Shown piece after piece: positions 1 to 44,649 of a stretch of 44,649 nucleotides of DNA. The stretch's first letter is position 1; the number at the start of each line of letters is the position of its first letter. The notes beneath the pieces are model-generated. The model worked only from the letters and a program-made list of their open reading frames with translations, made no database searches and was not told where the DNA came from. Origin of the DNA: a virus. Location of the stretch: positions 1 through 44,649 of IMG/VR virus record IMGVR_UViG_3300015245_000283; one strand, 5' to 3'. The position numbers were made by a program, and so were the translations under genes.

Positions 1-34
1 GGGTCGGGCTTCTCATCTCCGTCGCGCGATGCGC

Positions 35-217
35 TCATACTTCCAGCCACTCCTTGCGCATCGCGGCGTTCTCGCGCACGTCGCGCGGCTTGCCTTCGAA
101 GACGATCGCGCCGTGGCCCATCACGTAGAGGCGCTCGGAGATGTCGAGCGCGATCGCCAGCTTCTGTTCCACCAGCAGGATCGAGATGCCGCGCTTCCTG
201 ATCTCCTCGATCCGCGC
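35..217 (-). pseudogene. C-terminal fragment of an ABC transporter ATPase (LivF/UrtE-like)
   Basis: The last 60 or so residues of an ATP-binding subunit of a branched-chain amino acid or urea type ABC importer. The segment after Walker B is recognisable: ILLVEQ (the H-loop region replaced by Q, as in LivF/UrtE) followed by DISERLYVMGHGAIVFEG, then the short tail ending EWLEV. Walker A, the signature motif and Walker B are missing. The frame stays open upstream to 313, but residues before about 217 do not look like this family. The piece does not belong to the phage gene plan and is probably host DNA joined at the contig end. Confidence 0.7.
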
Positions 218-287
218 GTCGGCCCACACCGGGTCGGGGGTTCCCGTAATCTCCAGTTCCTCGAGGGAACTTCCCGGATCGAGCCCG
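218..287. other. junction zone between host-like fragment and phage gene
   Basis: Between the last recognisable PAPS-reductase-like codon (about 288) and the first recognisable transporter codon (about 217) lie some 70 bases that fit neither protein. A short perfect inverted repeat (AGTTCC, 5-base spacer, GGAACT on the minus strand) lies here. This is where the sequence switches from phage to host-like; the exact breakpoint cannot be fixed by eye. Confidence 0.5.
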
Positions 288-599
288 ATGGCCACCCGGC
301 CCGGGGAACCCATGCTTCAGGACGATTTCCCGATATGTCTTGGGCGCGGTATATTCGAGCAGCCGCCATTGATGATCCTGCGCGACACTCAGTGCGTGGA
401 CACGAGATTCCGGAATACCGATCGTGGTGTCGATGCGGACCGCTCGTGAGAATGCCGGATGCCGCGAAGCGATATGCGTTGAACACGCGCTATCATTGCC
501 GCCGCTGAACAGGCCGAACAGGTGAGAGGCAGAATGCGTGCGCAAAGCTGCGTCGATGATTTCGAGCGATTGCGTGATCTTGCTGTCGAGCCCGCTCAC
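288..599 (-). CDS. PAPS-reductase-like PP-loop protein, N-terminal part (interrupted)
   Basis: About 104 residues of a phosphoadenosine phosphosulfate reductase family protein (PP-loop ATP pyrophosphatase fold, also used by DndC and CysH). The start is GTG at 599, overlapping the stop of the upstream gene as GTGA with GGGGG before it. The PP-loop SGGNDS is at residues 32-37, followed by IDTTIGIP and then YREIVLKHGFPGPGGH. The reading then leaves the family. The missing C-terminal half is at 44193-44649 on the same strand, so this is one gene cut by the window ends. Substrate unknown; in phages such genes often sit beside DNA-modification genes, as here. Confidence 0.8.
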
Positions 600-898
600 A
601 GCACACCCCCAAGGCCCTTGGAGGGGGAGGGGTCGCTATCGTCGGGTGCATTTCCAGTCTCGTTGCCGACGATCGTTACGCCATATATTGTTTCTGGCGT
701 AGTCCAATTTACAACCTCAACAGACGATTGAACCGGCTGCCAGCCACGGATAATGGCCTCGATCGCCTCAGAGCGTGAGGCACGGTGCTCGAAACAGCCG
801 AAGCCTCTGTTGGCGTCGGTATACGCCTCGATAAGGCGCTCCAGCTTGGCCAGATTGGCGAGCGCAACGAGGTCGAAGGAAAAATTGTCAGCCATCAT
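596..898 (-). CDS. hypothetical protein, 100 aa
   Basis: Leftward operon gene between a small basic protein and the PP-loop gene. It starts at ATG 898 inside the TGATG overlap with the upstream stop and ends in a GTGA overlap with the next gene, so translation is probably coupled. The N-terminal half is helical and leucine-rich; the C-terminal part resembles a short beta segment (TPETIYGVTIVG) with a disordered tail. No family recognised. Confidence 0.65.
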   Translation of the reverse strand: MMADNFSFDLVALANLAKLERLIEAYTDANRGFGCFEHRASRSEAIEAIIRGWQPVQSSVEVVNWTTPETIYGVTIVGNETGNAPDDSDPSPSKGLGGVL

Positions 899-1086
899 CA
901 AATCCGGTTGCTGGAGGGGGAGGGATCGCGCCGCCGTCGCTGCATGCAGATATTCCGCAGCCGGTTGATCCGCCCGCTGATCAGGGCGATTCTGTCCTCC
1001 GCCGTCCTGCGCAACCGCTCGCGGGCGAGTTCGTCATCGACCAGCCGCATGCGTTCGTCTTCAGTGAGGTAGTCGCGCCAGATCAC
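898..1086 (-). CDS. hypothetical small basic protein, 62 aa
   Basis: Starts at GTG 1086, overlapping the upstream stop (GTGA), with GAAAGGA upstream as a ribosome site. The product is strongly charged and helical (DERMRLVDDELARERLRR), probably a short coiled coil. Overlaps on both sides show it belongs to the leftward operon. Function unknown. Confidence 0.6.
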   Translation of the reverse strand: MIWRDYLTEDERMRLVDDELARERLRRTAEDRIALISGRINRLRNICMQRRRRDPSPSSNRI

Positions 1087-1208
1087 AACCCATTCCTTTC
1101 CGCAGCCGCCTCAAACGCAGCCATCATTGCCGCGAGCTCCGCCGCCAGATCATCGGCCGCGCGGTCCCATGCTTCGCTTAGGGCGAGCCATTCCGATAGG
1201 GCGCTCAT
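1083..1208 (-). CDS. hypothetical small Ala-rich protein, 41 aa
   Basis: A short gene filling the gap between the 1208-1420 and 898-1086 genes: ATG 1208 overlaps the upstream TGA (TGATG) and its own TGA overlaps the next GTG. The product (begins MSALSEWLALSEAW) is an Ala/Glu-rich helix. Support is positional only; no family is recognised. Confidence 0.5.
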   Translation of the reverse strand: MSALSEWLALSEAWDRAADDLAAELAAMMAAFEAAAERNGL

Positions 1209-1420
1209 CACACGAACATCCGACGCTGCCACTGCGCCATCCGATCGCAGACCAGCTCGACCTCACGCAACCGGTACGCGTTGGTGATGCCCGCCGTCAG
1301 GTCTCGCTTGATGTCCGCGCTGGTGGCGTCGTATTGCTCGGGCGTCTGGCGATAATCCGCACCAGCCGGGAGGGTGAAGCCAGCGCCGTCAAGGCTGGCG
1401 ATTAGGGTTTGGATGGTCAT
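1208..1420 (-). CDS. hypothetical protein, 70 aa
   Basis: Strong ribosome site (AGGAG, 6 bases before ATG 1420). The product begins MTIQTLIASLDGAGF and is predicted helical with a hydrophobic start. It is the first gene after a 50-base gap in the leftward operon, downstream of a candidate internal promoter at 1446-1474. No family recognised. Confidence 0.65.
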   Translation of the reverse strand: MTIQTLIASLDGAGFTLPAGADYRQTPEQYDATSADIKRDLTAGITNAYRLREVELVCDRMAQWQRRMFV

Positions 1421-1445
1421 CGATCACTCCTCGCTGTCTGTCACC

Positions 1446-1474
1446 GCGCTAAACCCGATTCGACAACATGTCAA
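1446..1474 (-). promoter_or_regulatory. candidate internal leftward promoter
   Basis: On the minus strand a perfect -35 TTGACA (1474-1469) is followed after 17 bases by TAGCGC, a weak -10. It sits just before the ribosome site of the gene starting at 1420. The good -35 and the position in the only gap of this stretch favour a promoter; the poor -10 limits confidence. Confidence 0.35.
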
Positions 1475-1806
1475 CACCTATCGGATGGTGACGGCGGTTT
1501 ATTCGCAGGACTCTCGCCCCACAGCCGATCGGCCGTCGCGAGCAGGTCAATTTCGTAGCGCTCATAAAATCCACGATGGCCCAGTGCCTCCACCGATTCG
1601 CGCGGCCCGTGCTGGATCATGTGATGCCTCGCGCATAGCGGTACGACGCGCTGTCCGGACCGCATAATCCGCCCGCCGTGGATCGAGGCGCTGACGTGAT
1701 GCACCGTCACGGGCCATTCGCCGCATACCAGGCACGGCAGCGTTGCGATCCAGCCCATGTGGTGGCGATCGGCCGCAGGAACCGGTTTGCGGCGGGTGCG
1801 CTTCAT
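1471..1806 (-). CDS. HNH-type nuclease-like protein (Ref/DUF968-like)
   Basis: A 111-residue protein with a zinc/HNH pattern: C25xxC28, H36-H37, then C58, H61-H62 and H66 in VPLCARHHMIQHG. This arrangement is typical of the Ref/DUF968 group of phage HNH-like proteins, metal-dependent nucleases linked to recombination. Start chosen at ATG 1806 because GAGGAAGG lies 5-6 bases upstream. It follows NinB and the annealing recombinase, giving a compact recombination module. Exact subfamily is uncertain. Confidence 0.7.
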   Translation of the reverse strand: MKRTRRKPVPAADRHHMGWIATLPCLVCGEWPVTVHHVSASIHGGRIMRSGQRVVPLCARHHMIQHGPRESVEALGHRGFYERYEIDLLATADRLWGESPANKPPSPSDRC

Positions 1807-1817
1807 GGGCGCCTTCC

Positions 1818-2213
1818 TCAGCACGATTTGCGCTCTTTCGGCTCACTCCACCGCACGCCGTTCTCGCTGCCCCAAGCGTAGAGCCACTCGATCAGGTCGG
1901 ACATTTCCCGCTTGTTGAGCTTCGACGTGCTGAACCCATGTGGAAAGGGGTTACCATCCAGCCCCTCCAGGAACTGGACATGGTGCCCGCACGCATTCAT
2001 CGCCAGCGCCTTCCATATTTCCGGGGTGTGCATCCGCCCTTGCGGCTTGGACCGGGAAACATCCGAGAGGAGCGCCCAAAGCTTGGCGTTCTGATCCAGC
2101 GATCGATTCGCCTCCCGGACGTTCACGACGGCGTCCACCGGTGCCAGATCGACCAGCCGCTTGGCCAGTTCACGTTGCGCATCGCCGCGAAGGATGACGG
2201 TCTGGCCAGCCAT
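1818..2213 (-). CDS. ninB: NinB-like recombination protein
   Basis: A 131-residue protein matching the NinB (lambda Orf) pattern: N-terminal strand with QTVILRGDAQRE, then the conserved RSLDQNAKLWALLSDVS, and a C-terminal SDLIEWLYAWGSENGVRW segment. Lambda Orf is a recombination mediator that binds SSB and loads the annealing protein. Its start overlaps the end of the annealing recombinase gene, matching that role. Length is close to the family norm (about 140). Confidence 0.85.
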   Translation of the reverse strand: MAGQTVILRGDAQRELAKRLVDLAPVDAVVNVREANRSLDQNAKLWALLSDVSRSKPQGRMHTPEIWKALAMNACGHHVQFLEGLDGNPFPHGFSTSKLNKREMSDLIEWLYAWGSENGVRWSEPKERKSC

Positions 2214-2974
2214 TATCCCGACCTCGTAACGTCGCTTTTCCAGCTATCGTCAAACGACGCCTTCGCCTCCTCGATCTCGCGGGCAAGGCCCTTGAAATCG
2301 GCGCCGTCGCCCAGCCAGAAAAACTCAAGCTCCGCCTTCACCTGATTGATCAGCGGCGCATTGTCTGCGAGTACGATATCGAGCTGGTCGGCGTCGCCGC
2401 AGCCGTGAAGATCGCGGACGAACTCGCCGCATTTGGTGCGTATCTCGCCACGGGTCTTGATGAGGCCTTCAAGTGGCTTGGGCTTCTGTCTTTGCTCCTG
2501 TTCGGCTGGCGCAAATTCCTGGCGCATCTCCTGCACATACTTGCTGTCATCGAACAGCCCCATATGCACGTCAGCCGCAACGCCGATGAACTTGAACGCG
2601 TTTCCAAGCGCATCGGTGAAGGCCTTTTTGAAGGCTTCGTCATCGCAGAAAAACCCGCTCTGGCGCTTGGCCTGAACCTTGTCGCCGCCAACACCGAAGA
2701 CGACATTGTCCTTGCTGCCATGCCACGCCGAAACGGTGCAGAACACGAGGATTTCACCCTCACACGGCACGACTTGATAATGCGGTTCGAAGGATCCCCA
2801 GCCAATGCCGCAAGGGCCGAACGTCTCGGTCAGGCGCCGCACGATCCAGATCGGTTTGATCGCCGTGCCCTTGAATCCGCCCGACCGATTGAAGGGCTTC
2901 GTGTGTGCTGGATCGGTCTTGGCGAGGGAATCCCAAATCGCCGTGCGCGTATCGGTTTCGGTTGGTTTCGTCAT
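2213..2974 (-). CDS. ssDNA-annealing recombinase (Erf/Rad52-like)
   Basis: A 253-residue protein of the phage single-strand annealing type. The N-terminal core has KPIWIVRRLTETFGPCGIGWG, a beta-rich stretch, then the hallmark DEAFKKAFTDALGNAFKFIG and DVHMGLFDDSKYV of the DUF1071/Rad52-like group. The C-terminal 90 residues are charged and helical, probably a partner-binding tail. It pairs complementary single strands in phage recombination, and NinB and an HNH protein follow directly. The start at 2974 has GAAGGAAG upstream. Which annealing superfamily it belongs to is inferred. Confidence 0.75.
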   Translation of the reverse strand: MTKPTETDTRTAIWDSLAKTDPAHTKPFNRSGGFKGTAIKPIWIVRRLTETFGPCGIGWGSFEPHYQVVPCEGEILVFCTVSAWHGSKDNVVFGVGGDKVQAKRQSGFFCDDEAFKKAFTDALGNAFKFIGVAADVHMGLFDDSKYVQEMRQEFAPAEQEQRQKPKPLEGLIKTRGEIRTKCGEFVRDLHGCGDADQLDIVLADNAPLINQVKAELEFFWLGDGADFKGLAREIEEAKASFDDSWKSDVTRSG

Positions 2975-3433
2975 AGTTCTTCCTTCTCAGGCAATAGTCC
3001 GCTTCCCGCTTAACGGGGAGCGAAAGACATCTTTCGCTTCACGGCGTGCCCCGGATCGCTACTGCCCCTGACTTTACCTCGCCTGTCCGTCCCCTCGCGG
3101 GCGGTGGACCAAACCGGGGTCGGGCATCAGATGCCAGCTCCACTATTTGGCGAGATATCCTGGCACCGCGTCGGCGCTTCGGGGTGCGGGAAGTCCCCTC
3201 TTGCAAGGGGCAAAGGACACCGTCAGACATCGGGCCTCGATCGTGGATGCCCAGCACGTTGGGGGAAGTTCGTTTCGCCGCAGATGTCGGCTTGCACGGG
3301 TTTCCCAAGGCGGCTTCATTCGAAATGCCTCGGGGTGAAGCGCCAATGCGCATAAACCCTTGTATCTCACACCCGCTCGGTATATCATCCGATCGAGAGG
3401 CGGCGCTCGGGTCATTCGGGTGCCGCCTCAACA
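2975..3433. other. 459-base region without a convincing gene, several hairpins
   Basis: Untranslated stretch between the HTH regulator and the recombinase in the leftward operon. Open frames exist on both strands but have no family resemblance and implausible composition. On the minus strand it can form several stems, such as GGCGCTTC with GAAGCGCC, CCCCT/AGGGG, and the tandem hairpins next to the recombinase. It may be a leader RNA, attenuator or small RNA; no known RNA class was recognised. Confidence 0.45.
3019..3038 (-). promoter_or_regulatory. hairpin in the recombinase leader
   Basis: Perfect stem AGCGAAAG/CTTTCGCT with a 4-base loop, followed on the minus strand by a second short hairpin (CCCG/CGGG around 3005-3017). 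No T-run follows, so a classic rho-independent terminator is unlikely. It lies 45 bases before the recombinase start and may control its translation. Confidence 0.35.
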
Positions 3434-3658
3434 TCATGCATCTTCCGACATGGATTGCAAGCGCTCTTTTCGCGGGATGCGGACAATTGTTCGCCTAAGA
3501 CCGAGCCGCGACAGGATCAGGTCATTCGCGCCCTTCCTGCCGTTCATCACCTCGCTAAGATACGATCGGCTGATACCCAAATGGGAAGCCAGGGTTGCGG
3601 CACCTTTCCACCCCGCCTTTTCGCGAAGCATCACCCGCACATCCTCATCGCTAAGCAT
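3434..3658 (-). CDS. HTH transcriptional regulator, 74 aa
   Basis: Small DNA-binding protein with a lambda-repressor-like helix-turn-helix: GWKGAATLASHLGISRSYLSEVMNG (residues about 16-40), then a basic tail. No dimerisation or peptidase domain, so it is a Cro/XRE-size regulator rather than a full CI. It has a strong ribosome site (GAGGAGG). Just upstream lies an inverted repeat (GCAATCCA/TGGATTGC), and the half-site TGGATTGC recurs inside its own 3' end, suggesting autoregulation. Confidence 0.75.
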   Translation of the reverse strand: MLSDEDVRVMLREKAGWKGAATLASHLGISRSYLSEVMNGRKGANDLILSRLGLRRTIVRIPRKERLQSMSEDA

Positions 3659-3680
3659 ACTTCCTCCTCAAACATCTATC

Positions 3681-3707
3681 GCAATCCACGCCCTGACCAT
3701 GGATTGC
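3681..3707. promoter_or_regulatory. inverted repeat, candidate operator of the HTH regulator
   Basis: Perfect inverted repeat: GCAATCCA, 11-base spacer, TGGATTGC, ending 23 bases before the regulator's start codon. A further copy of TGGATTGC is at 3451-3458. Arm length and spacing suit a small HTH dimer. The assignment is inference. Confidence 0.45.
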
Positions 3708-3719
3708 GGAGGTGTTCGA

Positions 3720-3902
3720 TCAGGCGACGATTTCCCCGTACCCGTACCCGTCCCCGTACCCGTACCCGTACCCGTACCCGTACCCGTACCCGTACCCGTC
3801 CCCGTACCCGTCCCGCGCAGCCTCAGCCGCGCCACTGAGAAGCCGCGCCACGTCAGCGGCCCTGAATCGGCGCCGCTTTCCATGCGGCTTCCGCCTTGGC
3901 AT
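3720..3902 (-). CDS. small protein with (Gly-Tyr)n tract, 60 aa
   Basis: Begins MPRRKPHGKRRRFRAADVARLL. This resembles a common small phage protein type with a basic start, an 'F-x-x-A-D-V-x-R-x-L' helix, a short AA-linker and an end like DG-x-I. Here residues 31-56 between linker and final EIVA are replaced by alternating Gly-Tyr/Gly-Asp from the hexamer repeat. The end of that family pattern after the repeat supports this frame over the competing one at 3668-3883 (Gly-Thr). It overlaps the upstream gene by 50 bases and has only a weak ribosome site. Confidence 0.5.
   Translation of the reverse strand: MPRRKPHGKRRRFRAADVARLLSGAAEAARDGYGDGYGYGYGYGYGYGYGDGYGYGEIVA
3735..3812. repeat. hexanucleotide tandem repeat, 13 copies of CCCGTA/CCCGTC
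   Basis: Thirteen contiguous hexamers, ten CCCGTA and three CCCGTC, 78 bases in all. Read on the minus strand in the frame of the 3720-3902 gene it encodes alternating Gly-Tyr (Asp at variant copies). As the unit is a multiple of three, copy change would alter protein length without a frameshift. Replication slippage is the likely origin. Confidence 0.95.
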
Positions 3903-4245
3903 CAACCGCAAAAACTGCGGTGACACCCTCCAGGGAAACGCTAGGAACGGTCGCACTGATCTTGCATCCGGGCGTTGGCCCATTGTCGCACAGGCCGAAC
4001 ACGCCACCGACATCGGTGGACCAATACAAGCACATGCGAGCGCCGGTCATTTTGATAGGGCGAGCACTCGCATTGGTCGTATAGCCGAACACCACGCCGC
4101 GCCTTTCGGTGCAGACGAGAACAGGGACAGGGACAGATTCGCCAGACCAATCATTGGCGGCTGTCGATAGCCAAGTTTGCTCACACCCTCCGAATTGTGC
4201 CGCGATGCGCTTGGCGTCTCCAATGGTCAGATCATCAATATTCAT
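3853..4245 (-). CDS. hypothetical protein, DUF6948-like
   Basis: 130 residues, beginning MNIDDLTIGDAKRIAAQFGG. It contains VPVLVCTERRGVVFGYTTN, then ARMCLYWSTDVGGVFGLCDNG and a C-terminal helix. This order (short helix, a barrel-like segment on access or appearance, 'ARxxxYW') is that of the DUF6948 phage proteins, function unknown. Start at 4245 chosen for AAGGAG 7 bases upstream; ATG 4251 is too close. It follows a strong hairpin at 4271-4304. Confidence 0.6.
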   Translation of the reverse strand: MNIDDLTIGDAKRIAAQFGGCEQTWLSTAANDWSGESVPVPVLVCTERRGVVFGYTTNASARPIKMTGARMCLYWSTDVGGVFGLCDNGPTPGCKISATVPSVSLEGVTAVFAVDAKAEAAWKAAPIQGR

Positions 4246-4270
4246 GCTCATTCTCCTTGGTTGAAATTTG

Positions 4271-4304
4271 GGGCGGCGACCTCGGGGGTACTCGATCGCC
4301 GCCC
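4271..4304 (-). promoter_or_regulatory. GC-rich hairpin between leftward genes
   Basis: Perfect 9-bp inverted repeat GGGCGGCGA/TCGCCGCCC with a 16-base loop, preceded on the minus strand by a second stem CCAGC/GCTGG (about 4309-4323). It lies in the 93-base gap between the membrane protein and the DUF6948-like gene. No T-run follows, so an attenuator or mRNA-processing structure is more likely than a full terminator. Confidence 0.4.
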
Positions 4305-4338
4305 GCACCAGCGGGGTGCTGGCGCTATCTGATCTCCT

Positions 4339-4497
4339 TCAGCGGCAAAACGCCGCAACGAAATACAACACCGTCAGCGCCATCAGAACGCCGCAAAGGG
4401 CTCCGACCTTGCGGCTGGCGTTGCTTTCGCGGGCAAGCGGCATCAGCCGGATACGGCGGTCGTCCATGTGGTGGACGGTGCGGCGCTGGTCGATCAT
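4339..4497 (-). CDS. small membrane protein, first leftward gene
   Basis: 52 residues: a charged N-terminal half beginning MIDQRRTVHHMDDRR and one C-terminal membrane helix (VGALCGVLMALTVLYFVAAF). The start at 4497 has GAGGAAG 6 bases upstream. It is the first gene of the leftward unit, about 30 bases after the promoter at 4530-4558. Position suggests an early regulatory or superinfection-exclusion role, but nothing in the sequence proves it. Confidence 0.6.
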   Translation of the reverse strand: MIDQRRTVHHMDDRRIRLMPLARESNASRKVGALCGVLMALTVLYFVAAFCR

Positions 4498-4529
4498 CTC
4501 TGCTTCCTCGCTGGGTTTGCCTTGCCCCG

Positions 4530-4558
4530 TTATTGGCACATGCAATTGTGCCAGTCAA
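4530..4558 (-). promoter_or_regulatory. leftward early promoter
   Basis: Minus-strand -35 TTGACT (4558-4553), 17-base spacer, -10 CAATAA (4535-4530). The spacer is almost exactly the inverted repeat of the operator 4534-4553, so repressor binding would block polymerase. Its -35 lies back to back with that of the rightward promoter. Confidence 0.6.
4534..4553. promoter_or_regulatory. operator: TGGCACA-N6-TGTGCCA
   Basis: Perfect 7-bp inverted repeat centred inside the leftward promoter spacer. A second TGTGCCA half-site is at 4580-4586 inside the rightward promoter, with a degenerate partner (CCACA) upstream of it. The arrangement is that of an immunity switch with one operator per divergent promoter. 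Probably bound by the 4598-4795 HTH protein (inference). Confidence 0.6.
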
Positions 4559-4561
4559 CCG

Positions 4562-4590
4562 TTGACCGCCACATTTTTTTGTGCCACTCC
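4562..4590 (+). promoter_or_regulatory. candidate rightward early promoter
   Basis: -35 TTGACC (4562-4567), 17-base spacer containing the second TGTGCCA half-site, then CACTCC as a poor -10. Transcription would begin close to 4597-4598, the first base of the Cro-like start codon, so the message may be leaderless; no ribosome site is seen before that ATG. Confidence 0.4.
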
Positions 4591-4597
4591 ATTCCCC

Positions 4598-4795
4598 ATG
4601 ATCGACCAGGAAATCGAAGCCATCCGCGCATTCGTGAAAACGAAGCGCCGCTCCCGCCGCCATCTCGCGCGAGATGCCGGGGTTCACCGTAACACGCTGG
4701 CGAATATGTTCCAGCCGTGTTGGAACCCAACGGCTGAAACGATCCGGGCGCTGCGTGTCGCGATCGATGCGGCAGAGATGGAGTACGTCAAATGA
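4598..4795 (+). CDS. Cro-like HTH repressor, 65 aa
   Basis: First rightward gene. Its helix-turn-helix is RRSRRHLARDAGVHRNTLANMF (about residues 17-38), then a short helix, IRALRVAIDAAE. Size and position fit Cro of lambdoid switches. The start ATG lacks an upstream Shine-Dalgarno sequence, consistent with a leaderless message. Its stop overlaps the next start (ATGA). Likely target: the TGGCACA/TGTGCCA operators just upstream. Confidence 0.7.
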   Translation: MIDQEIEAIRAFVKTKRRSRRHLARDAGVHRNTLANMFQPCWNPTAETIRALRVAIDAAEMEYVK

Positions 4796-5034
4796 GCGAT
4801 GGCGTGCATGAAATACATGGCACGAGTTGCCGAGAAAATAATGCGGGCCGAACGCCTGCTTTGTGCTCGATTGAGGAGCGCGGCTATACGGTGATTCTGA
4901 AAGGGACCGGGCAGTTTGGATCGGTGCTAACATCGGCGCAGGCTCGCTATCTGGCAAGCAAGCTCTATCGTCTGGCGCGACGCATCCGCCAGCGGGAAGT
5001 CGAAAATGAGAGCGTGGGCGGCGGGGCGCAATGA
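4792..5034 (+). CDS. hypothetical protein, 80 aa
   Basis: Lies between the Cro-like gene and the sliding clamp with ATGA overlaps on both sides, so the three are probably co-translated. The middle (GYTVILKGTGQFGSVLTSAQARYLASKLYRLARRI) looks like a short strand pair followed by a basic helix. No family recognised. Confidence 0.65.
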   Translation: MSDGVHEIHGTSCRENNAGRTPALCSIEERGYTVILKGTGQFGSVLTSAQARYLASKLYRLARRIRQREVENESVGGGAQ

Positions 5035-6128
5035 CCATCATCACCGCCAATCGCGCTACCCTTGCCGCAGCACTCAAGCACGGCGCCTCGATTATCGAGA
5101 AAAGCAACATCCCCGTAATCAACAATGTTCGGTTATCGGTAGCCCGCGGGCAAGCGGCGCTTCTGTTCACTGATCGGTCGCTGTGGCTATCCGTCTCGGT
5201 TGAGGCCCGGTCCGACACCATTACCGCGATCACGCTTCCGGCGGCACTTTTCTCGCGCACAGTTGCCGCCATGGATGGGGATGCCATCAAACTGGCCATT
5301 ACCAAGGCGCAGGCTATCCTTACATGTGGCCGGACGGAGTTCAAACTTCCGACGATCCCGGCCGACCAGTTCCCAGGATTACCCGAAGACGCATTCGGCG
5401 CGAAGGAGCCGGCGATCGTATCTGCCTCAGCGCTGGCATCTGCGCTCGGAAGCGTGACCTACGCCCTGCCATCTATGATCTGCAATCATCCACAGGCGAT
5501 CCTGTTCGATTTTGTGGATGGTGACATTCACCTCATTGCCAGAGATCGCAGCCGAAGCGCGCATGATCTGGTCGTCAATGGTGGCGTCGATTTCGGCAGT
5601 TTCGGCCTGCCGCTCAAGGCATCGCAACTGATCGCCAGCCTATGCGAAGAATCTCGCGATATCGATGTCACGATCCGCACAACGGACCGGCTGGCGCTAT
5701 TCGAGATAGGACGATGGCAGGTGATAACCGCCATCGCCGAAATGAAGACATTCGCCTATGCTGCGGTGATTGATGAACGCCCCGGCGATCCGATCATTTT
5801 CGACCCGCGCGAAATGGGCAAGGCCCTTGACCGACTGGGGCTGATATCGGATCAATATTCGATGGGCATCAAGCTTGAGTTGGCCGATGATACGGCCACG
5901 CTGTCGGTCGTCAATCACAAGTCCGGGGAGGCCAGTGAGCGTGTGACGATCGCCTATGAAGGTGACGCACAAACGCTCGGCTATAGCCTGCCATACCTGC
6001 GGGACGCCCTACGCAAGATACCGGGAGAAGAAGTGGAGATGTATATTTCCTCCCCCATCAAACGAGCGCTTATCACCTCCCGCGATTCGGACGGCGGGAC
6101 GCATATCATCGGTCCGTTTCTGGTTTGA
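5031..6128 (+). CDS. dnaN: DNA polymerase III beta sliding clamp homologue
   Basis: 365 residues, the full length of bacterial DnaN. Family signatures: N-terminal helix with ALKHGASIIEKSNIPVINNVRL, ILTCGRTEFKLPTIPADQFPGLP (equivalent to the FTLPTLPAxDFP segment), and a C-terminus THIIGPFLV equivalent to the HVVMPMRL end that forms the partner-binding pocket. The clamp is a ring that tethers polymerase to DNA. No phage polymerase is present, so it probably recruits or retunes host Pol III. Intact, with no frameshift or missing domain. Confidence 0.9.
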   Translation: MTIITANRATLAAALKHGASIIEKSNIPVINNVRLSVARGQAALLFTDRSLWLSVSVEARSDTITAITLPAALFSRTVAAMDGDAIKLAITKAQAILTCGRTEFKLPTIPADQFPGLPEDAFGAKEPAIVSASALASALGSVTYALPSMICNHPQAILFDFVDGDIHLIARDRSRSAHDLVVNGGVDFGSFGLPLKASQLIASLCEESRDIDVTIRTTDRLALFEIGRWQVITAIAEMKTFAYAAVIDERPGDPIIFDPREMGKALDRLGLISDQYSMGIKLELADDTATLSVVNHKSGEASERVTIAYEGDAQTLGYSLPYLRDALRKIPGEEVEMYISSPIKRALITSRDSDGGTHIIGPFLV

Positions 6129-6139
6129 AAGGAAATACC

Positions 6140-6331
6140 ATGGATCATTTTCGAGACCTGAGTAGGGCTATTGCATTGGGCGATTGTCTTGCGGCGGCGG
6201 AAATTCTCGACCTTATCGTGCGCGACGAAGTGTTGAGCGGCTTGGATGATGGCGCATCCGCGCGGGCCGGAGAGGAGATCGAGCTTGGCCGCTCCGATGC
6301 AGCGATCATTCGGCGGCGCAAGGCTGCGTGA
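6140..6331 (+). CDS. hypothetical protein, 63 aa
   Basis: Starts at ATG 6140 with GAAAGGAAA upstream, just after the clamp gene. Helical and acidic (AAAEILDLIVRDEVLSGLDDG) with a basic C-terminus. Overlaps the next start (GTGA). Function unknown. Confidence 0.6.
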   Translation: MDHFRDLSRAIALGDCLAAAEILDLIVRDEVLSGLDDGASARAGEEIELGRSDAAIIRRRKAA

Positions 6332-6573
6332 CCTATTGCCCATCGCCATGGCGAGCGGTGAATAATGGCTCTTCAAAGCGCCGTTGGTTCGTCGTTCGCG
6401 ATCAAGGCCGTCATGGCGGCCCCATGGATATCGCGAGCGATTCGCGCGGATATTATAGGCGGTTCGCCAGCATGGCCGCGGCAACGGCCGTTGCCGATAA
6501 ATTGAATGCGGGGACATGGCGCCAACCCAACAGCGCATTGTCGATTATCTCGATGGAGCGCCATCCTGGGTAG
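6328..6573 (+). CDS. hypothetical protein, 81 aa
   Basis: GTG start overlapping the upstream stop. It has the layout of a common small phage protein: an N-terminal strand (PWRAVNNG, RRWFVVRDQ), an R-x-F/Y segment (YYRRFAS) and the helix MAAATAVADKLNAG. Function unknown. Its last 58 bases overlap the next gene in another frame. Confidence 0.6.
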   Translation: MTYCPSPWRAVNNGSSKRRWFVVRDQGRHGGPMDIASDSRGYYRRFASMAAATAVADKLNAGTWRQPNSALSIISMERHPG

Positions 6574-6746
6574 GTGGATACGAGCTACGTGACAATTGCT
6601 GCCCGAGTGCTGGCGTAAAAGCCGTGCATGTCCAGATCCACAAGATTCGGCACGACGGTTTCAGCACGATCGAAACGAAGCGTGGCCTATACGGCTGCTA
6701 CCGCATGAAAAGGCCCGGCATCCCCATTGAGAGGGCCGGGCCTTGA
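6516..6746 (+). CDS. winged-helix DNA-binding protein, 76 aa
   Basis: Looks like a small winged helix: QRIVDYLDGAPSWVGGYELRD (helix), SAGVKAVHVQIHKIRHDGF (recognition helix) and a wing STIETKRGLYGCYRM. This is the OmpR-type effector fold as a stand-alone domain, so a phage transcription factor is likely. The last codons form the 5' arm and loop of a hairpin whose 3' arm contains the stop region. Confidence 0.6.
   Translation: MAPTQQRIVDYLDGAPSWVGGYELRDNCCPSAGVKAVHVQIHKIRHDGFSTIETKRGLYGCYRMKRPGIPIERAGP
6710..6744 (+). terminator. terminator-like hairpin at the end of the winged-helix gene
   Basis: Perfect 10-bp inverted repeat AAGGCCCGGC/GCCGGGCCTT with a 15-base loop, overlapping the last codons of the preceding gene. 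Only two T bases end the stem, so termination may be partial or rho-assisted. Confidence 0.5.
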
Positions 6747-6769
6747 GCACCATAACCAGCGAGGAAACG

Positions 6770-6961
6770 ATGCCCACACACAACTATAAGCCAAAGCTCA
6801 CCGAAGAGCAACGGGGCGCGTTGATCGCCCTTCGCGATTGCGGAGTCGTCCGGGCATACGGCGATGCGCAGGCTTGCTATAATGAGCTCGTGCGCCTTGG
6901 GCTAGCCTCGGTTCTTGGGTATGATTATCGTCTCACTGATACCGGGAGGGCGGCGCTGTGA
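6770..6961 (+). CDS. hypothetical protein, 63 aa
   Basis: Start ATG 6770 chosen for GAGGAAA just upstream. Sequence LTEEQRGALIALRDCG ... ACYNELVRLGLASVLGYDYRLTDTGRAAL resembles a small winged-helix domain with the typical final 'YxLTxxGxxAL'. Overlaps the next GTG start. Possibly a regulator, unproven. Confidence 0.6.
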   Translation: MPTHNYKPKLTEEQRGALIALRDCGVVRAYGDAQACYNELVRLGLASVLGYDYRLTDTGRAAL

Positions 6962-7188
6962 CCCGCATCTACGGCCATAATTTGCGCGAGACCGAGGCTG
7001 ACATTCTCGATCTATGGGACGCGGGCCGGGGAAGCGTGGCTATCGCCGCGGCCTTAGATCTTCGCGAACGATATGTCCTTGATGTCCTCTCGCGCTTCGA
7101 AAGCCGGGATGACTGGCAGGACTCGGCAAGGTCAGGCTCTAGAAACCTCATCGCGGCAATCATTGCCAGCGGCGGAGCGTTCGCATGA
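6958..7188 (+). CDS. HTH-like small protein, 76 aa
   Basis: GTG start overlapping the upstream stop. The segment ADILDLWDAGRGSVAIAAALDLRERYVLDVL reads as a helix-turn-helix of the GcrA/sigma-region type often found in alphaproteobacterial phages. Overlaps the RusA start (ATGA). DNA binding is inferred. Confidence 0.55.
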   Translation: MTRIYGHNLRETEADILDLWDAGRGSVAIAAALDLRERYVLDVLSRFESRDDWQDSARSGSRNLIAAIIASGGAFA

Positions 7189-7529
7189 TCGAGCTCCCAT
7201 GGCCGGCGAAGGAACTGGCGCCGAATTTCCGATCGCGAACGCACTGGGCAAGGACACGGGCGCTCAAGAAGGCGCGCCAGGATGCGTTTTGGGCCACCAA
7301 GAGCGCCAAGGTATCTGTCGCCGCTGGTGACGTGCCGGTGATGCTGGCGGTCGAGTTCTATCCGCCTGACAATCGACGGCGGGACATCGACAACATGCAG
7401 GCTTCCTGCAAGGCATTTTACGATGGAATTGCCGATGCGCTTGGGGTGAATGATCATGCCTTTCGCTTTGCCGTTCCGATCGTCATGGCGCCCATCAAAA
7501 ACGGCAAGGTGGTTGTGACGATCGTGTGA
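7185..7529 (+). CDS. rusA: RusA-family Holliday junction resolvase
   Basis: 114 residues with the RusA core: FYPPDNRRRDIDNMQASCKAFYDGIADALGVND. The acidic residues D67, D69 and D90 correspond to the metal-binding aspartates of E. coli RusA. It would cleave recombination or replication junctions before packaging. It forms the distal partner of the NinB/annealing recombinase module on the other strand. Length is normal for the family. Confidence 0.88.
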   Translation: MIELPWPAKELAPNFRSRTHWARTRALKKARQDAFWATKSAKVSVAAGDVPVMLAVEFYPPDNRRRDIDNMQASCKAFYDGIADALGVNDHAFRFAVPIVMAPIKNGKVVVTIV

Positions 7530-7561
7530 CTTGCGCGGCCCATTTAACCCATATAGAGTTT

Positions 7562-7592
7562 GGGCTCGGCGTCGCGCAAACGACCCGAGCCC
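7562..7592 (+). terminator. hairpin after rusA
   Basis: Inverted repeat GGGCTCGG/CCGAGCCC with a 15-base loop in the 85-base gap after rusA. No T-run on either strand, so it may be a weak terminator or an mRNA-protecting stem. Confidence 0.4.
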
Positions 7593-7616
7593 ATGAACCC
7601 GGCAGGAGCCGCCGTG

Positions 7617-7805
7617 ATGTGTCTATGTACCGCCGCTGGCGATGAAGTGCAACCTTTCGGCGCCCTGCTAAAGCGGGCGATCGTCAATTTAATCGACCAA
7701 GCTGATGATCCGATGGAGCGAGAGGACCGCATTCAGACGGCCCTTGACGCTGGTTATATCACATATTCCGACAGCTACCGGATGCGTTGCGGGGATGATT
7801 TGTGA
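7617..7805 (+). CDS. hypothetical protein, 62 aa
   Basis: ATG 7617 lies 8 bases after AGGAG; GTG 7614 is an alternative. Contains two Cys near the start (MCLCTAAG), a central helix (GALLKRAIVNLIDQADDPMERED) and ends CGDDL. Function unknown. Confidence 0.55.
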   Translation: MCLCTAAGDEVQPFGALLKRAIVNLIDQADDPMEREDRIQTALDAGYITYSDSYRMRCGDDL

Positions 7806-7888
7806 CCAATTTGGTGCGCCTTTGGCACGATATGCCGTCCGATCCCAAGCGAGACCGCACTCCAGCCGAAATGGGGTGGGTGATATGA
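7802..7888 (+). CDS. candidate micro-gene, 28 aa
   Basis: GTG at 7802 overlaps the upstream stop, and the stop (ATATGA) overlaps the ATG of the replication gene, so it exactly bridges the two. The product (VTNLVRLWHDMPSDPKRDRT and 8 more residues) shows no family. It may serve only to couple translation. Confidence 0.35.
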   Translation: MTNLVRLWHDMPSDPKRDRTPAEMGWVI

Positions 7889-8334
7889 GTCGCTGGTTCC
7901 GCATGTATGGCGAGGCTCTTGATGATCCAAAGGTGCAGAAATTGCCTGCTGAGGACTTCCGCGGATGGTTCAATTTGCTGTGCCTCACGTCGCGCTGTGA
8001 TGGTAAATTACCCCCAATCGAAGATGTCGCTTTCGCGCTGCGTATGTCTCAAGACGGTGCCCGAACGCTCATCGAACGCCTCCGTAACGCTGGCCTTATC
8101 GACCGTTGCAGCGGTGGCGCTAACGGTGCCCACGACGCCCCGCACTCATGGGATAAAAGACAATATAAATCAGACACTTCTACGGACCGCGTGAAACGTT
8201 TCCGGAAACGTTTCAGTAACACCAATGTAACGTCCCCAGATACAGAGACAGATACAGAGACAGAAGTAAAAGAAGAAAGACCCCCCAACCATGAAAAAAC
8301 TACAGTCGTTTATATAGAGGGGCTGCGCACGTGA
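7885..8334 (+). CDS. replication initiator-like protein with embedded origin
   Basis: 149 residues. The N-terminal 75 residues form a winged-helix domain typical of phage replication-start proteins: MSRWFRMYGEALDDPKVQ, WFNLLCLTSRCDGKLPPIEDVAFALRMSQDGARTLIERLRNAGLID. The C-terminal half is polar and disordered because its DNA holds a 22-bp palindrome and repeats (8193-8280). As in lambda O, the origin would lie inside the initiator gene. A helicase and a primase gene follow with ATGA/GTGA-type overlaps. Confidence 0.65.
   Translation: MSRWFRMYGEALDDPKVQKLPAEDFRGWFNLLCLTSRCDGKLPPIEDVAFALRMSQDGARTLIERLRNAGLIDRCSGGANGAHDAPHSWDKRQYKSDTSTDRVKRFRKRFSNTNVTSPDTETDTETEVKEERPPNHEKTTVVYIEGLRT
8193..8280. 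other. candidate replication origin
   Basis: A perfect 22-bp palindrome at 8193-8214 made of two GAAACGTTTC decamers around CG, then two direct copies of AGATACAGAGAC (8238-8261) and a purine-rich, GC-poor tract to 8280. The surrounding DNA is GC-rich. Position inside an initiator-like gene, just before helicase and primase genes, supports an origin. Confidence 0.6.
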
Positions 8335-9788
8335 ATCGCGAACCGAGGGCACATCAAACCACCGCGATCGAAATGCTCCGCGATGCGTATCGGCGGAAAA
8401 AGCGCAGGCCGCTGCTCCAGATTGCTACTGGAGGGGGAAAGACGTTTGTCGCCGCGATGGTGGTCGAATCGGCCCGCCGGCGGGGCCATAGGGTGCTATT
8501 CATTGTCGATGCGATCTCACTCATCGACCAGACGGTTGAGGCGTTTTATGCGGAGGGCCTGAGCGGAATGGGCGTGATCCAGGCTGATCATCCGATGACC
8601 GATTGGTCGAAGCCGATCCAGATCGCCTCGGTTCAGACATTGCGCCGCCGCGGTATGCCGGAAGATATCCAGATCGTCGTGGTCGATGAGGCGCATTGTC
8701 AGGATGAATGGCTCAAGGCAATCATGGCAAGCGGGGAATGGGCAGATGTCCCGTTCATTGGTTTGAGCGCGACCCCTTGGAGCAAGGGGCTCGGTCATGT
8801 GTATGACGATCTCCTCATTCCAGTGACGATGCAGGAATTGATAGATCTTGGGCTATTGTCGCCCTTTCGCGTCTATGCTGCCGCCCATCCAGACCTCTCT
8901 GGCGTCAAGACGATCGCGGGCGATTATCACGAAGGCCAGTTGGCCGATGTCATGTCTGGCGGGGAACTGGTTGGGGATATCGTTTCTACATGGCGGCGGC
9001 TGGGGATGGGCTTGCCTACGGTCGCATTTTGCGTCGATCGAGCCCATGCCAAGAAAGTTCAGGCTCGTTTTGTCAATGCCGGGATTCCGTGGGGATATAT
9101 CGATGCCTATACCGATCGCGTGGAGCGAAAAGAGGTCCGGCGCCAACTCGACGCAGGCGAAATATGCGGGGTGGCAAATGTCGGATGCCTGACAAAGGGG
9201 GTTGATTGGGCGCTGGGATGCATCATCCTCGCCCGACCGACGAAATCGGAAATGCTGTTCGTCCAGATGGTGGGCAGGGGTCTCAGGATTAACGAAGGAA
9301 TTGGTGATTGCATCATCCTGGATCATGCTGACAACACGCTGCGCCATGGGTTCGTGACGGACATTCACCATCCCCAGTTGTGCATGGCGGTGAAGGGCGA
9401 TCGCGCCGCTCCCGAGCGCAAAGAAGCGCTACCGAAAGAATGCCCGTCCTGTTCGTTTGTGAAGCCACCAAAAGTGCGAGAATGTCCGGGATGCGGCTTC
9501 ATTCCAGAAGTGCGCTCGGATATCGACGAGCAGGAAGGCGAGCTACAGGAGGTCAAGCGTGTCAAATCAGACAAAAACGAAAAGCAGACATGGCACGCGC
9601 AATTGCGGTTTCTCGCACGGGAGCGTGGGTATAAATCTGGCTGGATTGCCAACACATACCGAGCGCGCTTCGGTGTTTGGCCTCGCGGCCTTGATGAGCA
9701 TCGGATGACAATGCCCAGTCCAGAGGTTCGAAACTACGTGCAAAGCCTGATGATCCGCCATGCGAAGAGCGTTCGGAAGGCGGCATGA
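8331..9788 (+). CDS. SF2 DEAD/DEAH-box helicase
   Basis: 485 residues with the superfamily 2 motifs in order: Q-like RAHQTTAI, Walker A ATGGGKT (32-38), DEAH (119-122), SAT (146-148), and motif VI QMVGRGLR. A C-terminal zinc-ribbon follows (CPSCSFVKPPKVRECPGCG). ATP-driven DNA unwinding in phage replication or recombination is the likely role. GTG start overlaps the initiator stop. A RecG/UvsW-like branch-migration function is possible and cannot be separated by eye. Confidence 0.85.
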   Translation: MNREPRAHQTTAIEMLRDAYRRKKRRPLLQIATGGGKTFVAAMVVESARRRGHRVLFIVDAISLIDQTVEAFYAEGLSGMGVIQADHPMTDWSKPIQIASVQTLRRRGMPEDIQIVVVDEAHCQDEWLKAIMASGEWADVPFIGLSATPWSKGLGHVYDDLLIPVTMQELIDLGLLSPFRVYAAAHPDLSGVKTIAGDYHEGQLADVMSGGELVGDIVSTWRRLGMGLPTVAFCVDRAHAKKVQARFVNAGIPWGYIDAYTDRVERKEVRRQLDAGEICGVANVGCLTKGVDWALGCIILARPTKSEMLFVQMVGRGLRINEGIGDCIILDHADNTLRHGFVTDIHHPQLCMAVKGDRAAPERKEALPKECPSCSFVKPPKVRECPGCGFIPEVRSDIDEQEGELQEVKRVKSDKNEKQTWHAQLRFLARERGYKSGWIANTYRARFGVWPRGLDEHRMTMPSPEVRNYVQSLMIRHAKSVRKAA

Positions 9789-10702
9789 GCGGGATGCAAC
9801 AAATCGGGGACCAATGCCGCAATCGCTGGCGTTCGATCCTTCCCATGATGGGAATCGCCCCACAATTCTTGACCGGAAAGCACGGGCCATGTCCCGTATG
9901 TGACGGGAAGGATCGCTTCAGGTTTGACGACAAGGACGGCAAAGGCACGTTTTTCTGCAATAATTGCGGAGCTGGCGATGGCCTGAAATTGCTGATGCTC
10001 AAGACTGGTCGAACGTTTCTGGAAATGACTCAGGCTATCCGTGCTCATCTCGGCGAAACTCAAGAGGCGCCAGGCACGCCAGCGGCCGACCTTGGCGCTG
10101 CACGACGCAGGGCTGGGGCATTGTGGCAAACAGGAGTGCCGATCTTCGGCGATGAAGCGGAGCAATATTTGATAGGCCGGGGGATTCGCGCGCCATACTC
10201 GCCCGCCCTCCGATTCTGCCGCTCCGCGCCAGTCACGGGCCATCCGAGTAAGCGCAACTTGCCAGCCATGCTGGCGCTTGTGATGGATGCTGACGGAAGG
10301 CCATGCAATGTGCATCGCACTTATCTGGAGAATGGCCAGAAAGCCCATATGCCATCGCCGCGCAAGATGATGTCTGGCACGGTGCCGGAAGGATCCGCAA
10401 TTCGCCTATTCGAACATTCCGGCGTTCTTGGCGTAGCGGAGGGTATCGAGACGGCGCTAAGGGTCGAAAGTAGATTCAAGATTCCGTGCTGGTCGCTGAT
10501 CGATGCCGAAAAGCTTCGGCGATTTGTTGTTCCTGAAGGCCTGCGCGAACTGCATATTTTCGGCGATAACGATCTCAATTTCGTGGGGCAGTCCGCAGCA
10601 TACGATCTTGGCCGCCGGGCGAAGGGAATGAAAGATGGCCCTGAAATTGTGCTGGTGAATATCCCGATCGCATCCGGTACGGATTGGGCTGACCCGTCTT
10701 GA
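9785..10702 (+). CDS. DNA primase with zinc finger and TOPRIM domain
   Basis: 305 residues. Zinc-binding domain C36PVC39 ... F-x-C58NNC61 near the N-terminus, then a TOPRIM-type catalytic domain with GVAEGIETAL (around residue 220) and the metal-binding LHIFGDND. This is the DUF7146/TOPRIM primase type found in many phages and mobile elements. It would synthesise RNA primers for host polymerase. No helicase domain is fused to it; the separate gene upstream supplies one. Confidence 0.85.
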   Translation: MSGMQQIGDQCRNRWRSILPMMGIAPQFLTGKHGPCPVCDGKDRFRFDDKDGKGTFFCNNCGAGDGLKLLMLKTGRTFLEMTQAIRAHLGETQEAPGTPAADLGAARRRAGALWQTGVPIFGDEAEQYLIGRGIRAPYSPALRFCRSAPVTGHPSKRNLPAMLALVMDADGRPCNVHRTYLENGQKAHMPSPRKMMSGTVPEGSAIRLFEHSGVLGVAEGIETALRVESRFKIPCWSLIDAEKLRRFVVPEGLRELHIFGDNDLNFVGQSAAYDLGRRAKGMKDGPEIVLVNIPIASGTDWADPS

Positions 10703-10730
10703 CATCCACAACCAAGAACAGGACCGTGAA

Positions 10731-10832
10731 ATGAGAAAACTCCTCCTCTCCCCAGCCGCTGGCATGGCCTCGGTATTCGTCGCGGCCCTTGCGATTTGGT
10801 CCGCGATCGCCGCATTGTGCTGGTCGCTATGA
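10731..10832 (+). CDS. small membrane peptide, 33 aa
   Basis: MRKLLLSPAAGMASVFVAAL then IWSAIAALCWSL: one predicted membrane helix after a short basic start. ACCGTGAA upstream is a weak ribosome site. Its stop overlaps the next ATG (ATGA), which supports translation. Function unknown. Confidence 0.5.
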   Translation: MRKLLLSPAAGMASVFVAALAIWSAIAALCWSL

Positions 10833-10981
10833 GACCAACCCCACAGCTCGACCGCTTCGCCGAAGCGCTGTCGCAAACCGGATGCGCCCGCACCGCTGCG
10901 GCACGGATGGGTCGGGGCCCCACCTATGGCAACGCAATGCTTCAGACGTTGCGCAAGGCGATGGGGCCGCAGGCGCGATGA
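10829..10981 (+). CDS. small HTH-like protein, 50 aa
   Basis: ATGA overlap with the membrane peptide. The segment FAEALSQTGCARTAAARMGRGPTYGNAMLQTLRKAMG follows the pattern of small Fis/HTH-like phage proteins (helix, 'xxAAxxMG', recognition helix). DNA binding is plausible. Confidence 0.6.
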   Translation: MRPTPQLDRFAEALSQTGCARTAAARMGRGPTYGNAMLQTLRKAMGPQAR

Positions 10982-11490
10982 AGGGTTTCAATCCGGTCAA
11001 GGGAGCGGCCAAAGCGCAGGCGGCGGTCAAGGCGGCGATCTTGCGCGACCGTGGGCGCCCGAAGCTTCGCCTTGTGCCGAGCGTGCCAGCGCCTCGCAAG
11101 GATCGCATCCGACCCGCAGCCAAGCCATCGCCCCGGATCAAATGGGCATGTCGTCCGAAAGGTCGCAACCATCAGGGCGAGCAAGGATCCAAGTCAACAG
11201 TGCTATTTCGCCCCATGTATCCCGAGGAAGCGGTTCTTCGCCGAATCGTGCTGGCCGACACCCAAGGCCGCATGTGTGCGCTATGCGCTGGCCATGTACC
11301 TGCGGACGAGAAGGGCAGCTTGGATCACGTCGTGCCGCTCTACCTCGGTGGCTGGGATGAGTTCGGCAATTACCTGTTCGCCCACCGTGATTGCAACATC
11401 GCGAAAGCCAATGACGAACCGACCGGCTGCGAGCTCGTGTGGCTGTTCGCGGTGAATGCCCGCCTCGGCGTCTTTCCGGTGCAGTGGTGA
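10978..11490 (+). CDS. HNH endonuclease
   Basis: 170 residues: a basic, disordered N-terminal half of about 75 residues, then an HNH domain: C100xxC103, LDHVVPLYLGG (D116-H117), and H136xxC139-N140. Start at 10978 selected because ATGA overlaps the upstream stop. HNH proteins near terminase often assist DNA packaging; here it ends the replication block, so repair or homing are also possible. Confidence 0.8.
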   Translation: MKGFNPVKGAAKAQAAVKAAILRDRGRPKLRLVPSVPAPRKDRIRPAAKPSPRIKWACRPKGRNHQGEQGSKSTVLFRPMYPEEAVLRRIVLADTQGRMCALCAGHVPADEKGSLDHVVPLYLGGWDEFGNYLFAHRDCNIAKANDEPTGCELVWLFAVNARLGVFPVQW

Positions 11491-11633
11491 CGTGGCAGCG
11501 GATGTTCGACAGGTTCGACGCACTGTCCCGGACGCGCGCCCTGACCGAGCAGGAAAGCCGGTATCTTGAACTGGCGATATGGAAACTGGACCGCGCCGCT
11601 GAGAGGCGAGCGAGGCGACTATCGCGCTTGTAA
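11487..11633 (+). CDS. hypothetical protein, 48 aa
   Basis: GTG start overlapping the HNH stop. Strongly helical and charged (FDALSRTRALTEQESRYLELAIWKLDRAAERRARRL). Function unknown. Confidence 0.5.
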   Translation: MTWQRMFDRFDALSRTRALTEQESRYLELAIWKLDRAAERRARRLSRL

Positions 11634-11656
11634 CTGCTAATCAGTCGTTATATAAC
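11628..11656 (+). promoter_or_regulatory. rightward promoter, probable start of the late region
   Basis: -35 TTGTAA (11628-11633), 17-base spacer, -10 TATAAC (11651-11656; five of six consensus bases). It is located in the only gap between the replication block and the genes leading to terminase; the next ATG is 14 bases further on. Best sigma70-type match I found on the plus strand. Confidence 0.6.
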
Positions 11657-11669
11657 GGGCTTCAGGACA

Positions 11670-11810
11670 ATGGTTATATATTCGAAAGACGATGAGGATT
11701 TGAAGCGCGCCGCCGAGCTTGTGGCGGAGGGTCGGGCTTTGCGCCAGCGCGTTCTGGCCCGGCGTCGCCAGCGTACCTGGCGCATTAGACATGGGAAGGC
11801 CGTAGCATGA
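11670..11810 (+). CDS. hypothetical basic helical protein, 46 aa
   Basis: First gene after the promoter at 11628-11656. The product (MVIYSKDDEDLKRAAELVAE, then RALRQRVLARRRQR) is a single amphipathic helix with a basic tail. Stop overlaps the next ATG. Function unknown. Confidence 0.5.
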   Translation: MVIYSKDDEDLKRAAELVAEGRALRQRVLARRRQRTWRIRHGKAVA

Positions 11811-11974
11811 TCGCTCGCATACTCGCCCACTTCACCAACCGCAGCCGGATCAAGACGGCGCAGGCCGAACTGGCCCGGATCGTGACAGAGCGCGCGAACA
11901 GCCACGAGATCCACGAATACCGGATGCGCCGTGCCGCGGCCAAGCTTGGACATGCGCGGAGGCGGGCAGCATGA
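11807..11974 (+). CDS. hypothetical basic helical protein, 55 aa
   Basis: ATGA overlap on both sides. Sequence runs IKTAQAELARIVTERANSHEIHEYRM and a basic end; predicted coiled coil. No family recognised. Confidence 0.5.
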   Translation: MIARILAHFTNRSRIKTAQAELARIVTERANSHEIHEYRMRRAAAKLGHARRRAA

Positions 11975-12291
11975 GTCGGAATGGATCAGGCCGGACCGCC
12001 AGTAAGACGCTACTGCCGCCCAACGGGGGCTGGATCAATGTTGGCGATTTCTGGAATGATCCGAGACGCTGGGACAGCATCGATGATCCGCACAAGACAT
12101 GCTTTTGGATGATGCGCCGACCGGATGTGATCGACGTGAGGCGCAGCGAGATCACCAGCGTTCCCAGGCGGATGGGCACGCCTTACAGTGACATCATGGG
12201 CAATGCGACTGGGTCATTGATCCCGCATACATCGACCTCTCAGCAAGCGGGTCTGGCGAACTTCCTCAACGTGGGAGGGCCGATCTGGTGA
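11971..12291 (+). CDS. hypothetical protein, 106 aa
   Basis: Starts at ATG 11971 in an ATGA overlap. Contains several Trp (WINVGDFWNDPRRWDS, CFWMMRRPDVIDVRRSEI) and a C-terminal Ser/Thr-rich part. No family recognised. Confidence 0.55.
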   Translation: MSRNGSGRTASKTLLPPNGGWINVGDFWNDPRRWDSIDDPHKTCFWMMRRPDVIDVRRSEITSVPRRMGTPYSDIMGNATGSLIPHTSTSQQAGLANFLNVGGPIW

Positions 12292-12334
12292 TCGCCGCCT
12301 TGCCATTTTGCCTTCGCAGGAAAGGATTATAACG

Positions 12335-12598
12335 ATGGCTGGTAGCCTTGCACATATCACCGATACCGATGGCAGCTTTAAGGAAGCAGATATCGAGAAC
12401 ATGGGCGATGCGCTCGAATCGCTCGAAGAGTGCCACCGGATTATCGCTTTCCTCCTGCCCTTCGCTGGGCGCGGCATGGACAATTGCGATGCCACCGGCG
12501 CGCTCGCGGAAGCGCTTCACCAGCTTCGTCTTCCTCCGTCCCCGACGCCTATGCTCTACGACGAGGAAATCCAATATGATCGGGATGGGCCGCGATGA
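12335..12598 (+). CDS. hypothetical protein, 87 aa
   Basis: ATG 12335 preceded by GGAAAGGA. Acidic, helical (ADIENMGDALESLEECHRIIAFLLPF). TGATG overlap with the next gene. No family recognised. Confidence 0.55.
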   Translation: MAGSLAHITDTDGSFKEADIENMGDALESLEECHRIIAFLLPFAGRGMDNCDATGALAEALHQLRLPPSPTPMLYDEEIQYDRDGPR

Positions 12599-12681
12599 TC
12601 ACCATCCTGCTCAACGCCTTCATGCGAGGGTTCGGATGGACGAACGGCAAACTGCTCGCACGGTGGATGTGGAGGAAGTGA
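12595..12681 (+). CDS. micro-protein, 28 aa, hydrophobic
   Basis: Short gene (MITILLNAFMRGFGWTNGKL and a Trp/Arg end) exactly bridging its neighbours: ATG overlaps the upstream TGA and its TGA overlaps the next ATG. A hydrophobic start with a basic tail suggests membrane association. Support is positional. Confidence 0.4.
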   Translation: MITILLNAFMRGFGWTNGKLLARWMWRK

Positions 12682-12983
12682 TGAACAGGCTTTGGTGGTT
12701 TTTGCGCAGGGTGCGAACGGTGAGCCACAGCGTCATCATTGGCGAATACTCGGCGATGGAATGTGCGAACATCAAGAACGTGGTCCTTATCGGTCCGGGC
12801 CTTAAGGCTGGCCAGAGTGGCAGTATCCGCATCGGATCGGGATCCATGTTTCTGGAGATTCGCCCCGGCAATTCGGTCGAGCTATGCGGCGGGGCGCCTG
12901 ACCAGGTTATCGAAGCAGTCCGCATTGGCATGAATCATGCGCTTGAGCTATTGAGGCGCACCACAAGTATGGAGCAAGGATAA
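12681..12983 (+). CDS. hypothetical protein, 100 aa
   Basis: Start ATG 12681 with GGAGGAAG upstream. Beta-rich middle (SVIIGEYSAMECANIKNVVLIGPG, GSIRIGSGSMFLEIRPGNSVEL) suggests a small beta-sandwich or helix-like repeat; a C-terminal helix follows. Function unknown. Confidence 0.6.
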   Translation: MNRLWWFLRRVRTVSHSVIIGEYSAMECANIKNVVLIGPGLKAGQSGSIRIGSGSMFLEIRPGNSVELCGGAPDQVIEAVRIGMNHALELLRRTTSMEQG

Positions 12984-13195
12984 TGTCAACCGAATCCCAA
13001 AACGCCGCTGTCGCTGGTTTTGAGCCGAATGCGCGAGACTGCCATCTGGATAGCCTTGCCGACGCAGCGATCGTATCGCTGGCCATTAGCATGCGGCGCA
13101 TCGCCGATTGCCTAGCTGGAGAGGGCGGTAATTTCAACATCGGCGCTGCGCTTGCAATGATCGCGACACCTCTCGACACACCGTCTGAAATGTGA
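12983..13195 (+). CDS. hypothetical protein, 70 aa
   Basis: TAATG overlap with the upstream stop. A central helix (LADAAIVSLAISMRRIADCLAG) is flanked by polar ends. No family recognised. Confidence 0.5.
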   Translation: MSTESQNAAVAGFEPNARDCHLDSLADAAIVSLAISMRRIADCLAGEGGNFNIGAALAMIATPLDTPSEM

Positions 13196-13209
13196 CAAAC
13201 GATTGAGAT

Positions 13210-13587
13210 ATGCCAGTAGATCGCGCCATCATGGAATATGCGGAAGGACTGGCCGCCGCTTCGGGATATTTGCTCCGATGGGACAAGGGGCACCTCACGG
13301 CGGCGATTGCGGTTGGTAGCGAAACTTTGGGCTTAGGTTTTTCTCACGACGACGAGCTTGACGACGAGGCGCTGAAGCGCAAGATTGATCTCTTGGATCG
13401 GGCGATGAGGTCCCCCACATTTTCTCGGAAGGATAACACAATGCCCGCAGCGACGATCAACGGCCAGAAGACCAAGCCGATGCCGGCGAGCATCGTCAAC
13501 GCGATGAACCGCGGCGTTCCGAAGACCACGGCGATGGCCAAGGGGCCGAAGCCTGTGTCCACGGTCTGGATGAGCAAGGGGCGATAA
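13210..13587 (+). CDS. hypothetical protein, 125 aa, possible two-start gene
   Basis: One open frame with two distinct parts. Residues 1-77 form an acidic alpha/beta segment (GYLLRWDKGHLTAAIAVGSETLGLGF, DDELDDEALKRKIDLLDRAM). Residues 78-125 are basic and Pro/Lys-rich and begin with an ATG at 13441 preceded by GGAAGGA, 7-8 bases away. The second part could therefore also be made alone. Function unknown; terminase follows. Confidence 0.5.
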   Translation: MPVDRAIMEYAEGLAAASGYLLRWDKGHLTAAIAVGSETLGLGFSHDDELDDEALKRKIDLLDRAMRSPTFSRKDNTMPAATINGQKTKPMPASIVNAMNRGVPKTTAMAKGPKPVSTVWMSKGR

Positions 13588-13594
13588 ATACGAT

Positions 13595-13921
13595 ATGGAT
13601 GCGAGAAGCGAAGCATTCCGCCTGCAAGCGGGCAAGGGACGACCCAAGGGGGCGGTCAACAAGACCACCAAACTGGCGCGGCTTGCAATCGCCGAAGCAT
13701 TCGAGGAACTGGGCGGCAAGGACGCGCTGGTGCGTTGGGCGAAGGCCGATTCGGACAACATGAAGGTTTTCTACGCCACGATCTGGCCCAAGATCATTCC
13801 CCTTCAGGTAGAGGCCGATGTCACTGGCGAGCACTATCATACCCACGACCCGGCAGGGCTATCCGACGCTCTTGCATGGCTTGCAGCGGCTCGCGGAGAA
13901 GCATCGCCAACCGCCCACTGA
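13595..13921 (+). CDS. terS: terminase small subunit
   Basis: 108 residues beginning with a basic, GRPKGAVNKTTK-type DNA-binding start seen in small terminase subunits of alphaproteobacterial phages, followed by helices (ARLAIAEAFEELGG, DNMKVFYATIWPKIIPL) for oligomerisation. It recognises phage DNA and hands it to TerL. Its last 104 bases overlap the TerL gene in another frame. Assignment rests on motif and position. Confidence 0.65.
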   Translation: MDARSEAFRLQAGKGRPKGAVNKTTKLARLAIAEAFEELGGKDALVRWAKADSDNMKVFYATIWPKIIPLQVEADVTGEHYHTHDPAGLSDALAWLAAARGEASPTAH

Positions 13922-15341
13922 GCCACTGCGCTGGCTATGCCAGAACGACCTGTTTTTCCTGCTTCGATATGCGCTGAACCGTCCGGACTGCGAAAACGAC
14001 TGGGTATTCGCTCGGTGCCGTGAGGTTCAGGCATCTCCTAATAACCATCTGGACCTATGGTTTCGTGAGGCCTTTAAGTCCACAATCATCACATACGCGC
14101 TGACAATACAGGACATTCTCAACAATCCTGAGATCACGATCGGTCTGGCATCGCACACGCGGCCGATCGCCAAGGCCTTCCTTCGCCAGATCATGCGTGA
14201 GTTCGAAGGCAATGAGACGCTGAAGGCATGGTTCCCCGATATTCTGTGGGCGAACCCGCGCAAAGAGGCGCCGAAGTGGTCTGAAGATGATGGGATCGTC
14301 GTCCGGCGCAAGAGCAACCCCAAAGAGGCCACAATCGAGGCATGGGGCGTCGTGGACGGCCAGCCAACGTCAAAGCACTACGGCTTGCTGGTCTATGACG
14401 ACATCGTCACGCGCGAGTCTGTTTCGACGCCTGAGATGATGGCGAAGACCACGGAGGCGCTGTCACTGAGCTACAACCTGGGATCGCATGGCGGCCGGCG
14501 CCGTTTCATCGGCACGCGCTACCATTATAACGATACATATAGAACCGTTATCGATCGCGGCACCGTGACGGCGCGCATCTATCCGGCTACCGAAAACGGC
14601 AAGGTGGACGGTGTCCCGGTATTCCACACCCCGGAAGTGCTGGCGGCTAAGCGCCGGGACATGGGGCCATTCGTGTTTGGAGCGCAGATGTTGCAGGACC
14701 CGACTGCGGACGAAGCGCAGGGCTTCAAGGAAGAGTGGCTGCGCTGGGCCCAGCCGAGTGCTGCGGGCCTCAACATCTACATGGTGTTCGATCCGGCCAG
14801 CTCGAAAAAGAAGGACAGCGATTACACGTCTGGCTGGGTGCTGGGGTTAGGGTCCGATCGCAACATGTACGTGCTCGACATGGTCAGGGATCGCCTCAAC
14901 CTCACGCAGCGCGCCGATTTGGTGATGGGCTGGCATCGTCGCTGGAAACCGGCTGCGACGGGCTATGAGCGCTACGGCATGATGGCGGATATCGAGCATA
15001 TCCTTGATCGGCAGGAACGGGAGAATTACCGCTTCCCGATTATCGAGCTGGCTGGGACGATGCCCAAGAATGACCGGATACGCCGACTGATACCGTGGTT
15101 CGAAAACGGGCGCGTCTACATGCCGCAGCGGTTCGAGAAGACGAACTATGAGGGCCGCAGCGTGGATCTGGTCAAGGCATTCCGGGAGGAGGAATATCTG
15201 CCCTTCCCAGTGGGCGGCCATGACGATATGCTGGATGCCATGGCCCGCATCCTTGACGACAACATGCCCGCGGATTGGCCGATGGAATTTGCACAGGACG
15301 ATCGCCCGGTGAAGCGTAACAATACCGCGACAGGATATTGA
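13818..15341 (+). CDS. terL: terminase large subunit
   Basis: 507 residues. N-terminal ATPase: deviant Walker A at FREAFKST, then VYDDIVT as Walker B (D-D rather than D-E). C-terminal RNase H-fold nuclease: MVFDPASSKKKDSDY with the first catalytic Asp and GHDDMLDAMA with the last. This is the packaging motor that pumps DNA through the portal and cuts it, probably by headful. Start at 13818 has GTAGAGG upstream and implies a 104-base overlap with terS; a later start cannot be excluded. Confidence 0.9.
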   Translation: MSLASTIIPTTRQGYPTLLHGLQRLAEKHRQPPTEPLRWLCQNDLFFLLRYALNRPDCENDWVFARCREVQASPNNHLDLWFREAFKSTIITYALTIQDILNNPEITIGLASHTRPIAKAFLRQIMREFEGNETLKAWFPDILWANPRKEAPKWSEDDGIVVRRKSNPKEATIEAWGVVDGQPTSKHYGLLVYDDIVTRESVSTPEMMAKTTEALSLSYNLGSHGGRRRFIGTRYHYNDTYRTVIDRGTVTARIYPATENGKVDGVPVFHTPEVLAAKRRDMGPFVFGAQMLQDPTADEAQGFKEEWLRWAQPSAAGLNIYMVFDPASSKKKDSDYTSGWVLGLGSDRNMYVLDMVRDRLNLTQRADLVMGWHRRWKPAATGYERYGMMADIEHILDRQERENYRFPIIELAGTMPKNDRIRRLIPWFENGRVYMPQRFEKTNYEGRSVDLVKAFREEEYLPFPVGGHDDMLDAMARILDDNMPADWPMEFAQDDRPVKRNNTATGY

Positions 15342-15343
15342 GC

Positions 15344-15622
15344 ATGACGACCGACGAGATTTACACGCAGGCCAAGCTCCTCGCCAAGCGCCGCGGCTAT
15401 GTCATCGCGAAATGGCTTGAGCCTTCGCGCGACGGCCAGGAACTGGTGGTCGCGGCACGTATGCGCATCGGCGGCCGGACGCATGGGCTGGGCTTCCGCT
15501 GGGATGGCAAACGAACCATCGACTTGGAGCACCGCGTCGTCAGCCTGGACTATGCCATGAACGTGCTGGAGCGGAAGGTTGCGGAGGGCAAGATCGCCTC
15601 GCTTCAGGAGACGATGCAGTGA
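15344..15622 (+). CDS. hypothetical protein, 92 aa
   Basis: Starts two bases after the TerL stop. Alpha/beta layout (YVIAKWLEPSRDGQELVVAARM, HGLGFRWDGKRTIDLEHRVVSLDYAMNVLERKV) similar in style to the first part of the 13210-13587 protein, so the two may be distant paralogues. Stop overlaps the next GTG. Confidence 0.55.
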   Translation: MTTDEIYTQAKLLAKRRGYVIAKWLEPSRDGQELVVAARMRIGGRTHGLGFRWDGKRTIDLEHRVVSLDYAMNVLERKVAEGKIASLQETMQ

Positions 15623-15771
15623 CCGACGTGATGCCCGCCGATCTCACCGAGGAGATGATATCCGCAGGCGCGGACGTTTTATGCGAGCACGATCCAGGCT
15701 GGGATTCTCAGCGCGAAATCATCATTGAGATCTATCGTGCGATGACGGCGGCCCGAGGAGAAGTCGAATGA
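15619..15771 (+). CDS. hypothetical protein, 50 aa
   Basis: GTG start overlapping the upstream stop. Short sequence with LTEEMISAGADVLCEHDPGW, a pattern seen in small phage proteins ending with a helix (IIIEIYRAMTAA). Unknown function. ATGA overlap with the next gene. Confidence 0.55.
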   Translation: MTDVMPADLTEEMISAGADVLCEHDPGWDSQREIIIEIYRAMTAARGEVE

Positions 15772-15890
15772 CCGAACTCGAATCCCTGAAAGCCAAGCTC
15801 GCGGCACGCAAGGGGCGCCCGGGCTATGAAGGCAACGTGCGCGAGATCGAAAAGCGCATTGCCGAGCTTGAGGCTATCCCACCCGCCTGA
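15768..15890 (+). CDS. small coiled-coil protein, 40 aa
   Basis: MTELESLKAKLAARKGRPGY followed by NVREIEKRIAELEAI: two short helices with heptad leucines, a common small head-cluster protein between terminase and portal in alphaproteobacterial phages. Unknown function. Confidence 0.6.
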   Translation: MTELESLKAKLAARKGRPGYEGNVREIEKRIAELEAIPPA

Positions 15891-15924
15891 CATCTGATAC
15901 ACGAGCCCAACCCGGAGACGCGCC

Positions 15925-16038
15925 ATGACCGACAAGCCAGCCAAGCCCGAACCGAAAGAGGACAAGAAGCCGGCCGATGACAAGCCGGTCGAGAAGCCCG
16001 GCTATTTTCACGGCCAAGGCGGCGCGGCGGGCATTTGA
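15925..16038 (+). CDS. small Lys/Pro-rich protein, 37 aa
   Basis: ATG 15925 preceded by CGGAGA. Low-complexity KPxKPEPKEDKKP repeats with a Gly-rich end. Disordered; its TGA overlaps the next ATG. May be an accessory head protein; no family. Confidence 0.45.
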   Translation: MTDKPAKPEPKEDKKPADDKPVEKPGYFHGQGGAAGI

Positions 16039-16277
16039 TGAAGCTAACGTGCTCGCCATTCGATCGCATCGAAATGCAGCGTCTTTGTCATCAGGCGAAG
16101 GACGTGCGCAAGCTACTCGCGACCCGATATGGTGATGCGAAGTTCAGCAGCGGCATCATCGATGTACATCCTGCTCGTGACGCGCTGGCCTCCTATGAGG
16201 TTAGTGTTCCAGAACGTGCCTATCTGATCGCATGGGCCGCTGTCAGGCGCCGCAGAGAGAGGGTGACGGCAATCTGA
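16038..16277 (+). CDS. hypothetical protein, 79 aa
   Basis: TGATG overlap with the upstream gene, and its end touches the portal start. Basic helical protein with C4 and C17 (MKLTCSPFDRIEMQRLCHQA). No family recognised. Confidence 0.55.
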   Translation: MKLTCSPFDRIEMQRLCHQAKDVRKLLATRYGDAKFSSGIIDVHPARDALASYEVSVPERAYLIAWAAVRRRRERVTAI

Positions 16278-18430
16278 TGGCGACCGCTCCGCTTGAATAT
16301 ACGGACGATACGGCTACTCAGGCGGACCCGCTTGCGCTCCTGACCGAGATTTCCCAGTCCCACGGCGACATCAGCCATTTGCTGGACGAACAGGCGTTGG
16401 CAACGCTCGGATCGAACGTGGTGCGCGATTACGAGCGCGACATATCCGATCGGCAGGAGTGGGAGGATATCGTCGTCGCGGCACTGGCCGATGCGGCACA
16501 GGGGGAGAAGGAACTGGACGAAGGGCTTCCGGCCTACCGACAGAGCCACGTCAATTTCCCGATCCTCACGGTAGCGGCGCAGCAATTCAACGCCCGCGCC
16601 TACCCCGCCATCTGCAAGAGCGGCAACATGGTTCGGGTCAAGGTGATCGGGTCGGACAAGGGCCGTCCGGCGATCGATCCGCAGACCGGCAAGCCTGCGA
16701 TGCAACCCGATCCCGCGGCTCCTCCTGTCCAGCCAGGAATGAATGGAACGCCTCCCATCGGTCACAACGGCGGTCCGCCAATGGTGCCGGTGTGGGAGAT
16801 CGAGCCGGGCGCCAAGACACGCCGCGCCAACCGGGTCGCCGATTATCTCAACGTCTATGTTGAATATCGCATGGACGACTGGGAAGAAGATACCGACGCG
16901 ATGCTGTATCAGATGGCGATCGTCGGCTGTGGTTTTCGCAAGCTCTGGTGGGCGAACGGCAAGCAATGCGCGGCCTATGTGCCGGCGCTGGACCTGATCG
17001 TCCCGGTGAAGGCGAAAAGCCTCAAGACGACGCCCCGGATCACCGAGCGGATCCACGATGTCTATCCGTACCAGATTCGCCAGCGCCAGCTTCGCGGCGA
17101 ATACCGACAGGTGGAATTGCCGCAGATCGGTGAGGACGACGAAGCTCCTCGGTTGTTGCTTGAGCAGCATCGCCTGATCGACATGGACGAAGACGGGCTG
17201 GACGAACCCTATATCGTCACGGTCGATTACGAGACATCGCAGGTGATGAAGATCGAGGCGAACTTCGCGCCCGACGACGTGAAGCTGGACGAACAGGGCC
17301 AGCCGGTCGAGATCACCCGCGGTCAGTTCTACATCAAATACCCGTTCCTGCCGAACCCAAAGGGCGAGTTCTACGACATCGGCTTTGGGCATCTGCTCAA
17401 CCAGCTTGGCGACATCATCGACACCACGATCAACCAGATGTTCGACGCGGGCCATGCGCAGATCGCTGGTGGCGGGTTCATGGCGTCGGGCGTGAGGCTT
17501 CAGGGCAACGGCCAGACCAATACGCTGCGCTGGATGCCGGGCGAGTACAAGACGGTTGGCACCAGCGGGCAGATTCTCAGGGATGGCATCTACGAGCGGA
17601 CCTTTCCGGGTGCCTCACCGATCATGTTTCAGCTCCTCGAAATGATCCTGGGCGCGGCCAAGGACATATCCTCGGTCAAGGACATCATCACCGGCGAGGG
17701 CAGCAATAATGGGCAGGTTGGCACGACGCTTGCATTGATCGAGCAGGGCCTGACCGTGTTCACCGCGATCTACAAGCGCGTGTACCGGTCTCTCGGTGAA
17801 GAGTTCTCGCTGATCTACGACAACCTCGGCAAATATGGCGGGGAAGAGATCGCGAAGGATTACGACAAGGTTCTGGACGATCCGAAAGCCGATTTCGCCA
17901 AGGACTTCGCCGAATCCGACATGGACGTGAAGCCGGTAGCCGATCCGACCAGCGTCACCAAGATGCAACGGGTCGCGAAGGCGCAGGCATTGCTCAATTT
18001 CCGCGGGCAGGGCTTGAACGACCTTGTCATCGATCGCCGGGCGCTTGAGGCGCTGGATGTTGAGGACATTGACGAGATCATGCCCGATCCCAAGGCTCCG
18101 CCGCCGCCGGCCGCCGTGGCTGAACTGGAAAAGACGCAGAGCGAGACGGCGAAGAACAACGCGAACGCGGAATATTACAAGGCGCAGGTCGCCAAGATCG
18201 GGGCCGATGTGGGCCACCAGCTTGGTGCCTCGGAAGGAGGCAGCGATGACACAGGACGACTTCCTGACATGGAAGCAGCACCCGGTGACCAAATGGGTCT
18301 TCCGGGCGCTGGAGACGGCGGCGCAGGCGCAGAAGGCGGCCTGGGTGGAGGCATCATGGGAGCGGGGGGTCAGCAACCCGGACCTGCTTCTGGAGCTCAG
18401 GACGCAGGAGGCGGCCTATCGGTCGCTTAG
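16277..18430 (+). CDS. portal protein
   Basis: 717 residues, in the size class of P22-type portals. Helical wing and stem region (FNARAYPAICKSGNMVRVKV; DIGFGHLLNQLGDIIDTTINQMFDAGHAQ; SSVKDIITGEGSNNGQVGTTLALIEQGLTVFTAIYKRVYRSLGEEF) matches podovirus portal proteins. The dodecamer is the DNA channel and head-tail joint. The last 60 residues are Gly/Ala-rich and disordered, and their DNA also encodes the next gene in another frame. Start 16277 overlaps the upstream stop. Confidence 0.88.
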   Translation: MATAPLEYTDDTATQADPLALLTEISQSHGDISHLLDEQALATLGSNVVRDYERDISDRQEWEDIVVAALADAAQGEKELDEGLPAYRQSHVNFPILTVAAQQFNARAYPAICKSGNMVRVKVIGSDKGRPAIDPQTGKPAMQPDPAAPPVQPGMNGTPPIGHNGGPPMVPVWEIEPGAKTRRANRVADYLNVYVEYRMDDWEEDTDAMLYQMAIVGCGFRKLWWANGKQCAAYVPALDLIVPVKAKSLKTTPRITERIHDVYPYQIRQRQLRGEYRQVELPQIGEDDEAPRLLLEQHRLIDMDEDGLDEPYIVTVDYETSQVMKIEANFAPDDVKLDEQGQPVEITRGQFYIKYPFLPNPKGEFYDIGFGHLLNQLGDIIDTTINQMFDAGHAQIAGGGFMASGVRLQGNGQTNTLRWMPGEYKTVGTSGQILRDGIYERTFPGASPIMFQLLEMILGAAKDISSVKDIITGEGSNNGQVGTTLALIEQGLTVFTAIYKRVYRSLGEEFSLIYDNLGKYGGEEIAKDYDKVLDDPKADFAKDFAESDMDVKPVADPTSVTKMQRVAKAQALLNFRGQGLNDLVIDRRALEALDVEDIDEIMPDPKAPPPPAAVAELEKTQSETAKNNANAEYYKAQVAKIGADVGHQLGASEGGSDDTGRLPDMEAAPGDQMGLPGAGDGGAGAEGGLGGGIMGAGGQQPGPASGAQDAGGGLSVA

Positions 18431-18488
18431 TGACCTGACTTACGAACGAACGTGCGAAGTGCTGGGCGATGTGCCCGTGAACGAATAG
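18246..18488 (+). CDS. small head-cluster protein overlapping the portal gene
   Basis: 80 residues (MTQDDFLTWKQHPVTKWVFR, then ALETAAQAQKAAWVEASWERG). It begins 185 bases before the portal stop in another frame, with a very strong ribosome site (GGAAGGAGG) 6 bases upstream. This protein type is common next to portals in P22-like phages. The portal's low-complexity tail is thus probably shaped by this gene. Confidence 0.75.
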   Translation: MTQDDFLTWKQHPVTKWVFRALETAAQAQKAAWVEASWERGVSNPDLLLELRTQEAAYRSLSDLTYERTCEVLGDVPVNE

Positions 18489-18502
18489 GAAGGGCCTACA
18501 GC

Positions 18503-18841
18503 GTGGCTATACCGAAACTTGAAGACTGCCGCCTTGGCATGAAGGCAACCGGGTGGAACGTGATCGTCGTCCCCGAGCCTGCCGAAGAGAAAAAGGGCGC
18601 GATATTCATCCCCGACAGCGTGAAGGACAAGGAGGAGATCGTCCAGCAACGCGGACGCATCGTCTCCGTTGGCCCTGCGGCTTTCACGGCGGCCGATTAC
18701 GCTGGTGAAGAACCGGGCGAGGGTGATGCGGTCATATTCGCTCGACTCGCTGGCTTCCGGGTGAAGCTTGCTGATGGCAAGGACGCACGTGTTATCCAAG
18801 ACCGGGATGTAGCGGTCATTCTGGACGAGGAGACCGAATAA
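18503..18841 (+). CDS. GroES-like co-chaperonin
   Basis: 112 residues with the Cpn10 pattern: GWNVIVVPEPAEEKKGAIFIPDS (the strand and mobile loop that contacts GroEL), RGRIVSVGP, then GDAVIFARLAGFRVKL and the closing strand DRDVAVIL. It would cap host GroEL and help fold the capsid or portal, as T4 gp31 does. Start is GTG 18503 with GAAGGG upstream. It sits between portal and scaffold and ends in a TAATG overlap with the scaffold. Confidence 0.75.
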   Translation: MAIPKLEDCRLGMKATGWNVIVVPEPAEEKKGAIFIPDSVKDKEEIVQQRGRIVSVGPAAFTAADYAGEEPGEGDAVIFARLAGFRVKLADGKDARVIQDRDVAVILDEETE

Positions 18842-19650
18842 TGGCTACCGCACTTGCCGCCGATGATATCATCCCCGCCGAAGCTTCCGCCATCGATGCC
18901 GCGGCGTCTGCGGAAGGTGCGGAAGTCCAGCTTTCCGATGTCGAGCAGCTGGCCGTGGAAATGGGGTGGAAGCCCCATGCCGAATACACCGGTACGCCCG
19001 AGCGGTGGAAGCCGGCCAAGGATTACGTGCTGGCGGAGCGCGAACTTGCCCGCAGCATGAAGAACACGATCCGCGGCCTCAAGGATCAGGTCGATCGCCT
19101 CGCCGTCGCCGGATCGAAGCAGACCGAGCGCGCCTTGCAGCGACAGGCAGACGAGATCAACGCCCGTTTCGAGAAGGCGGTAGAAACCGGTGACGCAGTC
19201 GGCGCCCGCAAGGCCGAGCGCGATCTGGTCAAGCTGGAGAGGGAAGCCGTTTCCGAGACGATGTCAGCGGAAGAGGGATTCGCCAGGGACAACCCATGGT
19301 ATGGCAAGGACGAAGACGCGTCTGCCTATGCCGTGTCGATCACGCAGCGCGAGGCCGGCAAGGGCAAGTCGATTGCCGATCAGCTTGAGGCGGCCCGTGA
19401 GGGCGTCAGGAAGCGCTTTCCCGAACTGTTCGACGCGCCTCCCGTCACCAAGGCCCCGCCGATCGTCAACGCGCCGGGCTCGCGCGCCGCAGGGCTGGGC
19501 CGGGCGAAGGGTTATGCGGACCTGCCGGGCGATGCCAAGGCGGCCGCGGGCAGATATGCCGAGCTTTTCAAACAGAAATTCGGCACGGAGCTCGAAAAAT
19601 CCAAGGCGGAATTTGCCAAGGACTATTGGGAAAACAAGGGCGATGCCTGA
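18841..19650 (+). CDS. scaffolding protein
   Basis: 269 residues, acidic N-terminus, then a long charged helical region (SMKNTIRGLKDQVDRLAVAGSK ... INARFEKAVETGDAVGARKAERDLVKLE), and a basic Lys-rich C-terminus (KQKFGTELEKSKAEFAKDYW). Length, composition and position before the capsid gene fit a podovirus scaffold, which guides procapsid assembly and leaves before packaging. Confidence 0.7.
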   Translation: MATALAADDIIPAEASAIDAAASAEGAEVQLSDVEQLAVEMGWKPHAEYTGTPERWKPAKDYVLAERELARSMKNTIRGLKDQVDRLAVAGSKQTERALQRQADEINARFEKAVETGDAVGARKAERDLVKLEREAVSETMSAEEGFARDNPWYGKDEDASAYAVSITQREAGKGKSIADQLEAAREGVRKRFPELFDAPPVTKAPPIVNAPGSRAAGLGRAKGYADLPGDAKAAAGRYAELFKQKFGTELEKSKAEFAKDYWENKGDA

Positions 19651-19661
19651 TTTTTAGGCAG
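19644..19661 (+). promoter_or_regulatory. repeated hairpin motif, copy 1
   Basis: TGCCTGATTTTTAGGCAG: stem TGCCT/AGGCA around GATTTTT, containing the scaffold stop codon. An almost identical motif (TGCCTGATATATAGGCAG) is at 25811-25828. Role unknown: regulator site or mRNA processing signal. Confidence 0.45.
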
Positions 19662-19704
19662 ATGTTGACGTGACCCCCGAATGAGCATAGAAGGATCAAG
19701 CGAA

Positions 19705-20211
19705 ATGCCGCGAGGCCAATACGAGCGCAATCCGATCGCAAAGGCGATCACCCAGCCGGCGGAAGCATCCCCGGCATTGTCTCAGCCTTCGGCCCGCGCC
19801 GAAGAAGTGCGCAGAGAGCGCCGCCGCCGTTCTGATGGCGACCTAGACAGGATGGGGCGGATGGCCCTGTCGATTCCTCCAGAAATCAAAGAGCGTTTGG
19901 ACCGCGAGGGTAAAACCTGCCGCTGGGTCCGGGATGCATCGGGCCGTCAAATGGCCATGCAACGCGAGGATTGGGATGTAACGCCCGACGTCGAACCCGT
20001 GGCCGAAGCACGCGATACCGAAGGCAAGCTCGTGCTGATGGAGAAATACGGGGACTGGTACGACGACGACCAGCGCGCGAAAACCAACCTGCTCGATGAG
20101 CGGGAAAAGGCCATCGAGCGCGGCACGAAGATCGACCCCGAAGACCGCCGCCAGCCGGGTACGTCATATGTCCCTGCCGGCAACAAAATCTCACGCGAAC
20201 GGGGTCTGTAA
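19705..20211 (+). CDS. hypothetical head-cluster protein, 168 aa
   Basis: Start ATG 19705 chosen because AGAAGGA precedes it; ATG 19681 is in frame but has no ribosome site. The sequence begins MPRGQYERNPIAKAITQPAE and is charged with an Arg-rich stretch (RRERRRRSDGDLDRM). It continues KYGDWYDDDQRAK. Typical of a small, mostly disordered protein upstream of a capsid gene; function unknown. Confidence 0.6.
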   Translation: MPRGQYERNPIAKAITQPAEASPALSQPSARAEEVRRERRRRSDGDLDRMGRMALSIPPEIKERLDREGKTCRWVRDASGRQMAMQREDWDVTPDVEPVAEARDTEGKLVLMEKYGDWYDDDQRAKTNLLDEREKAIERGTKIDPEDRRQPGTSYVPAGNKISRERGL

Positions 20212-20238
20212 CTTTCAGCCCCGCACAGGGGTTGAAGA

Positions 20239-20826
20239 ATGGCTAACTCGAATGCACCGGCTGGTCTCATCGCCCGCCGTCTCCGCAACGGCTCTCCCTT
20301 CATGGGGGCTTGCCGCACCTATTTCGTCCCGGCGACCGACGCCACCGCGATCTTCATCGGCGACCCGGTGATCATCGCGGGCGACGGCGATACGGCTGGT
20401 ACGCCAACCGTCACGCTGGCCACTGCCGCCACTGGCCGCATTACCGGCGTCTGCGTCGGTATCCGGCCCGGTGGCAATAACACGCTGATCCCGCCGCGCT
20501 ACCGCGCCGCCTCGACAGCGGAATACATCATCGTCGCCGATGGTCCGGACGTGCTCTACGAAGTCCAGGAGGACGGTATCGGCGGTTCACTGGCCGCGAC
20601 CAACATCGGCCAGAATATCAGCCTGATCGCTGGCAGCGGCAACACGACGACCGGCCAATCCGGCTGGATGATCGACAGTTCGACCGCTGCTGTGACCGCG
20701 ACCCTGCAGATGCGCATTATCGGTCTGGAAAACCGGATCGGCAATGACATCGGCACGACCGCCAAATGGCTTTGCGCCATCAACCTTCCGACCGAAACCG
20801 GCGCTGCCGGCTCGCTTGGCGTCTAG
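20239..20826 (+). CDS. probable capsid decoration protein
   Basis: 195 residues, beta-rich, small-residue-rich (YFVPATDATAIFIGDPVIIAGDGDTAGTPTVTLATAATGRITGVCVGI). It has the flavour of head-decoration or cement proteins and lies directly before the major capsid gene. The assignment is from position and composition. Confidence 0.5.
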   Translation: MANSNAPAGLIARRLRNGSPFMGACRTYFVPATDATAIFIGDPVIIAGDGDTAGTPTVTLATAATGRITGVCVGIRPGGNNTLIPPRYRAASTAEYIIVADGPDVLYEVQEDGIGGSLAATNIGQNISLIAGSGNTTTGQSGWMIDSSTAAVTATLQMRIIGLENRIGNDIGTTAKWLCAINLPTETGAAGSLGV

Positions 20827-20839
20827 GGGGAACTGAACA

Positions 20840-21748
20840 ATGCCCGCAGGTATCATCACGCGCTCTGCGCACCCCGACGCGCTCTGGCCCGGCGTCAAGA
20901 AATGGTTCGGTCTGAACTACGACAAGGAGCCGGCCACGTGGTCGAAGATCTTCGAGAAGATGGGCTCCACCAAATATCAGGAGCGCATGGCGGAGGGGAC
21001 GACGTTCGGCCTCGCTCCGTCGAAGACCGAAGCCTCGCCGATCCAGTATGATTCGGACGCTGAAGGCTATGTGGCGATCTTCCAGCACGTCGTGTACGGG
21101 CTGGGCTACATCGTCACCGAGGAGGAGCTGGAGGACAACCTTTACGAGGAAGTCTCCCAGTCCCGCTCCGCCAACCTGGCATGGTCGATGCGCACCACGG
21201 CGGAGTTCGTGCACGCCAATGTGTTCAATCGCGGGTTCGATACGGCCTATCCGATCGGCGACGGCCAGCCGCTCTTTTCGGCATCGCATCCGACGCTTTC
21301 CGGCAACCAGTCGAACCTCCTCACCGCAGCGGATTTTTCCGAAACGGCGATGGAGGACGCGACCAAAGCCGTGTGGCGGCTCCAGAACAACCGCGGTTTT
21401 CCGATCAATGGCGGTGTCAAGCGCATCGTCATCAACCCCGAAGATGCCTTCACGGTCACGCGGGTGCTGAACTCGGTGTTGCGCTCGGGGACCAACAACA
21501 ACGACATCAACGCGCTGAACGCGATGGGCATCGTGCCCGATGTCGTGGTTAGCAAATACCTGACCGATACTGACAGTTGGTCGGTCCAGACCGATGTCCC
21601 GAACGGCTTGGTCTCGCTCTGGCGCCGCGACGTGACCCTGTCGAAGGACAACGACTTCGACACCGAGAACGCCAAGGCCAAGGCGACAATGCGTTTCGTG
21701 GCTGGCGCAGCCGATTGGCGATCCGTCCTCGGAAATGCCGGCGCCTGA
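20840..21748 (+). CDS. major capsid protein
   Basis: 302 residues. N-terminal part with YDKEPATWSKIFEKMGSTKYQERMAEGTTFGLAP, then an HK97-fold core with FSASHPTLSG, the helix TKAVWRLQNNRG and VKRIVINPEDAFTVTRVLNS. This pattern is found in Mu gpT-like and related capsid proteins. AGGGGGAAC upstream gives a good ribosome site. It builds the icosahedral head with the scaffold and decoration proteins upstream. Confidence 0.82.
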   Translation: MPAGIITRSAHPDALWPGVKKWFGLNYDKEPATWSKIFEKMGSTKYQERMAEGTTFGLAPSKTEASPIQYDSDAEGYVAIFQHVVYGLGYIVTEEELEDNLYEEVSQSRSANLAWSMRTTAEFVHANVFNRGFDTAYPIGDGQPLFSASHPTLSGNQSNLLTAADFSETAMEDATKAVWRLQNNRGFPINGGVKRIVINPEDAFTVTRVLNSVLRSGTNNNDINALNAMGIVPDVVVSKYLTDTDSWSVQTDVPNGLVSLWRRDVTLSKDNDFDTENAKAKATMRFVAGAADWRSVLGNAGA

Positions 21749-21751
21749 ATG

Positions 21752-21788
21752 ATCTTCGGGGGCTGGCTTTGGCTGGCCCCCGCAAGAT
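21752..21788 (+). terminator. strong hairpin after the capsid gene
   Basis: ATCTT and GGGGGC pair with GCCCCC and AAGAT across a 12-base loop that can itself pair (CTGGC/GCTGG), giving a long stem with one small internal bulge. No T-run follows. It probably limits read-through or protects capsid mRNA. Confidence 0.5.
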
Positions 21789-21801
21789 TGAGGAATGATC
21801 C

Positions 21802-22050
21802 ATGCGCGTCGTGCCACAAGTCTGGAAACCTGGGGGCAGTTGGGGTTCTTGTCAACGATGTGGTTTCAAGTTCCGCCTGAACGAACTTCGGCTGGAGTGG
21901 AGTGGCCTGCGAGTTTGTCCTGAAGATTGGGACCCGCGCCCCGAGCAGCTTACCCCGCCCGTCGTGGGGCCTGAAGGCATCCCACGCCCAGACGCCTCCC
22001 CTGAACCGCCCGACGTGTTCGTCGGCACCGTAACTCCGGCAGACCTGTAA
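21802..22050 (+). CDS. zinc-ribbon-like head-tail cluster protein, 82 aa
   Basis: Contains CQRCGFKFRLNELRLEWSGLRVC, a C-x2-C ... C knuckle, then WDPRPEQ and a Pro-rich tail. This small protein recurs directly downstream of capsid genes in alphaproteobacterial podoviruses. Role unknown; structural or assembly role inferred. Confidence 0.65.
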   Translation: MRVVPQVWKPGGSWGSCQRCGFKFRLNELRLEWSGLRVCPEDWDPRPEQLTPPVVGPEGIPRPDASPEPPDVFVGTVTPADL

Positions 22051-22739
22051 TGGCGACCAGCGGCACGATCACCTCGCAACTCATCGTCTCGGAAATCGTC
22101 CGGCAGGCGATGATCGAACTTGGCGTTTTGTCGTCGGGCGAGGCTCCGGAAGCCGAAGAACTCGCGGATGGCATTCGCGTGCTGAACTGGCTTTTCAAAT
22201 CCTGGCCGAGTCGCGGCGTCAACCTGTGGCGCGAGACGCAAGGATCTGTAACGTTCCCAATCGGCATCGCGACAGTGACGCTTGCCCCCTACTGCCTGGA
22301 TGTCATGGAAGCGCGGTTCGTGCAGTCGTCCACCTATGAGCGGCCCTTGGCACGGTGGGAGAACGGCCAGTATCGCCAGATACCCAACAAGGCACAGTCG
22401 GGCTATCCGACCGCCTACTATCTCGACAAGCAGACGACCAGCATCAGCATGACGCTGTGGCCGGTCCCGAACGCCGATGCCACGATTCTGTACACCTATT
22501 CGCGCATTCCGCAGGACGTGACGGATGGGGCGGAAACGGTCGACGTGCCGCAGGAATGGACCGAACTCGTGTTCGTCTCGCTCGCGGCAAGGTTGATCCA
22601 GACCTTTGGCGTCAACCGCACCGATCCGACGACAGCGCAGATCATCGCCCAGCGTGCCGCGGCGCTTGAGCAGCAAATGTTGGATCAGGACCGCCCGGCG
22701 AGTCTGTTCCTTGGCTCCAGCTTCGGGCGTTCATTCTAA
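22050..22739 (+). CDS. P22 gp4-like head-tail connector
   Basis: 229 residues: helical N-terminus with IVSEIVRQAMIELGVLSSGE, ELADGIRVLNWLFKSWPSRGVNLW, then a beta-rich centre and C-terminal helices (WTELVFVSLAARLIQTFGV). This is the order seen in gp4-type tail accessory factors, which bind under the portal ring and stabilise packaged DNA. Its start overlaps the upstream stop (TAATG). Confidence 0.75.
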   Translation: MATSGTITSQLIVSEIVRQAMIELGVLSSGEAPEAEELADGIRVLNWLFKSWPSRGVNLWRETQGSVTFPIGIATVTLAPYCLDVMEARFVQSSTYERPLARWENGQYRQIPNKAQSGYPTAYYLDKQTTSISMTLWPVPNADATILYTYSRIPQDVTDGAETVDVPQEWTELVFVSLAARLIQTFGVNRTDPTTAQIIAQRAAALEQQMLDQDRPASLFLGSSFGRSF

Positions 22740-22755
22740 TGCAGAGGGATTCCAA

Positions 22756-23661
22756 ATGAGCGATCCAAATTATTTCCGCTTCGACGCAGGCGGGTCCGCG
22801 GTTTCCGCCGCCAATCCGCTACCGGTGACTGTCACTGGCGGTGGAGGGGGTGCCACAACCATCGCCAATGGCGCGGACGTGGCAGAGGGCTCCACTACCG
22901 ACGCCGCCTATACCGATAGCACTGGCGCAGCCGCAGGTACGCAGGTCGGCCTTGAGAAGGGTCTGTTCGTCGCGATGAAGGCGACCGGCACCGGCGCACA
23001 GGCGATCCAGGGCAATGTTGCGCACGGTGTGACAGATGCCGGCTCTCCTGTCGGAATCGGTGGCTATGCCAGCACTGCGGTTCCAACCTCCGTGACGGCC
23101 GGCCAGCGCGTACATGCGTGGTACGGCATTTCCGGGCAGGCGATGGTCAATCTTACCGATGGTGTGAATACAACTTCTCTGTCCAATGGCTCTTCCGACG
23201 CACTCGGGACCACAAGCGTTGGGCTTGTCGTTCGCGCCTACAATCTCGTCTACAACGGCGCGACATATGACCGTGCACGGGGCGATACCGGGGGAACTGT
23301 AGTCCAGCCCCATGCCATGACGGCTTCGCGCTGGGTCTACGCCGCCGCGGCCAGCGGCATCACCAATACCACTACCGCAGTCACGTTCATTGCAGCCGCC
23401 GGTGCGGGGGTACGCAATTATGTGGCCGCGATCCAGATATTCGCCGGTGCACTCGGGGCCGCAACGGAGATCGCAATTCGCGATGGTGCGGCCGGTACGG
23501 TTCTTTGGCGCGGCTGGATCGGGACTGCGGGCTACAGCGATTCCATCATGTTTCCAGTTCCACTGAAGGGTACCGCCAATACACTGATGGAAGTCGTCAC
23601 ACTGACGGCCAGCATCACCGGTGCTGTCTATTTCAATGCCCAAGGCCATCAGGGGAGCTAG
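22756..23661 (+). CDS. structural protein, 301 aa
   Basis: Ser/Thr/Gly/Ala-rich, beta-strand-rich sequence with jelly-roll-like C-terminal half (VAAIQIFAGALGAATEIAIRDG ... TLMEVVTLTASITGAVYFNAQGHQG). Such proteins lie between gp4- and gp10-like genes and are probably virion components. Specific role unknown. Confidence 0.6.
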   Translation: MSDPNYFRFDAGGSAVSAANPLPVTVTGGGGGATTIANGADVAEGSTTDAAYTDSTGAAAGTQVGLEKGLFVAMKATGTGAQAIQGNVAHGVTDAGSPVGIGGYASTAVPTSVTAGQRVHAWYGISGQAMVNLTDGVNTTSLSNGSSDALGTTSVGLVVRAYNLVYNGATYDRARGDTGGTVVQPHAMTASRWVYAAAASGITNTTTAVTFIAAAGAGVRNYVAAIQIFAGALGAATEIAIRDGAAGTVLWRGWIGTAGYSDSIMFPVPLKGTANTLMEVVTLTASITGAVYFNAQGHQGS

Positions 23662-23664
23662 ACC

Positions 23665-23826
23665 ATGAAATACCAGATCAAGCGCGTGATTCCGGGCGAA
23701 GAAGGAGCAGATCCCACCTATGAAGACGTGGAGGTTTTCGAGGAAAAGCCAGCGCCTGCGGTGACGTTGGGCGGAAGGTTGCTCGCGCTTCAAAACGAGA
23801 CGGGCTTCGAGCATATCGCGACCTGA
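23665..23826 (+). CDS. small hypothetical protein, 53 aa
   Basis: Starts four bases after the previous stop. MKYQIKRVIPGEEGADPTYE, then EDVEVFEEKPAPA: a short strand and acidic linker. Unknown function. Confidence 0.5.
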   Translation: MKYQIKRVIPGEEGADPTYEDVEVFEEKPAPAVTLGGRLLALQNETGFEHIAT

Positions 23827-23827
23827 T

Positions 23828-25180
23828 GTGTTGATACCCTATGGCATTCAAGAATATCGACGTGCCGACATTCCCCGGATTCGGCTTGAAAACCTGTATG
23901 CGGAAAAAACGCCGTCAGAGCCGGGCAATCTCGTGCTTCTGCCTCGGCCCGGTCTCTCGCCCTACCATGATCTGGGCAGCGGCCGGGTCCGCGGGGTATT
24001 CCAGCAATCCGGCGCCCTGACCGACGCCCTGTTCACTGTCTCGGGCACGACGCTCTACAATGGCACCATGGCCATCGGCACGATCGGGGGCACGGGCCGC
24101 GTCAGTATGGCCGCCACGCTCAATGCCTTGCTGATCGCCACTGGAACCGCGTTGTACGCCAGTGATGGCGTAACGGTGGCGCCGATCGCCTTTCCCGATA
24201 GCGCAGGTGTGACATCGGTCGGGTTTATCGGCGGCTATGCCATCGCCGCGCGCGCCAATTCCCGGCGCATCTATTTCACGCTCGATCCCTTTGTCTGGGA
24301 TGGCCTGGATTACATCGCTACCGAACAATCCACGGGTGACATCGTCGGCTTCTCGATCGTCAGCGATCAGGTATGGACGTTCTGTGAGCAGGTGACGGAG
24401 ATTTTCGTCACGACTGGCGACGCAGACGCTCCCTTGCAACGCGTGGAAGGCAGGTTGCTCGACAAGGGCTGCATGGCCCGCGACACGATCGCCAAGCTTG
24501 ACAACACAGTGTTCTGGGTTGGGCATGACGGGATCGTCTATCGGGGCGATAGCACCCCTCAGCGGGTCTCGGATCATGGTATCGAGGAGCGTATCGCCGA
24601 ATCCACGCTGAGCGATTTGAACGCATGGTCCTTCCCGTGGTTCGGGCACACTTTCTACGTTCTCAACACGTCAGACGGGACCTTCTCCTACGACGCAGCC
24701 ACACTACAGTGGCACGCGCTTTCGAGCCTTGGCCGGCCAAAATGGCGCGCATTGACGGGAGTATTGTTCGACCGCGATGTCATTGCCGGCGACGATACGT
24801 CGGGGCAATTATGGCGCCTCGATCCGGACCTGTTGAGCGACAACGGGACCCCTATCCAGCGCTGGTTCACGGTGTTCATCAAATCGCCCGGCTATGTCGA
24901 TAACGTCACGGTCAATTGCTCGACCGGCGACACTGGCCCGACGCCTTCAACGCCCGGCACCATGGAGATGCGGGTATCCCGAGATGGCGGGAACACGTTC
25001 GGTGATTTCCGCGAAAAATCGCTGGGCGAGCAGGGCAAATATCGGACGCGCGTCGTCTATCGGCGCTGTGGTATTGTCGATCAGGACAATTTCGTCATGC
25101 AGTTCCGGGTCACGGATCCAAGGCTGTCGCGCATTTCCTATATCCGGATCAATGATCCGCTTGGTGGACGGTCGCGCTGA
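23828..25180 (+). CDS. P22 gp10-like packaged-DNA stabilisation protein
   Basis: 450 residues, starting GTG-TTG directly after the upstream stop. Repeated beta-propeller-like blades: RIRLENLYAEKTPSEPGNLVLLPRPGL, VSGTTLYNG, IATGTALYASDGV, then FWVGHDGIVYRGDSTPQRVSDHGIE. These are hallmark segments of gp10 tail-hub proteins that plug the portal below gp4 and carry the tail spikes. Length is close to P22 gp10 (about 470). Confidence 0.85.
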   Translation: MLIPYGIQEYRRADIPRIRLENLYAEKTPSEPGNLVLLPRPGLSPYHDLGSGRVRGVFQQSGALTDALFTVSGTTLYNGTMAIGTIGGTGRVSMAATLNALLIATGTALYASDGVTVAPIAFPDSAGVTSVGFIGGYAIAARANSRRIYFTLDPFVWDGLDYIATEQSTGDIVGFSIVSDQVWTFCEQVTEIFVTTGDADAPLQRVEGRLLDKGCMARDTIAKLDNTVFWVGHDGIVYRGDSTPQRVSDHGIEERIAESTLSDLNAWSFPWFGHTFYVLNTSDGTFSYDAATLQWHALSSLGRPKWRALTGVLFDRDVIAGDDTSGQLWRLDPDLLSDNGTPIQRWFTVFIKSPGYVDNVTVNCSTGDTGPTPSTPGTMEMRVSRDGGNTFGDFREKSLGEQGKYRTRVVYRRCGIVDQDNFVMQFRVTDPRLSRISYIRINDPLGGRSR

Positions 25181-25800
25181 TGCCGCTCAAGCTTCCCCGC
25201 TTGCCTGCGAACCAACAGCTTATCAATGCGGATGGTACGCCAACGATCGTCTTCTCGCGCTGGTGGCAATCCATGGCAGAGCAGATCGAGAACTCGATCA
25301 ATGGCATCCAGGCCGCGCTTGATGCAGCCGCGGCCGCCAATGCCGCAGCTGATGCTGCCAATGCCGCAGCGGATACCGCGCAAGGCGCCGCTGATGATGC
25401 TCAGGCGGCAACGGACGCTGCCAAGGAAGAGCAAAGCCTGATCAATAGCTATGTCGCCAATTTCACCGGCACTTCGGTTCTGAGTTCGGATACATCGGGC
25501 AATGTAACGATCGTTAATCATGACCGGGTCTATGGCGATAGTACGCTCAATCCGACTGTATCCGTGACCGGGGCCGTCGTCGCGAGCGGGCAGGCCGCAG
25601 GGACGATCGTTCGCATCTATTACGACGATCCGTTTCGGGCTGGCGGAGCGGTATCCTATCAATGGACGACCGACGCATCTGTCGCCGTGCAAGGGGGCAT
25701 TCGTCACTCTGTGGGGGCTGTCGAAGTGCCAGCAACGGGAACATCGGATGGCGGGTTCGTACAGCCCCCCGGCTATTCCTCGAAATTCCCGGATTATTGA
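25180..25800 (+). CDS. tail protein with Ala-rich coiled coil
   Basis: 206 residues: a short head-binding start (LKLPRLPANQQLINADGTPTIVFSRWWQSM), a regular Ala-rich coiled coil (residues about 40-85, repeats of AADAANAAADTAQ), then a beta-rich C-terminal half. It probably forms a trimeric rod, like a tail needle or short fibre. Which of these is unresolved. Confidence 0.6.
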   Translation: MPLKLPRLPANQQLINADGTPTIVFSRWWQSMAEQIENSINGIQAALDAAAAANAAADAANAAADTAQGAADDAQAATDAAKEEQSLINSYVANFTGTSVLSSDTSGNVTIVNHDRVYGDSTLNPTVSVTGAVVASGQAAGTIVRIYYDDPFRAGGAVSYQWTTDASVAVQGGIRHSVGAVEVPATGTSDGGFVQPPGYSSKFPDY

Positions 25801-25810
25801 CGCCCCTTGC

Positions 25811-25871
25811 TGCCTGATATATAGGCAGTATCAGATCAGTCCCGGAGCGGGATAGCCAAAGCAGACTGATC
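25811..25871 (+). ncRNA. structured leader RNA before the hydroxylase gene
   Basis: Two possible elements: a hairpin TGCCT/AGGCA (25811-25827, the repeated motif also found after the scaffold gene), and an outer stem GATCAGT (25834-25840)/ACTGATC (25865-25871) enclosing CCCG/CGGG. An alternative pairing CTGATA/TATCAG would compete with the first hairpin. The outer 3' arm includes the codon where homology of the next protein begins, so start-site masking is conceivable. No known riboswitch class recognised. Confidence 0.4.
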
Positions 25872-25901
25872 ATTCGCCACTTCCTTCGCATCGCAGATTC
25901 A

Positions 25902-26402
25902 GTGGACGTGCTGCCCATGCTGGCAGCGCTTGCGGCGCGTCCGGACCTGTGGAACGCGAACGATCTCCGCACGACCTATCCCGGCAGCCCGCATGCCGAT
26001 GTCGATGACATCTGGTGCCGGTTCAACCGCACGGATGGTGACGTTGCGAACGATATCCAGTGCTACGCCTATCCGGCATGGGATGAACTTCCCGTCAAGG
26101 ATTTGGTGCTCAACCTGATGCGCCGGGTTAGCGGTACACAGCTCGGCCGCGTGATCATTACCCGCCTCGCTCCCGGCAAGACGATCGCCCCGCATGTCGA
26201 TCAGGGCGCGCCGGCCGAATTTTACCAGCGATACCATATTGCCCTGCAATCTCTGCCGGGCTGTCTTGTCTATAGCGGGGAGGAGGTGATCAGCGTCTCG
26301 GGCGGGGAGGTGTTCTGGTTCGACAATCGGGCCGAACACTCCGTTTCCAATAACAGCGCTGACGATCGCCTTGTGATCGTGGTGGACATCTGCACATGTT
26401 GA
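25902..26402 (+). CDS. aspartyl/asparaginyl beta-hydroxylase-like protein
   Basis: 166 residues from GTG 25902. A double-stranded beta-helix oxygenase fold is suggested by PHVDQG (iron ligands H98 and D100) and EHSVSN (H146), with LVIVVDI as the last strand. Members use 2-oxoglutarate and Fe(II) to hydroxylate proteins. The family-like N-terminus (LIIRHFLRIADSVDV) extends upstream in frame to a CTG at 25866, so translation may start there. Located in the tail cluster and overlapping a GNAT gene, it may modify virion proteins. Confidence 0.75.
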   Translation: MDVLPMLAALAARPDLWNANDLRTTYPGSPHADVDDIWCRFNRTDGDVANDIQCYAYPAWDELPVKDLVLNLMRRVSGTQLGRVIITRLAPGKTIAPHVDQGAPAEFYQRYHIALQSLPGCLVYSGEEVISVSGGEVFWFDNRAEHSVSNNSADDRLVIVVDICTC

Positions 26403-26872
26403 GCGCGTCGCCCGAGCCATTCGCGCCATTCTTGGAGGAGGTGAAACCCCTTCTCCATGATCATTGGCTTGAACTCGCCCTGGATCAAGAAAGGGTGCCG
26501 CTCGATCCGCAATATGACGTATATCTTGAGCGCGACCGGCGCGGAGAGATGTCCGTCATTGCGCTTCGCGATGCTGGCGCGCTGGTCGGTTACGCCGTCT
26601 TTTTCGTAGCGCCCGGTCTGCATTACAAGACCTGCCTCACCGCCACGATGGACATATTCTGGACCAGGCCGGAAGTGCGTGGGGCAATGGGCGGCGTGAA
26701 GCTTTTCAGGGCAGCGGAGGCGGAATTGAAGCGTCGCGGGGTACAGCGCATGTTCGTCGGGTCGAAATGCCATAAGGACGCGTCGTTTCTGTTCGAACGC
26801 CTCGGCTATGTTGAAGTTGAGCGATATTATTCCTGTTGGCTGGGCGATGAAACTCGCCCGAATGCGGAGTAG
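26396..26872 (+). CDS. GNAT-family acetyltransferase
   Basis: 158 residues. N-terminal FLEEVKPLLHDHWLELAL, then strands with ALVGYAVFFVAPGLHYKTCLTATMDIFWTRPEVRG (the beta-4/acetyl-CoA region, GxGxxL replaced by MGGVKLF) and the C-terminal FLFERLGYVEVERYYS typical of the fold. Often paired with this hydroxylase type in phage tail clusters. The substrate is unknown; a virion protein or host target is possible. Confidence 0.75.
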   Translation: MLSASPEPFAPFLEEVKPLLHDHWLELALDQERVPLDPQYDVYLERDRRGEMSVIALRDAGALVGYAVFFVAPGLHYKTCLTATMDIFWTRPEVRGAMGGVKLFRAAEAELKRRGVQRMFVGSKCHKDASFLFERLGYVEVERYYSCWLGDETRPNAE

Positions 26873-26877
26873 GGGCC

Positions 26878-27570
26878 ACGGTCGCGGTAGCAATCATCGG
26901 AGCTGCAGTCGTCGGGGCTGGCGCGAGCGTTGTTTCATCAAGCAGCGCTTCAAAATCTGCGACCAAAGCTGCAGACAAGAACAATGCGCTGCAAACCGAC
27001 ATCTACAACCAGAACAAAGCCGCCCTCGCCCCCTATCAGGACGGCGGCAAGGCCACGACGGCGATCAACTCGCTGTTGGGGCTTGGCGGTGATCCGACTG
27101 CCTCGAAAGCGGCACTCCAGAACTATTATGATTCGACCGGCTATGACAGCCGCCTTCAACAGGGGCAGAACAGCGTCACAGCGGCGCTCGGTAGCCGGGG
27201 GTTGCTGGAAAGCGGCGCGGCGCAGAAATCGCTCCTGAAATACGGCCAGGATTACGCATCCAACGAGTTCGGGAAATATCTCGGCTATCTCGGTACCCAG
27301 CAACAGACCGGGCTGTCTGCGGCCTCTGCCCAAGCCGGTGTCGGGCAGGGCTATGCGAACGCCGTTTCGAACAATAATAACACCGCCGCGAACACGGTGT
27401 CGAATGCCGCGCTGTCGAACGCGAACACGATCAATAACACGATCAGCAGCGCATTGTCAGCTTATGGCTACAGCAAGGGGATGGGATCGAGCTACGGTCA
27501 AACGCCAGCCAGCCGTGCGGCGAATTTCAGTTTGCCCGGCATGGGCGCAAACGATTATTCGAACGGTTAG
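26878..27570 (+). CDS. P22 gp7-like DNA ejection protein, no standard start codon
   Basis: 230 residues if begun at ACG 26878. A glycine-rich hydrophobic start (VAVAIIGAAVVGAGASVV), a polar linker, then AALAPYQDGGKATTAINSLLGLGG and SRLQQGQNSVTAALGSRGLLESGAAQKSLLKY, as in small ejection proteins such as P22 gp7. No ATG or GTG precedes the conserved part; the first in-frame TTG (27076) would lose 66 residues. GGAG lies 8 bases before the ACG. Either ACG is used or the start codon is mutated. Confidence 0.7.
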   Translation, partial: TVAVAIIGAAVVGAGASVVSSSSASKSATKAADKNNALQTDIYNQNKAALAPYQDGGKATTAINSLLGLGGDPTASKAALQNYYDSTGYDSRLQQGQNSVTAALGSRGLLESGAAQKSLLKYGQDYASNEFGKYLGYLGTQQQTGLSAASAQAGVGQGYANAVSNNNNTAANTVSNAALSNANTINNTISSALSAYGYSKGMGSSYGQTPASRAANFSLPGMGANDYSNG

Positions 27571-27574
27571 TGCA

Positions 27575-28705
27575 GTGACAGATTTTTCCATCCTTCAAAC
27601 GCCTAATTTTGCTCAAGCGGCCCTCGGAGGCTATCAGGCGGGCCGCCAGATCGGCCAACAGAACCGCATGGATACGGCGCTAAAGCTATATGCGAGTGAT
27701 CCGGAAGCTGGCACGCAGGCGGTGTCCGCGCTTGATCCGGAGCGTGGCTACAAGCTGTCCGAAATGGCGCGGGAAAAGCAGATTCGCGAATTGACCGCAA
27801 AGGTCTATACCCAAGCTCCACCGTCCACCGATGGACAGGCGGCCGGTTTCCAGCTCAATCAATCCGCGCTGAACGATCTAGCCAAGGTCGATCCAGAATC
27901 TGCATACAAGGCTCAAGCTTTTTTCAGGACCGCCAATGCTGCGCAGATCAAACAAGTAACGGATCATCTTCAACAAAAGGCTAACGCGGCCGATACGCTT
28001 CTGTCTGTTCCGCCGGGGCCGGAGCGTGGTGCACTGTTCGCTCAGATGCGCCCGAAGCTGATGGCGCAGGGCTACACACCGCAAGAACTGGATTCGGTCG
28101 ATCTCAGCGACAAGATGCTGGTCCGCGACAAGCTGATCGGGCTGTCATTCGAGCAGCGCAAGGCAGAGCAGAAAGTCGATTACAAGGTCGTGCCTCCCGG
28201 CGGCTATCTTCAGGGCTTCCGATCGGATGGCACGCCACTCGGGGATATTCAGACGACGCCTCCAGCTGATACGGCTCCCCAGCCAACTTCTCAGGCTGGC
28301 CGCTATGCTGGCCCCGATCCCATGGCGTTCAGGGGCGGTGTCGAAACGAGTGGGCGGCGCACGCCCAAGGGCAATGCCGCAGTCGGCGGGGTAGACGATT
28401 CCGGCCACAAGGAAGGCGGTGCGCTCGATTACGTCCCCAAGGCCGGCGAAACGCTGCAACAGCTCCAGCAGCGTGCGCGGGATTATTTCGGCGATACCGC
28501 ACGTATCGGTATCCATAACGGCACGCATGTTCATGTCGAACTGCCCGGCTTCCATGATGTGCCGTATTTCGGGGCTCGGGGTTCTGCCGGTGCCCCAAGC
28601 GGCATGACGGCGGCGCAACTGATCTCCAGCGCCAATGCGGCCATTGCCAAGGGCGCGGACCCCGACAAGGTCCATGCCCGCCTGCGTGAACTGGGGGCGG
28701 AGTGA
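27575..28705 (+). CDS. ejection protein with peptidase M15-like motif
   Basis: 376 residues, GTG start. The N-terminal two thirds are helical and Gln/Ala-rich (ejection-protein-like, e.g. GYQAGRQIGQQNRMDTALKLYA). The C-terminal part has SGHKEGGALD (S276, H278, G281, A283, D285) and THVHVE (H318, H320), the zinc-site pattern of M15/DUF882-type D-Ala-D-Ala peptidases. This suggests a virion enzyme that cuts cell-wall peptide during DNA entry. Glu/Asp catalytic residues could not be verified. Confidence 0.65.
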   Translation: MTDFSILQTPNFAQAALGGYQAGRQIGQQNRMDTALKLYASDPEAGTQAVSALDPERGYKLSEMAREKQIRELTAKVYTQAPPSTDGQAAGFQLNQSALNDLAKVDPESAYKAQAFFRTANAAQIKQVTDHLQQKANAADTLLSVPPGPERGALFAQMRPKLMAQGYTPQELDSVDLSDKMLVRDKLIGLSFEQRKAEQKVDYKVVPPGGYLQGFRSDGTPLGDIQTTPPADTAPQPTSQAGRYAGPDPMAFRGGVETSGRRTPKGNAAVGGVDDSGHKEGGALDYVPKAGETLQQLQQRARDYFGDTARIGIHNGTHVHVELPGFHDVPYFGARGSAGAPSGMTAAQLISSANAAIAKGADPDKVHARLRELGAE

Positions 28706-31569
28706 TGGAAGATCCTTTCGCCGATCTCATCCCCGGTGCGCACAAGGCCCCGGCGCGCATCTATGGCGGCCCAAAGCCGATCGATCCTGCCGAACAGGAG
28801 CGCCTAACCCTTTCGCAGCGTGAGGACGCGCGCCAACAGCAAATGCAGCCGCTCGATATCGCGGCGAAACAGGCCTCGATCGCCAATGCGCTCAAGACAG
28901 GCGATGGCTCAAGCATCGAAGAGAAGAAGGCCGCCGCTTTCCTGACGCGCGCTCTTGGTGCCAATTCATCCTATGAGGCTACGGGCATTGGACCGCGGTC
29001 GTATGTCGGCCAGAAGTTCGTGGATAGCGCTCCGGACATACTCAACAGCCTTCCTTCGTCGGTTGGGAATAGCCCCGACAGGCAGGTTGCGGATGCCGCG
29101 CAAGACGAGTTCATCGCCGCATCGCTAAGGCAGGATTCCGGCGCCGCCATCCCGCCTGCGGAGTTGGAGAAGCAGCGTCGGATTTATTTTCCGATGCCAG
29201 GCGATGGCCCCGAAGTGCTTGCGCAAAAGCGTGCGGCACGTTTGCGGGCAATCATCGGATTGAAAGCATCGGCCGGTCGTTCCGTGACTCCCGAACAGGC
29301 GGAATTGGTCAAATCGATAGGTCCCGATCTCGACAAGGCCATGCACGGGGAGCAGACGCCAGCGGCAAAACCGCAGGTCCGCATGAACGACGGCACCGTT
29401 CTGGAGCGCCAGCCAGACGGGGCCATGTTGAAAATCTATGCCGTTCCGAGCCCGAGCGGCGCGATCGACAACATGATCGGGCCGCGCGCCGGTGAATATG
29501 TGCCTGCGGACCTGACGCTTGGCCCGGACGGAAAATACACCCGCGCCGATGGGAAGCCCGTCACGCGCGCGGATGTTGAGGCGCGCTTCAAATATTCCGA
29601 TCCGAATAGCGATGAATATCAGGGTGCCTTTGAACGCCAGTTCGGCGACAAGCCGGAGATGGTGGTTCGTGTTGTCGGCGGCCATGATCCGAATGCTGAG
29701 GAAATCAAGCAGGATCGCAGCGGCGTGCTCGGCACGATCGATGCTCCTGTCAGGGGCGCGGCGGATGTCCTGTCGTTCGGGCTGGCTGATGAATTGGCCG
29801 CTGGTGCGGACACCGTTTTCGGCGGCGGCACGATGCGCGACAATCTGCGCCGTGAGCGGGCGATCGATACATCGGATGAGCAGAACCATGCGCTCGGTCG
29901 TTTCGGCGGCCAGTTGGGCGGTGCCTTGATGCTCCCGACAGGCGGTGCGCGGACGCCTCTTCAGCTTGGCGCTCTTGGTGCTGGCTATGGCGCCGCATAT
30001 GGCTTTGGCAGCGGCGATCAGAACGGAGAAGGCGTGGGCGACCGGCTCAAGCGCGGCGCCCTTGGTCTGGTGACGGGTGGCGCCCTAGGCTATGGCGGCG
30101 GCACTCTGGCGGATCGCATTGCTGGTCGCGCTGGCGGCGGCCCGCGCCTACCCCCCGGTGGGGGCCCGGCGCAAGACATTGCCCGTGCAGGCCAGGAGGA
30201 GGGCGTCGCACTTAGCCGCCCGATCGTGGATCCTTCCGTCCGCACCCGCATGGCATATCTGGAATCATCGCCGGGAAGCGGTGAGCCGGTCAGGGCTGCG
30301 TTGCAAGGGACCTCAAACGATATAGAGGGTCGCGCTGCAGCTCTTGGCGCTGGTGGCACGGCGCAGGAAGGCGGCGCGCTTGGCCAGCGCATTCAGGACG
30401 CAGGGCAGCGCTTTGTCGATCGGAGCAGGGATGTCCGGAACCGGCTATACGACCGCGCGGCCAATCTTGCCGGCAATGCGCAGGTTCAGCCGACTGAAGC
30501 GATTCAGGTCCTTGACGACAATATCGCCCGGCTTTCCCGCAATGGGAACACCAACAAACCCATCCTCGATTATCTTCAGGAGGTGCGGGGCGATCTCGCG
30601 AGCGGGGCAAAGACGCTGGCGGATATTCGCGATATCCGGACCAACTTGCGTGGCAATATCAGCCAGCGCAATCTGATGAACACGCCGGCCGAACGCATCG
30701 TCGGACAGGTTCTCGACGCAGCTCGTACCGATATCCAGCGCGATCTGACGGCATCTGCGCCGGGGGCGGTGAATGCCTATCAGCGCGCCGATCGTTTCAA
30801 TGCCCAACGTTCCGATGAAATCCGGCAGATAGTGCAACGGGTCATTGGCCGGGCGGATGATCGTCTCGGTGGCGAACAGGTGATGGCGCGTATCAAGGCC
30901 ATGGCCGGTCCTAACGGGGATTCCGCTCGGCTTGCGCGAATGGTCGATAAACTCACGCCGCAGGAGCAGGCGGATTACGCAGCCACGATTGCCGCCTCTC
31001 TCGGGCGCCGCTCCGCAGACGAAGAGTTTTCGCCCGCCCTGTTCGTCAATGGCGTCCGCGCCATCTCGCCTGCCGCCCGTCGCACGATTTTCGGGGCCGA
31101 TGGCGCGCGCTCGATCGAGAACCTGCGGACGCTTTCCGAAGCGCTTCGCGATACCCGCGGCGCACTCAATAATAGCCGTTCAGGCGTTGTGGCCAACTGG
31201 GGCGCGTTCCTGCGCAATGTCGGCTCCGGCGGCACTTTGGGCGCTTTGGCGGGGGGTGTCCCGGGAGGCATCACCGGTGCCGCTATCGGGACCGGGCTAA
31301 GCGCTGTTGGCGCTGGCGTGCGCAATCTGTCGGCTCGCGCGCTGATGTCACCCGATATGAGCAGGTGGCTGGCCGCCGCGCCGCGATCGGCCACGTCCCA
31401 GGCCATCGCCGACCATATCTCGCGTCTGACGACGGTCGCCGCGCGTGATCCCGCTATCTCCAGCGAGGTTCTTGGATTGCAAAAGGCGCTCAGGGGAATG
31501 AACGATAATATGCCGATCAACCGGGCCGCAGCCAGCCAGCGTGACGAGGAACAGTCCAAGGCACAATAA
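28705..31569 (+). CDS. large DNA ejection protein
   Basis: 954 residues, TGATG overlap with the upstream stop. Proline/Ala-rich N-terminal half, then two Gly-rich hydrophobic segments (about residues 390-480, GALGLVTGGALGYGGG; and near 840-870), flanking long helical parts. This layout, a large protein after two smaller ejection genes and before the tail spike, fits P22 gp16/gp20-type proteins that enter the cell envelope to form a DNA conduit. Confidence 0.75.
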   Translation: MEDPFADLIPGAHKAPARIYGGPKPIDPAEQERLTLSQREDARQQQMQPLDIAAKQASIANALKTGDGSSIEEKKAAAFLTRALGANSSYEATGIGPRSYVGQKFVDSAPDILNSLPSSVGNSPDRQVADAAQDEFIAASLRQDSGAAIPPAELEKQRRIYFPMPGDGPEVLAQKRAARLRAIIGLKASAGRSVTPEQAELVKSIGPDLDKAMHGEQTPAAKPQVRMNDGTVLERQPDGAMLKIYAVPSPSGAIDNMIGPRAGEYVPADLTLGPDGKYTRADGKPVTRADVEARFKYSDPNSDEYQGAFERQFGDKPEMVVRVVGGHDPNAEEIKQDRSGVLGTIDAPVRGAADVLSFGLADELAAGADTVFGGGTMRDNLRRERAIDTSDEQNHALGRFGGQLGGALMLPTGGARTPLQLGALGAGYGAAYGFGSGDQNGEGVGDRLKRGALGLVTGGALGYGGGTLADRIAGRAGGGPRLPPGGGPAQDIARAGQEEGVALSRPIVDPSVRTRMAYLESSPGSGEPVRAALQGTSNDIEGRAAALGAGGTAQEGGALGQRIQDAGQRFVDRSRDVRNRLYDRAANLAGNAQVQPTEAIQVLDDNIARLSRNGNTNKPILDYLQEVRGDLASGAKTLADIRDIRTNLRGNISQRNLMNTPAERIVGQVLDAARTDIQRDLTASAPGAVNAYQRADRFNAQRSDEIRQIVQRVIGRADDRLGGEQVMARIKAMAGPNGDSARLARMVDKLTPQEQADYAATIAASLGRRSADEEFSPALFVNGVRAISPAARRTIFGADGARSIENLRTLSEALRDTRGALNNSRSGVVANWGAFLRNVGSGGTLGALAGGVPGGITGAAIGTGLSAVGAGVRNLSARALMSPDMSRWLAAAPRSATSQAIADHISRLTTVAARDPAISSEVLGLQKALRGMNDNMPINRAAASQRDEEQSKAQ

Positions 31570-31742
31570 GCGCAGGATTCTGGATTTCCCGCCCATTGCC
31601 CAAGAACCGGCCGTCAATGCCAGCAATTCCCATCCGGTCATTTCGGATCGCTACCAAAACTTGCCCGATGCAGCAACATGCCGTATGGGGATGGCAGACG
31701 TACCCCGCAGGCGGGTCATGCCTCTATTGAGCGGGTCCGTCC
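31570..31742 (+). other. intergenic leader of the tail-spike gene
   Basis: 173 bases without a supported gene. Contains a small stem CCCGC/GCGGG (about 31708-31720) and a weak ribosome-site-like GAGCGGG before the spike ATG. No strong promoter seen. Confidence 0.4.
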
Positions 31743-34544
31743 ATGTCACAAATCTTTGTCTCTCCATTCGTGCGCGCGACGCAGGGGTCGGGCGCGATTG
31801 CGGGAGGCGCCTTCCTTTATTTCTACCTCAGCGGCACGACAACCCCGGCAACGGTCTACGCCGATAGCGCCCTGACGACTGAGCTCCCCAGCCCTGTTCC
31901 GGCCAATGCGTTCGGCGTGTTCCCGAACATCTTCCTCAATCCCAACACCATTTACCGGGTCGTAGAGAAGACAGCAACTGGTGCGGTACTCGGGTTCGAT
32001 GCCGATCCGGTCTACGGGCAGGACCCATCGGCGGCGGTGAATGCCGCGGCCATCGTCGCCGAAACCGAGCGCGCGGAAGGGGTGGAATCGGATCTCAATG
32101 TTCGCCTGACGACGGCGGAGGGGGATATCGATGTCCTTCAGACCAATGTTGCAGCATTTCAGGGAACGATCACGTCGGGCCGCAGGGCCTATGCTACCTA
32201 TGCCAGCGCGGTAAGCGATGCAGCAACGCCGGTCATTTACCCGGCCGTCATCGCCGGCACTGTCGCCGAAGTTCCCCTGACGGATACCGGCACGCATACC
32301 GATCCTGTCGTCGGCGGTACAGTCAACAATTCCGGTATCTTTCGCTGGTCCGTCTCCCCGGCCGGCTGGCGACGGATGTATGACATCGATGCGGCGGCGG
32401 CGCAGACCTATTCCACGCTGGCAGGTCATTTTGCGAACGACAGCACCGATGTACAAGTGCCGGGGCAGGGCGACACAGCGGCCCGCGGTTCGCAATATTG
32501 GTCGATCACCAGCTCCACGGCGGCCACGCTGGCGGGTCATTTCGCCAATGACAGCACGGACGTTCAGGTCCCCGGCCAAGCCGACACCGCTGCCCGTGGT
32601 GCGAAATACTGGTCGATCCAGGCCGCCGCACTGGCCTCGGGCCAGACGATCGGTCTCGTACTGCCGAGCCTGCCGGTTCCCGCCGATATCTTTGCCGAGT
32701 TTTTCGACAGCAAATATTATTTCCAGGGCTATACCTATGTCGTTTTCACGAACTGGGTATCAGGCACAACCGGCACATTCACGCGCGGCGGTTCCAACCA
32801 TCGCTATATCAATTCCAGCGGCATCATGGTCAATGGCAGCGCAAACGCGGCCCGGATCACTTACGATCCGGTAACGCTTGCGCCGCTTGGGCTTCTCTAT
32901 GAGCCATCCGCGACTCAGCTCTTTTCCGACAGCCAGGCGATCAACACAGCGACATGGCATTTCGTGCTCAGCGCCGCCACGACGACCGATAATTACGCCA
33001 CCGGCATTGACGGTACTACGAGCGCCGGTTTCCTGATGGAGACGGCGGTCAACAATCAGCATTACATGTGGTACCGCGATCCGATCCTGACGATCACGTC
33101 GGGCCTGTTCTATGCCTATCAAATCTGGCTCAAGGCGGCTGGCCGCACGAAACTCAAGATCACGCCGTCGACGGATCTGGGATTTGGCGCGGCCTTCACG
33201 GTCGATCTTGGCGCCGGAACCGTCAGCAATCCAGCCTATACGCTGGAGGCATGGCAGAACGGATGGTTCCGCCTGTGGCGTTCCGGAACCGCCACGGCAA
33301 CAGCTGTGCCCAATATTATCTATCAACTTCTCGACGCATCCGGGGCCACCACCTATACCGGGGACGGCGTTTCCGGAATGTATTTTTCCGGCCACCAGCT
33401 TGAACAGGTCTCGGCCGCTGGAAAGCCGCCAACATCCTATATCCTGCGCGTAGGGACGACTGCGGCTGTCCGATCGGCCGACGCCCTTCAGATGACGCTG
33501 CCAAGCACTGTCAGCAAGATCACCTATACGCTCAGCGACAATTCACAGCAGATTATTTCCGTTGCGTCCGGCTCGTACACGGTTCCTACCAACCTCAACA
33601 AATCGACAATCAAGAGCTTGATCTCGGTCGATCTGTCGACGGTTGGTAGTCCGGTCACCAGCGTAGCCGGAAGGATCGGCGATGTCGTGTTGGCGCAGGC
33701 CGATATTACTGGCCTGAAGACGACCAGCAGCCCGACATTCGTAGGCATTACAACGACGGGCGTAAGCCAGGTTTTCGGTGGTGGCTCGGTCTTCACCAAC
33801 GATATCTGCCTGTTCAAATGGTCGATCGGCGCCGCGGCCCTGACCAATGCCGCCCGCGCCATCATCATCGGCAATGGTCCTGCGGCAGGCGTTACGACAT
33901 GGTCAAACAGCATCGTCATCGGCCACGATGCCGCCCATGCCGCAACCAACATCTCCACTTCGGTAGTGTCTGGCGATACAGCGGCGGGAAGTAGCCCCCT
34001 TGTGACCGGTTCCGAGGTGGTCGGAAATGAGGCTGGCAATGGCCCCTCGATCAGCGGTTCGCAGATCTTCGGCAATTTGGCGCGTTGCGGTGGCGTCGGC
34101 TCTTCGGTCGTTCGCTCCTGCGTGTTCGGCCAGAATGGCATGTTCTACAACGGGTCGACCGATACGGTAGCCATCGGCCAGAGCGTCGGCCTCGGCGTGG
34201 CCCCGGCCGGTACATATACGATCAACCAGAGTGTTATGATCGGATCGCAATCCGGCAAGCTGTCTGGTGGTGGAACGCTTACCGGCCTGATCCTGATCGG
34301 CTACAACATCCAGGCACCCACGCCGACGACGAGCAATTACATCTCGCTCGGTGACGCCTTCATCCAAAACACGGCGACGGGCGCAACGAAAATCCAGAAA
34401 GCGGGTGGTGGCAGGGCGCTATTCTCGCTACCGGGGCTTGCCGCATCGACCAGTTATGCCAATGATGCGGCGGCGGCGGCGGGCGGTGTTGCCGTCGATG
34501 AATTTTACCGCAACGGTAGTGCCGTTCAGGTGCGAGTGGTTTAA
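31743..34544 (+). CDS. tail spike / fibre protein
   Basis: 933 residues. The N-terminus (FVSPFVRATQGSGAIAGGAFLYFYLSGTTTPATVYAD ... ANAFGVFPNIFLNPNTIYRV) is a common virion-binding domain of podovirus spikes. A 30-residue near-identical repeat (LAGHFANDSTDVQVPGQ...) occurs at about 226-255 and 263-292. The middle is beta-rich with carbohydrate-binding-like strands; the end has many short Gly/Ser/Asn turns (parallel beta-helix or collagen-like trimer region). It probably recognises surface polysaccharide or another receptor. No catalytic residues are clear. Confidence 0.8.
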   Translation: MSQIFVSPFVRATQGSGAIAGGAFLYFYLSGTTTPATVYADSALTTELPSPVPANAFGVFPNIFLNPNTIYRVVEKTATGAVLGFDADPVYGQDPSAAVNAAAIVAETERAEGVESDLNVRLTTAEGDIDVLQTNVAAFQGTITSGRRAYATYASAVSDAATPVIYPAVIAGTVAEVPLTDTGTHTDPVVGGTVNNSGIFRWSVSPAGWRRMYDIDAAAAQTYSTLAGHFANDSTDVQVPGQGDTAARGSQYWSITSSTAATLAGHFANDSTDVQVPGQADTAARGAKYWSIQAAALASGQTIGLVLPSLPVPADIFAEFFDSKYYFQGYTYVVFTNWVSGTTGTFTRGGSNHRYINSSGIMVNGSANAARITYDPVTLAPLGLLYEPSATQLFSDSQAINTATWHFVLSAATTTDNYATGIDGTTSAGFLMETAVNNQHYMWYRDPILTITSGLFYAYQIWLKAAGRTKLKITPSTDLGFGAAFTVDLGAGTVSNPAYTLEAWQNGWFRLWRSGTATATAVPNIIYQLLDASGATTYTGDGVSGMYFSGHQLEQVSAAGKPPTSYILRVGTTAAVRSADALQMTLPSTVSKITYTLSDNSQQIISVASGSYTVPTNLNKSTIKSLISVDLSTVGSPVTSVAGRIGDVVLAQADITGLKTTSSPTFVGITTTGVSQVFGGGSVFTNDICLFKWSIGAAALTNAARAIIIGNGPAAGVTTWSNSIVIGHDAAHAATNISTSVVSGDTAAGSSPLVTGSEVVGNEAGNGPSISGSQIFGNLARCGGVGSSVVRSCVFGQNGMFYNGSTDTVAIGQSVGLGVAPAGTYTINQSVMIGSQSGKLSGGGTLTGLILIGYNIQAPTPTTSNYISLGDAFIQNTATGATKIQKAGGGRALFSLPGLAASTSYANDAAAAAGGVAVDEFYRNGSAVQVRVV
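32418..32618 (+). repeat. internal protein repeat with synonymous divergence
   Basis: Two 90-base units (32418-32507 and 32529-32618) encode LAGHFANDSTDVQVPGQ-x-DTAARG-xx-YWSI. Of 30 codons 11 are identical, 16 differ only synonymously and 3 change the residue. The protein repeat is conserved while the DNA has diverged almost everywhere it can. Confidence 0.9.
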
Positions 34545-34560
34545 CCAGAGGAACAAGACA

Positions 34561-34770
34561 ATGCGTGACGATCATTTCGACAAATTCGCCAAGGTAAAGG
34601 ATGCCCTGACCGCGGCCGAAACCGAACATCCCGACAGTCGCCCGCTGAAGGTGCTGCACGCCCGCGCGGCTGAGGCGCTGGACGGCTTCTCGCATCTGTT
34701 CACCGATGATCAGTATGTCGCACTCGGTGGTGGTACGCCGAAAATCGATCCGGGCAGCGACAACAGTTAA
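34561..34770 (+). CDS. hypothetical protein, 69 aa
   Basis: ATG 34561 with GAGGAACA upstream. Acidic helical protein (FDKFAKVKDALTAAETEHPDSRPLKVLHARAAEALDGF), disordered Gly-rich end. Opens the lysis region; role unknown. Confidence 0.55.
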   Translation: MRDDHFDKFAKVKDALTAAETEHPDSRPLKVLHARAAEALDGFSHLFTDDQYVALGGGTPKIDPGSDNS

Positions 34771-35267
34771 TGATCTTCTGGCTCGTCCTCTACGGTACGC
34801 TGGCCGGTTTCGCGCTATGGGCAACATGGCACGACCGGCATCTGCGGACCGTGGGGGCGATGCTGGTCATCGATTACATCATTTCGAACATGGCATGGTT
34901 TTCCAGCAACGCACATGACCGGGCGGGCATCTACACAATGCTCGAAATCATGATCGTCGTCACTGCGTATATCGCGCACTCGTTCTGTAGTTCGGTGCGC
35001 ACGCACTGGTTATTGAGGGGCGTCGTGGCAGTATCCGTGGTGTCGATCTGCATCAACATCGCGTTTTCATCCATAATGGTTCCGATACCTTATCAGACCT
35101 ATATTTATGACATTGCGACGAACATGTGTTTTGCCGCAGAGTGCCTCTTGATGATCACGGGAGGGGTGCTTGATGGTGTGGGGGCTGGTCGTTTCGATCA
35201 TTGGTCTTGGCATCGCCGGGATCATTCTCGATCGCATGTGCGCCCCTCGCAAAGGAAGGAGCCGTGA
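34770..35267 (+). CDS. membrane protein, 4 predicted helices
   Basis: 165 residues with hydrophobic helices at about 2-18, 32-45, 57-72 and 85-104, plus a further one near 113-135. The basic C-terminus (HWSWHRRDHSRSHVRPSQRKEP) overlaps a second gene in another frame and may be shaped by it. Position before the endolysin suggests a holin or antiholin, but size and topology are not diagnostic. Confidence 0.5.
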   Translation: MIFWLVLYGTLAGFALWATWHDRHLRTVGAMLVIDYIISNMAWFSSNAHDRAGIYTMLEIMIVVTAYIAHSFCSSVRTHWLLRGVVAVSVVSICINIAFSSIMVPIPYQTYIYDIATNMCFAAECLLMITGGVLDGVGAGRFDHWSWHRRDHSRSHVRPSQRKEP

Positions 35268-35274
35268 TCCATAG
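35173..35274 (+). CDS. embedded single-helix membrane peptide, 33 aa
   Basis: MVWGLVVSIIGLGIAGIILD followed by a basic tail RMCAPRKGRSRDP. Starts inside the upstream membrane gene in another frame, with GGGAGGGG 6-9 bases before ATG. One membrane helix and a charged tail would suit a pinholin or other small lysis regulator. Support: good ribosome site and composition, no family. Confidence 0.45.
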   Translation: MVWGLVVSIIGLGIAGIILDRMCAPRKGRSRDP

Positions 35275-35662
35275 CGCGCAGACGGCGGCCGATATCATCC
35301 GGCCGTGGATCAGCACTGGGTTTCTGGGCGGCATTTTGATCGCGGTTTCACGATACGGCAAGCCGGTTTCGGATTACCTGATCGAAACCGCGAAGATTCG
35401 GGCGCAGACGAAGAAAGACGACCGGCAGGGCTATGGCGGCCTGATCGAGGCGCTATCGAAGGAAGTGGCGGCCCTCCGCGAGGAGAACGCGGCGCTCCGC
35501 GGCGAAGTCCGTCAGCTGCATGGCTTGATCGATGGGATACGGCGTGGCGATTTGCAGGCGCGAACCAGTGCACAGGTTATCGAGCTTCATGCATTGCCGG
35601 CGGCCTCGATCCCGCCCGCGACTGCCGCATCCCTTGAGCGAATGGAAGGAAAGAGCGAATGA
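35264..35662 (+). CDS. membrane-anchored coiled-coil protein, holin-like
   Basis: 132 residues, GTG start with AAGGAAGGAG upstream. One N-terminal membrane helix (IIRPWISTGFLGGILIAVS) then a heptad coiled coil (SKEVAALREENAALRGEVRQLHGLIDGI). It sits directly before the endolysin (ATGA overlap). Holin or spanin-like membrane partner is plausible; neither is proven. Confidence 0.5.
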   Translation: MIHSAQTAADIIRPWISTGFLGGILIAVSRYGKPVSDYLIETAKIRAQTKKDDRQGYGGLIEALSKEVAALREENAALRGEVRQLHGLIDGIRRGDLQARTSAQVIELHALPAASIPPATAASLERMEGKSE

Positions 35663-36120
35663 CCCAATTGTCTCGACATTTCACGCTTGAGGAACTGACG
35701 CATTCCGACACGGCGGTGCGGCATGGCATCGACAATACGCCGCTGCCCGAGCATTTGAAGAACATGACCGAGCATCTCGTGCCGCTGTTGGAACAGATCC
35801 GTGAAGTCTGCGGCGGCAGTGCGGTCAACGTGCATGACGCCTACCGCAATCCGAGGGTCAACAAACTCGTCGGCGGCACGGCTACGAGCGCGCATCCGCT
35901 GGGCTATGCGGCTGACATCGATGTACCGGGGCAGGCCCCAGCCACGACGGCCAAGCTGATCGCGGCGGCGATGAAGGCACGCAAGATCAGCGCCGATCAA
36001 ATGATTTTTGAGTCAGGCCGCAGGACGGTCCACGTATCTGCCGATCCACGCGCGCGGGGCATGATGGGGCATCAGCCGGGCGGGCCAGGGACGCCGATCA
36101 ACTGGTCGTATTTCTCGTGA
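35659..36120 (+). CDS. endolysin, peptidase M15 type
   Basis: 153 residues. Zinc peptidase signature SAHPLGYAADID (S77, H79, G82, A84/A85, D86) and VHVS (H125), with IFESG providing E118. Such D-Ala-D-Ala carboxypeptidase-like endolysins cut cross-links in peptidoglycan for lysis. No signal peptide, so release depends on a holin; several candidate membrane proteins are next to it. Similar in zinc pattern to the ejection protein at 27575-28705. Confidence 0.85.
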   Translation: MTQLSRHFTLEELTHSDTAVRHGIDNTPLPEHLKNMTEHLVPLLEQIREVCGGSAVNVHDAYRNPRVNKLVGGTATSAHPLGYAADIDVPGQAPATTAKLIAAAMKARKISADQMIFESGRRTVHVSADPRARGMMGHQPGGPGTPINWSYFS

Positions 36121-36353
36121 CCCAACGCGAACAGCTCATAGCCTATCTCTCGACGCTTGGCGTGCTCGCGCTGGTGTTCGGCATGGCACTCATCGCCGGG
36201 ATCATCAGCGGTGCGGTCATCGGCAAGATCGAATCCTTTGGGCTGGGCACCATCACGGGCGGCCTGATCGGCGTGCTCCGCATTCCGGCGGCGCGCCCTG
36301 TCACGACGGGTTCAACCGAAAGCGGTGACGTGAACGTTGCCACAAAGGAATAG
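36117..36353 (+). CDS. small membrane protein, holin candidate
   Basis: 78 residues, GTG start overlapping the endolysin stop. Two predicted helices (LIAYLSTLGVLALVFGMALIAGIISGAVIG and FGLGTITGGLIGVL) and a polar tail: class II holin-like topology. It immediately follows the endolysin. Confidence 0.55.
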   Translation: MTQREQLIAYLSTLGVLALVFGMALIAGIISGAVIGKIESFGLGTITGGLIGVLRIPAARPVTTGSTESGDVNVATKE

Positions 36354-36355
36354 TC

Positions 36356-36799
36356 ATGGGCATCATCTTCTCGATCCTGGGCTTCGGCAAGAGCATCGGC
36401 GCGTTTCTCGGAAAGATTCCATGGCAAGGATATGCGTCCGCCGCTGGCATCCTCGCCCTCCTGTTCGCATGGCACATTCACTCCGGATGGGAGAAGCGCG
36501 CATACAACGACGCCTTCAACGCCGGGTGGACGAAACAGAAGGTCTACACAGACATCAACCTGCGCTCGATCGGGACGTTGCAGCAAGCGCTGGCCGACAA
36601 GAGCCGGGAGAGCGACAAAAGGGCCTCTGATTTAGCCGCCAGCAAGGCACAGGACGCAGCGGACGTGAAAGCGGCCGATGTAGCGCAGAAAGCCGATGCG
36701 TCGCGTAGGGGGCTTCTGGCGGGCATTCGGGACGGTGCGGCGCTCAAGCCTTCGTGCCGAGTGCCAGATGCGCTATCAAAGGCGCTGGACGGGTTATGA
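36356..36799 (+). CDS. i-spanin-like protein (Rz type)
   Basis: 147 residues: an N-terminal membrane helix (YASAAGILALLFAWHIH) and a long periplasmic coiled coil (YNDAFNAGWTKQKVYTDINLRSIGTLQQALADKSRESDKRASDLAASKAQDAADV) ending in a Cys-containing tail (KPSCRVPDAL). Position after endolysin and holin and before a lipoprotein fits the inner-membrane spanin, which links to the outer-membrane partner to disrupt the outer membrane. Confidence 0.65.
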   Translation: MGIIFSILGFGKSIGAFLGKIPWQGYASAAGILALLFAWHIHSGWEKRAYNDAFNAGWTKQKVYTDINLRSIGTLQQALADKSRESDKRASDLAASKAQDAADVKAADVAQKADASRRGLLAGIRDGAALKPSCRVPDALSKALDGL

Positions 36800-36889
36800 T
36801 GCTGCGGCACCATCCTATCGCCTTACGGTTGGATAGCAGCCCTGATCTGGTGGGTATCAGGAAAGTTCGTATCTGGCGCCGCAGCATCA
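36797..36889 (+). ncRNA. candidate structured RNA with a 12-bp closing stem
   Basis: Perfect 12-bp stem TGATGCTGCGGC (36797-36808)/GCCGCAGCATCA (36878-36889) enclosing two further stems: CTATC/GATAG (36815-36836) and CCTGAT/ATCAGG (36841-36861). A loop TGGT (36848-36851) could pair with ACCA (36809-36812) as a pseudoknot. This three-way-junction layout in a 126-base gap of the lysis cassette suggests a functional RNA. No known class matched; hammerhead consensus was checked and not met. Confidence 0.5.
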
Positions 36890-36925
36890 AGGCCGTGGAG
36901 GGAACCTGAGAATGAGCAAGCTATC

Positions 36926-37210
36926 ATGAAACATCTCGCAATCGCAACCCTTCCCATGGCCCTCGCGGCCTGCGCTCATGGAGACCCGCTGCCCCCCGCG
37001 GTCGATGTGAGAACCGTTGACCGTGTAGTCGAGGTTCAAAGGCCCTGCGCTGTCACTGCGCCAAAACGGCCAGCACCATTGGCGAAACCGCTTCCGACAG
37101 ACGGTATCGCGCTGGCGGCCGATCTCGGGTTGAAGCTCGGGGAATATTCAGGACCCGGCGCTTGGGCGGACAGGATGGAGGCGGCTCTGCGGAATTGCAC
37201 GAAGCCGTAG
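36926..37210 (+). CDS. lipoprotein, o-spanin candidate (Rz1-like)
   Basis: 94 residues with a lipoprotein signal: MKHLAIATLPMALAAC, lipobox LAAC with Cys16 as the likely acylated residue, followed by a Pro-rich mature part (KRPAPLAKPLP) and C-terminal helix. Such short Pro-rich lipoproteins pair with i-spanin. It is a separate gene 126 bases downstream of the Rz-like gene rather than embedded in it. Last gene of the rightward unit. Confidence 0.6.
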   Translation: MKHLAIATLPMALAACAHGDPLPPAVDVRTVDRVVEVQRPCAVTAPKRPAPLAKPLPTDGIALAADLGLKLGEYSGPGAWADRMEAALRNCTKP

Positions 37211-37213
37211 ACA

Positions 37214-37243
37214 CTTGCGCTGAGCGATGATAGCCAGCGCAAG
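37214..37243 (+). terminator. hairpin at the end of the rightward unit
   Basis: Perfect 9-bp stem CTTGCGCTG/CAGCGCAAG with a 12-base loop, four bases after the last rightward stop. A second small stem GCGC-GAAA-GCGC follows at 37252-37263. No long T-run; position between convergent units supports a terminator role. Confidence 0.55.
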
Positions 37244-37275
37244 CTGCGGCGGCGCGAAAGCGCGAGGACTGACAT

Positions 37276-37309
37276 TCTCTGGTTGCGGGTTCGATTCCCG
37301 TCTCGTGGA
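37276..37309 (+). other. tRNA 3'-end-like sequence, attP candidate
   Basis: T-arm GCGGG-TTCGATT-CCCGT-type stem (37285-37301) with the conserved GGTTCGATTCC box, then a 7-base acceptor 3' strand CTCGTGG and A. The matching 5' acceptor CCACGAG and a D-arm are absent upstream, so it is not a full tRNA. Phage attP sites often carry exactly such a tRNA 3' end. No integrase is present, so the role is unresolved. Confidence 0.45.
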
Positions 37310-37366
37310 CCTCTAGCCTGTCAGGGCGATGTGGGAGCGATGAACAGGTTGCCGCGCCGCAGCACC

Positions 37367-37669
37367 TTACTCCGATAGCCGCATCGCGATAAAGACATCG
37401 GTTAGCACCTCACGGATATCCTCGCCAAAATGGCGTGAGTGAAATTCTGCAATCCCCGCCTGAATCATCTCCTCGGTGATCTCAAATTCCGGTTTGGTGC
37501 TGGAGGATGTTCCGCCGATTACATCTGGACCTATTATGTTGGAATTTGAGATTGCCACTTTGCCCGGCCCAGCGTGCCATCCGCAGACATGCGATTCATC
37601 AAGAGCGAACCATCTGCCGCAATTATAGCATATGCAATTATAAGGTGCCGTGCTCACCGTTCTTTTCAT
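37367..37669 (-). CDS. hypothetical protein, 100 aa, last leftward gene
   Basis: Starts at ATG 37669 inside the upstream gene. Has a zinc-knuckle-like CICYNCGRWFALDESHVCGWH, then a Ser/Thr linker and helix ITEEMIQAGIAEFHSRHFGEDIREVLTDVF, a C-terminal pattern common to small phage accessory proteins. Function unknown. Confidence 0.55.
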   Translation of the reverse strand: MKRTVSTAPYNCICYNCGRWFALDESHVCGWHAGPGKVAISNSNIIGPDVIGGTSSSTKPEFEITEEMIQAGIAEFHSRHFGEDIREVLTDVFIAMRLSE

Positions 37670-37925
37670 CGTCCGTCTCCACAAATTCGAGATCACCGGT
37701 CGCAACCCAAGCCGGGCCATTTTCAAAGCCGCCGCGCGGAACCTTGCCATTGATCTTGCGAACGGTCCATGCGTGCTCACCGATGTAGATCGAGGTATCT
37801 TCCGGCCCCATATCCCATCCCGGCGAAACAATGAGTCCAGCGCCGTCAAACGGTTCCATTTCCGGCTTCACGTCCCATCCATCACCACGCCTGATGCGAA
37901 AGATAGCTTTGCGTTCGTATATCAT
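37638..37925 (-). CDS. hypothetical protein, 95 aa
   Basis: MIYERKAIFRIRRGDGWDVK, then a beta-rich middle (GAGLIVSPGWDMGPEDTSIYIGEHAWTVRKINGKVP) and acidic end. Three bases separate it from the upstream gene. No family recognised. Confidence 0.55.
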   Translation of the reverse strand: MIYERKAIFRIRRGDGWDVKPEMEPFDGAGLIVSPGWDMGPEDTSIYIGEHAWTVRKINGKVPRGGFENGPAWVATGDLEFVETDDEKNGEHGTL

Positions 37926-37928
37926 AGC

Positions 37929-38270
37929 TCAATCCTTCCGATCCCGGATAGCAGCGGCAGTGATGAGCAGCGCCTCATCATAGCAAACGATGCAGTCTTC
38001 CCAGCCGAACTTGCCGTGCAGACATTGATCGGCCTTTATCGCGGGCACGCGATAGCCCTCAGCGATAGCGGTTTCCAGTAGCGCCGCGCATTCCTCCCGA
38101 ACCCGCGCCTCAACAAGCCTGGCGAAGGCGAGGATGGCTTGAATCTCGGCGTGGTGCCCATCGCTATAACGATCGGAACGGACAAATTCAGCATCTGCAT
38201 GTAGGCTCTGCTTATCGTATTCCTTCGCTAGCATTTCACGCGCCAGTGCGATGCGTTCGGAGTCGGTCAT
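37929..38270 (-). CDS. hypothetical protein, 113 aa
   Basis: Helical protein (LAREMLAKEYDKQSLHADAEFVR, AILAFARLVEARVREECAALLETAIAEGY) with CLHGKFGWEDCIVC near the end, a possible zinc site. Overlaps the upstream stop (ATGA). Function unknown. Confidence 0.6.
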   Translation of the reverse strand: MTDSERIALAREMLAKEYDKQSLHADAEFVRSDRYSDGHHAEIQAILAFARLVEARVREECAALLETAIAEGYRVPAIKADQCLHGKFGWEDCIVCYDEALLITAAAIRDRKD

Positions 38271-38464
38271 GAGGGGTCGCGCAGGATGTCATGAACGCGC
38301 CGTATGTCCGTGTCGGTAGGTGGCCGATCGAACGTGACGAACAGCACCCGCCCATTGCCGGGGTCGCGACCTATGCCGATCGCGCGGGCTGGCCCAGCTG
38401 GCAATGGTTTGGAGCGAGGAATATAGGAATGATAATCGTCTTCGATATTGGGATGGTAGTTCAC
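38267..38464 (-). CDS. hypothetical protein, 65 aa
   Basis: GTG start 38464 with AAGGAGAGG upstream; longer in-frame starts would run through another gene. Sequence VNYHPNIEDDYHSYIPRSKP then GRVLFVTFDRPPTDTDIRRVHDILRD. No family recognised. Confidence 0.55.
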   Translation of the reverse strand: MNYHPNIEDDYHSYIPRSKPLPAGPARAIGIGRDPGNGRVLFVTFDRPPTDTDIRRVHDILRDPS

Positions 38465-38492
38465 ATTCCCTCTCCTTGGGTACGCAGGGCCA

Positions 38493-38669
38493 TCACCGCT
38501 CACCGCCATATTGATGCTGAGCATAATCACGAGCGCGCATCTCGGCATCCGGTCCGGCGAAAATAGCCTGCTCGATCTCGCCCTCGACGCCGGTTGCCTC
38601 GACATTCCAAGCGCCGTATTCGCCGTCGCCAATGCGCGGGGCAACATTCACTGCGGTATGGGTCGTCAT
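38493..38669 (-). CDS. hypothetical protein, 58 aa
   Basis: ATG 38669 with GAGGAGAAG upstream, in a stretch where longer frames on either strand look spurious. MTTHTAVNVAPRIGDGEYGA, then WNVEATGVEGEIEQAIFAGPDAEMRARDYA: strand-then-helix pattern typical of small phage proteins. Function unknown. Confidence 0.55.
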   Translation of the reverse strand: MTTHTAVNVAPRIGDGEYGAWNVEATGVEGEIEQAIFAGPDAEMRARDYAQHQYGGER

Positions 38670-38684
38670 TTCACTTCTCCTCGG

Positions 38685-39017
38685 TTAATGGTCGATCGAG
38701 CTCGGTGCGGACGTAGCGATCATTTGCAGGGTGAGCAAGTCAGCGGAGCGAAACAGCATCTTTGGGATGGCTGCATCCATATCGTGCGACAGATCGTCCA
38801 TTTGCCTGAGCGCTTCGTTTCGCACTTCGCGCGCCAGCCTCTCCCTCTTCCCTGGATCGGGTTGCGAGATGGCCGGAAGGCCACCCACGGCCTCCTTCAT
38901 CACCGCGATAGCCATGTCCTGTGTCACGCCGCGCCGTCGCATCTCGTTCCACCATCCGGTGCGAAGCGCTGTGATCTCCGCATTCAACTGCTCGATCGTC
39001 TGTTGAAGCTCGATCAC
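38685..39017 (-). CDS. hypothetical coiled-coil protein, 110 aa
   Basis: MIELQQTIEQLNAEITALRT is a heptad helix; WWNEMRRRGVTQDMAIAVMKEAVGG and further helices follow. ATGA overlap with the upstream gene. Function unknown. Confidence 0.6.
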   Translation of the reverse strand: MIELQQTIEQLNAEITALRTGWWNEMRRRGVTQDMAIAVMKEAVGGLPAISQPDPGKRERLAREVRNEALRQMDDLSHDMDAAIPKMLFRSADLLTLQMIATSAPSSIDH

Positions 39018-39235
39018 TTGGGGTTCTCCTCAAGGTGGGCGCGGACAGCGAGGCCGAGCGGACTTATAGTGTTCCTCCAGCCACCAATCAGTCCAAGCAA
39101 TCGCAAGGACCGTGCCGTTTTCATCGACGCGTAGACGGTCCCGCCGAAGCGTTCAGATGAAACGAAGCCTTCGATCATCGCCTCGCGCTGCGCCTTCGTC
39201 AGCCTACTCCCCATCGTCTCGATATCTTCAGCCAT
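39014..39235 (-). CDS. small winged-helix-like protein, 73 aa
   Basis: ATG 39235 chosen; the longer frame lacks a ribosome site. MGSRLTKAQREAMIEGFVSS, TARSLRLLGLIGGWRNTISPLGLAVRAHLEE: helix, helix, short wing and 'SPLGLAVR' resemble MarR-like small winged helices. Possible regulator; overlaps the upstream gene by 8 bases. Confidence 0.5.
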   Translation of the reverse strand: MAEDIETMGSRLTKAQREAMIEGFVSSERFGGTVYASMKTARSLRLLGLIGGWRNTISPLGLAVRAHLEENPK

Positions 39236-39779
39236 TGGCTGGGTCCTTGGGTAGGGGTTCTTGGCACTGGGGCGGCTGGGCCGTTCCACGGGGCTGCCCA
39301 AGCTCGCCGAAGTGTCTCAATGCCGCTCGCCCGAGTTTGCGGTTCGGGCTGTCGGTTACCGAAGCGTCCAGCCCGTCAATGAGGTTGGCAGTGACAGCAC
39401 GCTCGGCCAGTTCCGCGAGGATCGCAGCGTCATCATCGGCGAATGCACAGTTGCCGCCTGTCACGCGCTTTGCGGCCTCTCTGACGGCCATGCACACCTC
39501 TTCGTTGCCCATGCCCTCCCCCGCTTTCAGGTCAGGGGTGACGGTAGGGTGACGCGCGATAGCGTGATCTTCTTCATTGATCACGCGCCCAGCGATGAGG
39601 ACGTTGAAGATCGTCCCCTCAACGTCACCTTCCCATTCTTCGGTGCCGTCGCACACCGTCCAGTTTTCGGCGTCCAGAAGCTTGGCGAGATAGTTGATCG
39701 CGAAGTCGGCGCCCTCGTCCATACCGCGAGCATGTGCGCGCTCGGCAGCTTCCGCCCTGGTGGGGGTGTTGTTGGTCAT
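39228..39779 (-). CDS. hypothetical protein, 183 aa
   Basis: Largest protein of this accessory block. N-terminal helix (AEAAERAHARGMDEGADFAINYLAKLLDAENW), then a small domain ending in HAIARHPTVTPD. A second helix set VCMAVREAAKRVTGGNCAFADDDAAILAELAERAV follows. Pro/Gln-rich tail. No family recognised. Confidence 0.6.
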   Translation of the reverse strand: MTNNTPTRAEAAERAHARGMDEGADFAINYLAKLLDAENWTVCDGTEEWEGDVEGTIFNVLIAGRVINEEDHAIARHPTVTPDLKAGEGMGNEEVCMAVREAAKRVTGGNCAFADDDAAILAELAERAVTANLIDGLDASVTDSPNRKLGRAALRHFGELGQPRGTAQPPQCQEPLPKDPANG

Positions 39780-39964
39780 TGGGGTATCCCTTCGCGCATG
39801 GTCCGGTCGAACTCTTCAGCAATTATTTTTCTTGCCCTATCAATTGCCAAGCCTCGCGGTATTGTCATTGGGGGCGTCTCGCCGGGCTCGTATGAGAGCA
39901 CGAGCTCCAGTGCCGCGAGAAGCTTGTCTTCTAGATTTAGACGTGGATTAGAGATGGTCATCAT
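39776..39964 (-). CDS. hypothetical protein, 62 aa
   Basis: Start 39964 (MMTISN...) has AAGGGAAG upstream; ATG 39976 is too early relative to it. Helical: LEDKLLAALELVLSYEPGE, LAIDRARKIIAEEFDRTM. Function unknown. Confidence 0.55.
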   Translation of the reverse strand: MMTISNPRLNLEDKLLAALELVLSYEPGETPPMTIPRGLAIDRARKIIAEEFDRTMREGIPQ

Positions 39965-40379
39965 TCTTCCCTTCATGCAGGTGGTCGGGGGATGGAGGTT
40001 CGTCGCGGAAGCTCTCGGCCAGCGTCTTGCGACCGAGCATCACTTCAAGCGTGCGATCGACTTCGTTCTCAAGATGACGCTCGTATTCGAGCCGACCATA
40101 GGCATTGCACATGTTCCAATTCCAGCCGCGGTTGATCGCCTGGGTGCGGTAGGCGTTGCGCTCCTTGATCAGTTCATCGATGCGATTCACCTGCCCGATC
40201 AGCGCCTCATTGACCCGAGCCGCCGCACACGGCAGGCATTCCACCGCGCGCTTGTCGCCCTGAAACACCTCGCCACATCCAGGGCAGTTGCAGAAATATT
40301 CGCCCGGCGCGTAGAACATCAGCGGCCATGGCTTCGCCCGCCCGCCCTGTTGTTCGCTATCCTGCGGCTTGGGGGTCAT
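39948..40379 (-). CDS. zinc-ribbon-like protein, 143 aa
   Basis: FCNCPGCGEVFQGDKRAVECLPCAAARVNE: two C-x2-C pairs, a likely zinc ribbon, then a helical part (VNRIDELIKERNAYRTQAINRGWNWNM) and acidic C-terminus. Overlaps both neighbours. Nucleic-acid binding is possible. Confidence 0.6.
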   Translation of the reverse strand: MTPKPQDSEQQGGRAKPWPLMFYAPGEYFCNCPGCGEVFQGDKRAVECLPCAAARVNEALIGQVNRIDELIKERNAYRTQAINRGWNWNMCNAYGRLEYERHLENEVDRTLEVMLGRKTLAESFRDEPPSPDHLHEGKNDDHL

Positions 40380-40648
40380 GATTCACCTCGTGCTTTGGCG
40401 ATGGCGGCGAGGGCAAGCGCCTGCATTGCCTGGAGCGTGTACATGTGCAGCCCGTCGCTTTCGTTTTCGGCGATCTTGAGGAGCGCTGACAGCATGGCGG
40501 GCGCAGCGGCGATCAAACGGGCATCTGCAAGAGTGCATTGGTTGGCGACATTCGACGCGCCTTCAACAGACCACAGGCCCATATTCGGGTTGCCAGCCGA
40601 TGGGCCATCTACGCGCCAAAATCCCGGCGTATGCTTATCCACGATCAT
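40376..40648 (-). CDS. small conserved phage-type protein, 90 aa
   Basis: Begins MIVDKHTPGFWRVDGPSAGN and has the pattern ADARLIAAAPAMLSALLKIAENE, a motif recurring in many phage and prophage proteins of unknown function. Starts 14 bases inside the upstream gene. Confidence 0.65.
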   Translation of the reverse strand: MIVDKHTPGFWRVDGPSAGNPNMGLWSVEGASNVANQCTLADARLIAAAPAMLSALLKIAENESDGLHMYTLQAMQALALAAIAKARGES

Positions 40649-40874
40649 CTTCCTTCATAGGGGTGGCGGAGAGGGCGGCGTTGAGGGCGGCCGTGACCTC
40701 TCTGGCGCACTCCGCCGCGCCGAAATTCGCGCCGTCTCCGAAGCCGTCCTTCATGAAATTTCCCTCCCAGTTATTGGAAAGGCGCTCGCATATGCGGATC
40801 GCCATTATGGCGCCGGCCATCATGGCCCTGTCTCGAACGTCGTCTATGTATTGGCTTTCGATCGAATCACTCAT
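40635..40874 (-). CDS. hypothetical protein, 79 aa
   Basis: ATG 40874 (MSDSIESQYIDDVRDRAMMA) chosen over the long upstream frame, which has no start signal. Helical, with ECAREVTAALNAAL near the end. 8-base overlap with the upstream gene. Function unknown. Confidence 0.55.
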   Translation of the reverse strand: MSDSIESQYIDDVRDRAMMAGAIMAIRICERLSNNWEGNFMKDGFGDGANFGAAECAREVTAALNAALSATPMKEDDRG

Positions 40875-41103
40875 CGTTCTCACCCGTAATTGTCGCGAGA
40901 CCAGCCTTCGTGAAAAGCTCAGGGCGGCCGCGATTGATGGTCGTCGCCAGCACGATCGCGCGGCGCTTGTCGGTTCCGCAGTCGAGCATGAAGCCATCTG
41001 CCAGCACGACCATCCAGACCGTCGCGTGACCATGCTCGCTGTTGATCTCGCGCTTGCCGATGATAGCCCTGTCGCTGATCAAATCGGCCCAAGGATCGCT
41101 CAT
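40867..41103 (-). CDS. hypothetical protein, 78 aa
   Basis: TGATG overlap with the upstream gene. Beta-rich: HATVWMVVLADGFMLDCGTDKRRAIVLATTIN. Function unknown. Confidence 0.55.
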   Translation of the reverse strand: MSDPWADLISDRAIIGKREINSEHGHATVWMVVLADGFMLDCGTDKRRAIVLATTINRGRPELFTKAGLATITGENDE

Positions 41104-41285
41104 CACTCTATTCCTCTTTCGGGGTTGGGGAGGGCAGCGAGACGATGGCGCGCGAACGCCTGCACCATGGAATGGCCATCGGCCTCGCCATCACGCATCT
41201 TGCGCGGGATTGCGGGGTTAGGGCCGATCCATGCATAATATGCGCTGGCTGCGGCCTCGCGATCCTCTTGAGTAGCCAGCACCAT
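41103..41285 (-). CDS. hypothetical protein, 60 aa
   Basis: ATG 41285 overlaps the upstream TGA. MVLATQEDREAAASAYYAWI, then PAIPRKMRDGEADGHSMVQAFARHR: pattern of a common small phage protein. Function unknown. Confidence 0.6.
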   Translation of the reverse strand: MVLATQEDREAAASAYYAWIGPNPAIPRKMRDGEADGHSMVQAFARHRLAALPNPERGIE

Positions 41286-41659
41286 CAGAAGTCTTCCCGT
41301 GTCAGCCGGTACGGCGCGCAAGCGGGGCCGCGCACCTCGACGTAGAAGAGGCCCGCGGCGTCAGGAATAACATTGCCACCGGTGTACTTTTCGTTCCCGT
41401 CGAGGAACCAGTTAAGAATCGTTCGCGCCTCCGCCGATGAACGCCACTTCATCGGCAATTCGCTTTCGGGGGCGCGGTGCTTCATCGTGAGATAGCAGCG
41501 GCCCTTCGTCAGCGTGTAGCCAGCATCGACGGTCTCGCCGTCCAGATCGCAAACCTTGGTGAAGCCCTCGCTCCAAGGTGCGAAACCCTGGGAAGTGAGG
41601 AAGGCGCCGCACTCCATGGCGGTTGCGAAGCTGATGCCTGTTGATTGATAGCTGGCCAT
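41285..41659 (-). CDS. hypothetical protein, 124 aa, first gene after internal promoter
   Basis: Start ATG 41659 (MASYQSTGIS) has GAGG upstream; ATG 41674 is the alternative. Sequence FATAMECGAFLTSQGFAPWSEGFTKVCDLDGETVDAGY and SSAEARTILNWFLDGNEKYTGGNVIPDAAGLFYVEV. No family. A good promoter lies at 41696-41724. Confidence 0.6.
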   Translation of the reverse strand: MASYQSTGISFATAMECGAFLTSQGFAPWSEGFTKVCDLDGETVDAGYTLTKGRCYLTMKHRAPESELPMKWRSSAEARTILNWFLDGNEKYTGGNVIPDAAGLFYVEVRGPACAPYRLTREDF

Positions 41660-41695
41660 CTCAAAGCGCCTCATTCTTTCGGTGACAGTAAGTAA

Positions 41696-41724
41696 TCTTT
41701 ATGCTATGCCAACGAGCATGGCAA
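41696..41724 (-). promoter_or_regulatory. leftward promoter of the accessory block
   Basis: Minus-strand -35 TTGCCA (41724-41719), 17-base spacer, -10 TAAAGA (41701-41696), about 25-40 bases before the first leftward ATG. It lies next to a perfect palindrome at 41734-41748, likely an operator. Confidence 0.55.
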
Positions 41725-41733
41725 GCGAAAACG

Positions 41734-41748
41734 TTATCGTCACGATAA
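41734..41748. promoter_or_regulatory. palindromic operator candidate TTATCGT-C-ACGATAA
   Basis: Perfect 15-base palindrome 10 bases upstream of the leftward -35 and about 40 bases before the divergent HTH gene. Probably bound by that HTH protein to control both directions. Confidence 0.5.
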
Positions 41749-41789
41749 AAGATTGCATCTCCCCAACAGCGCCGATAACGCGCCGGGTG

Positions 41790-42023
41790 ATGAAGGAAGA
41801 GCCCCTCCAGATCCGTGCCAAGGCGGCCGGCCTGACGCAAACCAAGCTGGCGAAGCTGCTCGGGGTCACGGAAGCCACCATGTCGCACCAACTACGCGGA
41901 ACATGGGCATCGGGCACGCCTCGGTATGTCATCGCGGTCATCATCGCATACGAGCTTCTGAGCCACGACCAACGCATGCGCTGGCTTGCGGAAATCGACG
42001 CGGCAACCACCCCCCAACAGTAG
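41790..42023 (+). CDS. HTH regulator divergent from the accessory block
   Basis: 77 residues: MKEEPLQIRAKAAGLTQTKL, then AKLLGVTEATMSHQLRG is a Cro/C1-type helix-turn-helix, followed by helices YVIAVIIAYELLSHDQRM. It is the only rightward gene between 37.3 and 44.6 kb. In-frame ATGs at 41706 and 41718 would extend it across the palindrome, so 41790 is preferred; no start has a clear ribosome site. A third regulator for this block is likely. Confidence 0.6.
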   Translation: MKEEPLQIRAKAAGLTQTKLAKLLGVTEATMSHQLRGTWASGTPRYVIAVIIAYELLSHDQRMRWLAEIDAATTPQQ

Positions 42024-42056
42024 CTCCCGAACCCACCCGATGGGATTGGGGCGGGG

Positions 42057-42263
42057 TCATTCCTCACCCCAGTAGCTCATATCGGCATCAACGCAGGCCT
42101 CCGGGCCCTCCTCGCGCATGTCGAGATCGTCCCAATATGCCGGGGCGGTTTCGTCGGCATGGGCCGAGATCGATTCGCCATCAGCAAAGTACGTGCCAGC
42201 GCGAGACAGCATGTGCTCCCGGAAGCGTCGACAGAACTCCTCTTGCTCCAGCATCTCGCTCAC
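42057..42263 (-). CDS. hypothetical acidic protein, 68 aa
   Basis: MSEMLEQEEFCRRFREHMLS then an Asp/Glu-rich C-terminus (WDDLDMREEGPEACVDADMSYWGEE). Overlaps the upstream gene. A negatively charged mimic of DNA is conceivable but not supported by family. Confidence 0.5.
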   Translation of the reverse strand: MSEMLEQEEFCRRFREHMLSRAGTYFADGESISAHADETAPAYWDDLDMREEGPEACVDADMSYWGEE

Positions 42264-42484
42264 GCGCTGGGCTCCTTATCCTGGGTGACGAGTCGGTAGC
42301 GGATGATCCATCCCTCGTGTGGCCCGTTTTGCTTCCATGCGTTGAACTTGTAGCTCACGCCGCCATCGAACCATCGCGCCCGTCCGACCTGCCAATCGCG
42401 CGTACCGAACTGGACTTCTACCATCGTATCGCCATCGACGGGGCGTTCTCCGCCTTTCCACCAGCCATCTTCCTGCTTATCCAT
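42260..42484 (-). CDS. hypothetical protein, 74 aa
   Basis: Start 42484 (MDKQEDGWWKGGERPVDGDT) inside the end of the upstream gene with GGAGAAG before it. A small beta domain (MVEVQFGTRDWQVGRARWFDGGVSYKFNAW, IIRYRLV). This 'WHxGxxPxxxxxxVEVxxRxG' style is frequent in phage accessory proteins. Function unknown. Confidence 0.6.
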   Translation of the reverse strand: MDKQEDGWWKGGERPVDGDTMVEVQFGTRDWQVGRARWFDGGVSYKFNAWKQNGPHEGWIIRYRLVTQDKEPSA

Positions 42485-42986
42485 TGCTCTTCTCCTTGGT
42501 TGGGTGGGGCGTGAGGTGGGCGAATATCCCCAGCCCGTTCGAATGCGCGCGCTCCAAAGCCGTGACACCCCGATCGCCGGCCGCGAACAGCGCGGTCCCG
42601 TTCGATGGCGAGACGCCTTCTGTGCCGTCTGGACGCAGGAACCTGATCTTGCGGGTGAACAGGACTGCGTCGGCTTTCCGCCATGCATCCTGAAACCACG
42701 GTGCGCTGGTGCGGTCCGGGGTGAGGGCGATTCCGTTGCCATAAGCGAAGAACTTGCTCAGCCACGGCGCGAGAGCGTTGCGGCCCTCGAATGGCGCATT
42801 CATCCAGATATACCCATGCCAGCGCTTGCCGAGTGATCCGCTGGAAATGAATTGATCGCACGGCGTAATCGGCTGCTCGATTGGCGGATGCGCAACATCA
42901 AGATCGAACCGACAGCCGAGCGCGTCGAACACGAATTTCGGCGTGTACCACTCGTTGCTGGCTCCTGCGGTTTCCCAGTGGCTCAT
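42477..42986 (-). CDS. Dam-like phage adenine methyltransferase, altered catalytic motif
   Basis: 169 residues. The family start NEWYTPKFVFDALGCRFDLDVAHP and the segment GRNALAPWLSKFFAYGNGIALTPDRTSAPWFQDAWRKADAVLF match phage N6-adenine methyltransferases (Dam, Pfam PF05869). The catalytic tetrapeptide, usually (D/N)PP(Y/F), here reads NAPF (residues 63-66). If correct, that may reduce activity. It would methylate phage DNA against host restriction or for timing. ATGA overlap with the upstream methyltransferase. Confidence 0.8.
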   Translation of the reverse strand: MSHWETAGASNEWYTPKFVFDALGCRFDLDVAHPPIEQPITPCDQFISSGSLGKRWHGYIWMNAPFEGRNALAPWLSKFFAYGNGIALTPDRTSAPWFQDAWRKADAVLFTRKIRFLRPDGTEGVSPSNGTALFAAGDRGVTALERAHSNGLGIFAHLTPHPTKEKSNG

Positions 42987-43558
42987 GAGCGCCCACTCCT
43001 CGTTTCGGGCGTATCCACAGGCAAGGTGAACAGGCCCCGCCATGTTCGCCACGCCTCGGTAACGGCGCCGGTGCCCGGATATAGGTCAATGAGATCATCT
43101 TCGGGCCGTGCGCCAAGGGCCTCGAAAGCCCAGTGACAAACCTTTTCCGGCTTTGCGCCAGTCAGGCCGCGCTTGAGCGTGATTGGGCACTCAACCCAGT
43201 CACGCATGACGAGCCTCTTGCTGACGACCGGCTTTCGGGCCGGCTTGATGATTACGGGCTCCCATGCATAGGCTACTGAAACATTGCGTTTGAAGGCCGC
43301 GAAACCCTTCACCCACGACATCCACCGCGCGCCGGTCTGCTCGACCAGTGGCGCGAGTATGGCCATGGATCTTGGCGTCGCAGATGCGTGTAGAACCCAT
43401 CCGTCATATTCGCTTTCGAGGCGCTCGATTAGTTCGGCATGGTCGACCTCGCCCGCGAAAGTGGGCTGATCGGAATAGAGATGAGCGCAGCCGATATAGG
43501 GCGGATCGGCATAACCGAGCCTCTTCCCGCCCCCTTGCGTGTTGGGCTGGGGGTTCAT
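42983..43558 (-). CDS. DNA methyltransferase, DPPY type
   Basis: 191 residues with YADPPYIG (17-21), the catalytic motif of N6-adenine or N4-cytosine methyltransferases. DLYPGTGAV, the AdoMet-binding motif I, follows near residue 160; catalysis-first order resembles the beta class. No long target-recognition domain is present. It overlaps the genes on both sides by four bases. Confidence 0.75.
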   Translation of the reverse strand: MNPQPNTQGGGKRLGYADPPYIGCAHLYSDQPTFAGEVDHAELIERLESEYDGWVLHASATPRSMAILAPLVEQTGARWMSWVKGFAAFKRNVSVAYAWEPVIIKPARKPVVSKRLVMRDWVECPITLKRGLTGAKPEKVCHWAFEALGARPEDDLIDLYPGTGAVTEAWRTWRGLFTLPVDTPETRSGRS

Positions 43559-44196
43559 GCGGCCATCCGATGCTGCTCGATCAGATGATCGCCCCAGCGC
43601 TGCGCCATGGCCGCGGCAATGCCGGGGAAGAACCGCGAGCGTTCGCGCCAGCGATCCGGGCCGGGCGAGGCATGATGCACGCGGGCTTCACGGCCGGCAA
43701 CGATGTCGGTCGGCTCCAGCAGCGGCAGGTTACGCAGCCAGAGGCAGGTGCGCTTTGTTTCCGGATGGCCGTACTCCCACGGCTGCACGGATTGGGCAAA
43801 GGGCTCATACCCGACGATCCGCTCTTTCGCATGCCGATGCATGACAGGATTCTCGACCGCGACATGCGGCACCGGCGCATTCCAGACCGACGAGAACAGC
43901 GCTGCGCCTTCGTCCAGCTCGCGCCACATTTCCTCATACGTCCGGCCGGGCGGCGGCACTGACAGCCAGCGGACGCCGCTATTGCAAAGGCGTTTGCATG
44001 GAGGATGAAAGACACCGAGGAAATCCCAGCCGTAACCGAGCACTTCCCGGATATCGCCGCGGATATGGCGGTTGCTGCCCCGCTCATCGGGGAGAACGTC
44101 GTTCGACCATGCATCGAAACCGCGAGCTAGGAATGCGTCGCGAACCGTGCCGCTGGTTTCGCAGCCGATCAGGACCTTGATGCTGGCGGGGTTCAT
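43555..44196 (-). CDS. C5-cytosine methyltransferase-like protein
   Basis: 213 residues. AdoMet-binding start (VLIGCETSGTVRDAFLARGFDAWSNDV), HPPCKRL with the Pro-Cys pair of C5 enzymes (64-67), VENP (114-117) in place of ENV, and FFPGIAAAMAQRWG at the end. About half the length of typical Dcm enzymes, so target recognition is reduced or comes from a partner. It may methylate cytosine in DNA or RNA, or work with the PP-loop gene next to it. Confidence 0.7.
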   Translation of the reverse strand: MNPASIKVLIGCETSGTVRDAFLARGFDAWSNDVLPDERGSNRHIRGDIREVLGYGWDFLGVFHPPCKRLCNSGVRWLSVPPPGRTYEEMWRELDEGAALFSSVWNAPVPHVAVENPVMHRHAKERIVGYEPFAQSVQPWEYGHPETKRTCLWLRNLPLLEPTDIVAGREARVHHASPGPDRWRERSRFFPGIAAAMAQRWGDHLIEQHRMAA

Positions 44197-44649
44197 GCGG
44201 GGATGGCCTGATCGAACAGGTCGTAATTACGTTGGTTGCAATCCGAGCACATCATGCCGCCGGCCGTTGCGAACTTCGGCTTACCGGGAGGGCGAACGCC
44301 CCATTTTGCATGGACGCCGGCGGCCTCTGCCTCACGCTCCAAGCCTCGGATGACCGCCGCAGTCGCGGGATAGCTCATTTCGATATCGATAAGTTCTTCC
44401 TTCTTGGCGAAGGCGCCGCAAAGGCACTCGCCCGACATGCAGAGCTTTTCGGTAACCGGATTACGCGGCAGGCTGTGGCGACGCATATACTCGATCTTGT
44501 CGTCATCATCCCAGTGCAGGATGGGCGATATCCAGAGCTGCGCCCCGATGCGCTGGACTGGTTCGACATGGCCCATCCGGCGAACGCTTTCGGACAGGCG
44601 GACACCAGTGATGAGACCGATGCGATCTTTCCAAGAGGTTTTGTGCTCG
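44193..44649 (-). CDS. PAPS-reductase-like PP-loop protein, C-terminal part
   Basis: About 151 residues, running off the window. Contains KDRIGLITGVRLSESVRRMGHVEP, ISPILHWDDDDKIEYMRRHSLPRNPVTEKLCMSGECLCGAF and ATAGGMMCSDCNQRNYDLFD, i.e. several Cys (CMSGECLCG, CSDC) compatible with a zinc or iron-sulfur site. The N-terminal part with the PP-loop is at 288-599. Together about 255-275 residues, typical of the family. It overlaps the cytosine methyltransferase gene by four bases, suggesting a joint role. Confidence 0.8.
   Translation of the reverse strand, partial: EHKTSWKDRIGLITGVRLSESVRRMGHVEPVQRIGAQLWISPILHWDDDDKIEYMRRHSLPRNPVTEKLCMSGECLCGAFAKKEELIDIEMSYPATAAVIRGLEREAEAAGVHAKWGVRPPGKPKFATAGGMMCSDCNQRNYDLFDQAIPA

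Follow-up and report, generated by a model that had tools for sequence, protein, structure and literature searches.

The four adjoining genes at the right end of this phage contig are probably part of one translationally coupled early operon of a tailed phage, into which accessory genes were acquired independently of each other, and they probably do not form one machine: the three methyltransferases would be orphan anti-restriction enzymes, and the PP-loop gene would have a separate job. We regard the set as a chance collection of accessory genes and not as a sulfur-based machine because relatives never carry it together. The window analysed here is the whole IMG/VR record IMGVR_UViG_3300015245_000283, 44649 bases long and derived from an uncultured phage.

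In the ORF listing the four genes appear as consecutive minus-strand frames in the order PP-loop (44648-44193), C5-like (44196-43555, 213 aa), DPPY-type (43558-42983, 191 aa) and Dam-like (42986-42477). At the PP-loop/C5-like and the C5-like/DPPY junctions 4 bases are shared in the sequence ATGA. The DPPY/Dam-like junction is also a 4-base ATGA, provided that the Dam-like gene starts at the ATG at 42986 (MSHWETAGASNEWY); the mechanical ORF call chose the GTG at 43052, which would create a 70-base overlap with the DPPY gene and is the less likely of the two starts. The Dam-like gene in turn shares 8 bases with the next small gene of the operon (42260-42484, minus strand), whose C-terminal part matched phrog_9174 (E 1.7e-8). 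Overlaps as short as these, ATGA included, mark an operon with translational coupling, an arrangement that is common in phages. The sequence-only reading had described four consecutive genes overlapping by 4-10 bases, and this description holds for the order and the overlaps; the PP-loop gene, however, is represented between 42477 and 44649 only by a C-terminal fragment.

The remainder of the PP-loop gene lies at the opposite end of the contig. The right-end part, which is of the PAPS_reduct type and is cut at its 5' side by the contig end, carries CMSGECLCG and CSDC and lacks the PP-loop itself, whereas the SGGNDS motif is encoded at 599-288 on the minus strand, in a frame with a GTG start that aligns with residues 1-103 of the intact relatives L041 and L042. 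Both halves are collinear with these two relatives, and the stretch of approximately 17 residues (51 bases) that would connect them is absent. Because the halves sit at both ends and are collinear in this way, the phage genome is a nearly closed circle, short of about 51 bases, and the operon continues upstream across the contig ends. The upstream order is an unassigned gene at 596-901 followed, all on the minus strand, by an HNH-nuclease-like gene (1471-1824; phrog_1588, E 1.6e-16; phrog_96 HNH, E 5e-5), a NinB gene (1818-2213; PF05772, 89.6 bits) and an exonuclease gene (2213-2974; phrog_7838, E 5.7e-44). Elsewhere in the window, a homologue of the sliding clamp (DNA polymerase III beta subunit) in which the N- and C-terminal domains are both present is encoded at 5031-6128 on the plus strand, an unusual gene for a phage of this size (about 44 kb).

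Positions 1-287 (listed on the minus strand) are foreign to the PP-loop gene. Beyond the break point the translation runs in a different frame and resembles the C-terminal end of an ABC-transporter ATPase, putatively of the LivF type; the segment is an assembly chimera or a host junction, joined inside the PP-loop gene. Joining the contig ends in frame as one 350-residue protein was rejected, since the middle of such a protein would be foreign sequence in another frame, with 51 bases missing. If the foreign segment were taken as a sign that the contig is chimeric as a whole, the four-gene array could itself be an artefact, but the break is at the far end, and the four genes overlap one another without interruption. 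Moreover, in L041 and L042 a single uninterrupted gene corresponds to both PP-loop halves, and thus the array is joined to the phage NinB and exonuclease genes. We consider an artefactual array extremely unlikely.

Family assignments of the three methyltransferase-type genes differed in firmness. The Dam-like protein scored 30.5 bits with PF05869 (curated cut-off 28.1) and matched phrog_111 at E 1.5e-20, in agreement with its original designation. The C5-like protein matched phrog_757 ('DNA methyltransferase') at E 1.3e-53 over 206 of its 213 residues. Among 87 aligned members of its family the Cys of HPPC was present in all and ENP in 99 per cent, and these motifs are consistent with C5 motifs IV and VI as assigned by eye. 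Assignment of the protein to the Pfam C5 family (PF00145) was not supported: there was no Pfam match, and an hhalign comparison with three canonical C5 enzymes, in which both alignments were shallow, gave a probability of 0.3%. Because Pfam C5 did not match and the profile comparison was not significant, the label 'C5-like' rests on short motifs.

The compact DPPY protein matched no Pfam or NCBIfam family, had no confident family match and showed no detectable sequence similarity to solved structures. It has DPPY at residues 18-21 and DLYPGTG at 158-164, and residues D18, P19, Y21, D158, G162 and G164 were invariant in 30 sequences, one relative having DPVY. DPPY followed by a C-terminal glycine-rich SAM motif is the order found in the beta class of amino-methyltransferases. 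An AlphaFold2 model (pLDDT 81.5) gave METTL3 and MboIIA as best Foldseek matches (E 6e-5 to 7e-5), with probabilities of about 1.00 to MboIIA, HpyAVI, CcrM and METTL3 and modest TM-scores of approximately 0.4-0.5. As modelled, the protein has a methyltransferase fold, and the motifs and the model together bear out the original description of the gene as DPPY-type.

The proposal that the four genes constitute a composite DNA-modification module had named joint conservation in related phages as a check, and this comparison was made. Among 20 related records (19 found via the terminase and one via the exonuclease) none carried two of the four genes together; a strong C5-like match, a Dam match and a DPPY match were each found once, and a PP-loop match over the cut-off was found in none. 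The nearest relative, IMGVR_UViG_3300048893_000087, has a terminase of 87% identity and collinear structural genes. It carries the C5-like gene at 81% and lacks the PP-loop, DPPY and Dam-like genes. A tblastx comparison with this record was noisy except in long matches.

Loci centred on each of the four genes gave the same picture. No relative of the C5-like or the Dam-like gene was present in the 39 viral DPPY loci, and when the whole DPPY records and the two closest PP-loop records were searched, PF05869 was found in 0 of 41, two of the 39 DPPY records had PF01507, and phrog_757 was matched strongly in one. In the 122 PP-loop loci (about 5 kb) there were six C5-like genes, one Dam gene and no DPPY gene; 50 whole PP-loop records contained four strong phrog_757 matches and three Dam matches over the cut-off, all in different records. 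The 80 C5-like loci included two Dam genes, one DPPY gene and three PP-loop genes (L064, L067 and L100), the last of which were considered as members of the window's subfamily and rejected as distant PP-loop proteins. PF01507 exceeded its cut-off in six of 50 whole C5-like records and Dam was found in three, one of these being a Dam-centred record of the list. The 14 Dam loci contained none of the other three genes. In total, about 300 gene-centred loci were compared, and three of the four genes were together in no examined record except the window, although these absences are not absolute because many viral records are fragments. The genes thus do not co-occur in related phages, and the composite module is not supported.

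Relatives of the DPPY gene were also found outside phages. Mostly with 70-79% identity, they lie in a conjugation cluster of mainly Alphaproteobacteria in 34 of 42 genome loci (within L273-L309, for example L281:69-9585). The order in the cluster is C5 methylase, DUF2840-type, TraF-type, DUF736-type, SLT transglycosylase, DPPY, DUF3363 relaxase and TraG. Pfam searches confirmed SLT, DUF3363, TraG, PF01507 and PF00145, whereas the names DUF2840, TraF and DUF736 are tentative and follow the gene order. No such cluster was seen around the viral DPPY loci. Occurrence in conjugation clusters is what one would expect of a gene that protects mobile elements, and the distribution suggests that the DPPY enzyme serves mobile elements of several kinds in this way. 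In nine of the clusters (L274, L275, L276, L277, L281, L282, L294, L297 and L308) a 382-aa PP-loop gene sits next to the C5 gene and forms a recurrent pair with it; in L281 the two overlap. The PP-loop matches near bacterial DPPY genes were examined as candidate members of the window's family and rejected: they belong to this longer subfamily inside the conjugation clusters.

For the PP-loop protein the original proposal had pointed to DndC, a PP-loop enzyme of DNA sulfur modification, and had offered a sulfur chemistry as an inference. The window fragment scored 24.5 bits with PF01507, over the cut-off, and matched phrog_424 at E 3.7e-12; its close relative L041 (279 residues) scored 36.2 bits. 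The relatives share a signature consisting of SGG.DS (117/122), SGEC.CG (116/122) and a subsequent CxxC (112/122). In the window SGGNDS is at the left end and SGECLCG with CSDC at the right end, and this signature and the profile match together place the protein in phrog_424. The conserved cysteines could hold a metal or Fe-S centre. If the protein were an equivalent of DndC or SspD, the phage would carry its own DNA phosphorothioation; membership of the PF01507 superfamily, common to both, and cysteines able to accommodate an Fe-S cluster would agree with this. The PADLOC models argue against it, and identification as DndC was rejected on their scores: the best DndC score was 10.2 bits (E 0.065) with a full-length relative, and the window fragment did not match. 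L041 is also much shorter than the 468-481 residues of the DndC models. In Dnd systems the DndD-DndE pair is the required core (PMC10853773), and no PADLOC match to DndD, DndE, SspB or SspC was detected among the 54 other window proteins. Phosphorothioation by this gene is therefore extremely unlikely, and the sulfur chemistry of the original proposal is not supported.

A CysH-type PAPS reductase serving sulfate assimilation is the other reading that the PF01507 match brings to mind. CysH structures are among the best sequence and fold matches, and there is precedent for it, phage PAPS reductases having been reported as auxiliary metabolic genes (PMC7785012, PMC8879888). Genes of this kind frequently receive that annotation in the phage literature. 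Nevertheless, the catalytic ECGxH motif of CysH was found in none of the 122 relatives, on which ground identification as CysH was rejected, and the CysH equivalog models gave, with the fragment as query, 25.9 bits against a cut-off of 154. A metabolic role of this type is unlikely. The AlphaFold2 model of L041 (pLDDT 86.9) resembled CysH-type reductases, TtuA sulfur transferases and FAD synthase about equally well by score, and therefore the fold does not reveal the substrate.

One part of the supposed linkage survived, in the form of a weak association between PP-loop genes and canonical C5 methylase genes that does not include the particular genes of this window. Of the 122 PP-loop loci, 20 had a canonical C5 gene, compared with 8 of 143 control loci, for which terminase-, C5-like- and Dam-centred neighbourhoods were pooled (Fisher P 0.005, uncorrected for relatedness); by locus such genes were about threefold more frequent near the PP-loop gene. 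The controls differ in host clade, the loci are not independent, and DPPY-centred loci, in which canonical C5 genes occurred in 10 of 39 viral cases, were left out. Because of this enrichment, the PP-loop gene may have some tie to cytosine methylation, and a functional PP-loop/C5 pair is a modest possibility. In such a pair the methylase would mark or flip the cytosine, and the PP-loop enzyme would adenylate and further modify it (by thiolation or amidation) to a restriction-resistant hypermodified base. The overlap of the two genes in the window is compatible with this, as are the enrichment itself, the six loci (L169, L204, L313, L324, L346 and L354) with C5-type genes within 150 bases of the PP-loop gene or overlapping it, the nine conjugation-cluster loci in which a different PP-loop subfamily adjoins the C5 methylase gene, and the high rank of TtuA, which is a sulfur transferase with a PP-loop, in the structural comparison.

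Against this, about 80% of the PP-loop loci had no C5-type gene within 5 kb, and DnaB-type helicases, primases and nucleases are among the more frequent neighbours; family searches of the immediate neighbours returned a mixture of replication and nuclease genes and a few methylases. Only 6 of the 122 PP-loop loci had a member of the window's C5-like family nearby, and the PP-loop genes near three of the 80 C5-like genes were distant relatives. The host clades of the control loci and their lack of independence also count against a pair. Taking these observations into account, we think it improbable that the two genes work as a pair. The wider proposition, that PP-loop ATP-pyrophosphatases of phages and conjugative elements repeatedly pair with C5-type enzymes for two-step cytosine hypermodification, an undescribed anti-restriction chemistry of which the overlap in the window would be one instance, is very improbable. 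Independently acquired genes in one operon remain the preferred reading.

The restriction context was also inspected. The genes adjoining the methyltransferases do not belong to known nuclease families that could supply a cognate restriction enzyme, and there is only the HNH-like gene, which lies some 0.9 kb upstream of the PP-loop gene. As for the restriction matches given by PADLOC, the SF2 helicase at 8331-9788 most likely accounts for them through helicase-type similarity. Within 288-44649 CTAG (13 seen, 43 expected), CGCG, GGCC, CTCGAG, CCCGGG and GCATGC were depleted and GATC was not. As a point against the preferred reading, the scarcity of CTAG, CGCG, GGCC and several palindromes of six bases suggests that this genome is still being shaped by restriction. 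Palindrome avoidance was set aside as a test of protection by the methyltransferases in either direction, being uninformative without the methylated sites.

From the families and folds we infer the following catalysis, targets and anti-restriction role. The Dam-like enzyme is predicted to methylate adenine at N6, the DPPY enzyme adenine at N6 or cytosine at N4, and the C5-like enzyme, the least certain of the three, cytosine at C5. Soon after entry the three orphan methyltransferases would probably mark the phage DNA, each at its own site, and DNA so marked would be spared by host restriction enzymes. The PP-loop enzyme has an ATP-pyrophosphatase-type fold and probably adenylates a target in an unrelated ATP-dependent reaction; nothing ties it to DNA specifically. 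Protection of phage DNA from restriction, as originally proposed for the combination, is accordingly retained as plausible for three methyltransferase-type genes in a coupled operon, but not as the work of a composite module, the genes not being co-conserved.

The analysis leaves without support the tempting view that phage 'PAPS reductase' genes stand for phosphorothioation, and it shows the four genes to be mobile independently of each other. Two leads come out of it: one is a compact family of methyltransferases that phages share with conjugative elements, the other a moderate association between cytosine methylases and the PP-loop enzymes of phages. Among known systems, anti-restriction by orphan methyltransferases of phages and plasmids is well known (PMC12707154). 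The window resembles these cases in having no restriction partner, in the location of the genes among the early genes of a tailed phage, and in that PF05869 (Dam-like) and phrog_757 are known phage families. It differs in that three types share a coupled operon and have a PP-loop gene as neighbour, and in that the DPPY enzyme is outside the Pfam and NCBIfam families. This enzyme is like MboIIA, HpyAVI, CcrM and the MT-A70 enzymes in having DPPY before the glycine-rich motif and in its predicted fold (Foldseek E 6e-5 to 5e-4), but it has only 191 residues and no detectable sequence similarity to the solved structures. With the Dnd and Ssp systems (DndC/SspD) the PP-loop protein shares the superfamily and the conserved cysteines, whereas a recognizable DndC profile match and the DndD/DndE or SspB/SspC partners are missing. 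The DUF3363/TraG conjugation cluster likewise contains a close DPPY relative, which is often accompanied by a C5 methylase and in some cases by a PP-loop gene; the cluster is, however, a conjugative element and not a phage, and its PP-loop gene is of the longer subfamily (382 aa). With phrog_424, annotated as 'phosphoadenosine phosphosulfate reductase', the PP-loop protein of the window shares family and signature, and nothing fundamental sets it apart.
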